Translations under genes and position numbers: made by a program | Shown: piece after piece, positions 1 through 64,000 of the stretch | How the letters are laid out: the number at the start of each line of letters is the position of its first letter | Numbering within the stretch: position 1 is the first letter of the stretch | Assembly (NCBI GenBank): GCA_963921825.1 | Contig: OY997589.1 | Coordinates: 15,831,735-15,895,734 of the forward strand | Reading direction: 5' to 3' | DNA: 64,000 nt | Origin: Erodium maritimum | Taxonomy: Eukaryota > Streptophyta > Magnoliopsida > Geraniales > Geraniaceae | Notes under the pieces: generated by a model | Databases searched by the model: none | What the model was told of the DNA's origin: nothing | The model's input: only the letters and a program-made list of their open reading frames with translations

Positions 1-1258
1 GGCAAGGGTGCAGTCGTCGGGCCCTGGAGTGGATGGGAAGCTAGTGTCGAATCTGATGAGACCGAATGAGAGGAGATGGGACGCAGAGAAAGTCGGTACA
101 CTGTTCAGCCCAGAGGATCAGAGGGCTATGATGGAGGTCCCGATAAGTAGGACGGCCGCACGGGACTCCTGGTATTGGGCGGGGGACTACTTGGGCTAAT
201 ACACGGTAAAATCGGCATATAGTATGGGCCAACAAGACCAGGCAATCTTCCAAGCCCAACCAGAAATATGGTTGGCTATTTGAAAGATAGAGGTGATGCC
301 GAAGGTCAAATCTTTTCTGTGGCTTACTTGTTCAGGTTGTTTGCAGGAGGCAGTTAATCTGAGGCGCCGGCATGTGGATATGGCAGCAAATTGTCCGGTC
401 TGCTCTGTGGCGGAGGAATCGGTTCTCCATCTGTTGGTTCACTGCCCGGTGGCAGCGGAGTGCTGGGCGAAGTCGGGTTTGAATCTACCCCAAGAGGCCC
501 AGACGATAGTAGAGTGGGTGCAAGGAACGCTGAACATCAACCCCCTGTCAAGCGGGGGACTGATAGGATGTCTCTTGTGGGAAGTGTGGAAGGCTAGGAA
601 CAAAGTGGTCTGGGAGAATGTAGCTCAACCAGCAGTCAGTATCTTTCAGACAGCATTCCACCTATAGACAGGATGGATGGAAGCCAGGAAGAGGAAGTTA
701 CAAGCACAGGCTGCTCCCCGCCACTCCAAGGTACAGGCTGCAGAGGTGTGAGAACATCCCACTCAGGGCGCGTAGGCCATAAATACAGATGAAGCCTTGT
801 TTGCGGCGACAGACAAAGTGGGAACACGATGGATATGCAGGGACGACATGAGCCATCTTAGGGGATGCCCGGTCCACATCATTTCATGGAGCCCAGAACC
901 CGGGGTTAGTGGAAGCCTATGCGATACGGGAAGTGCTAACGTGGCTACAACAATATCCTCGCCAGAGGGCCTTAGTTTGGAGCGACTGCAAGGTCATAGT
1001 GGATATGATCAGACGAGGTGGGAGTCTGCTCTCTCCTCTGGGAACAATCGTCACATATTGTAATTCCCTTTTATCTACACTCGAGTGCGTGCATCTCGGA
1101 TTTGTAAAACGGACAACGAACAAAGCAGCTCATTGGCTTGCCAGGGCGGCTTGTTCTAACCCTGTCTGGAATTGGCACGAGGGTCATGTCCCCGAACCTC
1201 TTCAAAACATCATCATTGCCGATATTTAAATAAAATCTCATATTATCTCAAAAAAGGT
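1..1258 (+). mobile_element. L1-type LINE, 3' end (cut by window start)
   Basis: This is the 3' end of a plant L1-type LINE. The end of ORF2 is followed by about 25 bases of AT-rich 3' sequence and a short A-run near 1253. The segment before position 290 reads like the usual bridge between reverse transcriptase and the zinc-binding domain (RRWDAEKVG, then FSPEDQRAMMEVPIS, then YTVKSAY). The body of the element lies outside the window. It is decayed: the reading frame changes several times. Confidence 0.85.
8..1229 (+). pseudogene. LINE ORF2 C-terminal part: zf-RVT and RNase H domains
   Basis: Two domains can be read. At 293-667 is the zinc-binding domain that follows plant LINE reverse transcriptases: KVKSFLWL, then CPVC at about residues 35-38 and ESVLHLLVHCPVA. 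From about 785 to 1229 is an RNase H domain: NTDEA, then VEAYAIREVL, then LVWSDCKVI, then NKAAHWLAR near the end, giving the Asp, Glu and Asp expected at the active site. A stop at 665-667 and a frame change near 895 separate the parts, so it is not functional. In a live LINE the protein primes reverse transcription at a nicked target; the RNase H removes the RNA strand. Confidence 0.85.
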
Positions 1259-1488
1259 TAGAAGTAAAAAAATACTCATCATTAGTTTTCAAATTAATTT
1301 AATTTGAGATGAGATGCCTAATTTTATTGGCTGATTAAATCAAAAGTAAAAAAAATATTTATCATTAGTTTCGGGAGAGGACATTGAATGATTATTAATC
1401 TTTCAACTTTTGGGGGCCTTTAATGACTGGGGGCCTTAAGCATTGGCTTAACTGGCTTAAGCCTTCAACCGGCCCTGCTCATGCCTCG
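1259..1488. other. Gap; possible terminal fragment of a hAT element
   Basis: AT-rich sequence with no gene. It ends in a GGGGGCC/GGCTTAAG-rich stretch and CCGGCCCTG at 1469-1477. That resembles the terminal inverted repeat CAGGGCCGG of one plant hAT group, but no partner end or target duplication was found. The element assignment is tentative. Confidence 0.25.
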
Positions 1489-1639
1489 AGATCCCGTATC
1501 CTTATATATAGTGATTAGAGAAATTTTTGGGGCTCCCCTGGGAGGCGAGGTCCCCTTAGATACAATGCTCGGAGAAAAGGTGACCAAAACCCAGAGGGGT
1601 CACTCGCTTCGGCTTCTCCTAGTCTGTGGCTTACGTCTT

Positions 1640-3147
1640 CCCCTGGTTGCCCTTCTGGTACTCCAACATGAAGGGTCCAAATTTCAAGTTGCCCCGAACT
1701 TCGAGTTTACAGTCTCGCACGACATTCCCCATCCGTCCACAATTATAGACGAAACTTGACAGCACGGAATACGTAGGTTCCACTCTAACCGGATCCGAGA
1801 AGTCTGTAAATCACATTACCAACCCCCACCGAAGAGGTCGATCGATAAGTTTCCAATATCGGACCCTTACCGTACCCCCCATCACATGCCCTAGTGATCA
1901 CTTGGCACGGTCACACAGACACCCAACGTGTCTCCAACTGATTTCCACGTTGCTTGTGTACGAACCAAAGGCGGTAGGCCCCAGACATGACCCCGGAGTT
2001 GAATGATATCCAACACGGGAGGATCCCCCGCACAAGGGCTGGGGTTGCCTAACAGCAAGAGTCGCCCATCGAAACACCACGACTCGTTGTTCCTGACCCA
2101 AGCCCTAACCTCTTCCGCTCGAAAGTAAACCCAAACAGACTCGGTCCCAGTTCCTGGACGACTAAGCCATCCGAAGCATTACCCCAGGCGGTGGTGATGA
2201 TTCGCAAAAGCGTCTCCTTCCAAGGTGCCTTATCCGACCAGAGGCGGCCGACCATTCCCCATTGTTGCCGATAGATGATTACTGAGTTAACCAAGGAATA
2301 AGGGACCATTACCTCAACTTCCTCGTCATCCTCTATGGAGCAAGAGGAGACCCCATCTTGAAGCGCGGTCAACGAGGCCTAAAGGTCCAATTAATTCGCG
2401 GCCGGAGGAGATAGAGGATCCTCCGAGGACAGCGCCAGCCGACCCCTCACCATACCTTTCGGGATCGTCATTCAGGCCAGAATTAGGGGAACTTTGTCCC
2501 AATTGGCCCCCCGATGCCTTAGACCGAGCGCAACGAGCTCATATTCAGGACGGTCTGATAGGTTCGCCTCCCAAAACTCGACCCCGTTGTTGCTTACCAA
2601 CGGGGTTTTTCCTTTGGCCGGGTCTCGACGGAGCGGGGGGGGGGGGGGGGGGATCGGATGGAGGAGGACCGATGGTAGAAGCAATTGCGCCAAGCTGTAG
2701 TAGGGGACCAGAGGCGATGGCTGGAGGGACCGCAACGGGCATAATCGGTAAAAACCTAGGCGGTGTGACCATTCGTGAGGACGAAGTCACCGCCCTAGAT
2801 TTCATCGGGCGTCCTCGACGTGGTTTTGGGACTAACGCCGACGATGACGCACTAAGGGATAACGAGATTATGGCCATAGACGCAGCCGGTGGAGGAGTAG
2901 TGATCGACACAGGAGGATCTCCAGTCATCACCGATGTTGATGGGATAGTTGGTTTGGGTTTCCTCCTTCGGCGTGGAGTTGAGACCGAGGGTGAAACTAC
3001 CTTAGAGGAAGGCCGCGGAGGAGGAGCGACCTCCATAGTTGCAGTAACGGGGATATGTCGCATGGTTGGGGTCAAGGTCACGCCGGCAGGAGCAGCAGCA
3101 GTGGTCTTGTCAATGGCAGGGAGGAGTCGAACCATAGGCGCAGACAT
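1640..3147 (-). pseudogene. LINE ORF1 remnant: Pro-rich N-terminus, DUF4283, zinc knuckle
   Basis: The N-terminal 200 codons (3147-2545) are rich in Pro, Ser, Thr and basic RRR/KPRRGR patches. At 2372-2049 is the DUF4283 core: DDEEVEVMVPYS, then GMVGRLWSDKAPWKETLL, then LFGFTFERK. It matches the plus-strand protein at 37224-37910 (EEEEEIEVMVRYT, MMGKLWTSKPLRKEVLL, IFGFYFKKEK). Near 1745-1700 is a degraded zinc knuckle (YNCGRMGNVVRDC): the first Cys is missing and Asn stands for His. Frame changes lie between the blocks. ORF1 proteins of this type coat LINE RNA. An 18-G run at 2635-2652 lies inside the coding region. Confidence 0.7.
2635..2652 (+). repeat. Homopolymer G18
   Basis: Eighteen G in a row, inside the LINE ORF1 remnant (C-run on its coding strand). 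Such runs are unstable and prone to sequencing error. Confidence 0.9.
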
Positions 3148-3215
3148 AACAACTAGGTTTAGGGTTTAACTCTCAATTTCGAGAGAGAAAGAATTTCGAT
3201 CGTGACTACATAAAT

Positions 3216-3654
3216 TCAATTGTTACGTATACAAGATTATGGTCTCCTTTCCTCCTCCTTTTTCTTAGTTTCACTCGTACTCATTTATACTTTTTAATTC
3301 CTAACAATTTTCGGAACAATAATCATTATTTTCAATGGATTATAATTATGTGTTGTCCACGTCTTTAAACTATATTGGACAATACATAATGTAGTGTAAA
3401 GTGTAGACAATATAAAATCACTAATGTCTAAGTCGTCCTATCCGTCGGCTAGATACCTCACCAACGAATGAATCCATTTACTAAATTCCCCCGATGAAGT
3501 CCCATGGGCCAAGTTTATAAGATCAATGGACCAAAATGTTTGTAGGAAAAGTCACTCCTTTAACCACATATCATATACGACGGTGAACCAGCCGACCCTT
3601 CAGACGAATGCTATCTGTTGTTGAAGGATACCACCATTTTGAGGGATGATATCT
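3216..3654. other. Gene-free stretch
   Basis: AT-rich first half without recognisable coding potential. From about 3590 it passes into degenerate units of the type ATCCGTTGTTGAAG..ACCACC, which lead into the 307-bp duplication. Confidence 0.5.
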
Positions 3655-4271
3655 ATTGCTGAAGAGTACCACCTTTCCAACTAATGCGATCCATTGTTGA
3701 AGCATAACACCCTTCCTGTGGATAATATCCGTTGTTGAAACATACCACCCTTCATACGGATGCTATCTATTGTTGAAGAAAACAACCTTCCGACGGATGG
3801 TGTCCGTTGCTAAAGGTCGTCCCACACCGACGAACGGTATCACTTGTAGAAGGCATGAACCGAGCTCCCTACACCGATGAATTATATTTCGATACCCAAC
3901 ACCCAAACATGCATTGATTGTTGGTTGCCCACCTATTTGGAGAACATCTCCCGCATCATTTATTGCTGAAGAGTACCACTTTTCCAACTAATGCGATCCA
4001 TTGTTGAAGCATAACACCCTTCCTGTGGATAATATCCGGTTTTGAAACATACCACCCTTCATACGGATGTTATCTATTGTTGAAGAAAACAACCTTCCGA
4101 CGGATGGTGTCTGTTGCTAAAGGTCGTCCCACACCGACGAACGGTATCACTTGTAGAAGGCATGAACTGAGCTCCCTACACCGATGAATTATATTTCGAT
4201 ACCCAACACCCTAACGGGTGCATTGATTGTTGGTTGCCCACCTATTTGGAGAACATCTCCCGCATCATTTA
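3655..4271 (+). repeat. Tandem duplication, period 307 bp
   Basis: The stretch from about 3655 to 3961 is repeated at 3962-4271 with few differences (3661 aligns with 3968). Each unit contains several shorter degenerate repeats with GACGGATG/CCGTTGTTGAAG words. Short CCGACGGA-type words are typical of subterminal repeats of CACTA DNA transposons. No transposase or element end is visible here. Confidence 0.85.
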
Positions 4272-4367
4272 TGCCAGAGATGATTATAAGAAAGTCCTTT
4301 CCTGGAGAGCCTGTCTTCCATCTCTCTGAACAAGGTGTCTGCTAAACGAGGTGAGACTTGAACTCTT

Positions 4368-4580
4368 TGTTAGTCTTAGTGCCCGTATTTCAATCCTAAA
4401 TGTCCAAATGTATATATCATTGTTAGCAATAAAAGTAAAGCGACTTTATATTACTTATGTGTTGGAGTAATATATCTATGTGTGTTCTAATCTATGCCCA
4501 CCATGCGAATAGAACCATAGATCGAGATGGATCACACTCGATGGGTCCCTCTTCAAAAAAGCTTCACTAGAAGCGGCTAG
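4368..4580 (-). mobile_element. LTR-end fragment, same family as the solo LTR at 43581-45268
   Basis: This 213-bp stretch is the reverse complement of the last part of the LTR at 43581-45268, beginning at the terminal TGTTAGTCTTAGTGCCC, with roughly nine in ten bases alike. Only the LTR's terminal 0.2 kb is present, so it is a broken fossil. Confidence 0.75.
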
Positions 4581-4855
4581 TAAGAAACAAAAATAACATT
4601 TTACCTTTTGATTCTTCACTGATTGACCTTCGAGAAGATCTTCATCCTTGTGACGTTTCAGGTTCTTGAAATTATCTCAAAATAAAATTCGTGAACACGA
4701 GGATCTGCAATAATGAAGATGTATAGATTTTACAAAAAAGAAAAACAGTTACGTATGATAATGTGAATGCAACTCAGAAACTGGTCAGTTGACAACTTTT
4801 TATGTTTAAGATTCATGGTCATAACTTACTGTCTTGAGGAGGAAGTAAGTTAATG
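4581..4855. other. Gene-free AT-rich stretch
   Basis: Nothing recognisable. Confidence 0.5.
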
Positions 4856-5280
4856 ATAAGGGGAAACTACCAATACCTACCCAAAACCATGTCCATTTAA
4901 CTGATGTTTACCCTGAAGCTTAAAGTTAACTGATGCATACCCTGAAGTTATGACTTGTAACTAAAAACCCCTTCTGTCAACTAAAATGACGAAAATACCC
5001 TCAATGATAATTTTTAAAAAATATAAATGAAGTGATTTTTTAAATAAAAATTAAGTCATTTAATAAGTAATATATATATATATAGCAAAAGAAAATTTTA
5101 AATAATTTTCTAAACATAATTATTGAAGTGTAGTTGATGGTATTTTCGTCATTTTAGCTGACGGGGGTTTTTGAGTAACATTTCGAAACTTAAGGGTATG
5201 CATCAGTTAACTTTAAACTTCAGGGTAAACATCAGTTAAATGGGCATGGTTTTGGGTAGGTATTGGTAGTTTTCCCTTAT
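4856..5280. mobile_element. Fold-back MITE, about 425 bp
   Basis: The left arm (about 4856-5003) and right arm (about 5132-5280) are near-perfect inverted copies. They begin ATAAGGGRAAACTACCAATA and run through the same words in the same order to the GACGAAAATACC block, separated by an AT-rich centre with a (TA)n tract near 5072-5090. There is no coding capacity. Arms of about 150 bp making up most of the element are typical of fold-back or Mutator-like MITEs. The flanks are both AT-rich and give no clean target duplication. Confidence 0.85.
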
Positions 5281-5394
5281 AATAATAATGTATCGAGTAC
5301 TATGTTGATTACATACATCCAAAACTTCAAAATGCAAACATGAGGATTTATAACCTTGTAGATAGTATATTACATGAGTTGGGGAGTACATAAA

Positions 5395-5406
5395 TGTGAT
5401 TTTCAC
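5395..5406 (+). repeat. Left target-site duplication TGTGATTTTCAC
   Basis: This 12-bp word is repeated exactly at 7503-7514 and flanks the retroposon 5407-7502. Confidence 0.85.
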
Positions 5407-7502
5407 CGGAAAAAAAGTTTCTCTCTCTCCAGGCATCTGCGCCAAAAACACTACCCCATCTTTTGTAGCTGCGCAGCCGCCGCCTCTATTTCTCTTTCTT
5501 CGCCGGCGATGGCCGTAGGCTTCGGCCCGGCCGGTTTCCGGCGAAGGCCCCTTACCCTCCTAACTTTCTCTCTCCTTTCTTGGTCTCCCTCGTCTTTTCC
5601 ATCCCATTTCCGTCTCTCTCTTCTCCGGTCTAAGCTCCTCTCTCCGTTTGCGTGTGTTTCAGTGCGTACGTCGTCGTCGATACGGTGTATGGCGCCAGAG
5701 CTCGTCACTCCGACCGGATTGGGACCTCGAGGGTGTTCTTTGGACCTCAGATCTGTAAGTCCTTTGTGCTCGGTCTGCTCGTTTCTGCTCCGTCAGTGGG
5801 GTAGGAGTTTGGTTGGTCTTGCCGAACCTCGTCGCATGAGGGGTGTGGTGCTGGCTCCCTCCTCCTCGACAGCTGTTCCCAGTTTTGGTTTTGAGCAGCT
5901 CTATTTCCAGTCAGAGAGTTTAGCTCCAAAGCTGCTGGTGAGGTGGAGGTGCTCCTGTTAGAGTTTGGTTCGTCAGTGCCTTCCAGCCGGTCAGTCGTTG
6001 GTTAGGCCAATTCTGTCCACCTAGGTCATATCTTTGGCCCTTCAGGCTGAATCGGCTGCTGTTCACGTGTGGTCAATAGGCGGGAGCTCTTGTTCACCTG
6101 CAGCCAGACATTGTGGTTGTTGGAGCTCGTCGACGGGTGCCCTCTTCGTTCCGTGTGGTGTTCAGAATTTCTTCGTCGGTGTTCCGGATCGATGGAGCTC
6201 ATCTCCACTATAGGGGTCTTGGATCTGGTTCGGTAGGTCAGGGTCTTCTTAATCTCGTCGGCGCGTGATGGGTGCGCTTTCGGAGTCTCGTCCGTCTCGC
6301 TCTTTTTCGTCATCGGAGAAGTGGTTCCAGTTCCATCGTGGGAAGTGTTTCCGTGAAGGATTCGTTGGGGTTCTGGTTTGGACAAAGGTGCTTGGTTAGT
6401 GGGCTTTCGAGTGGTAGTTGTTGCTCAGTCGTTGTTCGTGGGGTGGTTGCTTTGTTGTGATCTTTGTTCTCGGTGTTGACCATTGGGGTAGCAGCTCTTT
6501 CGTGTCTCTAGCGCCGACTGGTTTCAGATCTGGTCGTGGGACGCTTTCTCCATCCTCATGGGTGTTGATTATCGCATATCTGATTCAGTCGCGATTGGTG
6601 ACTCGGTTTGGTGTCTGGGGAAGCCTCCTTGTGGATATGAAGTCTTGGGTTGGTTTTTGCCAGATTCTCAGGTATTGGCCACCAGTAAATCACTCATTTT
6701 GGTTGTTCTGCTCTTACTAGCCGGTTTTGGTGTGTTCGGTATAACTACAAGCCTTCCCCTTCGGTTCCTTGCTTGGTGTTGGCCGGCGAGGGGTTACTGA
6801 TTTTGGTTTCGGAACTCTCAGCTCGAGTTTCATCCTAGAATTCTGGAAGTGTTGTCTTGCTGTTGTCGGCTTGGAGGTCTGTGCTCATACTTGGTAGAAA
6901 TACCAGGCCTCCCTATTTTGGCCTTCTCTTGTTGTTGACCGGAGTTTGGTTTAGGAGGGCTTAGTATGTGCTCATTTGTCTGATTTGACCCTTGCGGTCT
7001 CGTTAGGGGACCGTCTTTCAGGTCATTGGAGGTGTCTAGTTCTAACTTTAATCGTGGGACGCGCTTCTTCATCGTTTCGGGTGTGGATCGTTGCGAAGCT
7101 GCTCTATCTACTTCTGGTGATTCGTTTGGTTCCTCTTGTGCTTCATGGTCAGAAAATCCAGGTTACAAATCCTTTTTTGTGTGCTTTATGGTTGAAAAAT
7201 CAAGGTGTTAGACCTTATTCTGTTACTAGTTTAGCGCTTCATGGTTGTAATATCTGGTTATGGATCATTATTTGTCTGGTTTGCTCCCATGTTGGGAAGC
7301 CGAGGTTCCTTTTATAGGAATGCTCTTTCATTTGATCCTTCCCCTTGTTGGGGTTCTCATGAGGCTGTGTTGTTATACCGACGCTCTACTCTGTAACTGA
7401 TTCATGGTGTCACGTTCAGGTATGTAGCTAGACCAACTTGTACTCCTCTCTTACCTCTTGAGAGGTTTTAATTTAAATTTGCATTCACTGATAATAAAAA
7501 TT
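5407..7502 (+). mobile_element. Non-LTR retroposon, 2.1 kb, without recognisable protein
   Basis: Exact 12-bp duplications flank this unit, and its right end is an A-rich tail (ACTGATAATAAAAATT), as for LINE-type retroposition on the plus strand. It opens with a CT-rich leader and a GC-rich stretch carrying a 151-codon open frame (ATG 5509 to 5961) that I do not recognise. Most of the body is T/G-rich and closed in all frames. Its second half (about 6720-7150) is alike to 8270-8700, and its tail to 9450-9524. It is either a non-autonomous LINE relative or a long retroposed non-coding transcript. Confidence 0.75.
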
Positions 7503-7514
7503 TGTGATTTTCAC
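7503..7514 (+). repeat. Right target-site duplication TGTGATTTTCAC
   Basis: Exact match to 5395-5406. Confidence 0.85.
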
Positions 7515-7739
7515 TAACAATAAGTAGATTAGCCTAATAGTATCATAATGTTCCATTAGTGGATCTTTTAAAAATATTGAAAATCAAGCCTTGGACAAGC
7601 TCGTTCCAATTCGCCGTAGATGATGGTGGGTCTATTAGTAGGAGCTTGGATGCTCGTCGCTTGGGCTTCTCATATTTTCTTCACTACCTCGTAGCTCCAG
7701 AAAGCTTGTGTCGGACGTATTCCCAACATTTAGGCTCAG

Positions 7740-9524
7740 ATCTGGAGTGAGACGACATTCCCTGGCCATCCCAACCTTAGACAGTCACAGATTTGGAGTT
7801 TTAATTTCCGGTGTTTCTTCCGTTTCAACTCATTATTGCTGAAACGTTGCTGGTGCTGAATCGTTGCTGGTGCTATTACGATCTGGTGTTTGGAATGAGT
7901 CTTGCATGGGTCTGGAGCGGGTCGGGTCTGGAGCAGGTAGGTTCTAAAGCGGAGCAAGTATGGATCTGAGTGGGTCTGAAACAGATATGGAGCGGGGATG
8001 ATCGGATCTTTGCCCATTTTGTGTTCAGGTCTTGTTCGTTGGGTCTCTCCGGTGCGGATGTGGCCGTGTGTTTGCTCGTAGAAGCATTTGGGTTTGTTTT
8101 GATTCTATTGCCGGAGTGTTGGGTCGTTGTTTCTCTTGTCGTTTGGATGTCTGGCTCACTGGAGAAATGAGATCCCCGACATCGTTTGTGACGTGTGGTG
8201 TTTGGGGGGTTTTCCGTCGGAGTTGACTATTGGTCTGCTTGCTGGATTTGGTGTCCCTATGTTTGGGTCTGGAATGGATCGTGTTCGGTATCATTACAGG
8301 CCTTCCCCTTCGGTTTCTTGTTTTCGGTCGGTGAGGGTTTACCTTTCTAGGTTTCGGAACGCTCATCACGTATTCCAACTTCGATTTCTCGGAAGTGTAG
8401 ACTTGTTGTTGTTGGTTTGGAGCTCGGAGCTCGTTCTCGATAGAAATATCGGTCCTCCCCCTTTTAGGCCTCTTTTTGGGGTTTACCAGAATTAGGTATC
8501 GGAGGGCTGAGTGCGAGCTTTATTGTCTGCTCTATTTCTCGCGGTTTCGACCAAGCGGTTTCAACAGAGGAGCTTCTCTTGGGTCATTGGAGGTATGTAG
8601 TTCCAGCTCAGGTCCTAGGACGCGCTTCTACATCCTATTGGGTATGGATTGTTGCTGAGCTAATCTAGCTTCTTCTGGTGCTTCACAACCCGAGGACTTC
8701 TCGGACATTGCCATCTGATCTCTGTTTGGTAATTCCTCTCACACCCTCTCCTTTCAATTAATTCGATTGGCTTCACTTCTTCTCGACCCGTCGTTTTGTG
8801 TTCGAGCTCACCGGTTATAGGTGTTGGTGTTTTCCACCAACGTGTGTTTAAGGTTGTTTCATGGTCTGAAGCCTTTCGTTTTATTTGTTGGGATTGGTGT
8901 GTCTCTATGATTTATCACTTATTCGTATCTGTCGATCGTGGTCCTGGCCACCGAAGTTTTTAGTACTCTTTTCTTTAGGATTGAGTGTTACTAATGATTC
9001 AGAGAGTATGATTCAACTTTGATTAGGTCTGTAGTGTCTCCTATGTTCTTGCCCGTTTTTTTTCTCTCTGCCCTCCTTGGTGGCTATTTCTCGGTGGTTC
9101 AAACCGTTTCTTCATTTGTTTTGCCACGAGCTTCATGGTGGTGATATTCGGGTGCCTAGACCTTTATCAAGCTCGGTGGTTGTCTTCTTCCTGCTTTCAG
9201 GTTGTTCTCTGTTTGTTGGTGGGGTGTAGGATTTGTTGTTGTATAAGTTTGATCCGTGTAGGACCGGTTGTTGTTTTGTTTTGATTCGTGTATGGTCTAT
9301 TGTTTTTCTAGTTTGATATGGGTAGGATCGGTTGTTATTCTGGTTGGATCCGTGTAGGATCAGTTGTTTAGTTTGATCCGTGTGGTATATTTAGTTTCAG
9401 TTGAGGCTGAGAAGTGTTCAGTCCTTCTTTGCTTTTTTTTATGGGTGGCCTATAGCTAGGTCATTGTACTCCTCTTTTCCCTCAAAAATGGTTTCAATTT
9501 ATATACTTTACCGATAAAAAAAAA
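7740..9524 (+). mobile_element. Second copy of the same retroposon family, diverged
   Basis: It is alike to the 5407-7502 unit over about 8270-8700 (words such as GTGTTCGGTAT, CTTCCCCTTCGGTT, GGTCATTGGAGGT in the same order). It ends with the same type of tail (GTACTCCTCT, then TTTACCGAT and nine A at 9516-9524). Between them, at 9240-9400, is a degenerate tandem repeat built on GTTTGATCCGTGTAGGA. The left border is a guess and no target duplication was found. No protein is visible. Confidence 0.6.
9240..9400 (+). repeat. Degenerate tandem repeat, GTTTGATCCGTGTAGGATCGG type
   Basis: About four imperfect units of TTTGATnCGTGTAGGAYCGGTTGTT separated by variable T/G-rich spacers. Confidence 0.6.
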
Positions 9525-9534
9525 TGCATTGTCC

Positions 9535-10155
9535 GGATCATCTTTCAAATCATTGTAACACAACAATCACAAAACAAAGCCCAAATCGGATAATTGAAAT
9601 TGTATAACAAGATCATGCATTGCAGTATTCTTATAACTAAATCTCCAAAATATTTAAATCGAACCTTAATAGTTTGGAACCCTAATTCTATTTCTTTCTA
9701 ATTTCTAATTCATACATTAACTACCCTCATTCAAACCCTAAGCTAAGTTTAAAATCCTCAAATCTATTGGAACCCTAACTTTAAAATCCCAAAATCTTGC
9801 AGGTTGAAGGAGATAACGAACTTGAGCTTAGAGGGAGATGGTTTGAGATGAAGAGATGTTGAAATGGAGATGGAAAAATGTTGACTCGGAGATAGCAGCG
9901 GTGAACTCGGTTAAGAGGGTTGGAGGGTCTGTAGTAGAAGAGAAGATCTTTTGGGACGGGCTCGGGGAGGAGAAGACTGAGGAAGGCAAAGCTTGGACGA
10001 TAAAGCTCGGAGAGGATAGAGGTGACATAGCGTTTCTAAAACGAGAGAACAATGGCAAGTGAAAGGTGAGATTGGGATTTTAAGATATAATAAGGGTTTT
10101 ATTAATGGAAAATATTGATTCGGTCAGTAATAAAACATTTGTGACGTGACTCCAG
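9535..10155. other. CACTA-like terminal region, left piece
   Basis: No gene. It contains AACCCTAA-rich sequence, then a GA-rich stretch from about 9800 with a 68-codon open frame that I do not believe. At 10085-10150 is GGGTTTTATTAATGGAAAATATT followed by CGGTCAGTAATAAAACATTTG, of the kind seen in subterminal parts of plant CACTA elements. Its counterpart is on the other side of the LINE remnant, at 10975-11215. Confidence 0.35.
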
Positions 10156-10970
10156 TTTTTTAGCAGCTAGGAAACTTATTAAAAGACACTCTTTTCAAGT
10201 AAAAGAGTGTACAAAACCCAAGTCCAAGAAGAATCAGGGCCAAAGAAATAACAATTACAAAAGATCTCTCACTATAGTTAAAGGGTCAAAAACCTAAAAC
10301 AAAGGACTACAAGTTCAAAACAAAAGTCAATGAATGAAGAAAGATCAACCCTCATCGGTGACCCATTATTTACCCTCTGATGCCAAATTAGGATCATCGG
10401 AAGCCTTTACTCGAGCAACATCTTGAGCTTGACAAGCTTCCGCAACCTGTTTCCAAACATCAACAGGACTAGCTACTCTTTCACGAGTCAAAGAGTGTAT
10501 TCGTGACTTAGTATTATAGTATTGGTTTAATAAGAGAGATGTCGATTGGTGCTTAGGAGGCCGACCCTTACGTTTCACGGGTTTAAGGAGGGCGTCCTTC
10601 CACAGACTACCCATAAAACCCCTACTCACCACAAGCGCACCTTCAACTTCATAACTTCAACACCCATCGTCGAAACCATAACAATTGGATGATGAACAGT
10701 AAAATGAGCAATTAAGACGACCGTATGAAGCTACGAAACAACCTCCAATCGGGCCTTCTCCTTTTGAACAGTAAGAGGCCTAATCCCCAAATTCAGAAGC
10801 TCGGTCCGAGAGTTCGTTGCGATCAATTCCCCAACCTCATGCGAATTTTGAACCACAACCTCCTCAGACACGCTTTGAATCCCCAGAGATGATGATGCAA
10901 CCTTCTTCATTACCTGTCCCGACAATATTCCATGTTGCGTTAAATTAGTATCAACAGGAGTCCCATTCAT
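10156..10970 (-). mobile_element. RRM-type LINE, ORF1 3' part and tail; decayed
   Basis: The T-run at 10156 is the A-tail of a minus-strand retroposon. The tail and the protein end match the better preserved element at 26673-28515: AGAATCAGGG and GGGTCAAAA words in the 3' region, then a C-terminus with WKDALLKP and SLTRER. As in that copy, the tail follows ORF1 directly and no reverse transcriptase intervenes. The 5' end is lost. Confidence 0.6.
10366..10960 (-). pseudogene. RRM-LINE ORF1, C-terminal remnant
   Basis: The open piece 10632-10366 reads SLWKDALLKP, then RIHSLTRERV and DVWKQVAEA. It is alike to the last 65 residues of the 543-residue protein at 28497-26866 (SPWKDALLQP, NRSLTRERT, TLWKSSHKA). 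A second open piece (about 10960-10731) should be more upstream ORF1 sequence but is too diverged to align by eye. The frame is broken between them. Confidence 0.55.
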
Positions 10971-10974
10971 TACC

Positions 10975-11215
10975 GAATGAATTGTTTTTTTGCTCGGTAG
11001 TGAAACTTTCATCACCGACCTAAACAAAATTCATCGGTGATGAAACTTTCATTACCCATCAACAATCATATTTAGTCGATATTTAAATTTTCATAACCGA
11101 CCAAATCATATTTGGATGGTAATGAACTTTCATTACACACCAAATTTTGTTTGGTCGGTAATAAAAGTTTTACTACCGACCAACCATTTGTGTTCGATCG
11201 GATAAATAAACTACC
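10975..11215. repeat. CACTA-like subterminal repeats, right piece
   Basis: Repeated words TTTGGTCGGTAATAAAAGTTT and ACCGACCAAA occur in both orientations about every 45-50 bases. They match the word at 10110-10140 on the other side of the LINE remnant. No element end was identified. Confidence 0.4.
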
Positions 11216-11456
11216 ACGATATTTCAGGCTAAAAGAGTTCAACAATGCATACAAATAACATTAAATTTAAGTATTCCGGGAAGGTAAAACCAATAGCATG
11301 TAAGAAGAACTAGATGTCTCTCTCTGCTAGGGTTTTTGTACCCATAGCACATGCGCCCCAACTTCCGACACAGGATGTGGGCTAGCTCTCTTCTGGGTAC
11401 AGGGAGTTGATGTAGGTATCTGAGAGTGAGATGACAATTTTATTGACTCAGAAATA
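11216..11456. other. Gene-free stretch before the LINE endonuclease region
   Basis: I see nothing certain. It may contain the 5' border of the following LINE copy. Confidence 0.4.
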
Positions 11457-11657
11457 TTGGCGCTGGGATATGCGAACCTCCGAGTGACTAGCATCTATGG
11501 CGAGGCTCGCAGGGATCACCGGTATCGCACTTGGGATTTACTCTACATGCCTCACCAACCGACACAGCCAAATTGGGTACTTATTGGGGATTTTAATGCC
11601 ATACTAGGGCATGAAGAGACTAAAGGAGGGGGGGGGGGTCGTAGCCACAATATCTAA
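11457..11657 (+). pseudogene. LINE endonuclease fragment
   Basis: It reads VTSIYGEAR, then TWDLLYMP and NWVLIGDFNAILGHEETKGGG. The GDFN motif belongs to the catalytic core of the APE-type endonuclease that nicks target DNA for L1-type LINEs. A G-run at about 11627-11637 follows and the frame is lost; 11660-12330 holds only broken pieces of the segment between endonuclease and reverse transcriptase. Confidence 0.8.
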
Positions 11658-12339
11658 TTGATGACTTTTAGGATGTACTAGATGGACTAAACCTGGTAGA
11701 TGTCCCCCTGAATGGTCATCAATTCAGTTGGTTCAGGGGACGAACAATGGAAGATCGAGTACAAACCAGGTTGGATAGAGCATTGATATAGGGTCCTTTT
11801 TACTTCTCCATCCCCAATGTGGACCTGAGCAACACAAGTACCACTACGTCGGACCATTGGCCTCTTCTCCTCTCGTTAGCCCGACACGTGGGATATAATG
11901 CTACCCCAATTTTAAATTTAAGTCCTAATAGACGTAGGACCCGAAGTGTGAAAAACTCGTCCAGGAGAATTGGACCAAATATAGGTTGGACCCGATCCGT
12001 ACTACTATTCGCCATGTTGGAATAACTCTGAATACTTGGGGGAAGGACCACTTCCGAAAGCATATCAACCATATCAAATGATGCTAGCGCACGATAGCAC
12101 ACCTTAATGGTAGGATGAACCGGCCATGTATAAACCGAAGGGAGGCTGTGCAAATTCAATATGAAAGGGCTTTGTGTGCCAAAGAGGATTTTTGGCGTCA
12201 ACGAGCAAAGAAACACTAGTTGGCGGAGGGAGATAGGAACACTGGTTTCTTCCAGGCATCAATATCATACATGAGAATGGTTAATTCGGTTGTCTCCCTC
12301 ATAAATGGGGAAGGGCAGACTGTAACATGGTAGACAGGT

Positions 12340-14502
12340 ATGAAGGACCTTATCATCGACTACTTTCAGGATCTTTTTACTACAGGCTTACCCAATTTAT
12401 CTAGTTTCCCGGTCGAGGGATTGGAAACTATTTCCCAAGCTCAGAACACCACTCTGTTAACACCGGACACGGTCACAGAAATTAAAGAGGCGGTATTCCA
12501 GATGAGCCCTGAAAAATCGCCAGGTCCCGATGGCTTAAATCCGCGTTTCTTCCAGCATTGCTAGCCTATTGTGGGAGACGATGTCATTCGTTTCATTCAA
12601 GGGGTCATACAATTGGGAAACTTTGATACAAATTCTAAATTCAACCTCGGTGGTACTCATACCGAAGAAGCCGGACCTAGAGAGGGTCACAGATCTATGT
12701 CCCATTGCGATTTGTAATGTCATCTTCCAAATTCTATCCAAGTTACTGGCTAACCGGCTCCGCCCTATCCTGCAATATGTGATATCTGAAACATAGGGCG
12801 CTTTTATTCCGGGGAGATGTATACAGGACAATATTTTGATAGCGTTTGAGGTTATCCACTATCTGAAGAACAAGAGGCATGAGGCAGTGGAATATATGGC
12901 TATTAAATTAGACATGAGTAAGGCCTACGATAGAGTCAAATGAACCTATCTCCTTACTATTATGCAACAGATGGGCTTCTCGGCGGATTGGGTGGCTCTC
13001 ATGGCATGTTGCATGCAAACGGTTACTTACTCAATATCGTCAGGAAGCAGAGACACCCCTTGGGTACGCCGACACGGGGCATTAGACTGGGAGATCCCCT
13101 TTTTTCGTACCTTTTTCCATTTTGCATAGAAGGACTGGCCGCTCTCCTGAACCAAGCCAGGGACTCGGGGCACATACAGGGGGTTAGAATTGCGAGAGGG
13201 GCCCCGGAAATCACTCACATGTTCTTTGCATACGATTTTTATATTTTCTGCAGGGCTACGAGGGAGGATGTTACGACTATCAAATCTATCATGACCACCT
13301 TTGGTATGATATTGGGTCAGACCCTGAACCTTGACAAATCATCCAACCTATTAAGCTCAAATACCTCACTGGCTGATCGTCGTGCCTGTTGCCAAGCTCT
13401 GGATATAAGCGAGATCTCGACATCTTCCATGTACTTGGGAGTACCCAATATGATCAGACGGAACCGAAACTCAGCAATGGCTTACCTGGGGGATCGGGTG
13501 GTCACCAGAATCTGGTCCTGGGATGGGAAACTATTATTTCTGGCGGGTAGGGATGTTATGATCCGTTCTGTTCTAACATCATTACCTATATACATTATGC
13601 CTGTTTTCAAGGTGCCTAACCGTATAATCAATCGCATTTATGTCGCCCTGGCAAAATTCTGGTGGGGAGGCAAATCGCAGAAACCGATCATCTGGCAGGA
13701 TTGGGAGAAACTAAGTCGGCCGAAGGATTGTGGGGGTATGGGATTCCTCCATGTCCAAGACTCTAACACCGCCCTGCTTGGGAAACAAGCATGGATACTC
13801 CTCCATAACCCGAAACCACTTGTGACTAAACTCCTCAAAACTCGGTATTTTCCCAAAATAGATTTCCTCTCACCCATTATGGGACGTAGTCCGAGTTTTA
13901 CATGGGCGAGCATTCTCTCTACTCAGGATCTCCTTCGACAAGGCCTCCGAACTACCATCGGGGACGACCGACAAACTCAAATTTTGGGTACTTCTTGGCT
14001 GATTGGACCGACTGCACAGGTTCAGACAATATCTCCAAACCTACAAGGGCATACAATGGCGGGTCTGATGGTACTGGATAATAGGAAATGGGATGCCCCT
14101 CTGATCGACCGGTTATTCAGCCATGATGATATGGTTAACAATTTGCAGGCTCCCCTCTCGGCGGAGCGAAATCATGATGAACTATATTGGGTCGCGGATA
14201 GGCAGGGCCGATACTCTTCAAATTCGGGGTATAACCAGATGCTAAAGAAACGACAAGATGAGAATCAACATGTAATGGGAGTTCTCTGGGCATCAATTTG
14301 GGATATTCCGGCCCCACCCCTGTACAAGATTTTCCTCTGGCGTTGTCTTACAGATACCCTGCAAGTGGCTACGAATCTCAACAGGAGATATGTTCCGGCC
14401 AATCCGAATTGTACAATTTATGGGTCACGCCCAGAATCAGTTACTCATTTACTTGTCTCATGTGGTTTCGCGAAACGTGTTGGAAGGAATTTGGGCACCT
14501 AA
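12340..14502 (+). pseudogene. LINE reverse transcriptase and zf-RVT
   Basis: 12340-12564 holds MSPEKSPGPDGLNPRFFQ, the start of the RT domain. 12569-12796 holds VLIPKKP, then LANRLRPIL. At 12795-12940 are pieces equivalent to FIPGRCIQDNILIA and KLDMSKAYDRV. A long open frame, 12940-14502 (520 codons), carries the rest: GIRLGDPLFSYLF and the catalytic motif, which reads FFAYD instead of F-ADD, so one catalytic Asp is Tyr. It continues into SMYLGVP, FWWGG, LWRCLTDTL and the zf-RVT region near 14370-14470. The stops and frame changes, plus the lost Asp, make it inactive. Confidence 0.85.
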
Positions 14503-14649
14503 CCCTCCTTGTAGTACACCAAGATTTTAAGGCGTGGTGGATGACATGCACTACGAGACTCAGCCCAGGTCGGGTAACGGAGATATTATCCATTTTGTGG
14601 GAAATTTGGAAGACCCGTAATGCTCTTCTCTGGAAGGGTACCACACCGA

Positions 14650-15134
14650 CTGCCTTATTTGTTCTCTCTAAGGCACATGTTAACCTAAAATCTTGAAAGG
14701 ATACAAATGTTTCACTTCCTCGCCCTCAGATCGCCATCCCCCGATGGACGACTAAATGGACCCCACCTCTTATAGCATCTCTGGTCATCAATGTTGATGG
14801 GGCAATATTTCAGGACACCCAACAGGTAGGTTGGGGTATTATCGCTAGATCGGCAAGGGGAGAGAATGTGCTAGTGGGTAATGGGACGCTCCGAAGTACC
14901 TGGAACCCCCTCATGATCGAAGCATATGCTATTGCCTCGGCCCTACGCAATGTAGACACCCTAAGACCTGCTTCATATGATCCTTCAGGAGCCGCTTCCA
15001 TTGCCTTCGATAGGTACAGTTATTCAGGACATTCGCCAAATGTTAACTCAAAAAGAGAGAGTATCTCTCGAATTTGTAAAGATGACTGCGAATAAGGCAG
15101 CTCACTAGTTAGCCAGAAAGGCTCTTTCAACACC
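14650..15134 (+). pseudogene. LINE RNase H domain, first part
   Basis: It reads INVDGAIFQ (first active-site Asp), then VGWGIIARSARGE, then MIEAYAIASAL (active-site Glu), VKMTANKAAH and LARKAL in changing frames. It is cut at 15134 by the solo LTR and its last codons are at 20833-20900. Frame changes occur near 15000. Confidence 0.8.
15130..15134 (+). repeat. Target duplication ACACC, left
   Basis: It pairs with ACACC at 20828-20832 around the solo LTR. Confidence 0.85.
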
Positions 15135-16149
15135 TGTCACGCCCCAAATCCGGTATTGACCGGATCTGAGACGCGACTTAGTGAACTTAAATAATAACAA
15201 TTTAAAACCATAATATTTGATAACAGTAAATAAAATAGTTCAAAGGTATTAGAATTTCTGAGTCCTACGCTCAGTAAAATACATAAATCCAAATATCCGT
15301 TACGTCACTACGAAACAATAAACTAAACATAAATCCGGACCCTCGCTAGCCCCATGCTCTGCGATGTCCTCTACTCCAAGTCATGACAACTACCTGTAGA
15401 AAGCATAGTAAAAAAATAGGGGGTGAGCTTGACGCTCAGTAGGGAAAACCATGAAAACCTCCTTAACTCGAATTCACCAAAATGCAGTTCCATAATTTAA
15501 AATATAATAAAGGTTTTAACACAATACGACCTTGAACCAAATAAAAGCCAATACCCCTCTTTAAACTCGGATATTCAATGTCCAACTATACCAACACCGA
15601 TTCCTAAACCAATTTAAAGACAAACCCCTTTTTAAACCAGACGTTTACCCGACCAACCATACTAACTTCAGCTCAACACCATACGATCGAATAAGGCACA
15701 CAACGAAAGGAACAATCCAATTCAGACATCCAATTACGTTTCTAAACTAACTTTTTAACGATTAAAAAGAGAAAGTGACAACGAGAACATATAAATCAAC
15801 TTAACCAATCTTCACTTTACCCGACCACAAACTGTCCCGAGATTCCACATCCAAAGCCCCTTCGCAAACGACTTAAGGACAACCACAAATACGACCCTTT
15901 AACTCACACGGAAGCCACACACATGAATTCACCATCAGACAATCAAATCGAGTCATTCACGGTCACAGGCAACTCATAACAAAGAACACCCATAGTCACA
16001 ACACAGCAATACTCATTCATTTCAGGGCAATATCAAATACACAAATCGTAACCCTTGCAGGGTCTAGGGAGCAACCCTCTCGGCCCGGCGCAGCCGTACG
16101 CAACTTCCCCAACATAAAGTCGGGATAGGCGGTCGACCTCATCGCAGAA

Positions 16150-16405
16150 CACAACGTTTTACCGATACACGGAAGGCAGGGAAATCGCCTCTTCGCGGCC
16201 TCATCTCTCGCGGTGCTCAACACAACGTTTTACCGATAAACGGAAGGCAGGGAAATCGCCTCTTCGCGGCCTCATCTCTCGCGGTGCTCAACACAGCGTT
16301 TTACCAATAAACGGAAGGCAGGGAAATCGCCTCTTCGCGGCCTCATCTCTCGCGGTGCTCAACACAGCATTTTAACGATAAACGGAAGGCAGGGAAATCG
16401 CCTTT
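16150..16405 (+). repeat. 71-bp tandem repeat inside the LTR, about 3.6 units
   Basis: Units start at 16150, 16221, 16292 and 16363 (CACARCGTTTTACCGATAAACGG, then GGCAGGGAAATCGCC and TTCGCGGCCTCATCTC). They differ by only a few bases. Confidence 0.9.
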
Positions 16406-18462
16406 CTCATGTAACCCAAGTACCACAATCACAACACTCCACCGATTACGCGCCGGAAGGTACGATACACCTGACGGAAGTACTTCTCGCACACTTTACC
16501 GGCCGCGCATCAAAACAATCGCAATCAAACGCACAACCAGGATCACAACCACAAGTAACCACTGTACCATCACCACAATCACGATCACGTCGGTCTATCA
16601 CTCACCCGGCCATATCACAAACAATGATTCACATCAGAACAATCACGGCACACTTGCCCACACATAACAACGACATGTCACACCGAATACAATATGCTTG
16701 GACCCTTAAATTACACTCACACTGCTCCGTACTTACCATCACTTACCGACACCCTCTCGGGCACACTCAATACAATTATCACAGAACAGTCACAATCACT
16801 TTCACAACCACAGTCATGTTTCAATAATAACACCGCCAACAGGCACATATCATCACTTACCGATACCACTCTCCACGTGGTTACCCCACCGGCTTAACCG
16901 GTATCCCTAAACATTCCCAATCCAACATATCAGGTAAAACAGGGAAACACACTCAAATCATTGATCATGCATTCTCCAGTCAATTCTACTCCTTTTCATG
17001 CTTGTTGTTTATTAACCGGTTCAGACAGCACAACACAATCCAAACAGTCAGCAATCAACCCTACATGCACGACATGGCCCGATTCTACCAGCACGGCAAT
17101 TTCCCAAGACAGAAACGTAAATGTTCGCAGTTTGATACGTCTACGCTAGTTGTTCGTTTCCTATATGCATACTAGTTCTTTAGCCGGTTTATTAGGTTTC
17201 ACTATATGCATTCTAGTAAAGTCGTAATAAAGCGGGTGGAGGTAATCCCTACCTCTTGAAGAGCCGACAACTGCGTCTCCTAGCTGCTGACGTCCTGGTC
17301 CCACCGGTCTTCTCCGTGCTCGGGGTAATGTCCTGGTTTAACACAAAGGGGACGTATCAGTCCCGGTCCAACCCGTAACGGTTCTCAGATTAGATAATTA
17401 AATCCAATATTTCGTTTTGTCCAAAAGTCCAAGTAATTAATCTGATTTTAAGTCAAACCTTTATTTAATTAATTTAATTAATCTGCCTTGGCCCGGCCCG
17501 GCCCGAGTCCGACCCGAACCCGGTCCAGAACCCTGACCCGAGCCCGACCCAGACCCAGATCCGGATCCAACCCGGCTCAAGACCCGGACCGTAGATCCAG
17601 CCCGGACCCGAGGCCCGAACCAGGTTCAGGCCCGAGGCCCAAACCTAGTCCGGCCCAAGGCCCGGACCAGAGCTAAGGCACTAGCCCAACTCAGGTGTCG
17701 TCCCAGGCCCAGACCAGCTCGTTCAGGTCCGGTGAGACGCCTAGGGTTCCGGTGATCGTCCGGCACGGCACCGACGGCGCTCAAAGGTTGATTCCACGTC
17801 AGTGAGGGGCGTCAGAGGCTCGGAATGGGCGGAGGAAGGGTTCTGGCACGAGATTGGGGCTGCTCCGACCAAAACACGCCGTGAGGGAGCTTCGCCGGCT
17901 CGAATCTCAGATCCGGGATCTGAGTGCTCCGACGAGCTCCTCCACCCTCAGATCTCGGCCAAAAAGGGCGTATCAAGCTCGAAACTCGGAGAAAGGAAGA
18001 TGGGGAGGACGGATCTGGTGTGAGAAGAAGCTCACCTTCACAGGTTCGTTCGATGGAGGACACGGCGAGGTTCCGGTCGTGTTGCTTCGCTGAGACTCGG
18101 GGAAGAAGAGAAAATGAGCGGGGGAAGAGAGGGGGTTTCCAGGTGCGGGGTTATGGAGGAGAGTGACGGTGGTTGGCGGGCTCAGGCGAGGAAGAGGAGC
18201 GCCGGCGATCTGGTTCGAAGGATGGAGAAGACGAGGGAGGAGAAGGAAGCTCGAGGGAGAAGATGAGTGCGTCTTCGTGGGCCTCAGGCGCAATCTGGGC
18301 CTTGACTGGCTCGACCCAAAGGGCTGGCCTGGCCTGGTCCAGCTCTAATATTTTTTTTGATTTTCTTTCTTCTCCCTTTTTTTTATTTCGATTCAAAAAT
18401 CAAACTCGTTCCCAACCTCGACGTTAATATTTAATAATTTAAATATTAAATTTTTCCGGTCT

Positions 18463-18465
18463 TTA
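18463..18465 (+). repeat. PIF target duplication TTA, left
   Basis: It pairs with TTA at 20823-20825. Confidence 0.8.
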
Positions 18466-18630
18466 GAGCAAGCACAACAGATGGGCCCCGCTCCCCGCGC
18501 CGTGGCGTTTGCTGGCCGGGCGCGCTGGCCGTTCCGCTGTGGAGGCCGATAAAAACGCGGTCCCGCTCCCCATTCTCGCGCTCCCGCTCCCTTTGCACCG
18601 CTCCCTGCTCCCCTCTCGCTGGCCGGGCGC

Positions 18631-18715
18631 GCTGGACGCGCCGTCGCGCTGGACGCGCCGTCGCGCTGGACGCGCCGTCGCGCTGGACGCGCCGTCGCGC
18701 TGGACGCGCCGTCGC
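18631..18715 (+). repeat. 17-bp tandem repeat, 5 exact units
   Basis: The unit GCTGGACGCGCCGTCGC starts at 18631, 18648, 18665, 18682 and 18699. It lies about 100-200 bp upstream of the TATA box in the PIF element's GC-rich end. Confidence 0.95.
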
Positions 18716-18814
18716 GCCCTCTCTTGCGCTGGCAGCGCGTGGCGCTGCCAAGTGTCCCGACCGTTGGCACTAAAGGCTAGTTTTTTTTTAATTCAAAAAA
18801 CAGCAAAAAAACCC

Positions 18815-18824
18815 CTATAAATAC
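18815..18824 (+). promoter_or_regulatory. TATA box of PIF ORF1
   Basis: CCTATAAATACC lies about 110 bp upstream of the ATG at 18925, followed by a CT-rich leader. The same CTATAAATAC occurs in the related copies at 29800 and 60129. Confidence 0.7.
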
Positions 18825-18924
18825 CCCTCTCCTCTCATTTTTTTCACACCACTTTCTACTTCCACTATCCAACTTCACTCTCTCCTTCCCAAATTCTCTC
18901 TCGTTTCAATTATTCTCGTGAAAA

Positions 18925-20505
18925 ATGTCGGGCGACGCTGGGTCTCGTGCACAGTCAGCTGGTGACGAAGTAGGATTCACCGAGGACGAACTGACACGAG
19001 GTTTGGAGACATTCTAACGGGCAATCGCGACAACCCCCTAAACTCGCACCCGGGGTCGAGTTCAGGTAAGTGCAAACTTATTATTTATGTAACTTAATTT
19101 TTTTACTTAATTTATTGTATTAATGCATTGTATTCATTTTTTTAATTATTTTATTATATTAATACATTGTGTTACAATTTTCACTTAATTTATTGTATTA
19201 ATTTTTTGCACTTATTTTATTATTTTAATTTTTTGCACTTACTTTATTGTATTAAATTTTTTTTATTAGGGCAATATCGTCCCCAACAATTCCAAATGGC
19301 GCCAGGGTTCCAATTGCCATCACAATGGGGCATGCCCCCACAAGGTTTCCAGACGCCATCGTTCCAAGTGCCATCACAATGGGGCATGCCACCCCAATTC
19401 TACAACTACGAGGGTCATCCACTACCCGACGTACAAACCCCCCAACCATCCTCTACAGGACCTTCCCAACGACGAGCCCGAGCCCGAGCCCCACCCCGAG
19501 CCCAACCCGAAGAACCAGATCCGGAGGGCCGGACATTCAGCAAGGAGGAGGACCACCACCTCATAACTTGCTGGTTGAGCACTACAAAAGACGCCGTCAA
19601 AGGCAACTCTCAAACCGGCAGCACATTCTGGTGCGAAGTTACGAGGAAATACAACTCGAGGGGAGGTTTCCCACATCGCCACTGGGAAGCCATCAAGAAA
19701 CGTTGGCTCAGAGGTTCTGGGCAGACAAGGAGGATGCTCGACTATTTGAAGAGGTCCAAGGCCGAGAATCCGAGCGGCGCAAACCCGGAAGAGCATTTGA
19801 GACGTGCGAAGAAAATGTGGGAGGACGCAGGGAAAGTGGTGAAAGACCACCCACTAAAGTTCGACCTGGATCATTGGGTGACGAGGCTCGAGGGCGTCAC
19901 GAAGTTCACTGCCCAAGAGGGCACAATGAGAACTGTTTGCAGTCAGGTACGCCGACAACGACAACGGTTGGATGTGGCTGGGGCTTATAGCTCAACCCCA
20001 CCCACAAGCACAGGGGAGGAGGGCACACATCTCAGTAGTGAGTCCCAACCACCAGAATGGGGAAGAGGCGACAACTACGAGGGGACTCAGGTCCCTCTCA
20101 GCGACACACGCCCATCCCCTGAGACCGCCCCAAGTCCCCCTCGCCGACCGCAAGGGAAGAAGGCAGCGAAGGCCGCAAAGAAGGGGACCGTCCTCACGGC
20201 CCAAATGTCTGCCTTCGCCGAGCTGGAACGTTCACGGGTGGAGGCTGAACGTTCACGTGGCGAACAACATGTAGAAAGGCATCGTCTGATACAGACATTA
20301 ACCCAACAGTAGGAAGCAAACCTCGCCACCTACAAGTCCCTGTTGGGGGCGGATACATCTTCCTACGACGAAGAGGGTATGGCAGACCATAGGTTTTTCA
20401 AGTCCGAACTGCGACAACTCATAGCCACCCTTAAAGCCCAAATTGATGATCTTCGACGACAACCCCCACCACCGGATGCCGACCCAACAGAGGATGATTC
20501 TTGAA
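18925..20505 (+). pseudogene. PIF/Harbinger ORF1 (Myb/trihelix-like DNA-binding partner)
   Basis: Exon 1 starts at the ATG at 18925 (MSGDAGSRAQ) and ends at a GT donor near 19063 (CAGgtaagt). The intron is AT-rich to the acceptor at about 19269. Exon 2 opens GQYRPQQFQMAPGF with repeated QWGMPPQ units and then carries the conserved domain: RTFSKEEDHHLITCWL, STFWCEVTRKYN, IKKRWLRG, then KFDLDHWVTRL. A coiled C-terminus follows (ELERSRVEAERSRGEQ). Exon 1 contains stops and there is one more in-frame stop at 20310, after which the frame continues to 20505 (DLRRQPPPP). In Pong/Ping and Harbinger elements ORF1 binds DNA and escorts the transposase; here it stands alone. Confidence 0.8.
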
Positions 20506-20822
20506 TTTGTATTTTGTTTTGGGTTGTATTAAAAGGGGTTGAATAAAATTTATTTATGAATTATTTATTGTCATTACTTATTTTATTTCCAAAATTGTTT
20601 AAATTATAAATAATTTAAACGATTTCTGATAACGAATTAAATAAAACAGCAAAATATCAATTAATAATCCAGTCAGCATTGTTCTGCATTCCCAGGACCT
20701 CAGAGGTCATTTCTGTTGCAAAACACCCACTTTTCTACCCTCCCACTACCTCACTTTTGTCCAGTCAGCACAAGTTCTGCACTCTCACTCCTTTACCAAG
20801 GTCCTTTCTGTTGTACATGCTC

Positions 20823-20832
20823 TTACAACACC
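20823..20832 (+). repeat. Right-hand duplications: TTA (20823-20825) and ACACC (20828-20832)
   Basis: TTA belongs to the PIF insertion. CA at 20826-20827 is the LTR terminus. ACACC matches 15130-15134. Confidence 0.85.
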
Positions 20833-20933
20833 TATTCGCTCGTGGTCAAAAAATCTTTCTGATATACTTCGTTGTATTGTGAACTCTGATCATTAATATA
20901 CAATTTCTTCATTTACTCAAAAAATAATTAAGC

Positions 20934-21541
20934 ATTCCGGAATTAGATATACCAACGATTCTAAATAAACCAATGCATGGGTCTGATGTTTTAAAACACA
21001 AAATGTAGTAGGTGGAGTGATTGAATTCGACAGCATGTGTTGTCATTCATATTACATCCCGTTTATATTTTTCTGCAGCATACATAATAAATATAAAAGT
21101 ATATATGTATACATGAAATGGAGTGAAGGGAAAGGAGAAGGAAACAGATGTCATTGTCAGCTTTTTAGCAAACACACAAGCAGCTGGCTAAGTACACCGA
21201 TAGAAGTTGAGAGAGGTAAAGGCTTTGTCTGAAAATTGTAAAACTTGACATTCCATGATCAAGTTGTTTTGTTATATTGTATAGTTATAGCAGTAGCAGT
21301 ACACTATACTCCATAAAATTCGATAGGTTGCTGTCTTACAATTAGAATGTCAGCGTTCTTTTATATGCCAATTGCAGTACGTTTTCTCAACTGAAAATTA
21401 CACTGATTTATCTATCATTTTCTATTGGTATGTATACGTAAGTAACTTAATTTAACATTTTAATGTCATATTAAAATAAAACACATATATTATTATATTC
21501 ATACAAAATACATATTTTGGACTTGTAAATATCGACTCGGG
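20934..21541. other. Gene-free stretch
   Basis: AT-rich sequence without coding potential. I recognise nothing in it. Confidence 0.5.
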
Positions 21542-22745
21542 TTTTTTTTGAAACTAGTAACTGGAGAAGTGTATTAATGTAAAATGTAAACTATACAAAG
21601 TAGGGCGTAAAAATCATGAGTTTCAGATATATGTCTTGGTTGCCCGTAGCCAACCCGGCTCTCATGGACCCGTAGAAAAATACTGCTTTGGATCGTTGAC
21701 ACTAACTCAAGACATCCCCTTACCCGCATTTCAAAAGTACGAGACGAAAAATAAATAGTCCAACAATCGAAAGGAACTCACCAACCCAAATTAAAATAAT
21801 AAAAACCATAAAGTAAGCTTGATTAGAGTGCTCTGATTGCGGCTTTTCCGAGACTTCCAAACACCGACAGTCCCGGGTCTGTGGGTATAGGCCATGTTGG
21901 AGCCTTCCCACCCCCGCCGGGTCCTCTCATTGTCCGAAGGAGGCTGTGACGCCTCCACTTGTGGCTCCTGAACTTCCTCCTCGTCCCTCATCGGGTGCAT
22001 GGTGGAGTAGATTCCGACTTCCCTCGGGGACGTGACGTCACCCGATCCACATCAATGGGAGGTAGACGCTGAGGTCCCTTACCCGCCCCGCCTTTGACCG
22101 AATATGACTCATTCCTCCAGCATTGCCCTGAGGTTCCTTCTGCTCCCTTGCATTTGGACTTGTTCACTTGCAAATAAAACAAGAAAGACTTTTCCCCCAT
22201 ACAGATCCCGATCCCTGACGTTACTCCCGATGGTGTTCCCTGGTGTCCTCTCCCCCGTTCGAGGGCGAGGACGAGGTCCAACCGTCGGGGTACGTCGCAA
22301 TAAACCCCGCCGATAACCCATCAAGTGCTCTTGCATGTACCGACCTCCCAAGCCCCTGATGATCGTCGGTCGATATTCCTTTTCTCTATGATTCGAGAGA
22401 CCGAAACGATCCGTCTCCATCAAGACCCCATCTGTGTCCGGCGATAGAGATCGTAAACGACGCCGAGGGTGTTCATGCATGTCCGCCGGATCGGTACCGG
22501 TCACCACGGTGTGATCATTCTTGCATGCAGTCACCAAAGCAGGACTCGAATAGTTCGATTCCGAGATTTGAACGTATATGTGGAGGACCATATTGGGTAA
22601 GAGATCGATGGGAGCCTAAGATATGATTATGGTACTTGGCCTCACAAGCTTGTGTTGATTGGAGTCCATGGAGATGCAGATAGAGATGGTACGAAAAGAA
22701 AGAAGGGCCGACTTATGACAAAAACCCTAAGCTTACGAGAAAGGG
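21542..22745 (-). mobile_element. LINE-like retroposon remnant with A-tail
   Basis: The T-run at 21542-21549 is the A-tail of a minus-strand retroposon, preceded by a 3' region of about 250 bases. Upstream lies a broken coding part. The 5' side near 22745 has AAAACCCTAAGCTT-type leader sequence, like other LINE starts in this window. At about 1.2 kb it is far too short for ORF2. No target duplication was found. Confidence 0.5.
21800..22670 (-). pseudogene. Unrecognised coding remnant in the retroposon
   Basis: The longest open piece (22591-22109, 160 codons) is rich in Arg and Pro (HEHPRRRLRSLSPD, PRPRPRTGERTPG). Further pieces follow in other frames to about 21800. The composition suits the basic C-terminal part of a plant LINE ORF1, but I see no DUF4283 or zinc knuckle, so this is a guess. 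Confidence 0.3.
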
Positions 22746-22802
22746 TTTTTCTCATTTTTTTTACAAAACGATTTTTACTCTGGTTGTTTAAAACACATCA
22801 TT

Positions 22803-22810
22803 GCATATAT
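22803..22810 (+). repeat. hAT target duplication GCATATAT, left
   Basis: Exact 8-bp match to 29310-29317. Confidence 0.9.
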
Positions 22811-24038
22811 TAGGGGTGGACAAAAAAACCCGAAACCGGTAAACCCGACCACCACCAGCCGGAACCACCACCGTTAAACCCGGAACCGGAATCTCCGGTG
22901 GATTTTCCGGTGGAGAAATGGCCCAACCGGTGGCCTGATGGGTGGCTGTCGGTTCAGCATCACAAGAACCGGAATATACCCACCCAACCCGGTACTGTAG
23001 TTGTCCGACACGTGGCATACGGTGAGCCACAGCTTCCCTCTCACGCGGATCGCCATCTTCAAGTCCATCTGGCCGTTTATTTTTTATATATATCAATGCT
23101 TCAGATTCATTTTGCGTGGGTTTATCTCAACCGTCCATCTAACAAATCAAAGGCATAGCTTCTTCCACGTGGACAAGCCGAAACCACACACCACATACCC
23201 GAGTCTCTTGCCTTACCCTCTCACTCAGTCAGTCACGAAACCATCACTTCTCTCTCTCATTTTCTCTCGTCTACTCTATCTCTCTCCATGTCGATTCCTT
23301 TTCTCTCCATCTCTCTAACATAAACCCTAGCAACCTCAAAGGAGACGACGACACGAATCCTCTCTCCCTCTTCTTTTTCGTAGCCAATCCTCGTTTCCCT
23401 CTCTTCTGCTAAGAAATTTGGAGATCTGTGTTCATCGACCGCCTCTCAAGCCTCAAATTTAAACAAACAAGGTATATTTTTTGTTTTTCCCTCACCTCAT
23501 GAAATTTTATCCTCCCTTTTGTCACTTCTTGTTTGTATTGATAATCATTTTTTACTTGCAAGAGCTGAAGTTATCTCTCTCCTCTCGTGGATGTTCCTGT
23601 CTCTCTCGTTCTGCTTTGTCCGATGGAAATCTCGAGCATTAAATGCCAAGATTTTCGACGTCTATTGGGTGTTGTTACTAACGTTGTTCTAAAGACAGAG
23701 GAGAGAAGTCGAGATGGCTATAAATACGAGCATAAGAAAAGATACCCACCTGGTTCAAATTTTGGGTCTCCATCTTTGCTGCGATGGAAACTCATACTTC
23801 TCTTGAGGTATCCTGTATATTTCCTTGATTTAGGCTTATGTTTCCTTTGTTTTTCGATGTTTATGTGGGTTAGGTTTAATTTCTGATTGGTTTAGGTTTA
23901 TGCTTCCTCTGATTTTCGATGTTTATGTGGGTTAGGTTTAATTTCTATGTTATGATTCTTTAAGTTCAAACATGATTCTAATAGTTTGTATGGATTTTTT
24001 TGATTCAAAGTTTTATTTTAAAGTTGAAATTGATTATG

Positions 24039-24455
24039 TGTTTATTATTTTAAAGTTCAAAGTTTTGATTCAAACTTTTATTTTTGAGTTCAAACATGAT
24101 TATGTTCAAACTTGATTCTATTTTATTTATTTTATATGCTTCAAATTCTGTTTGATGTAAGTTAAATATCTTGCAAGTTTATTCTTCTGTTAAATTTATT
24201 AGATTTAGAATACATATTTATCAACTGAAACATTATTTAAGTTCAAAGTTTATTATTTTAAAGTTCAAAGTTTTGATTCAAACTTTTATTTTTGAGTTCA
24301 AACATGATTATGTTCAAATTTGATTCTATTTTATTTATTTTATATGCTTCAAAATCTGTTTGATGTAAGTTAAATATCTTGCAAGTTTATTCTTCTGTTA
24401 AATTTATTAGATTTAGAATACATATTTATCAACTGAAACATAATTCAAGTTCAAA
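24039..24455 (+). repeat. 208-bp tandem duplication in the hAT 5' region
   Basis: The AT-rich unit containing GTTCAAAGTTTTGATTCAAA and GTAAGTTAAATATCTTGCAA occurs twice, offset 208 bp, nearly identical. It lies in the presumed 5' intron. Confidence 0.85.
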
Positions 24456-24571
24456 GTTTTATTTTAAAGTTCAAACATGATTCTGTTTCAAAGTCTTGTG
24501 CTTCAAAGTTTAATGATTCAAAGTCTTAACATATTCTTTTTATTTTCACATGGTGTTTCTGAACAATTTAA

Positions 24572-26668
24572 GTCACTATCTACACTAGTTGTGGGAGAGG
24601 GATCTACTGGTGTTGTTGTTGTATCATTCCTAAGACTTCTCGCCAGACATGTACTGCATGGAATGATTTTGATAGGTTTAGAGATGTTGATGGTTTAGGT
24701 CATGCTAGATGTAAGCATTGTGGTAAGGAATATTTATGTGATTCTAATAAGCATGGCACTAGCACCTTACACGGGCATGTCAAGATATGTCCTAAACATC
24801 CTAAGAAATCAGACCCAACCCAACAAGGCTTAGCATTTAGGCCTGTACAAAAGGGTAGAGATGGACAACAGCTCATGCCTTGGCATTTTAATCAACAAGC
24901 TTCTAAGGATGCATTACTTAGAATGATATTGATGGATGAGCTGCCTTTTAGTTTCGTAGGGGGTGTTGGGCTCCAACAGTTCTTGACTGAAGTATGTCCT
25001 ATGTTTGCATGCCTTACTAGATACACTGTTAGGAGGGGGATTTTTAAACTGTATGAAGCTGAAAAACTCAAGTTGCATGAGTTTTTCAGCAAATCTACCC
25101 CTCGGATCTCCTTGACCACGGACACTTGGACAAGTGTCCAACAAATCAGTTACATGTGTCTAACTGCTCATTTTATTAATGATGATTGGGTTATGCACAA
25201 GAAGATTATAAATTTCTGCCCAATCACTTCACATAAAGGGGAAGACAAAGGGAAAGCTATTGAGTGTTGTCTGAATTCTTGGGGTCTTAATAGGATAATG
25301 ACTATTACTGTTAACAATGCTAGTGCTAATGATACTGCCATACGATACTTGAATATGCAACAATCATTGTTGTGTAATTCAGTGTTAGATGGAAAATACA
25401 TGCATATGAGGTGTATTGCACACATCCTGAACTTGATTGTGAGTGATGGGTTAGGGCAGCTTGGGGGTGATTCCGTTTCTAGAAGGGCTATTGAAGGGTT
25501 AGGGAAGACGGGTAAATCCGTAGAGAGGATTAGATATGTTGTTCGGTTCATTAAATCCTCTCCCATGAGACTTACTAGGTTCAAGCTAGCTTGTATGCAA
25601 GCTGGATATGCAACCAAGAGGTTGCTATCCTTAGATGTCCCAACCCGTTGGAATTCGACCTACTTGATGCTCAAATCTGCCTCTAGATTGGATAGAGCAT
25701 TCCCCATATACAATGCACTAGACCTTGTTCTTAATGTGGAGATGGATAGTAAGGTTCTCAAGGATGGGTCTTTTCTGGGCCGATTAGAACTTGAGGATTG
25801 GGAGGTTTGCAATTCTGTCATGAGTTTCCTAGAGCTATTTTATGAGGTCACTGTGAGGGTTTCAGGTTCATCATATGCTACATCGAGTATGATTTTAGAT
25901 GAAATCTCAGAAATTTATACATTCATTGGTGATGGTTTGGCTAGTGATAATGTTGAGATGAGAAAAATGGCTATGAAAATGGGGGAGAAGTTCAATAAGT
26001 ATTTTGGGGATATGGAGAAGTTGAACTTGTTTACATTTATAGCACCCATATTTGATCCCCGTAAGAAACTTGGTTATGTGACCTACCTCATTGAGTCCAT
26101 GTACACACTGCCAGCCACCAACATACTTGTGCCTTTGGTGACTAAGTCTTTGAATGACTTGTATGCTCAATATGTGAAGGAATCTGCCCCTTGTGCTGAT
26201 TCAGCAACAGAAACTACTGCTGTTACAGCAGATTCTATTGCTGAAAAACCTTCTAAATACCAAAAGTTTGCTGCATATAAACGGCAGAAAACTATGGAAC
26301 AAGGTGCACTGAAAAATGAGTTGGAGTTGTACTTATCAGAGAGGGAAGAGCCAGATTCTTCTACTTTCAAAATCTTGGCTTGGTGGCAAGCAAATGCCCA
26401 TCACTATCCTATTATATCAAAAATGGCTAGAGATGTTCTAGCCATTCCAGTGTCAACAATGTCAAGCGAGTCTGCTTTTAGTAATGGGGGTAGGATACTC
26501 GGTGATTTCACAAGTACTTTGAGTACACATATTGTGCAGGCTCTAATTTGTACTCAAGATTGGCTCAAAAATCAACCAGCTCTCTTTTCAATAGCTGAAT
26601 TGGAGTTGGAGATGGATGCTCTTCAACTTGTAGATGATGGTATGAGTTTTTTCTCATATTTTAACTAA
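24572..26668 (+). CDS. hAT transposase, BED-zinc-finger type (RICESLEEPER-like)
   Basis: The open frame runs from 24572; the first ATG in it is at 24875. Before that ATG, at about 24655-24800, is a BED zinc finger (AWNDFDRFRD, CKHC, then HGTSTLHGH), so the true start is upstream, probably via a spliced exon. After it come SLTTDTWTS (first catalytic Asp, residue 83 from the ATG), RCIAHILNLIV, VPTRWNSTYLML and the C-terminal dimerisation domain (AWWQANAHHYPIISKMARD, then SSESAFSNGGRIL with the catalytic Glu at residue 532). The second catalytic position, in the DNASAND motif, reads VNNASAND: Asn at residue 147. Cut-and-paste activity is therefore doubtful although the frame is open. The stop codon TAA lies inside the LINE target duplication. 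Confidence 0.88.
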   Translation, partial: VTIYTSCGRGIYWCCCCIIPKTSRQTCTAWNDFDRFRDVDGLGHARCKHCGKEYLCDSNKHGTSTLHGHVKICPKHPKKSDPTQQGLAFRPVQKGRDGQQLMPWHFNQQASKDALLRMILMDELPFSFVGGVGLQQFLTEVCPMFACLTRYTVRRGIFKLYEAEKLKLHEFFSKSTPRISLTTDTWTSVQQISYMCLTAHFINDDWVMHKKIINFCPITSHKGEDKGKAIECCLNSWGLNRIMTITVNNASANDTAIRYLNMQQSLLCNSVLDGKYMHMRCIAHILNLIVSDGLGQLGGDSVSRRAIEGLGKTGKSVERIRYVVRFIKSSPMRLTRFKLACMQAGYATKRLLSLDVPTRWNSTYLMLKSASRLDRAFPIYNALDLVLNVEMDSKVLKDGSFLGRLELEDWEVCNSVMSFLELFYEVTVRVSGSSYATSSMILDEISEIYTFIGDGLASDNVEMRKMAMKMGEKFNKYFGDMEKLNLFTFIAPIFDPRKKLGYVTYLIESMYTLPATNILVPLVTKSLNDLYAQYVKESAPCADSATETTAVTADSIAEKPSKYQKFAAYKRQKTMEQGALKNELELYLSEREEPDSSTFKILAWWQANAHHYPIISKMARDVLAIPVSTMSSESAFSNGGRILGDFTSTLSTHIVQALICTQDWLKNQPALFSIAELELEMDALQLVDDGMSFFSYFN

Positions 26669-26672
26669 TTTT
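26656..26672 (+). repeat. LINE target duplication, 17 bp, left
   Basis: ATATTTTAACTAATTTT, exact copy at 28516-28532. It contains the hAT stop codon. Confidence 0.9.
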
Positions 26673-28515
26673 TTTTTTGATAAGCTCGAAAATAGTATTA
26701 AATAAGACCGAATCCAAGTAGAGGAGTCGGAATGCCCTGATTCAAGCAGAATCAGGGTAAAAGGGGTCAAAAGACCCGGATCACGCTTACAAAGGAGTTC
26801 TGCTAAGGGGGAACTAAAAGGATAAACCTTAACCCAAAAACAAAAAACCGAAAGAAAACAAACAACTAATGAGCTGACTTCTGCCGGGCCTTATGAGACG
26901 ATTTCCACAAGGTCAAAACCGGAGGTGCTGCCTTGATGGTTCGTTCCCGAGTCAAAGAACGATTCCTCGAACGAGTAACAACTGTATACGTAGAAGGCCG
27001 GCTCTTACGGGGTTGAAGGAGGGCATCCTTCCACGGACTACTATCCCTTTCCTCCGCTTCCACCGTATCCTTCAACCCGTTGTTAAACTCCGATACATCA
27101 TCAATAAAACCATCCTTAAAAGATTTCGGACTTGAAACAGCTACACATCCCATTTGCTTTTGAGGATGACTTGCATGGGAAGGATTCAATGGGACAGAAT
27201 CCTTGCAAGCCACAAGGCCCACAACTGGATTCACTGAATCAACAGACAAGCCCAATTGATTTTCAAAACCCGAACGCGAACCGGCTTCCGAAACCATCTC
27301 ACTTGTTGGTACTTGATCTTCACGAAACGACTCCAGCAAAGTCAAAACCTCACGAGATTCTCTGCACCCACCCTCAAACGCCCCTACCGAAAATAACGCT
27401 ACAGGATCTTTCGCAATCTGCTGAGAATCGCGTACCTCACGCTGAAGATATTTTGTGATCTGCACCCTAATCTCCTCCGATAACCAGTCTACTACCAACG
27501 TCGACTTCCGATCACCGGCGAGCAGGAGATTCAACAACTTCCCATCCTCCAATTTGACCCTCTTCTCCTGAAACAAAGAAGGACTCAAGCCTCCGTCTAT
27601 AGCACTCTGTTTTTGCTGTACACCACTAGACCAGCTCCGAAACGGATCTAACTGCCCTAAAACACGATGATGACAGCTACTCTCCAACCCCAAAGGCACC
27701 TGTTCCTGCAGAACTCGGTTCTCCTTGACCACACGATCAGGGCTTCCCATGCTCTGTTTCGAGGATGACGAGCCTTTAACCGGGAAAGGGCATTGTTCCG
27801 GACGAGCCATGGTCACAAACAGCCTGAATCCATTGTACTTGAATCCGTCATAGACTTCAATGGCCTTTTGAGCAGCCGTCGGCGAGACGAAATCTACAAA
27901 ACCAAAACACCTGCCTTTCTTGTTCGGACGTTTTAACGCAATGGCTGACTGAATTTCTCCAAACTCCCCAAACAAGCTTCGAATCCATGCGTCTGAGGAA
28001 CCAAAAGGAATATTAAACACAAAAAATTTTGTACCTGATATCGCATCCTTCCTCGGAGAGACACGACAACCAACTCGTCCATTCTCCTTCGCCGGAATCG
28101 CGACCACAGACACCGGCAGCTTGGCATGTGGCAGAGTCGCAATCGCTTCCTTCCCCGGAGAACCCAAACAAACATCTTGTCCCTTTTCCTTCGCCGGAAT
28201 CGAGACCACAGACACAGGATTGGCACATGCTTGAAACGGAGTCGCAACTGCGACCTTCGAAACATCAAAGCCCTTCCGCTTCAGTTCAGATGAGGCAGCC
28301 TTGATTGTTCGCTTTTTCTGATGTAAATCAGGCACTACCAAGCAACCATTTTTCACAAGCAAACGAACAGAGCCACAATTCGCACAATAACGAGAAATGT
28401 TTCTCAAAAACTTAACACCACACACATCACGATACCTAGCTTTGTGATTGTGGACTGTGCGAGTACCAGCTTTGGTATTGGCTTTCATCACATCCATATC
28501 CTTACCCTTATGAGT
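26673..28515 (-). mobile_element. ORF1-only LINE with RRM protein, 1.84 kb, intact
   Basis: A 17-bp target duplication and an A-tail (T-run from 26673 on this strand) mark a minus-strand retroposition event. From 5' to 3' the element has about 18 bases of leader, one open frame of 543 codons, and about 190 bases of 3' sequence ending in the tail. There is no ORF2. The long perfect duplication and the open frame imply a young insertion. Plant LINEs with an RRM in ORF1 (BNR type) are known. The relative at 10156-10970 also joins ORF1 directly to the tail. Confidence 0.88.
26866..28497 (-). CDS. LINE ORF1-type RNA-binding protein with RRM, 543 aa
   Basis: The ATG at 28497 lies 18 bases inside the element. 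Residues 26-52 are Cys-rich with a CANC pair (38-41). Residues 93-121 and 127-154 are a direct repeat (PVSVVSIPAKEKGQ and PVSVVAIPAKENGR). Residues 156-231 form one RRM: RNP2 is FFVFNI (158-163), RNP1 is GRCFGFVDF (195-203). The rest is low in structure, with a basic C-terminus (WKDALLQPRKSR, SRNRSLTRER). In LINEs such a protein binds the element RNA and helps target-primed reverse transcription. Without ORF2 it would need a LINE elsewhere for mobility. A retroposed RRM host gene is an alternative, but the tandem ORF1 signature shared with 10366-10632 argues for a repeat family. Confidence 0.82.
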   Translation of the reverse strand: MDVMKANTKAGTRTVHNHKARYRDVCGVKFLRNISRYCANCGSVRLLVKNGCLVVPDLHQKKRTIKAASSELKRKGFDVSKVAVATPFQACANPVSVVSIPAKEKGQDVCLGSPGKEAIATLPHAKLPVSVVAIPAKENGRVGCRVSPRKDAISGTKFFVFNIPFGSSDAWIRSLFGEFGEIQSAIALKRPNKKGRCFGFVDFVSPTAAQKAIEVYDGFKYNGFRLFVTMARPEQCPFPVKGSSSSKQSMGSPDRVVKENRVLQEQVPLGLESSCHHRVLGQLDPFRSWSSGVQQKQSAIDGGLSPSLFQEKRVKLEDGKLLNLLLAGDRKSTLVVDWLSEEIRVQITKYLQREVRDSQQIAKDPVALFSVGAFEGGCRESREVLTLLESFREDQVPTSEMVSEAGSRSGFENQLGLSVDSVNPVVGLVACKDSVPLNPSHASHPQKQMGCVAVSSPKSFKDGFIDDVSEFNNGLKDTVEAEERDSSPWKDALLQPRKSRPSTYTVVTRSRNRSLTRERTIKAAPPVLTLWKSSHKARQKSAH

Positions 28516-28532
28516 ATATTTTAACTAATTTT
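28516..28532 (+). repeat. LINE target duplication, 17 bp, right
   Basis: Exact match to 26656-26672; the hAT sequence resumes after it. Confidence 0.9.
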
Positions 28533-28949
28533 GATGTATGTTAAATGTGTTTTAGCAAGTGTTGGTAATTACTAACACTTTTTATTTGTTGCTCTAAGTG
28601 AGACATCCAGTCCACTTGGTAACCCAATGATATTTTAAGTCTCAGCTATGGTATTGGTATACATATAACTTTTATTTGATCCAATGCTTGTGAATTAAAC
28701 TATTTCCTTTTCTTGAGTTAATCTATTGTTGTTGTACATGTATAGACTCATATTCATTTTTTCGTAGGTACTTTTGAAGAATGGAGTGAAGGTCATGGAA
28801 ATGAAGTGAATGTGTAATACTTTTGATGAAGTTGTAATAGTTCTACTTTTGTAATTTTGTTTAGACAGCTCCATTCTTGTAAATTTGTAATGCTTGTGAA
28901 CTGATCACAAGATGAACAACTGATGTATTAGTTTTAGGGGCAGGTTTTT

Positions 28950-29012
28950 TTCATCATTAAAGGGGGGATCGAATGAGGGTTGTTTAGCCATATTTGATCC
29001 CCTTTTAATGGT
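28950..29012. repeat. Imperfect hairpin in the hAT 3' region
   Basis: The arms CATTAAAGGGGGGATCGAAT and ATTTGATCCCCTTTTAATGG are complementary with a few mismatches around a loop of about 20 bases. It is a possible transcript-end structure or tiny MITE; its function is unknown. Confidence 0.5.
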
Positions 29013-29317
29013 TTTTCCCTAAAAAAAAGAGTTATTTTATTATGTCTCTTTGTTATTACTTGTTCAAATGTTGATTACTTAGTTTTGGGCCTGTTTTGGG
29101 CTCATATATGTGGGCCTAAATCGAGGCCCAATTGTGAAGTGGTTGGTTGGTTAAAACCGGTAACCAACCTGCCATCGAAATGAGTGGTTTTTACTCTGAA
29201 AGTTCGGTTTTTGGGTCGGGGCTGGTTTCAAAGTCTCCCAAACCGATAATATCGGGTCGGGTTCGGGAAGGGTCCAATTGGGTGGTTAACCACCCAATGC
29301 CCACCCCTAGCATATAT

Positions 29318-29544
29318 GCACGAAATTCTATAAAAAAAAAAGATCATATATTATTACACCACATGTTGTGTCAACTGTTAATTTTCCTAGAACACTGTTT
29401 TTGTTTTTGTATATATAAATGATCTTATTTACATGTTATAATAAATTTATAAAAGTGAAATTCTTATAAATTTTTTTAATTAGAATCGAGAGCTTATTCA
29501 TTCAAGCAAGTCTGTCAGAACAGTAGCCAAAGCTGGCAGGGGCA
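29318..29544. other. Short gene-free stretch
   Basis: AT-rich flank between the hAT and the next PIF element. Confidence 0.5.
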
Positions 29545-29799
29545 TTAGAGCAAATGCAACGGGCCGGTGCTCGCCCCCGACCCGCGCGTTCGCGGTCTGT
29601 GGCCCTCGGGCCGTCCCATTGTGGGCGGGATTTTACGCGGTCCGCAGCCCTGAATCACGCGGTCCGGGCCTCAGCCCTCACCCCTCGTCCCTCGCTCGCG
29701 CTGGTCCTCTCCCGTGGCGACACCTGGCATCCAAATCCGACTGTTGTCAAACGGTCGGTAACGACACTTTTTTTATTTAAAATTCAACAAATTAAAACC

Positions 29800-29809
29800 C
29801 TATAAATAC
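29800..29809 (+). promoter_or_regulatory. TATA box of the second PIF copy
   Basis: CCTATAAATACCCC, in the same setting as 18815-18824. Confidence 0.65.
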
Positions 29810-31255
29810 CCCAACCCCAACCTCATTTTTTCCACACCCATTCTCCAATTTCACTCTCCCCAAAGCTCTGGTGCTCTGTGGGAGCAACACCTTGGGCACC
29901 TTCTGCCCCTGCCAGTCTAACAACTGGTGACTGACTCTGCCCCAAAGCTGGGTACCTCCCGGAATATAGATATCGGACATCACGGAAGAACGCTGTAGTA
30001 GTACGTACATTTCAAACTCAGTTCAACACGACCGCACTATCTAAGCAAAGAGGGGACGTTATCGTTCGTCTCGACGGACCCTAGCTGGATCAGGTTAAGT
30101 AGATAGGTCGTATATAGTACTTATATATACACACAAGCCCGCACATCGTGCGTCTCACACAACAACCAAGTAATGCAACCAACTCCCTCAGGAGGCAAAG
30201 ATCATACACAAACATCCCATTACTAGGGTTTCAAAGCACGAAGCACGCAATTTGGAAATAAGTACTTAATCCTCTTAACAAAGCCTTTAACTTTCCTCAA
30301 TTCCTCGACTTTAATCAAAATAAATAAGTCGATCTCGCATCGTTACAACTTGATTCAGGCGTCCCCGAACCTCGTTGTAACCACTTGACATCCATCCATC
30401 ACGTTTGACTACAATGGCACCCCTGAGTCAACCCGTGATAGAACAACCAATTCAGTTTTACAGAAATTTCGGCATGACCTATTCGTATTTTCCACTAACC
30501 CTCCGCTTACGCGGGACAATCACCAATCAATTTCCACAAGTTATTCCAATTAAAGAGTTCTCATGCTCTGCAGTTCACAACACAATCAATACATAGAATT
30601 CCCATGCTTCGCAAGTACATACACAACCAAGAGGGTGCAAGATTTCTCAAGTTCGATTCCTTTTTAAAAGTTACTTCAATTGGATCATATTTTCCATCTT
30701 GATTCCTTAAACGATTCACAACGTCATAACCGAGTCAATACTCAAACAATTTCAAAATCATAACAATTCAACCCTTCCATAAATCCACCCTTCGCTCAAA
30801 CACCGCTCCGACAGTAACACTCTATTGAAACCAATCTCCAGCCTCATCAACACCCCTCTCAAATAATCCCTCAGTTTAAGCCACATGAAACAACCAACCA
30901 CAACGGTAATACACTTAACACACAAACACTTTACTCAACAATCAACATATAACGGTTCGGTCATTGCTTGTTAACCCAATACCGATCTCAACCAGTCGGT
31001 TTCACCGATCACTGCATCTCACAGTCAATAAGGTAAGGGTACCACTCAAGCGATATAACCGTTATAATCAAAGGAGTTCAAATTGAATCAACAAACAAAA
31101 CAGTAAGACTCGAGTCGTTCTCACTCTCTGCATCAACGTTTTTAACTTTGCATCACTGAGTACACGACTACAACCTCCTAACTCTACCCACCTAATTAAC
31201 GTTGGTCCGAGGTTTTGAAAACAAGTTCGAAAATTACAACCTGTTTCAAATGAAA

Positions 31256-31271
31256 CCAGGCTCTGATACCA
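31256..31271 (-). other. Primer binding site, tRNA-iMet type
   Basis: Complement reads TGGTATCAGAGCCTGG, three bases from the LTR end. Confidence 0.85.
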
Positions 31272-32055
31272 AATTGTCACGCCCCAAATCCGGATTTGAC
31301 CGGACTCGAGACGTGACCTGAGTTGAAATAAATAGAAATCATAAACGATTAATAAAACCCTAAAATTCTCATAAAAGCTCCATCAAAAAGATATATATAA
31401 ACAAGTAGTTCAAATTCTCATAAAATTCTCACAGCTCAACGTAAATAGTAAGATAAAGGATGTTCAATACACAAGACCAACATAACTCTACTAAAAACCC
31501 CAAGAAGTCCAAAAGCTCCCGAGCCTCGAACTCACTAGACATCCGGCAGGCCTGTAAAACAATCAGAAACCAAAGGGAGTGAGCTTACGCTCAGTAGGAA
31601 AAACCTTAATAACTCAACCCTTAGGTCAATAGTAAACTGCTTACAAAGGTAACTCGAATCAATAGTTTAATACGATTAACAAGGAAATAATAAAGAAACA
31701 GGAATAATTACAATAAGACAATATTCTCAAGGTATCAATAACATAAGGCATTTCATAAGAATTACTTTAACGAATCAATAAGAGTAAAATGGAAGTAATC
31801 AATATCCTGTCAACCACTTGCTTTCTCAAGCCTCCGATCGATGGATAGATTCTGGGATCACCTCGGTTTCCATGTTCCAATCCACCAGAGTATCCATGTC
31901 ATATCAGATTTTCCCTCGGTCTAGAGGAGGTACATGCATCGGGGCACCGAAAACCATTCGGATATGCCTCCAAAGGACCATATATCATAGGGAACCAAGT
32001 AGTGCTCCCGAGGGACACACCACCCTTGGGTGAAACCTCAGTAACCATAATCAAT

Positions 32056-32340
32056 ATCCCGTAGGATCTGCCAAGCCCTCTGGCCCCAATAATCAATGAA
32101 TATCCCGTAGGATCTGCCGAGCCATAGGCTCCTCACATCACTCAATATCCCGTAGGATCTGTCGAGCAATAAGCTCCTCACATCACTCAATATCCCGTAG
32201 GATCTGCCGAGCAATAAGCTCCTCACGTCACTCAATATCCCGTAGGATCTGCCAAGCAATAAGCTCCTCACATCACTCAATATCCCGTAGGATATGCCGA
32301 GCAATAAGCTCCTCACATCACTCAATATCCCACTACATCT
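32056..32340 (+). repeat. 45-bp tandem repeat in the LTR, about 6 units
   Basis: TATCCCGTAGGATCTGCCGA units start at 32101, 32146, 32191, 32236, 32281 and 32326 with exact 45-bp spacing; a diverged unit precedes them. Confidence 0.92.
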
Positions 32341-32374
32341 GTCCAACTCCAACCACTACAACGGCACCGGATTA

Positions 32375-32395
32375 CCCCCCCCCCCCCCCCCCCCC
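32375..32395 (+). repeat. Homopolymer C21
   Basis: Twenty-one C in a row just after the 45-bp array, inside the LTR. Confidence 0.9.
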
Positions 32396-34344
32396 TCGGT
32401 GTAGTACCGAACTAAACATACATTCAAACATACATCTTAAGAATAAAGATAAAGAAACTCACATTATCATTCAATCATAAATCAACACTCATCACGGCAC
32501 ACGTTCATCACAAAGAAGACATCCAATACCATTCCACACTTACCGTATACTTACCTGTCACGAACCATCGGTACATCGATCACCTGATTGTACCGCTTGG
32601 CACAACCAGTCATACTCGATCATCCGTTCAATCAACAATAAATCACCACTCAATCAATCAACGATCATTCAAGCATTCGAGTAAAACCAAGAACAATCAA
32701 GCATGCATTCGATCTAGTTCCATTAGACTCTTGAATATCCTAATACTAGCAACCAAGCATGTGAACCTAGCACACAACTAATCCGAGAGCTCTTCAAAGC
32801 CTCTCTACCAATAAATAAATTCCCAAGTATTGAAAGCAAGCTTCACTAATTATTATCATCCTAAGCATGCATACTAGACTCATCCATTTATTAGTAATTA
32901 AAAAAACGATTATTCTAGTTATTCGCATCCTATAGGCAATTCTAGGACCTTTCCATTTTTATTAACCTAACATGCATACTAAGCGTTATTTAATCGAGAA
33001 GTTAAGATTTTCCCTACCTTGTGGTCTTCCTCTTAACACTCTGTTGTCACAAGCGATAGTCACCACACCGTCCTTCACACGGTTACCGGCAAGGTCTTCT
33101 TTCTACAAGGTCGTCGTTCTTCAAGGTCTTGTGGTCTTTGAACACAAAACAAACTCTAATTAGACTCCACTTAACAGTGACAAAAAGTCCCCAAAACCCT
33201 TCCAAAAGTTCAGCTCCAAACCAAGATCAAAACGGGGGAAAAACCCTCAAAAACCCCTCTGAACTAGTCGGTCACGGACACGGTCACGGAGCCGTGACAC
33301 CGACCCTCACAGAAGACGTCACGGATCCGTGACGTGTTTCGTCACGGTATTCCTCACGGAGCCGTGACGTCACCCGTCACGGGATCCGTCACGGATCCGT
33401 GACGCTCTAGGACAGTTCCGCCCTTCTTCAACCTCCAGCTCCTTTTCTCCGAAAATCCACAACCAAACTCCATTTTTAACCATTTCCAGCTCCCAAAACC
33501 ATCAAATACCTCCAAAACTCCTTTACCCATGGTAGGAATCAACAAATAAACAAGTTTCCAATGATTCTCCAAATCAAAATCAAATCAAAAGCTCCAAAAT
33601 GTTCATCAAACTTCAACAAAAGCATCAACCCAACATCCTACTTCACTACTCCTTCTCCAAGAGACAAACACAAGGCTAGTTCATCAACTTCAAGCCAAAA
33701 CCCACAAAACCCAAGAATTGAGAGTAGATGAAATAAAGAGTTGAGAGCTTCCATACCTCTAGGATGATGAGATGAAGAAGAGGGAAGCAAAATGGAGTCA
33801 AAAGGATGAAGAACTAGCTCCAAAATCCAAGCTTTCTTCACTATCTTCTTCCTCAAGAAATGAGCTTCTCTCTTGCTCTCTCCCTTTGTGATTTTCGGCT
33901 GCAACACTAGAGTGTGAGCTGATTTTGTGTGCTCAAGTTGCTTTAAATGACCTATTTGGTCCAAATACTAAAAAGCCCTTAAGGTCCTATCCCTTTAAAG
34001 GTAACTTGGGAGGGTATAAGAGTCAATTTAAGCTCCCTTTCTCATCCTCCAAGCCAAACATGACAAGTGTCATGTGTGGGTCATTTTTATTTAATTAAAT
34101 TTCAGCTTCCAAGATTTTATCGGAAAAAGCCCGAAATAAAGCCCACGGTTGACCGAAATTTGACCTACCCAATATTACAGTCAAACTGAAGGAAATGGCC
34201 CAACTAAGCTAACCGTGATGACGGCTAAGCTCGTTGGGCCCCGGAAAAGCCCCGAGTGACCTCATGCGTCCTCGGTTGACTTTTCCGGCAGAAAGTCAGA
34301 CTTGTCTTTAAAGGTCACCGGTTCGACCGGGAGCAGTGCTTACA

Positions 34345-34790
34345 GTTGGCTGAATACTACAAAAGACGCCATCAAGGGAAAATCTCAAGCCAGAAACACA
34401 TTCTGGTGCACTATTGAGAGGAAGTACAACTCGAGGGGAGGTCTCCGCCATCACGACTGGGGATCTCTCAAGAAACGTTGGGGTCGAGGCTCCTCGCAGA
34501 CAAGGAGGTTCCTCGGATATCTGAAGACCTCCAAGGCCGAGTACGTCATCGGGTCTAACCACGAGGAGCACATGAGACGTGCGAAGGAGATGTGGGCGGA
34601 TGTACCAAAGGACAACAGACTGAATGACCACCCAGGAAAGTTCGACCTGGATCATTGGATTGCGAAGCTCGAGTGAAATAAGAAGTTCGCTGCCGAGGAA
34701 GGCACAATGGGTAATGTTCGCCAAGAACAAGCAAGCCAACAACGACAACAGTTGGATGAGGCTGAGGCTTATAGCTCAACTATGAACCAA
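34345..34790 (+). pseudogene. PIF/Harbinger ORF1 domain, fragment
   Basis: It reads SWLNTTKDAIKG, NTFWCTIERKYNSRGG, LKKRWGRGSSQTRR, then HMRRAKEMW and GKFDLDHWIAKLE, closely matching the ORF1 at 19560-19890. A stop follows at about 34674, after which related sequence continues (QRQQLDEAEAYSS) to about 34790. The N-terminus was lost with the LTR insertion. Confidence 0.8.
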
Positions 34791-34794
34791 TGTG

Positions 34795-35345
34795 AGTCAT
34801 AGGATCCTCCTTAAGTGATGTCAGCAGAGCGCATCATATGCTGACACGTGGGCTATTAAATAAAAAAACGCACCTTATTGTGCAAACTACAGACGTACCA
34901 GATGCTGACACGTGGGCGCGTGCGCGCTGCTGGTGTGCGCCCCAGTGCTGATAGTTTACATAGCACAATGCTAATACCTTATAGTGCTGATACCTTACAT
35001 GCAACTGTATTGCGCGCCCAGTGTTGATAGTTTACATAGCACAATGCTAATACCTTATATGCAAAACAGTGTTGATACTTTACATGTAATTGTACTAGTA
35101 GTTTACATACACAGGTGCTGATAGCTTATATATATATGATTGCTGATACCTTAAAATCACAAAATGTAAGTGCTTTTTGCGTTGCACGCGTGGTCAACAC
35201 GCGCTACTATGCGGGCAGAGGCGCGCCTGAAGTGGCCACATGTCAGCATCTAATGCGCTCTGCTGACGTCATTTTGATCGCATCCTATGGCCCAGATTTG
35301 TTTGTAGTTTGCACAATAAGACGCGTTTTTACTGGATACTCACCA
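34795..35345. repeat. Fold-back and tandem repeat patch
   Basis: The left arm (34795-34930) and right arm (35200-35335) share inverted blocks: GTCAGCAGAGCGCAT with ATGCTGACACGTGG, and CTTATTGTGCAAACTAC. The order of the blocks differs between the arms, and one block occurs twice on the left. The middle (34945-35150) is a degenerate tandem array of TGCTGATAGTTTACATAGCACAA and TGCTAATACCTTATA units. There is no coding capacity. Probably a non-autonomous DNA element with rearranged ends. Confidence 0.65.
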
Positions 35346-36545
35346 TATATATATATACAACTTATTACCCATGTTTATTCTAGATATTATTCATTTGGAG
35401 AACCAAATTCTCAAATCATCATATTTTTAGCATGAATCAAAAAAATTATTAATTAACAATTGACGGTAACAATATTATTAACGAAAAAAGGGGGTTATAT
35501 AGCCCCGCCCAGACCGAGGTGCTACCCTTTGAATAAATTCCCATCTATTCTAGGTGAATACTGAGGGGGTGGATCCCTTTTTCCATGTAGGCGCACCATT
35601 CTCACTGCTTGCACTTTTTTTGTCTCGACTCGTATATTCCTGTTTTTTCTAATGAACGCGTTGGTCCCTCGGTGGAGACCTTTCGGGGGGAGGTGAGGAT
35701 GATTCCAGGCATCCAAGGAGGTACCAAGGACAAAGAGGAGACTTGAGATCGATTTTTAAAAACTTGGACATGGCGAGGTTCATGTTTTGCAAATATAAGT
35801 ATGTTTTGCAAAAACTTGCCAGGCCCATTAGGATGTGACGTGTCTCCTCAACAACGACCCTCTCCTCGTCTGATACTCATTGGACCCGGCGAGGTTGCGT
35901 AGCAGACCTCACCTGGTTGTGTGGGCCAACAAGAGCCCCTAACATTGATCCATGACGGCACAACGTCGCCTTCTAGTTTTCACCGGTTTTTCCCGACACT
36001 ATCAACCGCTGATTCCAATCTCCATAAACCCAATCTAGGGTTTTAGTGTCCCGATCCAGCTGAGGGGTTGGAGCGGCCCTGTATAGAAACCCCAAGTGAT
36101 CGGTTGCGCTTCGATCTTGTCGTCAGCACCTAGGTCGGGCATTTGATGAGCTTAGATGATTGGATGATGGCATAGGAGATTTGGGACCTCATGAGCAGTT
36201 CCAACACAGATAGAGAAACAAGCACGCGGTGAAGGCGACGGTACAGGTGGCGACCGATTGATCGCCGAAGGAGAAGGAAAAGTAGGTGGTGATGCTCGGT
36301 CAGAGGTAGGTAAACAAGACGGGCCTGGAACAGAGGATGCCAACGACAACGAAAAGCTCTAAGACCGAGTAATGGAGAGCATTTTCTCACAATTCCTCGG
36401 CCCTTTTGCATTTTTTTCAATTCTCAAATCATCTAATTTCATGTAATGCAACACTCTATTAAAACGACAGCTTGATAAAATATGATTTAAGAATTTTATT
36501 AAAATAGTATACACGTGAGAGTTAAGTCACTTCAAATTACAATTC
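35346..36545. other. No confident gene; possible LINE ORF1 leader fragment
   Basis: AT-rich to about 35480, then more GC. On the minus strand, 36420-36130 holds a short open frame with Pro/Ser-rich reading in an overlapping frame (RASPPTFPSPSAINRSPPVP) and downstream CCCTAGATTGGG sequence. This resembles LINE ORF1 N-terminal regions but no domain can be named. Confidence 0.3.
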
Positions 36546-38530
36546 GATAGAAAATCAAAATTCTCTCTCGGAATTGTCGAGATCTCCTCCTTCCCGAGGA
36601 TACCCTACCCCACCTATGGAGTCCCCTACCTATGTTGCTGACTTGACTATCGCTAGCCCTCTCGCTAGTCTTGTCCCATCGTAGTCAGACCTAGTGCAGT
36701 CCCTCCCACGTGTGCATCCACCTCAGCCCTCGTCGGCCGTGAACCAAGGCACAGAAGAAACCCTAACCATTTTTTTGCTTCCCGGGTCTCTACTTCCCTC
36801 TCCTTCCTTCCCCGACCTCGATAGGTGTGCCCTTCTTTTCCCGCTTTGTATGAACCCCCGATTAAATCTTGATGGGGTCAGCCTTTGAAGAACCAAACCC
36901 TAGCTTCCTCTACAAGCAACGCTAGGGTTTTGGTGAATTCAACCCCGCCGCCCTCTACTATCGACTCGGTTTCCCTGTCGTCCTTTCCTGGCGACGTGAA
37001 GGCTTTACCGCCTCTTGTGGTTGTCCCTACTCTCCTACTACCGGTGGAACCTGCTCCCCTCATCGCCACCTCTACTCAAATCGTTGTCGCCTCAATTTTC
37101 CCCACTGTTGCGCCGCCTATGATATTACCTGTCACCACCTCATTGCCCTCATTGGTCCGTGACCCTCTTAAAGGGAAATCCCCCATGTCTTAACATGGGA
37201 CACCGGAGCCAGGGAGGGCAGAGGTGAATGCTCTTTATGAGGGGTTCAGGGTTCCCAACGCCTCTCGTGTCCCCGTGATTTCGGCGCTGCTCACGCCACC
37301 ACCGGGGATGGTTCACCTCCGTAGAACTTTCAGACCCAAGGAAGTCGGCTCAACCTCGGTGGGACCTTCCTCTCTAGCATCTCTGGACTCCCAACTGCTC
37401 AACCTTCAAGATGACCTCTCGGCTTGCTCTTTGGAGGAAGAGGAGGAGATCGAGGTGATGGTACGGTATACTCCGGTGAGCCCATCTGTTCTGGCTAGGC
37501 AACAATTTTCCATGATGGGTAAATTGTGGACGTCCAAGCCGCTCCGAAAGGAGGTTCTCCTTCAGATCATCACCAAGGCATCGGGAAAATCAGTTGAGGG
37601 ACTATTGATTAAGAACATCGAACCAGGTATTTTTGGGTTTTACTTCAAGAAGGAGAAAGCATGGACATGGGTTCGAGATAACGAGTCGTGGTGCTTTGAT
37701 GTGAGACCACTACTATTGGGTGACCTAGATCCGATGGCTAGAGAACCCCCCCCCCCCCAACCTTGGATTGGATCCAATTATGGGTACATGCCCGTGGCCT
37801 CCCTCCTTTGGTCCGTATCAAAACCACGAGAGAAACGATCGGTGCGACGCTGGGGCTTTATGTTCATGTCCCGTGCGATCAATGGGTTACGTGCTAGGGA
37901 AGATCAGTAAAGGTTCGTTTCTGGCATCTGGTGGAGCCCCCCTACGCAGATAGCTCCTACTCCGCTTTCGGGGATTTTCCGACCCAGTTCGTGTCACTCT
38001 TACTTATACAAAACTACAAGTGTTTTGTTATAATTATGGTATGATAGGTCACATGGTGACCGAGTACGACCGGGAGGTGGTGGGTACTCTCCGGTTCGAC
38101 TCCTCGATGTTGGAATTCAAGAAGGATCGTCAAACCAGGGCATATGCAACAGATTGAGATGATTAGGCGCCTCGCAAATCGATATCCTCGACTTCTGCAC
38201 CTAAGGCCCCCTTGTCTCGAGGCAAGGGCCCGATAGTATACTCGGCTACTGCATCTAACGGTACGACCCGCTCCGACGATCTTGGTTGGAAATTTTTGAT
38301 AGTCGACCGACCCTCGGTTATCGAGAAATCCGACGCCTCGGACCTGCTTGGGTACATAGGTAGAACTGGACTTGGAGCTGGAACTAGGTTTGGTGTTGGA
38401 GCAGGAGCCGGGGGAGTAAATAGAGGGTCCATTGGGGAACCCTAGTACAATCAGGGCATGACGGGCAAACAACCCCGCATGAAGGAATTAAAAGGGATTC
38501 AATGCTCCAATGGCTGACCTTGGGAGGGGT
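36546..38530 (+). mobile_element. LINE ORF1 copy (DUF4283 type), no ORF2 seen
   Basis: The 5' leader (CTCTCTCGGAATT, like the complement of 3170-3190) is followed by a Pro-rich N-terminus, DUF4283, a zinc-knuckle remnant and a short 3' part. The unit ends by about 38530 without a reverse transcriptase and without an obvious A-tail. It is the same subfamily as 1489-3215, in the opposite orientation. Confidence 0.65.
36885..38445 (+). pseudogene. LINE ORF1: Pro-rich region, DUF4283, zinc knuckle
   Basis: 36885-37193 is Pro/Ser/Val-rich and ends at a stop after GKSPMS. 37224-37910 (228 codons) carries DUF4283: EEEEEIEVMVRYTPV, MMGKLWTSKPLRKEVLL, GIFGFYFKKEKAWTWVRDN and the FDVRPLLLGDLDP segment. 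Near 38010-38070 a third piece reads KLQVFCYNYGMIGHMVTEY, a CCHC knuckle in which two Cys are Tyr. Stops and frame changes between the parts make it non-functional. Role in the family: RNA coating. Confidence 0.75.
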
Positions 38531-40000
38531 CCCTGAATAGATCTCTGTCTTCTCTTTAAATCAATGATCGATAGTTCGGTTTAATTCAATGAATAAACCA
38601 TGAAGACTAATTGGTTTCGTCATAATTTAGTTTTATTTTCTGTACGCTTTTATGGCACTTCCAACACCGTTGTATCAGATCATTAGTCTCATAGCTTTTT
38701 TATAAATAGGTTTTCTGGGATTCTATATAGTATAATGATTTTTTTATATTTTGTGGTTAAAGATTTATTTCTGATGCACCCACTTACAGTTGAAATCTAA
38801 GATTTATGGAATTGTACCTTACAACCCAAAAATAAAAAAAGTCACTTCAAATTTATTTTTTTTCATCACAAAGTTGAACGACAAATAATCAAATAAGTAC
38901 TTCAAAATATTTCACTATAATTTGTAGATTTAAAAAAATAATGATATTGGATTATATATCGTAATCAGATGATTATTCTGTAATGATCTAGAAGTCTTTG
39001 ACATATAACCTTTTGTCATGATTTTGAATTTGGTTTCGAGGTTTAGGTATTAATTGTGAATGTCTCGAGCCCAGTGTTGTAGTTTCCTTTAATTCTTTGA
39101 CTCTTCGTCTCGTCTCCTGGATTTACTACAAAACTTTATTGCTCACTGCACAACACATCCCTTGCTTTTCTGTCTCTTGCATTACGCGTTTCTACTCAAT
39201 TTCCTCACCCCACTCTAATTCCTATTCCCACGTATAGTTATTACATTTTTGGATGAGCGCCTAAGATTTTATTCGAAAGTCATTCTCTAAGGGGAAGAAA
39301 GCCAAAAAGAATACATACATCACGATTATTGATTTTGTCATTTTCTTTTTTCGTCATCTTATCTTATTTAGACGGGATAAACTACAAAAACATACATCTC
39401 ATGAATCAATTCTTTAGAAATTGGTCGTCCTTTATTGTTTTATCACGTCTACATTTGGTAGAAATTGGTGTAGCAAGCGTATTGGTTTTCAGCCACATAA
39501 AATATCCGTCAGTATTGTCAGAACTATAACCATAGATGAAACTCATCGGTATGGTAAGGCCTTCAGTCATGGTTATCATCTGTTAGTGGGTTAAATGTTC
39601 AGACACGGATGTGATCCTTCGATAAGGTATATACTATAAAAATGTATCACATCTTCTAGTGTGCTGGAATCTTTAGCCACGAATACTATCCGTCGGTAAG
39701 ATTGTGTCTTTTCCATGTATTGTATCCGTCGAAAGAGTGGTATTCTTTGCCGATTATTGGTATCCGATAGAAGGGTCATTTGGTTCACCGAAATGTGGTA
39801 TTTGTGGATCAAGGATGGAGCTTACCGATAGACATTTTGACCTGTCGATTCGAAACTAGGGCCACGAAATTTCATAGACGAATTTTAAGCGACAGTACTA
39901 GAAGAAATTTGTGTTTACATCATCTGGTCCCGATGGTGGGTCAAACACAGACATACAATTGTTTTGTTTATGCTTATATAATTAAAAGAATTGAGAACAA
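38531..40000. other. Gene-free stretch with CACTA-like words
   Basis: AT-rich to about 39250. From 39480 to 39900 there are scattered ATCCGTCGGTAAGA, CCGTCGAAAG and TACCGATAGA words, like the units at 3590-4271. This suggests a decayed CACTA-type terminal region. No gene. Confidence 0.4.
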
Positions 40001-40074
40001 ATATATGTCGTAGGGTTTCATCAGAACTAGCCTAATAGCCGAGCTCTACTAGGGTTTCATCTAGTAATAGGGTT

Positions 40075-40611
40075 TTGCGATTGTCTGTTCCTTTGCACGC
40101 GATCATGAACTCACGATCGGCGGAGGAGAGATCATGGTCCCCGGTCTCGGTTGGAGAAGAAGAGAGTCGGACGGGGGGAGAGGGACGTCGCCAGGGGCGG
40201 TCCTGGCAGGAGGTCGGCGGGGACGAACTTGAGAGACTCTCGCAAGGGAGTCACCCGATAATTCCTGGAGTGGAACCGGCCTTGGAGGAGATGCTCGGGG
40301 ATGGGCAGGACTGGGCGAAGGAGCAGGAGCGGTCGCCGGGATCACCGGCTTTCTCTTCTCCGGCGAACTGGTCGCCATGCAGGCCGGAGGAGTCGTTGGT
40401 CTTCTCGGCGATGCAGACGACGGAACCACGCAGGGAGGGCGGTCGTCCCCGTCGCGTGCAGGCTGTAGGCCCTCGGCCAAAGGCGTGGCGACGTCCGGCT
40501 CCTCGAACGGTGGAGGAGGTCCGCCCGAGGGAGGAGGAGATGTCGGGGGAATCGCTCAAAGACGGGGTGGCTCTCATCCCGATCGTGATCTCCTCGGCGA
40601 CGGGAGGGACC
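40075..40611 (+). pseudogene. LINE ORF1, N-terminal part
   Basis: Open from 40075 up to the inserted LTR. The likely start is MNSRSAEERSWSP near 40105. It is GC-rich with many Arg, Glu, Gly and Pro (GEEESRTGGEGR, then GPRPKAWRRP). It resembles the minus-strand ORF at 64000-63602 (EPDPLSSREGGSSP, GPRPRRVGG). The N-terminus of plant LINE ORF1 is poorly conserved and probably disordered; the domains lie beyond the insertion. Confidence 0.6.
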
Positions 40612-40819
40612 TGATGTGGACATAAAATACATCTACTTTAGATGTCATTAGCCCACATTTATGTTCTTTTTAGTCCCGAGTTAATATGAAATGATGCATT
40701 TTACTCTCATATTGTGTATTTGGTCTTGTTTCAGGGTTCATCAAGTTTTCGGAGCAAAAAAGGGCAATTCGGGAGTGAAACGGAGTGAATTTGGAAGTTG
40801 GACAGAAGTGTCAGCAATA

Positions 40820-40960
40820 TGCACCAGTTTGTTGCACGTCGTGCAACAAACTGGTGCACTCTGGACAGAGGAGTCAAGAAAATGCCCCAGTTTGTTGCAC
40901 GGCGTGCAAGAAACTGGTGCAACTTAAGTGCACCAGAAACTTGCACGACGTGCAAGCGTC
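40820..40960. repeat. Array of perfect and near-perfect hairpins in the LTR
   Basis: At 40820-40858 the arms TGCACCAGTTTGTTGCACG and their exact complement surround one base. At 40883-40921 a second hairpin repeats the motif with small differences, and a shorter third follows around 40938-40957. The array also lies in the 3' LTR at 47121-47222. Confidence 0.9.
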
Positions 40961-42002
40961 AAAAACGCGATTTCCAGCTATGTTTCCTACTTTTTTCCAG
41001 AGTTAACCCGTCATATAAAAGGGATATCAGGTCATTATATTGAGTATCACGAAATTGGAGAGAAAAAGCCACTTTTGGAGAGAACTTGGAGAAGATCAAA
41101 GGAGAACTACTAGAATCACATTGAGGTTTTTGTAGTTTGGATTGTTTCTGAATATTTGTATTGCTATTTTCAGTTAATATGATTATGATTATTTCAATCC
41201 TTCTCTTGTGTTCTTATTCATTTGCTATGAACTAAGTTTATATCGATCTAGGGCTAGGGGGAACGATGTGATGAATTGATTGAGCATATTTAGGTCATAT
41301 ACTTATAAACTAATACTAGAAAAGTGTTTATTCATTTCCGTTCGTAATGCTACATTGCCTTGACCACGTACATGTATGATTAAATCTTGTTAACCAACAA
41401 TTGAGAAATGAGGTTAAAAAGAGGAAAAAGGAATTGGATAGCTCGGGTTTCAATCTAGGCTAGAATATGGCTAGACTGACACGAGTGCAATAGCTATAGG
41501 TGTAAAACCCGAAAGTTAGAGGAATTCATAGATCGTAATGCTTTATACCGCTCTACACCTAGATTAAGATAATTAGGTGGACCGAGTGTATTAGGGTCCT
41601 AATACGATTGAGAGATGGTTAGGACTACTTAAAGAGAATTCTCGTTGCCCTTAAAATAGTATTAGTTATAAATGTATGCCAAATATCGTTAAGTTGTTCA
41701 TCGTATTCGACCCCCGTTAATGTACTAGATCGTCTTTTATCTCTTATTTACAATCCATTTGTGGTTTTGTGCTCTGTTTTCGGATCATTTATATATTCTC
41801 AGTACTTGCATGAATTTACATTTTACAAACCAAAACCAAACATCGTTATAGGAATAGCTTGACCATCGGATTAACTAACTAAAGTGCTTGCTTAATTGCT
41901 CCCTTGGGTACGATATCTCGGACTTAAAACCCCGAATACTACTTGACGACCGGTACGCTTGCCGTGCCATTCTGAGAGTTAATTCTCAGAGTGTCAAGTT
42001 AA

Positions 42003-42020
42003 TGGCACCGTTGCCGGGGA
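42003..42020 (+). other. Primer binding site, tRNA-Asp type
   Basis: TGGCACCGTTGCCGGGGA differs at one base from the complement of the tRNA-Asp 3' end used by Athila-type elements. Confidence 0.85.
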
Positions 42021-42116
42021 GCAACTAAGGCAACTCTGATACGTTTGTAATTCGTGTTAAGACTATTTCATTTTTTGTATATATTTGGTTAGTTGATTCA
42101 TTGAATTATAACTTTT

Positions 42117-43253
42117 ATGGAGAATCGGTATTGTGATACTGTGTATTGTGATTGTTGCGGAGCTTATGATCATTCTAACTATTATTGTGAGTACTTGAAT
42201 TCAAATGCATATTGTCAATATTGGGAGGACCCTTCCACTTTTGATCAAGGTTATCAAGTGGAACCACAAGAATCTTCCTCCAAACTGGAGCAGATGATGC
42301 TAACCATGATGGCACAAATGAAGGAGGATAGTGAGCTGCACAAGGTATCTGTGCAGGAGCAGCAGATAGTGAACCGGAACAATGATTCCCATTTTCAGAA
42401 GTTGGAAATTTAATTGGGTCAAATAGTCAATGCAATGAATCAAATATATCCTCACATACAAGTGGTGAATGAGAGAGCTCTACACGATCAAACAAGTAAC
42501 ATTGAGGAAAATCATTCTGAGCACTTAGGTGATTCAGTAGAACAAGAAACTCATTATCCAACCATGAGTTTAGAGGTAAGTGCAGAATGTGAGGTATCAA
42601 GTTCTTACTCCTCTAGTACAATATCTATTCCATCTCCATGTAGTTTTGATGCGTTGAATTCTTTAGATGTAAATAATAATTGTATAATTGAAAAAAATAG
42701 TTCACAAACTATTGCTGAGCTGAATCCTTCCATAGTATCCATAGAGTTGGCTGACAAGTCTATTAGATATCCAAGGGGCACTATGGAAGATGCTCTTAAG
42801 AGAGGGGTTATATTTGAATCTCCCATTGATTTTATTTTCCTAGACATCGAGAATGATGTCGAAATTCCATTTGGTGTGGGAGATTCATTTCTTGATTCTA
42901 GCAAATCAACTTTGTATGTTCAACCCGTCACATTAATTTTTAAATTAAATGTTGAGCAAAGAGTTTTTAATATTAAGCATGAATTTGTTGATACATTTGC
43001 TAGTCCCCAATCCCCATTTGTGAGCTTATGTTACTCTATTGTGGTAGATGCTCTTGACCCTCGCTGTCATGAGTATTTTCCGCTTAATGGGATTCATATC
43101 CCTATCAAGTTGAGCCAAGATGAACCAAATTATAATTATTCTGTTAAGGCAAGCTTGATGAAGTTAGCCTTGAGTTTGGAACTTTTACAAAACTCAAGGA
43201 AAAGAATTTTGTACTGCATTGTGTTTCTTCTCCTAGTTTTCACTCATATTTAA
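42117..43253 (+). pseudogene. Gag/protease-like coding remnant of the Athila-like element
   Basis: The start has Cys- and Tyr-rich words (CDCCGAYDHSNYYC). Later comes a region with ELADKSIRYPRGTMEDAL, typical of the part following the protease of Athila-type polyproteins. The block is much shorter than a gag-pol and is broken; it is a fossil. Confidence 0.65.
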
Positions 43254-43575
43254 AGAGAAGGATGCAATGGAAGTATGAGACGTTCGGGAGGCCTCCTGAT
43301 TGAGCCTCCTACCCGTCGAGCAAATGACGTTAAACAAATGCGCTTGTTGGGAGGCAACCCAATATTCCTACCCCTCGTTGTTTTGTGTATGTTATGTCTT
43401 GCTCTTATTCTCTAACTATTTGTGCAAGTTGGTGATACAAGATGGAAGCTTGAAAATACAAGTTATTTTTGTTGGCGCCGAGTTCTCGAGAACTCACTTG
43501 GGCGAAGTAGCATTCCATCTACCATGCACAAAGGCAATTCCAGTATTCAGGAAAAAGTAGTATCGGTGAAGGGGC

Positions 43576-43580
43576 AGTAT
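43576..43580 (+). repeat. Target duplication AGTAT, left
   Basis: It pairs with 45269-45273. Confidence 0.85.
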
Positions 43581-45268
43581 TGTTGGGTCTCGAGGTAGGG
43601 TTGGAGATGAACCAACTCGCAGCGGAAAATCAATGAAAACCAAGAGACGATTAAAACCATGAAACAACTAACAAAGAATGGATTCACAAGAGAAAAATTC
43701 AGCACTATCTCTTACCAAAACAAGAACACCGGTTAACGAATGATTGGCTTGAGTCTCCAAGACGCCTACGTATCTACATGGGAATCAAAGCCACGTAGTT
43801 CTTCTCTTTGAGGACTCAAGAACACAAAAATGGAGGTGGAAACTAGACAAACCCGAAATGGCCATGGAAGAGGGAGAGAGAATGTGTTTCCTATTCTTGT
43901 CTTGTGTTTGTTATGTTGAAAAAAGATGACTTAAACATAACAAAACTCATACTTGTCCAACTAAAGGCATGAGACAAGTATGGTGTCAAGTAAGGTGTAA
44001 ATAGGACAAAGTATGGCAAGACAAGATTGGGTTAGGTGGTGAATCACCAACACCTTAATCCTTGTCTTGCTTGCTTAGTACTAATTAATCAAGACTTGAT
44101 TAATTAGTTCCATGGGCCTTGGTTGCATGGGCCTTTCATGGGCCTCTTGGAACATGGCCCGTGGCCATTTCCAACGAGGTCCCGTGATTCGCTCATCGCC
44201 TCCAAGCCTTCCATACCGGAAATGTCCAACATTATCCGACGCAATCAATCCCAAGACTCCAAGCCTTGTCTCGATCCGTAAAGTCCTATTCACTTACGGG
44301 CACATGACCCAAAACCCAGTTTTGGTCATGTCCCAAGACAACTCCCTTTTGGCCATTCTCCATAAATGTGTCAATGAGTTTCCTCCTCCGGTGTGACCCT
44401 TAGGTTTATGCATGTCAATAGATCAACGTAAAATCCCATTTTACTTGATCCTATTTAAGTGGCAACTAACGAGACTTTAGTATTGCCTGACACTGCATAA
44501 CGAATCGACCCTGTCGATTCTAACCTTTCCGTCATCCCTGTCATTATCCTTTTATCTCCGATATCCTGATTGAGATAAGGCATAGAGCTGTCATCCTTAT
44601 TATTCTCAATCAATGTTCCTTGATATGTGAGATGACTAAAGATATGATACCCAGTATCATGTGCATGGCCATGCTATTCTTTCAATCACTCTCGATCAAG
44701 CGGCCGAGAACCGATATCTTTCTCATACCTCAGTATGAGGGATAAATCCCTTAGCCGTCTTTCGTGTCACTCATGTAGCCTGTCCCCAAGCCAATCCTGG
44801 CCGTTATGGAAGCCCTGTTACGGACAACGTTAAGCTCAGGTCAAACTCAGTTGTTGACTACATAGCGATCACAAAGACTCCTTGGTCTAAGGATACATGA
44901 CAAGCTACGACACTTAATATGTTCATGACTTAATCTATGGCACATATTCAGGGCGGGTCGTCCAATATCATGTCCCACATGATATCTATAATCAGACTCC
45001 GGAATCCCATTCCAATGACTAACAGAACATAAGCCATAAAGAGCCATCTTTCATACTAGTCGCTTCTAATGAAGCTTTGTTGACTAGGGACCCATCGAGT
45101 ACGATCTATCTAAATCTATGGTTCTATTCGCATGGTGGGCATAGATCAGAGCACACATCGATATATTACTCCAACACATAAGTAATATAAAACCGTTTTG
45201 ATTTTATTGCTAACGATGATATATACATTTGGACATTTAGGATTGAACTATGGGCACTAAGACTAACA
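43581..45268 (+). mobile_element. Solo LTR, 1688 bp, inside the Athila-like element
   Basis: It begins TGTTGGGTCTCGAGG and ends AAGACTAACA, flanked by a perfect 5-bp duplication (AGTAT). The host element's sequence continues on both sides. There is no internal region, so it is the product of LTR-LTR recombination. The family is not determined (Ty1/copia or Ty3/gypsy). A terminal fragment of the same family is at 4368-4580. Confidence 0.85.
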
Positions 45269-46912
45269 AGTATCTCTATCCCTTTATTGTTTATTATGTT
45301 TAATATCTACTTGTGAACTTTGATGTTTTTATGGTGGGTGTTGAGCACCTGATTTGCTGTGCGGATAGATTATGCATCTTAGTTCTTTGAATTGCTTGAT
45401 TGTTCTACACAAGTGTGGGGTTGCATGTATGTGGTTAGGAGCATGTATATGATTGAGTCGCACTGGGGACAGTGCTGTGTTTTAAAGTGTGGGGTGGGGT
45501 GCATGCATTTCATTTCACACTTTTGGTCTGCATATTGTGCTGCATTGAAAAAAAAAATCAAAAAAATATTTTTTGGTGATATGATTGAGTAAGAGAGTGC
45601 ATGATCTTAGGACTTCGATGATTGAACTGTTACACGTGCCAGTTTCTTACATTGTTCAAATAATACATAGATTAGCATGAATGAATTAAGTAGAGTAAAC
45701 ACATGCATTAAGATCGCTCTTTTGCTTGCACTTTGAGTGTTTACTTGATTAGTCGTTGCTTCCTTTGATTCTTATGCATTGTAAGCTGAGTCTAGAACTA
45801 CTTGTGTATCCCAGTCGAGGCGAAATAGAATGAGGAATATGGTTAAATTGAGAAAATGATTTTAGGCCATCCTTGGAACGTTTGAGCCAAATCTCTAACC
45901 TTACATTATTTTCTTAGTCACCCATTTTGAGCATATGGCCTTTCGTTTCTAACCATTACATTATATACCTATGTGCCCATCATTTTTTGTATATCCTCAT
46001 ATTATTTTTGAACCCATATTTCGTGTCTTATGTGCTTCATGAGAGGGGGTGTTGGGGATTTAATTGTGAGTTGACAGATTACAAGGAAAAGGAAGTCTTG
46101 GTGATAATATGCCATTTGGTTTGAAAAAAAAAGGAGAAAAGAAAAAGAAAATAAGATAGAGACCTCTCTTGTACCCAAGGAACTTAATGGGTAGGAAAAA
46201 GGAAAACAAAATCGAGAGAGGAAAAACGAAAAGGTGAAATAAAAGGGGCAAAAGAAAGAAAAAAATATTAGCCCAACAAGTAGACTCAAAAAGAGTGTCT
46301 AAGAAATGGTTTGGTAGAGACTTGAGGTGAAAGTAAGCGGGATGTGTGGAAAGTGGTTAGGGGGTGAGATGAAGCATGTTTGACACGTTTTATTTTATGA
46401 GCTTCGTGTTTTAAATCCTTTCCATGCCCTTTGCCTAGCCATACATTACAAGCCGAGTATAAGTCCTTTTTGATTCTTGATTGCCATGATTCCTCACGAT
46501 TAGTGGAGATGGGATTAACTAGTAGCATATGAATCTCTAAGATCCGTGTAGTAGGGAAAAGAGGAAGCACACTAGTTAAGTGAACGAGGAGGTGCTCGTT
46601 AGGGGAGTCGGTCTTTAATGTGAGTAGCAACTTGCTTATATGCATTCATCGGTTTATGTGTTTTCTTGAACTTTGTTCGATCTTGTAGTGTGAAATTCTG
46701 AGAAAGCTCTTATGAACCACAAGCACACTTTAACTCAGTCATCACCAATTTTTCGTAACCTTTTTGCATGATGCATCTTTATTTTGCCATGCTTGAATAA
46801 AGGAGGCCCGGACTCCTCCTATCGGGGTGAACCTCGGGGTTTAACCGGGACATATCTTACTGCTTTGTTAGTTTAATTTTCTCGGGGTGAGAAAAGCTTA
46901 AGTGTGGGGTGT

Positions 46913-47241
46913 TGATGTGGACATAAAATACATCTACTTTAGATGTCATTAGCCCACATTTATGTTCTTTTTAGTCCCGAGTTAATATGAAATGATGCAT
47001 TTTACTCTCATATTGTGTATTTGGTCTTGTTTCAGGGTTCATCAAGTTTTTGGAGCAAAAAAGGGCAATTCGGGAGTGAAACGGAGTGAATTTGGAAGTT
47101 GGACAGAAGTGTCAGCAACATGCACCAGTTTGTTGCACGGCGTGCAACAAACTGGTGCACTCTGGACAGAGGAGTCAAGAAAATGCACCAGTTTGTTGCA
47201 CGGCATGCAAGAAACTGGTGCAACTTAAGTGCACCAGAAAC
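46913..47241 (+). repeat. Partial 3' LTR of the Athila-like element
   Basis: Aligned with 40612-40940 at a constant offset of 6301, including the hairpin array. LINE sequence follows directly. Confidence 0.88.
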
Positions 47242-48300
47242 TGCATCGGTTCTCGCCACGGGAGGCCGGGCAACCGGGGGTGGGCTCGAACCCGATGGGT
47301 CAAGGGCGTGGTTCACATTCGGGCTGGACCCGTGGTGGGCAAGAGGATGTGGCTCGGTGGGCTGCGCGGTATGGACATGGAGGGGGTTGCGGGTCAGGGC
47401 CGAGTAGATCAAGTGGGCTCTCGGGCGGGGCAGAGGCACGGGGGTCAGGATTATAACCCGTTTGGGGCTCGGGATGTCCCTACCCAGGTGGGGGAACTCG
47501 GGTCCCAGATGGGGGCGATGAAAATTAGAGAGGTGGTGGTACCGATGCAGGCGATCACAGGGCAGAGTAATTTATATCGCTTTGCTCTGGCTGCCAAGGT
47601 GCTCACCTCTAAAAAGTGCTACTGGAAGGCTGTGGCAGAAAGGTTGGAGGATGCATGAGGACTAGCAGTGGAAGCGAAGCCTCTAGTGGGAGGTCTCATA
47701 ACGTTCTTTTTCAAGACTGTGAAGGACAAAGATAGGGTGTTGTTGGGAGAACCTTGGTCCTTTAGGGACTCTCTGATTTTATTCACGGATCTGCGACCCC
47801 ATATGCATGTCCAGGAGCTAGAATTCCACCATTTTTCTGTTTGGGCCCAGGTGTCGAATCTCCCTGTGGGTGCTTGGACAAAGGAGGTGGGATTCAGGGT
47901 GGGGAATGTCAGGGGGTGGATGTGGACAGGGAGGGTCTGTGCTGGGGTGATTTCATGAAGGTCGGGATCAGGGTGGACATTCGCGTACCACTGTAGAGTC
48001 AGTTGTGGTTCAGGATGTCGGCCTCTCAGGTACGTACTCGCTTGTTGATCTCATATGAACATTTGCCTGAACATTGCTTTGGGTGCTGCTGTGCTGGTCA
48101 CCTGTTCCCGGTGTGCCCGGTTGTGGGGGCAAAAGGGGACCATCCCTGAGAGCCCCGGCGGATCCGAGGTCTGGTTTGGAAAGGGCGAAGCATGAGAAGG
48201 AGACGCCGGGTACAAACTGGACGTATCTGAAAGGCAGGGGGAAAGAGGGATCCTTGGGGAATATGCCACACACACCCCTGCGATCTCAGGAGGCCTAGTC
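47242..48300 (+). pseudogene. LINE ORF1, DUF4283 and zinc knuckle part
   Basis: 47510-47658 reads KIREVVVPMQAITGQ and RFALAAKVLTSKKCYWKAV. A TGA then stands where the other copy has Trp (EDLWG). 47668-47958 continues with EAKPLVGGLITFFFKTVKD, GEPWSFRDSLILFTDLRPHM and FHHFSVWAQVSNLPVGAW. Near 48074-48115 is an intact CCHC knuckle, CFGCCCAGHLFPVC, in another frame. It aligns with the minus-strand protein at 63152-62500 all along. Domain order and zinc knuckle are those of plant LINE ORF1 proteins. Confidence 0.8.
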
Positions 48301-48932
48301 GCGGGTGAGGCAGCCGGAGGTCAGGGAGGAGGAGCCTATGGTTGGGTGGTTGCCGAGGGAAACGTCACCATCCTTGTCGGGCAAGAAACGGCTGGAGAGG
48401 GAGTCGGAGCCAGAGGAGGAGGAGCCCTCAGAGGAGTCAGAGAGATCATCACATGCAGTGGCGGGGGGCTATAAGCACCCTCGCCTCCAGGATTGAGTAC
48501 CTGGAACCCCAGGAAGGGTTTGATCGGCTGTTTACCCTTCCTGGTAGATTGGTGGCAATGGTTCTGCCAACAGTCGAGAAGATGCTTCCCTACCACTTCG
48601 GGGTCAGCAATCCCGCGTTCAGGAGCCCTACTACTATCATTTGAGGGAGGACGACGCACGCTGACTTACCGGGGATGTCATCGGTCCACCATCGTTCTGT
48701 TATCACCTGGTCTGCTCGACCAGTACTTTATGGTTGACGCATACTGTATCGGTATCTCCGGATGCTACAACAGTTCACCCCCCGACCGCCTCTATGCATA
48801 TGAGCACCATTTACTTCTCAGTATATATGTTTTGATTTCTGTTTATTTCCGTTCTGAAATTGTAGGGGATCTATCGTTCGATGGACCCAATACGCTATTA
48901 TCTAATTAATAATATCGTCATTTCTCTCAAAA
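48301..48932 (+). other. 3' region of the ORF1-only LINE
   Basis: An acidic C-terminal coding remnant (EPEEEEPSEESERS) is followed by about 450 bases that match the complement of 62050-61720 (GCAATCCCGCGTTCAG, CTTACCGGGGATG) and the tail sequence ATTAATAATATCGTCATTTC. No reverse transcriptase sequence is present. Confidence 0.7.
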
Positions 48933-49317
48933 TTTTTTTTGACATTTATCGATTTTAATATGTTATTTAAATTTTTTATATCAAATAACATTTTTTTGTA
49001 AGAACAGAACTGAATTTTCGTACTATCCGATTTAAAAGAATTTCGTACTTATATTCTTAATTAAGGTCTGAAAAGATACTTATAAAAAGGCATGACATGT
49101 TCAGCATACATATATATAACTAATTTTAATTAGGCGTTCCATTTGATTGGTTTATATTATGTTATGAAGATAGACACATTGCAAGGTTTTGTAGTAACGT
49201 TGTAAAAAGATGCTCTCCCTCTTTTTCTAGTCACGACCGCTGGGGCTTGGCTTAACTTTGGCAGCTAAATGGGAAGTGAGCGGTCATGTGATGTCGTGGT
49301 TGGGGAGTGATCTTATG
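48933..49317. other. Gene-free AT-rich stretch
   Basis: Nothing recognised. Confidence 0.5.
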
Positions 49318-49328
49318 GTGTCGTAGTT

Positions 49329-49539
49329 TTTTTTTTATATCAGCAAGACTTTAAATAGATTGAAACTTCTTTAGAGGATAAAAAAGACTACAAGGCGAGC
49401 CATCTTAGAATCAAGCCACAAAAACCACATAAAAACAAACAAAAGGGGACTGAAATGTAAAAACACCAAGGCTTAGGGAAATCTGAGAGCCCAAATCACA
49501 CTGTGAACAAGGCTCAAAGAAATCTGAGGAGCCAATATA
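49329..49539 (-). mobile_element. 211-bp retroposon (SINE or 5'-truncated LINE end)
   Basis: It is flanked by the exact 11-bp duplication GTGTCGTAGTT (49318-49328 and 49540-49550). The T-run at 49329-49336 is its A-tail, so it lies on the minus strand. The sequence just inside the tail (complement of ATATCAGCAAGACTTTAAAT) looks like plant LINE 3' ends. No Pol III box was found, so a truncated LINE is more likely than a SINE. Confidence 0.82.
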
Positions 49540-49562
49540 GTGTCGTAGTTAGGGTGCATGTG

Positions 49563-52500
49563 TGTAATGGACCGAGAGTGTAGAGCTTACTTCGGACCGT
49601 TCGACAGCTTTAAACCTAAAACTACTAGTGTCGTAAAGTGGAAACTGAAAATAATAGAACTCAGGCCTTATTATTGAAGGGAGTCTACAAGGGTACACGT
49701 TTGTAACCTATTCTCTCAAGTTGAGAGCTCTAAATCCGAATTCCTATACAATGACTACTTGGGTCCTTTATATAAGGGTTTAGAGAGTCCTAGTATGTGA
49801 CCTAGGATGCTTGCGGAGTAAGGTTCATTGAACCTGGTCGACCTTTGGTTGGCCAAAGGGAAGAGATGAGGATGAGCTCTCCTAGTTGAAATAGGAGAGA
49901 TCACTTCGAGATAGGGATAGAGATGATCTTATCCCTCCTTGTTGAGTTGGCGCTTCTATAAAGGGCGCCAAAGGCTTGGACGTGGTCTTGGGCCTTGGAC
50001 GGGCTTGATGATCGTCCCACTCGTACGGGGCCTTGGTGGCCGGTCTCCGGATGCGGGCCTGGATGGTTGGATCTCCTCTTGGGCTGGCCGAGCTCCTTTC
50101 GGTCAGCTTGGTGTACGTGCGCGCGCCAGGGGCGGATGAGAGGCTTGTGGTGCGACTTGGCGGGCTGGATGGGCTTCTCGGACGGATGCTGGTTTGCGCG
50201 GATGAGCCTCGGACGTAGGCGGGTGCGGATGTCCGGATGAGGGGTGCGCTCGGTGTTGTCTCTTCGAATGTGGATCCCACCTAGCGCGTAACACCCCGAA
50301 CATAATTTTCGGGTTTTGGCTCGGGGCGTTACATTCTCCCTCACCTATTTCGCAAGCGCCCTCACTGCGGAGGGGCCATAGTCTTCGTGGGGTGTGCGGC
50401 GTCGCGTTAGCCGATCTAGTGTGGCCGAGGTGTTGTCGGTGGCTCCTCTTCGAGTCTCAATGACTTGTGGTTCATCTGAGACATGTATTGAAGACAGGTA
50501 GGCCAGGAGAGCTCGTTCCTCCTTGTGGATGCAGCGGGGATCGTTGCGATCCAAGGCGAATGGCCTTCTGATGATTATCCGGCGGAGGGCTTCTGACGGT
50601 GGGCCGGTCTTGGATGGGAGGTTCTCAGGCAGGGACGGGAGCTTGGCATCATCTCCGGGATCGTCTTCCATCTTCTTGTGGCTGCGGCTAGTTGTCCTCT
50701 GAGGTGGACGACAGCGCCTTGGGGGCCCCTGTCGGCGGGGCGTGTCCGGGGATATCCTTCCGATTGGCAAGTATGGTGGCTCGCGTCTTCCTTGGTGGGT
50801 GCGGATTCGACTCGCCAGTAGGGCAATCCAATCCCGAGCTATACTCCTAGTTCGGGTGGCGTGGTTTGGAGGCGAGCCCTCTTCTCCTTTGAGGGCCCGT
50901 CCAGGGCTCGAGTCGAGTTTCGTCCTACGGAGATCCTCTTCTTCTTATAGGAGGCAGAGTTTGGCTCGGTGTGGAATTGGTTAGTCTAATGAGGTTCTCC
51001 GCATAGTTGACACTCAGATTTGGGTGCTTCTTGGCGTCAAGATCGTTTCGGTGCGGTCTTCTTTCGCTTAGGGGAAGTTCCCCGAACTCAGGCGCCGAGG
51101 GCTAAGTTTGGCGGAGTGGCCGTTTCTCCTTCGGGAGGGTCTTCCCTTTGTAGGGTCATCAGTTTCGTTCTCCGAGGGTTCTCTTGCGCCTCCCTATCCA
51201 TCAGTTGTTCAGCTAGGAAGAGTGTCGTTTCGGTGTTCCGGACGTTGCTTCGTGCTAGCTCCTGATACGCCACAGTTGTATCCTTTCTAGGAAGTTGAAG
51301 AGCCTGTCGTCGTCATTCATGTTGGGGAGCAATATCATCAACGCGCTGAACTGGTTGACGTAGTCTCTTATGATGGTGGTGTGATTCAGATCTCACATGC
51401 GTTTGGGAGCCTCCATGACTGTGTTCCTCGGGTAGAACTGTGCTTTGAGTTCAAGTTTGAACTCCTCCCAAGTGGGCATGTTGAGTGCACCGCGTTCTAT
51501 GGCGGTGTGTCTTCTTCCCCACCATCCGATAACAGTAACGGTGAGGTGGGAGGTTGCCACCAGGATGCGACTAGGCTCGTCCACAATGTTGTGGTTCTCG
51601 AGATACTTGTCCATGCGCCAAAGGAAGTTGTCAATTTCCTCCGCATCTCTTCGTCCAGAGTAGGTCCTTGGTCAAGGTTGCTCCAGCGAGGTGGCTTGTC
51701 TTGGGGTGATGTTCGCCCGGATGGCCTTTGTGTACAGTTCCATCTCAGCCTTTAGGCTATCTAGTTGCCGTTAGAAGGCGTTTTTGGCCGTGGCTTCCCA
51801 TTACCTTTGATCCGCATCAATCTCTTGATCTGGCGGCGTAGGTCTTCGTGGAAGGTCTCCAGCAGAGTGATAATCTCTCGAATCTTGTTGTCCACGGCGT
51901 CAGGAAATTCGTCCACGAGTGCGCGGATGCGTTGGACCTCGGTGTCGTGCCGGTCAACTGTGGCAAGTAGGTTGACGAGGACGCCGGGAGCTGGTTTCTC
52001 TTGGGAGGATTCAGGTCCCTCCGAAGGTCAGCTTCTAGACTTTTCTCGTCTCGCCTTAGAAGTTTCGGGGCCCTTATCTAGTCAGCCCTGAGACTTGGGA
52101 GGTGCCTTAGTAGGGTCCTCGTCTGGCTCCATGGTGAAGCGGGTATAATGGTGGTTGAAAAAGCTCGAGGTTGAGGAAAACGCTTCAAGTATGAGTGAAA
52201 CCTGTATTGCGAACCAGGCTCTGATATCAGTTGTAACGGACCGAGAGCGTAGAGCTTACCTCAAACCGTTCGGCAGCTTAAATATGAACTTAAACTAAGC
52301 CTAAAACTACAAGTGCAATAAAGTGGAAACGGAAAATAGTAGAACTCATGCCTTATTATTGAAGGGGGTTTACAAGGGTACACGTTTATAACTATTCTCT
52401 CAAGTTGAGATCTTTAAATCCGAATGTCTATACAATGTACTTGGGTTCTTTATATAGGGGTTTAAAGAGTCCATGTCTATGTGACCTAGGATGCTTGGGG

Positions 52501-53014
52501 AGCAAGGTTCATTGAACCTGATCGACCTTTGGTTGGCCAAAGGGAAGAGATGAGGATGAGATCTCCTAGTTGAAGTAGGAGAGATCACTTGGAGATAGGG
52601 ATAGAGCTGATCTTATCCCTCCTTGGTGATTTGCATTCTAGAAGGGCGCCAAAGGTTTGGACGTGGTCTTGGGCCTTGGACGGGCTTGATGGTCATCCCA
52701 CTCGTACGGGGCCTTGTTGGCCGGTCTCCGGATGCGGGCCTGGATGGCTGGATATTCTCTTGGGTTGGCTGAGTTCCTTTCGGCCATCTTGGTGTACGCG
52801 CGCGCGCCAGGGGCGGGCGAGAGGCTTGTGGTGCGGCTTGGCGGGCCAGATGGGCTTCTCGGACGGATGTTGGTTCGCGCGGATGAGCCTTAGACGCAGG
52901 CGAGTGCGGACGTCTGGACGAGGAATGCTCTCGGTGTTGCCTATGCGGATGCGGATGGAAACTAGTGTGTAACGTCCCGAACCAAATTTTAGGGTTTTGG
53001 CTTAGGGCGTTACA
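49563..53014 (-). mobile_element. Short gag-only LTR element (TR-GAG-like), 3.45 kb
   Basis: Both LTRs are present: 49563-50333 (3' LTR, 771 bp) and 52232-53014 (5' LTR, 783 bp), TGTAAYGGACCGAGAG ... GGGCGTTACA. TGTG flanks both outer ends. The primer site (complement of TGATATCAGAGCCTGG) is at 52214-52229 and the polypurine tract (complement AGGTGAGGGAGAA) borders the left LTR near 50334-50346. The internal 1.9 kb holds only a gag-like region and no pol. Its size and content fit the plant TR-GAG group. The LTRs differ visibly, so it is not very recent; broken. Confidence 0.85.
50900..52130 (-). pseudogene. Gag-like region of the short LTR element
   Basis: The best preserved part is around 51614-51393: LTVTVIGWWGRRHT, then TWEEFKLELKAQFYP, the core words of the retrotransposon gag family, which forms the particle that packages the RNA. 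No protease, reverse transcriptase or integrase words follow. A broken fossil. Confidence 0.72.
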
Positions 53015-53018
53015 TGTG

Positions 53019-53805
53019 TGCGATGTAGTGGAGGTTAGAGCACGTCTTTTGATTTGGTCGTGGTGGGCAGGTCTATCGGCATTATGGCGGCGGCGGGCAT
53101 GAATTCCAGAGTAGGGGTTTTGAGTGGAGTGTGGGGAGGGATGTGAAGATAAGGCTAATGAAAGATGTGGGTTTCTCTGTAAGGGGTGTAGGTTAGTGTG
53201 GTGGTCGGCATAGGCGACAAGGGAGTTGTACTCCAGTGAGATCGAAGTGGAGAAACTTGACTGGGTGGTCATCGTATGAAGTTTCACAGGTCGGGTGGCG
53301 GTTCAAGTTGCCGACACTAAGAGGATATGCGACCTTGGAAGGATGATCAATTGCAAGAGCACAACTATCCAATCGGGTATAATTTGGGTGGTTTGGTCAA
53401 AGGGAGGAAGATCAAATGTCAACCAGAATATCTTATCACACAAGATGAAGCCTTCTAAACAATCTCATCAGAACCTATGATTATTGCAAGCTTGATCACA
53501 AGAAGTAAGAGGAACTTTTACGAGATCATCACTAGGCAGACTCTAGTCAATTAGCTCTACGATGCCCAACTCCAAACTATTATCGACATCGAATTTATAT
53601 TTGTGGGGGATGTTGTCGAACACCTACCCATTCTATCAATCAAAGCCTTGAGTCCTTCATGCATAAAGGAATCTATCTAGGACTTAGGTTGTCGATAATA
53701 GTGCCTGTCACTGACGTATATAATGTTTAAACATAATGTTTGTCCCATACGAAGTGATTTTTTTTTATACTTTACGCTGTGCCACCTACATTATAAAAAT
53801 AAGTA
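53019..53805. other. Gene-free stretch
   Basis: No open frame I believe and no element ends recognised. Confidence 0.5.
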
Positions 53806-55374
53806 TTAGAGCATCTACAACGACGGTGAAACGGTATTGATCTGGTCCATTGAAATGTTGGAATCCTAGAAAATGTGTGTCGAATCTCCGGATAAGAGTT
53901 AGATGTTAGTCAAATCTACGAGTTTAGAAAGAGACGTCGATGAATCTGCGAACGCTGAAAGTCTACAGATTTGACGCATACGGGCCTGTGGAAACGTTCA
54001 CATACGAATAGTTGGCACCTAAATGGCGACGAAACAGTTGCACCATTGAAGTCGAAAGTTAATTTCAGCTACAAATAATGGCCAACCGTTTCTCCTTCGT
54101 TTTCACCAACTCACACCTTTTGTAATTCTCTTTTTCTTCCTCTTCGTCTTCCATTATCGTTGTAGCATATTTTCCGGCAATAGCTCTTGTGGCAGAATCG
54201 GTAAACACAGCCAAATCACACTATGTTTGTAAGACGTTACCGTGAAACACCACAAAATCTCTGCCCTCACCATGATATAGATTCGTTCTGAAGCTAGCTG
54301 TTGCATAGACGTCGTCGGCTACTCTTCCATTATCCATCTCCGTTTCTCCGGAAGCACATATGGTCTACCCCAATAACCCGATCATGCATCCTGGCTTCAC
54401 GTGCGAGTGAGATTACATCCCTAATTCACAATACTTTTTGTGAGACAGATAATAAACGTTTTTGGCGGTAAGAGTACCTCCCCTCGTCGTTGCATACATA
54501 ATTCTCAACCTCCCCCGTGTACCACGACTCGAACCCATATTAGGTGTCATCCACGTTCCCAAGTTGCACAACCTTTCAGGGGTCTACAACCTTCATAGGG
54601 TCCATGTCGGGGATGGGACACAATGGGATGGTTGTGTCAGGAGTCCCTTGCCCACCTCTAGTGATTGGGTTGGAGGAGGTAGCATTGGTTTGTGGTTGGC
54701 TAAACTAGTACAAGGAGTCAGAGCACAAGATCGACCAGACGGGCCATACATTATAAGATAATATTCGAAGAGAGTTCGTTGTTATGACCCACCAAACCCC
54801 GACGATTGAGCGCACGACAGAGAACTGCAAACAATAGTGGAGTATCACCATCAAGAAGGTGAAGATGTTTCAAGGGAGTTGATCGAAGTTCAATCATATC
54901 TACAAGAGAAGACGTTCAAATAACTAGATCATGCCCAATGCGGAGAAGGAGTTCATCGAAAATTACGAGCAAGTCTTCGTATGGAATCACTGGTGGATGT
55001 TTGTGGGAAAGAAACCTTGTTGGAGGCATGAGTTTGAGAACGAGTTCAACTCGACCACCAGATAGTTCATCGGTTCTAACTAACGCTGCACGACCATAAC
55101 ATCTGGCACGCGACATACTAGACGGACCATATATTCTGGGACAACATTCGGAGAGAGCTCGCCATTGTGACCCGCTAAACCCCAAGGACTTAGCGCACAA
55201 AAAAGAACTGCAAACAATAATGCACCGTCACCATCAAGAAGGTGAAGATGTTTCAGGGGTGCTGATCGAAGTTGAAGTACATCTATAAGAGCGGGAGGTC
55301 TGACGACCAAATGATGACCGATGTAGAGAAGGAGTACATCAAAAAGTATGAGAACGCCTTCGTATGGAAGTGAT

Positions 55375-58300
55375 TGTAAGAACCGCACCCGGTCGATCCG
55401 GTGAATTTTGGGGAAAGTTGACTTTCCGCCGGAAAAGTCAACTGATGACTTCGAGAGTCATTCGGGACCTTTCCGGAACCCAAAAAGCTTAGTCGTCATT
55501 ACGGTTAGCTTAGTTGGGTCGTTTCCTTTCAAATGACTACTTTTGCGAAAAAGTCAAACCCGGGTCAAACTAGGTTGAATTAGGAGTATTAACGAATTAA
55601 TTTAATATGAGCTGAGATATTTTGGGTAGAAGTGGATCCCACATGGACACATGTCCATGATAGCTTGGAGGGGAAGAAAAATGTGAGAAAAGACATTGGT
55701 CCCCACTTGTGGACAAAAGAGAGAGAGAGGTTAAAGGACGAAAGTGACATTTCCACCTTTAAGATAAGATCACATGGGACAACTTTTCAGCCATTTTCCT
55801 CATTGTGGCCGAACCTAGCTTGCTAGAGAGAGAAGGGGAAAACTTCATTGAAGCTCCATTGCTTGAAGAAGAAGAAAGGGAGGGAAAGGGAGCTTCTTTG
55901 GGTGATTTCCAACACTAATCTTCTCCAAAATACTCTCATTCTCATCCCCTCTTCATTCTTAAGGTGAGTACACTTTGAAAACCAATTTTTATGAAGTTTG
56001 GGTTTATGAGTTTTGTAGAAAAGGCATGAAATAGGCTTGGATCTTTGGGATTTAAGGTTCTTAATGTTTTATTAGATAAGTTATGGAGAAAGTGGAGATT
56101 GATGATGAAATTTCTTTGGGTTTTTTTTTTGTGGTTTTGATGAAACCCACCATGGGACTTGGAACTTTGGAGTGATTGTGGTTGATTGTGAAGTTTTGGA
56201 GCTTTACAATGGAGTTGTGGACTCCGGCCGGTCGTCGGAATCCGGCCACCGGGGAGAGGAATGACCGGCCATGGTCGACCCCACTTGGAACCGTGACCGG
56301 CCATGGTCGACCACACTTGGAACCGTGATCGGCAGGTCCGGTCCGGCCACCCACGGCCATGTGTGGTCGTGGGGCCCACATGGACGGGGTTTGGTTGTGT
56401 CATGCTTGGAAGATCTTGGATGAACCCTAGGACGATAATTTCACACCCGGAACGAATTATGGAAGTGATTCATGAAATTTCGGGAAAAGCGATTAGAAAC
56501 TTTAATTGCGAATTTAGGACACTCGGAACTCGGAATTTGATTCCGTCAAGTGCGTTGGAACAAGTAAATTTAATTAGGAAAGATAGAAACAAAAAGGGAA
56601 ATTTTCGGAGTCCCGAGGGACGTTTTCCCGATCCCGGGCAAAATGGGCCTTCTGGACCCATTTTGACAAGTTGAGCAATTGGGGGTTAGTTTGTGATGTT
56701 TTTCTCCTTCAACCGTCCTTGAATTACCATTAATTCTCATATTACTTGTGATCTTAGACGTTGTTTCCGAGCACGGCGAAGGAGGTTACTAGGCGGCTCG
56801 CGTTGACTAAGCGTTTGGATAGCGATTGAGGTAGGGAAAAGTAGCGAATACCGGTTTAATTGCGGAAAGTTACTAGTATGCATATAGGTTACAAACAAAT
56901 GATATGATTAGTAGAATTGCATGTAGGATGGGAGGAACGAGTGTAGACGTGTAAAATGAGGGATAACTTGCGGGTCATGTCGTGCCCGTAGGTTTGGGAA
57001 TTGCTGTGCTGTAGTATCACACGTGGGTCCCTGCTTGGGACCGTAGAATTGCGTGTTGGCTGTGTTGTTGTGATTGATGACTTGTAATGCCTGATATGTG
57101 GTATATCCGTTATTGAATTGAGGATCATGACATGATATGCCTGGTATGATATGTGTGGTCTGATGTGAATTACTGCCTTGTGATATGATCGGGTGATTGA
57201 TAGACCGATGTAATGTGTTTTGGTAAGTGTGCTTGGTAATGATATACCGTGTGTTCCGGTATGATACCTATACCGACGGAGGATTCCGGTATAGGGTATC
57301 TAGACCGATGATGTGTTCCGGTACGATATCTATACCGACGGAGGATTCCGATATAGGATATTTAGACCGATGGTGCGTTCAGTATGAGATGTTTGATGAT
57401 GTTATTCCAGTCCGATATCGTGGTGGAAGTTGTGCCAGTTCCATCACGATATGTTCCTAGGCGATGTGTTCTGGTCCGATATCTATATCGATGGTGGTTC
57501 CGATATAGATATCTAGACCGAGGCTTCCGGTATGATATCTATGCCGTGGATGATTCCGGTATAGGATATCTAGGCCGAAGATTTGGTTCCGGTGCGATAT
57601 CTGTGCTGCATGTGTGATTACGGTAAATGGGATCTAGAGCCGAGGAGGGTATTTCAGAGAAATGTTTATACCGTACCCCGGGATGGTATGTGTGATGTGA
57701 GTTGTACCCCGATGTTGTATGTTCCGGGAAGATATACCCGACCGACGGAGGATTCCGGTCCGCTATAATATGAGTTACCCCGAGGAGCCGTGTTTCGGGT
57801 AGATGTCCAGGCCGATGTGAGTTCAGAGGGCATGATAAGTCGGGTTGTTGATGAGCCGGCGCATTGCTCTAGAATACCATAGGTGGTAGTGATTGTTTAT
57901 GATATTACTCTGTGTGTTGATATGTTTGACTGCTGTGACTGCGTATGCATGCTATTTGATCTTCCGTGATTTGAAATACAGATTTACCTGATTTTAGTGT
58001 ATTGTCGTGCGAGTTCGTACATGTGGTCGGTTGTGAGATAATCGTGGTTGTTGTCCAATGAGACTTGATTGGGTGATAGTGGTTAAAGACATAGTTGGGA
58101 AAAGTGGTATGAGTTCGGTTCAGTGTCGAAGTTGATTTACGGGTTGCACCCAAGTGAAGGTCAAGCGTTATCTAGGGTTACGTGTTTAATTGATTCATAG
58201 TTACTGTGCTTATTAGTATGTCCTAATTGGACGGTTACTCGTGGTGGTGAGCGGATAGCTCATCGCCTTAACTACTTTTTCCTACTGAGCGAAAGTTCAC

Positions 58301-58583
58301 CCCCCCCCCTTCATTACTGTTTTACAGGTTTCGATCGTGAGTTGTTTAGAGGACGTCGCAGGGTTGGGGAGTCTGATGAGAGTCCTTAGTGTTGGGATTT
58401 CACAGAGACGTACTTCCTTTGTATTAAACTCTTTACTATTTAGTTTTCGAGTTTTGACTCGCGTTTCCGGAATTGTTGGTCTTGGAATTATATTTGGAGA
58501 CTTATTTCGTTAAAGTTTGTTTTATTTATTGTTATTATAGTTCACGTCTCGAGTCCGATCAAAACCGGATTTGGGGCGTGACA
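55375..58583 (+). mobile_element. Solo LTR, 3209 bp, same family as 15135-20827
   Basis: It begins TGTAAGAACCGCACCCGG and ends GATTTGGGGCGTGACA. The bases just outside are GTGAT and ACGAT, a decayed 5-bp duplication. It shares terminal words with the other two long LTRs, including CCTACTGAGCG near 58281. A tandem array lies at 57240-57830. No internal region. An old fossil inside a PIF remnant. Confidence 0.8.
57240..57830 (+). repeat. Degenerate tandem repeat in the LTR, units of about 55-60 bp
   Basis: Repeats of TTCCGGTAYGATATCTATACCGA and GGTATAGGATATCTAGACCGA. The most regular units lie at 57255-57370, later ones are diverged. Confidence 0.8.
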
Positions 58584-59110
58584 ACGATGGTGGAAGTTTG
58601 CAGGAGAGAAACCTTGTTAGAGGCATGAGTTCTAGAACAAGTTCAACTCCACCACTAGGGAGTTCATTGGGATTGACGGACGTCGTACGCCCAGAGCATC
58701 TGGCCTTAGCACCGAAATGTCTAAGATTGGCATTCTGGCAGCTATCGCAGAAGAGGTCGGGTGGGGGTTTTCTGGACCTGTACGCGATCACCGACCTGAG
58801 GGACAAAAGGCGGAAAAGGCGAGGAGGGACAGGGAGAAAGGGAATGGGAAAGTACCCAAATTTTCCCAAAAGTTTGTTCAGCGTTGAGAAGCATCGTTGA
58901 TAGTCTCTCATTGTGTGAGAGTCTTTCATGCGCGAGTTCTATTTACTCCAAGATCTCGATACCTCCAATATGAATCTTGAGGACTTGGCGACCCATAACG
59001 TATTTCTAAACGACATGACGAAGAGGATGAATGAGTTGATGTAATGTGTTGTTCGCTTGATTATGTAATCCATTTGATGATACATTTTCAAGATGTTCCC
59101 GAATTTTAAT

Positions 59111-59899
59111 TTAATAAAGTTTATTTCCATATTTCAGAATGTTTATTTCTTTTTTCTTATCCATTAATTTAAAAGTTGAAAACTGAAACACGGTCTATAA
59201 TTTGTTTCTTATCTGAAGCTGAACACAAATCGAATACATATTATTGAATGTCATTTTGATAATTATCATAGTTTTGGATCGACAATAGATCGAATCAGTC
59301 TATCTTTACTATGCCAATCACAATAGATTAGACCCTCAATTAAGAAATATTAGTTCAGTTAAACCAACCATTTTCAGTGTGTTCCTACTAATATTGTTAG
59401 TCAACTTGATACTGTTTATACGAGTAGATGGATCAACCAATATAGTCCACAAACTAAATGCGCACCCAAGTGTTATGTTTCATTCCGTTCTCTCTTATAA
59501 AAATTGTCTTTTCTTTCACAAAAGAAAGACTCATGGCTAAAATACCAAGATACGGCCAACGAAAAACGAAAACCAGAATCAGAACCAGTTCCCTGTTCCA
59601 AGTCCATAAGCTGCTGTACACAGGTCTGGAATCGGATCGGATCGGAACTCAGCTGTGAAAGACTGTTGAGTATATACATTAATACCACTCTTTCCGGACC
59701 CACCCTCAGTCATTACATCTCTATCACCGCTGCTGCCTCTTCTGAGGGTCCCGATCGAGACATGGACCTACCTTTTCAACTTTAACGTCTCACTCCATTT
59801 CAATCTGTATGTACACAACTGAACAACATGCACGCCAAACCAAAGATATGCATTATGATTGCTAAAATGAAGTCCGCCTTTTTATTTCATGAATTCGAC
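59111..59899. other. Gene-free stretch
   Basis: AT-rich; the short open frames around 59460-59780 overlap on both strands and show no domain. Confidence 0.5.
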
Positions 59900-60128
59900 T
59901 TAGAGCATCTCCGATGATTGTTGGAGGATCGTTGTACCGTCACAGGTATTGTAACGGTTAGCTATAACGATTAATCGGCATAGGCTTCGTTGTCTGTTGT
60001 GTCGACGCGATACGTCGCTTCAGATGTCTTCAATGACATTACTAGCAGGCACAGACCCAACGTCTAATCGGCGTACCAACCATACGCCGACACGTGACAA
60101 CGTATAATTAAAAAAAAAAAACTTTTTT

Positions 60129-60138
60129 CTATAAATAC
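60129..60138 (+). promoter_or_regulatory. TATA box of the PIF ORF1 at 60218
   Basis: TTCTATAAATACTTTG, about 85 bp upstream of the ATG, with a CT-rich leader between. Confidence 0.65.
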
Positions 60139-60217
60139 TTTGACCCTACCCAAAAAACACACCTCTTTCTCTTCTACACACACTCTTTTCTCTTTATTCT
60201 TTGTACATCGTGTCACA

Positions 60218-60540
60218 ATGACTGACCCAACGAACCTTGATTTCATCTTGGACTCCTTGAATGTTGAGGACTCGACGCACACGGGAGAAAGCTCAATTGT
60301 CATATCGAATCCTACACCTCCCTCCTCCAACCGATCCAATCCATGCCATCACAATTCAAAGAGCAACCAATGAGAAAACCTAGAAAAGGAGCAATCGATG
60401 AGGAAATCTATGTTGCGAGCAGGACCGATTACGAGGAAAAAAGCAAAGTATGGACTAAACGTGTTGCGTGGAAGATGCTCAAGGATTAGCCGAAGTGGTG
60501 TATGCACATTGACGCGATTAAAAATTAGTTGAATGATCGT
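60218..60540 (+). pseudogene. PIF ORF1, internally shortened
   Basis: The open frame 60218-60373 reads MTDPTNLDF, DSTHTGESS and PTPPSSNRS. Another frame overlaps from about 60350 and continues with DEEIYVASRTDYEEK and WTKRVAWKMLKD, stop, PKWC. The last words resemble the W-x-(I/L)-L-x-D-x-PKW end of the PIF ORF1 domain. The region between (SANT/trihelix part) is absent. Non-functional. Confidence 0.5.
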
Positions 60541-60560
60541 CGGGTTTGTGACAATGTCGT

Positions 60561-61718
60561 ATGTTTAATTATTGTTCGTAGCTTAATTAGCGTATGCATT
60601 TTAAACTTGGTATGAATAAAATAACTAGTTTTATTTTGGGTGCTTTTGAAAATATGAAAAGTACAAACAATGGCTCCAAACAACTAATAGTTGTTTACTA
60701 TTTGAGAGATAATTGTAGGAAGTAGTTGTTTGGAGAGAGAAATTCAAAATAGTCATCGAAGACTTTCTTCTTCACTTTAAAACGTTGAACGTTATGAGCC
60801 TTGAGTACAGCTTGTTTTTACCTGTCTAATCCTGAAAATGTGGCATTGCTATCAACGTGATCCTAACAACAAACAGACCAACAAATTGGTTGTCCCTCGG
60901 AACCGTCATTGTCAACAACTGAGTAAACCCTAAAACCAATAAGAGGATCCTGAATATCAATAAGAGTAAAAAGAACGGGTTGATCTCCTAGTAATTAAGA
61001 ATTTATATGAAAACTTTGTACCATTATCAAATTTCCATTTAAAATAAACACATCTTTGATTTATTGTGACTTTCGGTCCCAACTAAATAAGAAACTCTTT
61101 AGGGTTTTCTCCACAGGTGTGTGCTGTGTAGCACCGGATAGGTGAGTCCCAAGTTATCCCTTTCAATATAAACCTCCATGTTTATTTATTTTCATTGAGG
61201 GTAGAAATGAATAACCTTTCACTTTCTCCAACGAAATGTTCTGCTATTTAAAACATTAAAACAAATGATGGAATGGAATGTAGAACCATTGAAGAAAACC
61301 AATTTGGAAAGATTTATTATATTTTATTTTGTATGATCACAGATCTTCAGTGGAAACGGCAAATATTTTGAGATCCATCCATGTGTGTGGTCATCATGAT
61401 TATGCTTGATTGCTGTCACCCCCTCACTAATGGTCTAGCTTAAAAAGGGTGTTTAGGGGCATTGACTTGTCATCTTTTCTGCCTAATTCATATGAGGGAA
61501 CTATTATGCCCTCATAATTATTGTGATGCGACTGCCAAAACATAATACGCATTGGATCAAAGGAAGTGTCAAATGTCTTGTAACTATACTCATCCTATTT
61601 TGTGATGGGTGATGAGGTCATTGGATTAGGCTGTCTTTGGGTGTGTTTGGGACTGCTCACCATTACAAGTTTTATGCTTCATCAAATCAATCCTCTGAAT
61701 TCACTTTGATAACCACTA
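60561..61718. other. Gene-free stretch
   Basis: AT-rich sequence; no gene or element end recognised. Confidence 0.5.
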
Positions 61719-64000
61719 TTTTTTTTTGAGGAGAAATGATGCTATTATTAATTGAATATAAAATAAATTGATGGTTACATTTCTGTACTCATCGATAACT
61801 CATAAACCAAGTAATTATAATGCAATAACATAAAATTAAACGTTGTTCCGGACATAGGGCGGTCGAAGGAGAAATATGTGGTAGCGTTTGAGGACACCAA
61901 TACAGCATGCTCCAGCTCAATGGGACTGGTCGAGCCAACCAAGTGAAAGAGGAATAATGGTGGACTGGCATCTCCCCCGGTAAGTCAGCGTGCGTCGTCC
62001 TCCCTTGAGCGATACTTGTAGGGCTTCTGAACGCGGGATTGCTGACCCCAGACTGGTAGGGGAGAATCTTGTCGGCTGGTGATGGAACCAACACCATCTA
62101 TCAGCCAGGAAGGTGGTACAACCGACCAACCCCTCCCTGGACCTCCACAGACTCATTCCTGGAGGCGGGGGTGCTTGTGGCCCCCGCCGCCGCTACATGT
62201 GACGCTCCATCTGACGCTATCGATCACTCCGATTCTTCCGGCTCTTCTTCCCGCTCCAAGCGTTTCTTCCCAGACAGAGACGGAACGGCCTCCTTTGCTA
62301 GCCACTCAGATGGTATGTCCTCGGTCCCGGTCTCATAGGACTTGGCTCTCCCCTTCCCCTGCTCCTACCGGGGAGGTGGCGTACTTGGACCCCAATTACC
62401 TCCCTTGCTCCCCCCATCCAGGTAAGCCCAGTTGGTCCCTGTAGTCTCCTTCCCATGCTTTGCTTTCTCAAGAGCAGACCTCGGATCCGCCGAAGCTCGT
62501 AAAGAGTGTCCCCTGACTCCTCCAACTATAGGGCATCCCGGAAACAAGTGTCCCGCACAGCTACATCCAAAACAGTGGTCTAGAAGATGTTCATATGATA
62601 CCTGAAGGAGCGTGCGTACCTGAGATTCCGATATTCGGAACCAAATTTAGCTTTGGAGGGGGACCCGAATGTCAGCTCGAATCCGATTTTTCATGCAATC
62701 CCCCAGCATAATCCTGAGCTATCCACATCGACCGCCTGACAGATCCCTAGAGCATTCCCCACTCGGAAAACCACCTCCTTGTTCCATGCCCCCACCGGGA
62801 GTTTAGATACTCTAGCCCATACCGAGAAGTGATGAAATCTTAGCTCTCCTGCGTGCATGTGGGCCCTGAGGTCTGTGAACAGCACAATTGAGTTCCAGAA
62901 TGCCCATGGCTCTCCTGCTAAGACTCTCACCCTTTCCCTAGCTGACCTGAAAAAGAACGCTACTAAGCCCTCCTCTAGAGGCTTCGCTTCTACTTTCATA
63001 CCCCACAGGTCCTCCATTCGGGCCACTAACGACTTCCAAAAAAATTTCTTCGATGTTAGTACCTTCGCTGCCATCGCAAACTGGTATTGAGCCCCACTAT
63101 TGACAATATCCCCCGTAGGTACCACCACCTCCTTGATGCATAATGACGACATTTCTGAATCCTAGGTCCCCCACTCGAGTACCGGATCCTCGATATCCCC
63201 TTGCACCCGGGTCAGTCGATCCCCCAGATTCATCTTGCCAACCCGACACCCGACCCGGCTCCGCTAGATCAACCCTCGGATGGGTTCGCCCCGACCCGCC
63301 CCGCTCAATCGGGCTACCAGACCCGTCCCGGCCCTGCAACCCTGTCTGGGCTCGCTCAACCCCCGCCCTATATCGGGCCGCCCAGGTGGCCACATCTCTC
63401 GGCCCAACCCGAGTCCATCCCGGATGTCCCATTTGCCCTCTTACAGTCCGACCAGTCCCCGCCCGAGGTACCCATCCCACTTCTCCTCTCCCGGTCCGTC
63501 TGGCGTCTGCAAGCAACCCATTGTCCCGACCCAGCTCCACACGCCCCCGGGCCACCCCAGACTCGGGAACCCTAGGTTCCTCCCGCGCGACCCCCTTCCC
63601 CTTACTTCGCCTCCACGCCTGCGCCGCCGGCGACTCCTCCGGCGTCACCACCGTGTCCAGCGACACCACTATGGGATCCGACCCATCTTTTCCCATAGCG
63701 ATCGCTACGTCTTCCCCCCTGCGCCTGCAGAGCCGATGTCCACGCGAAACCATCCACCTCTGATGGCCTCCCCGAACCCCCTACGCGTCTCGGGCGCGGT
63801 CCCCTCGGCGTGCACCGCACCCGATTTGCCGCTGAATGGTACCAACCTCCGCCTCCACGATTCTCCTCCCCCGTTCTCTGAGCCGAGAACCTCATCGGGG
63901 AGGAGCCTCCTTCACGCGACGACAGCGGATCAGGCTCCGTGAATGATGCCCCGTCCACTCCCGTTCCATCCACCGCCGTCTCCTGGAGATCCGAACCCAC
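61719..64000 (-). mobile_element. ORF1-only LINE, second copy (runs out of the window)
   Basis: The T-run 61719-61727 is the A-tail. Inside it lies a 3' region shared with 48450-48932, then an acidic coding remnant, a zinc knuckle, DUF4283 and a Gly/Arg-rich N-terminal region up to the window edge. ORF1 connects to the tail without ORF2, exactly as in the copy at 40001-48932. Confidence 0.78.
62350..64000 (-). pseudogene. LINE ORF1: N-terminus, DUF4283, zinc knuckle
   Basis: 64000-63602 and 63753-63097 hold the Arg/Gly/Glu-rich N-terminal region in two frames (EPDPLSSREGGSSP, then WTRVGPRDVATWAARY). 63152-62691 is DUF4283: CIKEVVVPTGDIV, QFAMAAKVLTSKKFFWKSL, GMKVEAKPLEEGLVAFFF, GEPWAFWNSIVLFTDLRAHM, FHHFSVWARVSKLPVGAW. 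A stop follows and, at 62574-62532, an intact CCHC knuckle CFGCSCAGHLFPGC. The protein resembles 47242-48300 throughout. It is better preserved than that copy but still broken by frame changes. Confidence 0.8.

Follow-up and report, generated by a model that had tools for sequence, protein, structure and literature searches.

An A-tailed, ORF1-only RRM retroposon of Erodium maritimum and its family

The insertion at 26656-28532 and its parts

The window analysed here is a stretch of 64,000 nucleotides from Erodium maritimum, in which an exact 17-bp duplication of ATATTTTAACTAATTTT flanks an element of 1843 bp. The element lies on the minus strand with an A-run at its 3' end, and comprises an 18-nt leader, a single open frame of 543 aa and a 3' part of 193 nt; this frame is the only one in the unit, and ORF2 (i.e. 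a reverse transcriptase) is absent. The features are as follows.

26656-26672, no strand: target-site duplication, copy on the 3' (A-tail) side; exact 17-bp match to 28516-28532, single in the flank copy L089
28516-28532, no strand: target-site duplication, copy on the 5' side; exact 17-bp match
26673-28515, minus strand: element of 1843 bp between the 17-bp copies; other copies share its 3' end base
26866-28497, minus strand: open frame with ATG start, 543 aa, RRM protein, ORF1-like; 13 open homologues
27823-28023, minus strand: RRM domain, residues 159-225 (RRM_1, PF00076, E 1.5e-12); low dN/dS; well predicted in the structural model
26869-27060, minus strand: conserved basic C-terminal region, residues 480-543; conservation among homologues, low dN/dS
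28040-28218, minus strand: imperfect internal duplication of 77 bp, in the region coding for the N-terminal part (unit positions 298-374 versus 400-476, 83-84% identical)
26673-26865, minus strand: 3' UTR with the tail; conserved across family members
26735-26757, minus strand: predicted hairpin 1, CCCTGATTC-TGCTT-GAATCAGGG; pairing and both-side changes
26708-26730, minus strand: predicted hairpin 2, CCGAcTCC..GGAtTCGG; pairing and both-side changes

The empty site is provided by L089, another genomic copy of the hAT flank, at 97% identity. L089 lacks the insert and has the target sequence a single time, so the 1843-bp unit is an insertion. An earlier note on this DNA had described a 1.84-kb, A-tailed, minus-strand RRM insertion within exact 17-bp copies, which the coordinates and the empty site bear out, and its view of a mobilised ORF1-only element agrees with the duplication, the empty site and a frame content that lacks ORF2. 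An Rfam scan of 26600-28600 returned one match, under its gathering score.

A family with a common 3' end

The 32-nt 3' end of the unit, with up to 3 mismatches allowed, occurs 287 times genome-wide, against none for the reversed control. Near copies of the unit bear other target words, among them a 5'-truncated copy of 588 bp (L007), and target words of at least 11 bp accompany 25 of 52 aligned 3' ends (reversed-word control, 0/52). These 287 ends and 25 target words support the supposed family with one 3' end and different target duplications, and a one-off LINE deletion is ruled out because many copies have the same ends. The 22 plausible target-word spans, from which L002, L046 and L053 were excluded as unreliable, enclose 588-2047 bp; the search reached ∼3 kb upstream, too short a distance for a full LINE length to show.

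Thirty loci found by protein similarity, with 80 of 10230 candidates scored, were judged by colinearity of similarity rather than by a separate reverse-transcriptase search. In 28 of them, similarity continues colinearly through ORF1 and on to the unit's final base, which leaves no room for ORF2; in the other two (L061 and L064), it stops at unit positions 1778 and 1532, respectively. The idea that most copies carry ORF2 is thus not borne out in the loci read, for which the ORF2-less family of the earlier note stands. C-terminal motifs number 193 in total, and exact words were used to examine the 57 that lie on C1 and C2. In 46 cases, the 3' UTR or tail of the family follows directly, and as the other 11 are unplaced, there may still be a relative that combines ORF1 with ORF2. 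Three of 12 sampled 3' ends (L090, L096 and L100) come without the ORF1 C-terminus and are perhaps 5'-truncated copies.

The last 118 nt of the unit have a predicted fold of -39.9 kcal/mol (z -6.0). Pairs were counted on 51 of 52 rows, L047 being excluded as it misses most of both hairpins. In hairpin 1, 91.4% of cells are paired, and 3 of its 9 pairs show changes on both sides; in hairpin 2, the figures are 85.9% and 4 of 8; unpaired cells amount to 18/49 at the sixth pair of hairpin 1 and 32/51 at the fifth pair of hairpin 2. Against shuffles that do not keep the relatedness of rows, both-side cells number 20 versus 9.4 (0/500, and likewise 0/500 for the covariation score), and pairs with both-side changes 7 versus 3.9 (14/500). 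With a rough alignment, RNAalifold predicted hardly any structure, which spoke against the hairpins; realignment and pair counts supported them. As judged from these sequence comparisons, the 3' UTR of the family has conserved, covarying hairpins.

The RRM protein and apparent selection on it

The 13 open homologues are 39-54% identical to the 543-aa frame over the alignment, and the C-terminal residues 480-543 carry the motif WKDALLQPR..TYTVVTRSR..SLTRER..LWK.SHKAR. In the structure prediction, the RRM is the only confident part of a protein with a mean pLDDT of 45. Between subfamilies, median dN/dS is 0.145 for the RRM (dS could be computed for 66 of the 91 pairs) and 0.20 for the C-terminal region (91/91 pairs, with a median dS of only 0.62), versus 0.655 for the middle region; the unit against five near copies gives 0.38-0.46. 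The frames were picked as open (at least 380 codons) and protein-similar, a choice that lowers dN/dS; the higher value for the middle region of the very same frames argues that the choice does not explain all of the difference. Thus, with the bias in frame choice noted, the RRM and the basic C-terminus look selected. The frames include many subfamilies, and the family is best read as old, diversified and large.

These values bear on the notion of a passive passenger, in which any L1-type LINE with relaxed poly(A) recognition would copy the mRNA much as it makes a processed pseudogene, the protein being irrelevant. Such copying would suit the A-tails, and relaxed recognition has been proposed for plant L1 elements (PMC3747384). 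The low dN/dS on the RRM and C-terminus, the conserved covarying 3' hairpins and the hundreds of 3'-end copies in many subfamilies argue against it, and we consider it very improbable.

Candidate helper LINEs and related elements

Selection by RVT_1 gave 16 LINE 3' regions (L069-L071 and L075-L087), 12 of which have a readable A-tail (L077, L079, L085 and L087 do not), and 11 were used after L070, a near-duplicate of L069, was dropped. The 3' termini of these RRM-group LINEs resemble those of the family (z 7.3, 0/300 shuffles; with the last 8 nt kept, z 3.9, 0/300) in a test on 13 of 52 family ends with letter shuffles, the z being inflated because the 11 LINE ends are mutually related and the tail A-run was chosen by eye, two A-runs being present in 6 of the 11 regions (L069, L078, L080, L082, L084 and L086). 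Eight zf-RVT regions (L072 and L102-L108), labelled RNase-H-type by eye on the L072 translation rather than by family search, supplied six further termini, L103 and L105 having no readable tail; these are unlike the family (z 0.9, 62/300), and the LINEs they come from were rejected as helper. The likeness to RRM-group LINEs covers the last ∼34 nt and a hairpin layout present in both, and does not extend to the longer 3' UTR. None of the LINE 3' ends read belongs to a full LINE with the unit's 190-nt 3' part and ORF2, for which the earlier note had proposed a search. By sequence likeness, an RRM-type LINE of the same genome is suggested as the helper. We take the RRM-type LINEs here to be BNR-like, BNR being an L1 subclade with an RRM in ORF1.

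The two ORF1s of autonomous RRM-LINEs read (L073 and L074) have the RRM in common with the family, followed by DUF4283 and an unrelated tail; DUF4283 is absent from the four family frames tested, and beyond the RRM the family ORF1 was not matched to either of the two. With a profile of 14 family frames, the RRMs of these LINE ORF1s score 79.9 and 76.1 bits, versus 68.1 (Nop4) and then at most 49.9 for single-stretch PDB chains when the same frames are realigned; Pab1 attains 109.7 with the realigned profile, over three stretches. The higher LINE scores, together with the similar 3' termini, are in agreement with a strict half-LINE, i.e. an RRM-LINE from which ORF2 was internally deleted, with the intact parent gone or unfound and the ORF1 tail diverged later. 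We regard this descent as a reasonable but tentative account, since none of the LINEs read matches the family in the C-terminal region or the 190-nt 3' UTR, and DUF4283 follows the RRM in the two LINE ORF1s and in none of the four family frames tested. Alternatively, the mRNA of an RRM gene, or a chimaera, may have gained a LINE-like 3' end and turned into a mobile family, the LINE likeness of the RRM then reflecting common RRM ancestry. Outside the RRM, the protein matches no Pfam family over cut-off, and phmmer with the unit alone gives Pab1 69.3 bits in all versus 60.7 for the LINE, in a comparison outside plant host RRMs, both of which would fit a gene origin. Such an origin is nonetheless unlikely, given that the LINE RRM outscores single-stretch PDB chains in the profile search and that no intron-containing source gene was noticed by eye in 105 matches from the 80 scored of 10230 candidates.

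Our main reading, which we hold with good confidence, is that of an old non-autonomous retroposon family with its own RNA-binding RRM protein, served by a LINE ORF2 in trans, the unit being a young member. The element RNA would be translated, and the RRM protein would bind its own RNA in cis, like ORF1p. The 3' end, made up of hairpins and GCUUAU(M)A(n), may serve as the substrate on which ORF2 protein from an RRM-type, BNR-like LINE in this genome acts, and target-primed reverse transcription would insert the copy. A cis preference is suggested because the protein is selected in an element that is unable to copy itself; the RNAs making good protein would be those copied. It is conceivable, and we offer it with reserve, that the family is a separate kind of plant retroposon between SINE and LINE: a LINE parasite with its own cis-acting RRM/basic protein and structured 3' end, taking only reverse transcriptase and endonuclease from the LINE, its protein being not simply the helper's ORF1 and selected through many subfamilies.

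HAL1, an L1 derivative that encodes only ORF1p and arose several times (PMC5753468), is thought to use the L1 machinery (PMC4161310). Both HAL1 and the plant family are non-autonomous and encode only an ORF1-type protein (PMC5753468). Beyond its RRM, however, the plant protein cannot be recognised as the ORF1 of either same-genome LINE read, and the plant 3' UTR retains conserved hairpins. The 'plant HAL1 analogue' of the earlier note is thus apt for mechanism (ORF1-only, mobilised), with ORF2 loss as one candidate line of descent: the two RRM-LINEs whose ORF1 was read share the RRM and a short 3' terminus with the family, and no parent LINE was found among the LINE 3' ends read. BNR-type LINEs, set beside the family by name and description rather than by sequence, likewise have an RRM in ORF1, and RRM-LINEs of the same genome end similarly in ..AATAAA..GCTKATM-A(n), with hairpins before it in some; the family differs in lacking ORF2 and DUF4283, in its N- and C-terminal regions and in a 3' UTR that is unalignable further upstream. 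The name BNR occurs in a reference title of PMC3747384 and a table of PMC9033089. Maize ZmSINE2 and ZmSINE3 have a conserved 3' hairpin with CGAG near the end, interpreted as the signal for a stringent-type L1 partner (PMC3747384); the conserved hairpin is the likeness, whereas those elements are SINEs and the RRM family codes for protein. Sadhu of Arabidopsis, ∼0.9 kb and described as non-coding, has an A-tail, 7-16 bp duplications, empty sites and several subfamilies (PMC2848041). It resembles the RRM family as a non-autonomous plant retroposon with comparable traits, but the RRM family differs from Sadhu and SINEs alike in having a frame of 543 codons whose relatives look selected. Among the top results of literature searches with partial subscription coverage, none described an ORF1-only LINE family of plants, and priority is not claimed.

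Autonomous LINEs, in which ORF1 and ORF2 move as one unit, are poorly suited to asking whether ORF1p helps its own RNA and for what reason a parasite would retain such a gene. In this family, the two have seemingly been separated by nature: only the RNA-binding protein is left, the copies run to hundreds and include open frames, and the 3' signal is defined. Both the cis preference of plant LINEs and their recognition of 3' ends thereby become directly testable. In annotation, RRM-only frames could be mistaken for host RRM genes.

Finally, the earlier note had listed a decayed relative at 10156-10970. Its kinship with the unit is weaker than that note had it: the likeness is limited to the C-terminal part of ORF1, with 44% over 64 aa (E 0.004), plus 32 nt; the tail differs (..GCTGCTAAAAAA), and no exact flanking duplication was found around it, a 22-nt repeat (82%) at 10119-10140 and 11150-11171 resembling the surrounding repeat units. 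From its sequence, 10156-10970 looks like a distant subfamily. By eye, a WKDALL..SLTRER motif and a CCCTGATTC-type 3' stretch are readable in it, and two of 12 later-sampled places (L097 and L098) combine, also by eye, a similar C-terminus with the family 3' end.

The insertion and its empty site

The coordinates assigned to the element in the earlier note proved exact. It is 1843 bp long, lies on the minus strand between two copies of ATATTTTAACTAATTTT, and comprises the following parts.

26656-26672 and 28516-28532: target-site duplication ATATTTTAACTAATTTT, two copies
Minus strand, 5′ part of the unit: leader, 18 nt
28497-26866, minus strand: ORF1-like frame, 543 aa, with RRM_1 at residues 159-225 (E 1.5e-12)
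Minus strand, 3′ part of the unit: 193 nt, with an A-run at its end

The flank of the unit is a hAT transposase frame that is also present elsewhere in the genome. At the best of these places (locus L089, 97%), the target sequence is single and lacks the insert, and its alignment to the joined flanks extends over 817 nt with a sole gap of 3 nt. Thus, the insertion with target duplication that had been proposed is borne out by an empty site and is established beyond inference from a repeat. The hAT frame itself (24875-26668) is open over 597 aa with Dimer_Tnp_hAT and hAT-like RNase H, and its 3′ part has eight further genomic copies at 95–97% identity, so that this sequence comparison makes recent activity of the hAT family probable. 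An imperfect 77-bp duplication (28040-28218) within the unit's N-terminal coding stretch recurs in the near copies; L005 and L006 have each lost a different internal segment, of about 126 and 157 bp, at the edge of the duplication.

Copies and shared 3′ end of the family

The near copies (L002-L007) are 85–98% identical to the unit; L003-L007 each possess their own target word of 10–15 bp, and L007 is a 5′-truncated copy of 588 bp. A protein search of the genome gave 105 matches (80 scored among 10230 candidates), and 30 loci were cut out from it (L039-L068, with the unit and its near copies as L039-L045). Of these 30, 28 align straight through from ORF1 to the unit's final base, in agreement with the ORF1-only family suspected earlier, and in the exceptions the alignment ends at unit positions 1778 (L061) and 1532 (L064). 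The 32-nt 3′ terminus occurs 287 times in the genome at ≤3 mismatches (reversed control: 0), and the ORF1 C-terminus precedes it in 9 of 12 places hand-picked from 100 listed. The other three (L090, L096 and L100) are family 3′ ends with no ORF1 C-terminus upstream, and may be 5′-truncated copies or a shorter derivative.

Target words, defined as ≥11 bp common to the 3′ flank and the roughly 3 kb of sequence lying upstream, were sought at 52 3′ ends including that of the unit (55 loci were inspected, 3 of which had no end that could be aligned), and were found at 25 of them, as against 0/52 for reversed words. Twenty-two of the spans enclose 588–2047 bp, a range that leaves out L002, L046 and L053, whose spans were judged unlikely, and in which spans longer than the search reach of about 3 kb are invisible. 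The termini and the differing target words together uphold the proposal of a family with a common 3′ end. The C-terminal motif WKDALLQP, written as degenerate DNA, occurs 193 times in the genome; the exact tail word follows 306–336 nt downstream in 84 and 337–367 nt downstream in 26 of these, and a second 3′ UTR word in 104. On contigs C1 and C2 (all 57 motifs), 45 are followed by one of the two 3′ words and 1 more by the 32-nt terminus, giving 46/57 with family 3′ sequence and 11 not placed by these words. All 13 of the protein-found loci inspected that have the strict motif carry a tail 316–349 nt downstream (≤2 differences in 12 nt).

The sequence at 10156-10970, which the earlier note took for a decayed relative with the same junction to the tail, is distant kin by its C-terminal motif WKDALL..SLTRER (by eye), but its tail, GCTGCTAAAAAA, differs and is accompanied by the hairpin ACACTCTTTT..AAAAGAGTGT. 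Beside it, repeats of about 40 nt form an array at 10982-11183.

Signs of constraint on the protein and the 3′ end

Across 14 aligned frames, each open for ≥380 codons as found, strong conservation is confined to the RRM and the final 64 residues; structure prediction is confident for the RRM only. By eye, the N-terminus has at least two unlike forms, one with Cys (unit, L028, L055) and one reading LSF..F.S..LY (L017, L019, L062). Median dN/dS (Nei-Gojobori) is 0.145 for the RRM (66/91 pairs, dS not being computable in the others), 0.655 for the middle region (90/91) and 0.20 for the C-terminus (91/91), values that are biased low because the frames were picked for openness and similarity, the contrast between regions being less affected by this choice than the absolute ratios. 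The unit against five near copies, three with stops, gives 0.38–0.46, as expected for a mixture of a selected lineage and neutral decay. Median dS falls from 1.7 in the RRM through 1.2 in the middle region to 0.62 in the C-terminus (last 64 codons; unit residues 480-543). The high values are the reason for calling the family old. The low C-terminal value may reflect a constraint on the RNA itself that extends into coding sequence, or 3′ ends exchanged between subfamilies.

The last 118 nt of the unit fold at −39.9 kcal/mol (z −6.0). In two hairpins followed through 51 sequences, 88.8% of cells are paired, falling to ≤58.7% when partners are slid out of register. Cells changed on both sides number 20 (shuffled mean 9.4, 0/500 shuffles) and pairs with both-side change 7 (shuffled mean 3.9, 14/500), and the covariation score is reached by 0/500 shuffles, which do not preserve relatedness among the sequences. 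Some hairpin positions are unpaired in many sequences, and automatic folding of a rougher alignment found almost no structure.

LINEs of the genome and the HAL1 comparison

Autonomous LINEs are abundant in the genome. First-look candidates number 18162 for RVT_1, which covers other retroelements too, and 12901 for zf-RVT, with 150 scored in each search. Two autonomous RRM-LINEs, L073 and L074, have RT frames of 1238 and 1231 aa, and their ORF1s (the two LINE ORF1s read) contain an RRM then DUF4283, in one frame in L074 and in two overlapping frames in L073. The 14-frame family profile scores 76.1 and 79.9 bits against these RRMs; a second profile, built from a new alignment of these frames, gives, in the PDB, 68.1 for the best single-stretch chain and 109.7 for Pab1 over three stretches, a comparison limited by the poor sampling of plant host RRMs there. 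With the unit alone as query, the Pab1 total is 69.3 versus 60.7 for the LINE.

Most of 11 LINE 3′ ends from the RRM-type RT group (membership of 9/11 inferred from RT hit and tail) finish in a ..AATAAA..TTGCTGATMA(n)-like sequence. These ends, which are mutually non-independent and include some tails chosen by eye between two A-runs, are similar to the terminal 34 nt of the family (13 ends, every fourth of 52) with z 7.3 (0/300 letter shuffles), and z 3.9 (0/300) with the last 8 nt held. Six other LINEs show no resemblance to these 34 nt (z 0.9, 62/300; z 0.4, 102/300). The 28-nt form of the LINE terminus occurs 686 times at ≤2 mismatches (control: 0). The LINEs also have hairpins before the tail, one of three folded exceeding shuffles (z −3.2; others −1.8 and −0.5).

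An ORF1-type protein is present in the unit and ORF2 is absent, as in mammalian HAL1 (PMC5753468, PMC4161310), and by this analogy the element would function like HAL1, being mobile in trans. The earlier label of a plant HAL1 analogue is thus retained for the mode of working and not adopted as half-LINE by descent, because neither the protein outside the RRM nor the 3′ UTR outside the terminus has a counterpart in the LINEs seen. Cis preference, which would keep the protein selected, accounts most simply for selection in an element without reverse transcriptase. Related plant cases include 3′ recognition by plant L1 (PMC3747384), Sadhu (PMC2848041) and a further LINE (PMC11288735). In the consulted portion of a review of plant TE classes (PMC9033089), the non-autonomous class I elements named are SINEs and reduced LTR elements, and an ORF1-only LINE derivative is not among them. 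No plant ORF1-only LINE family appeared among the top-ranked literature results.

The window also holds a LINE ORF2 remnant (12940-14502; 520 aa, zf-RVT E 1.4e-15), whose element seems, by eye, to end at about 15135 against unrelated sequence, and a DUF4283 frame (62691-63152; E 1.6e-14), probably the ORF1 of a different type of plant LINE.
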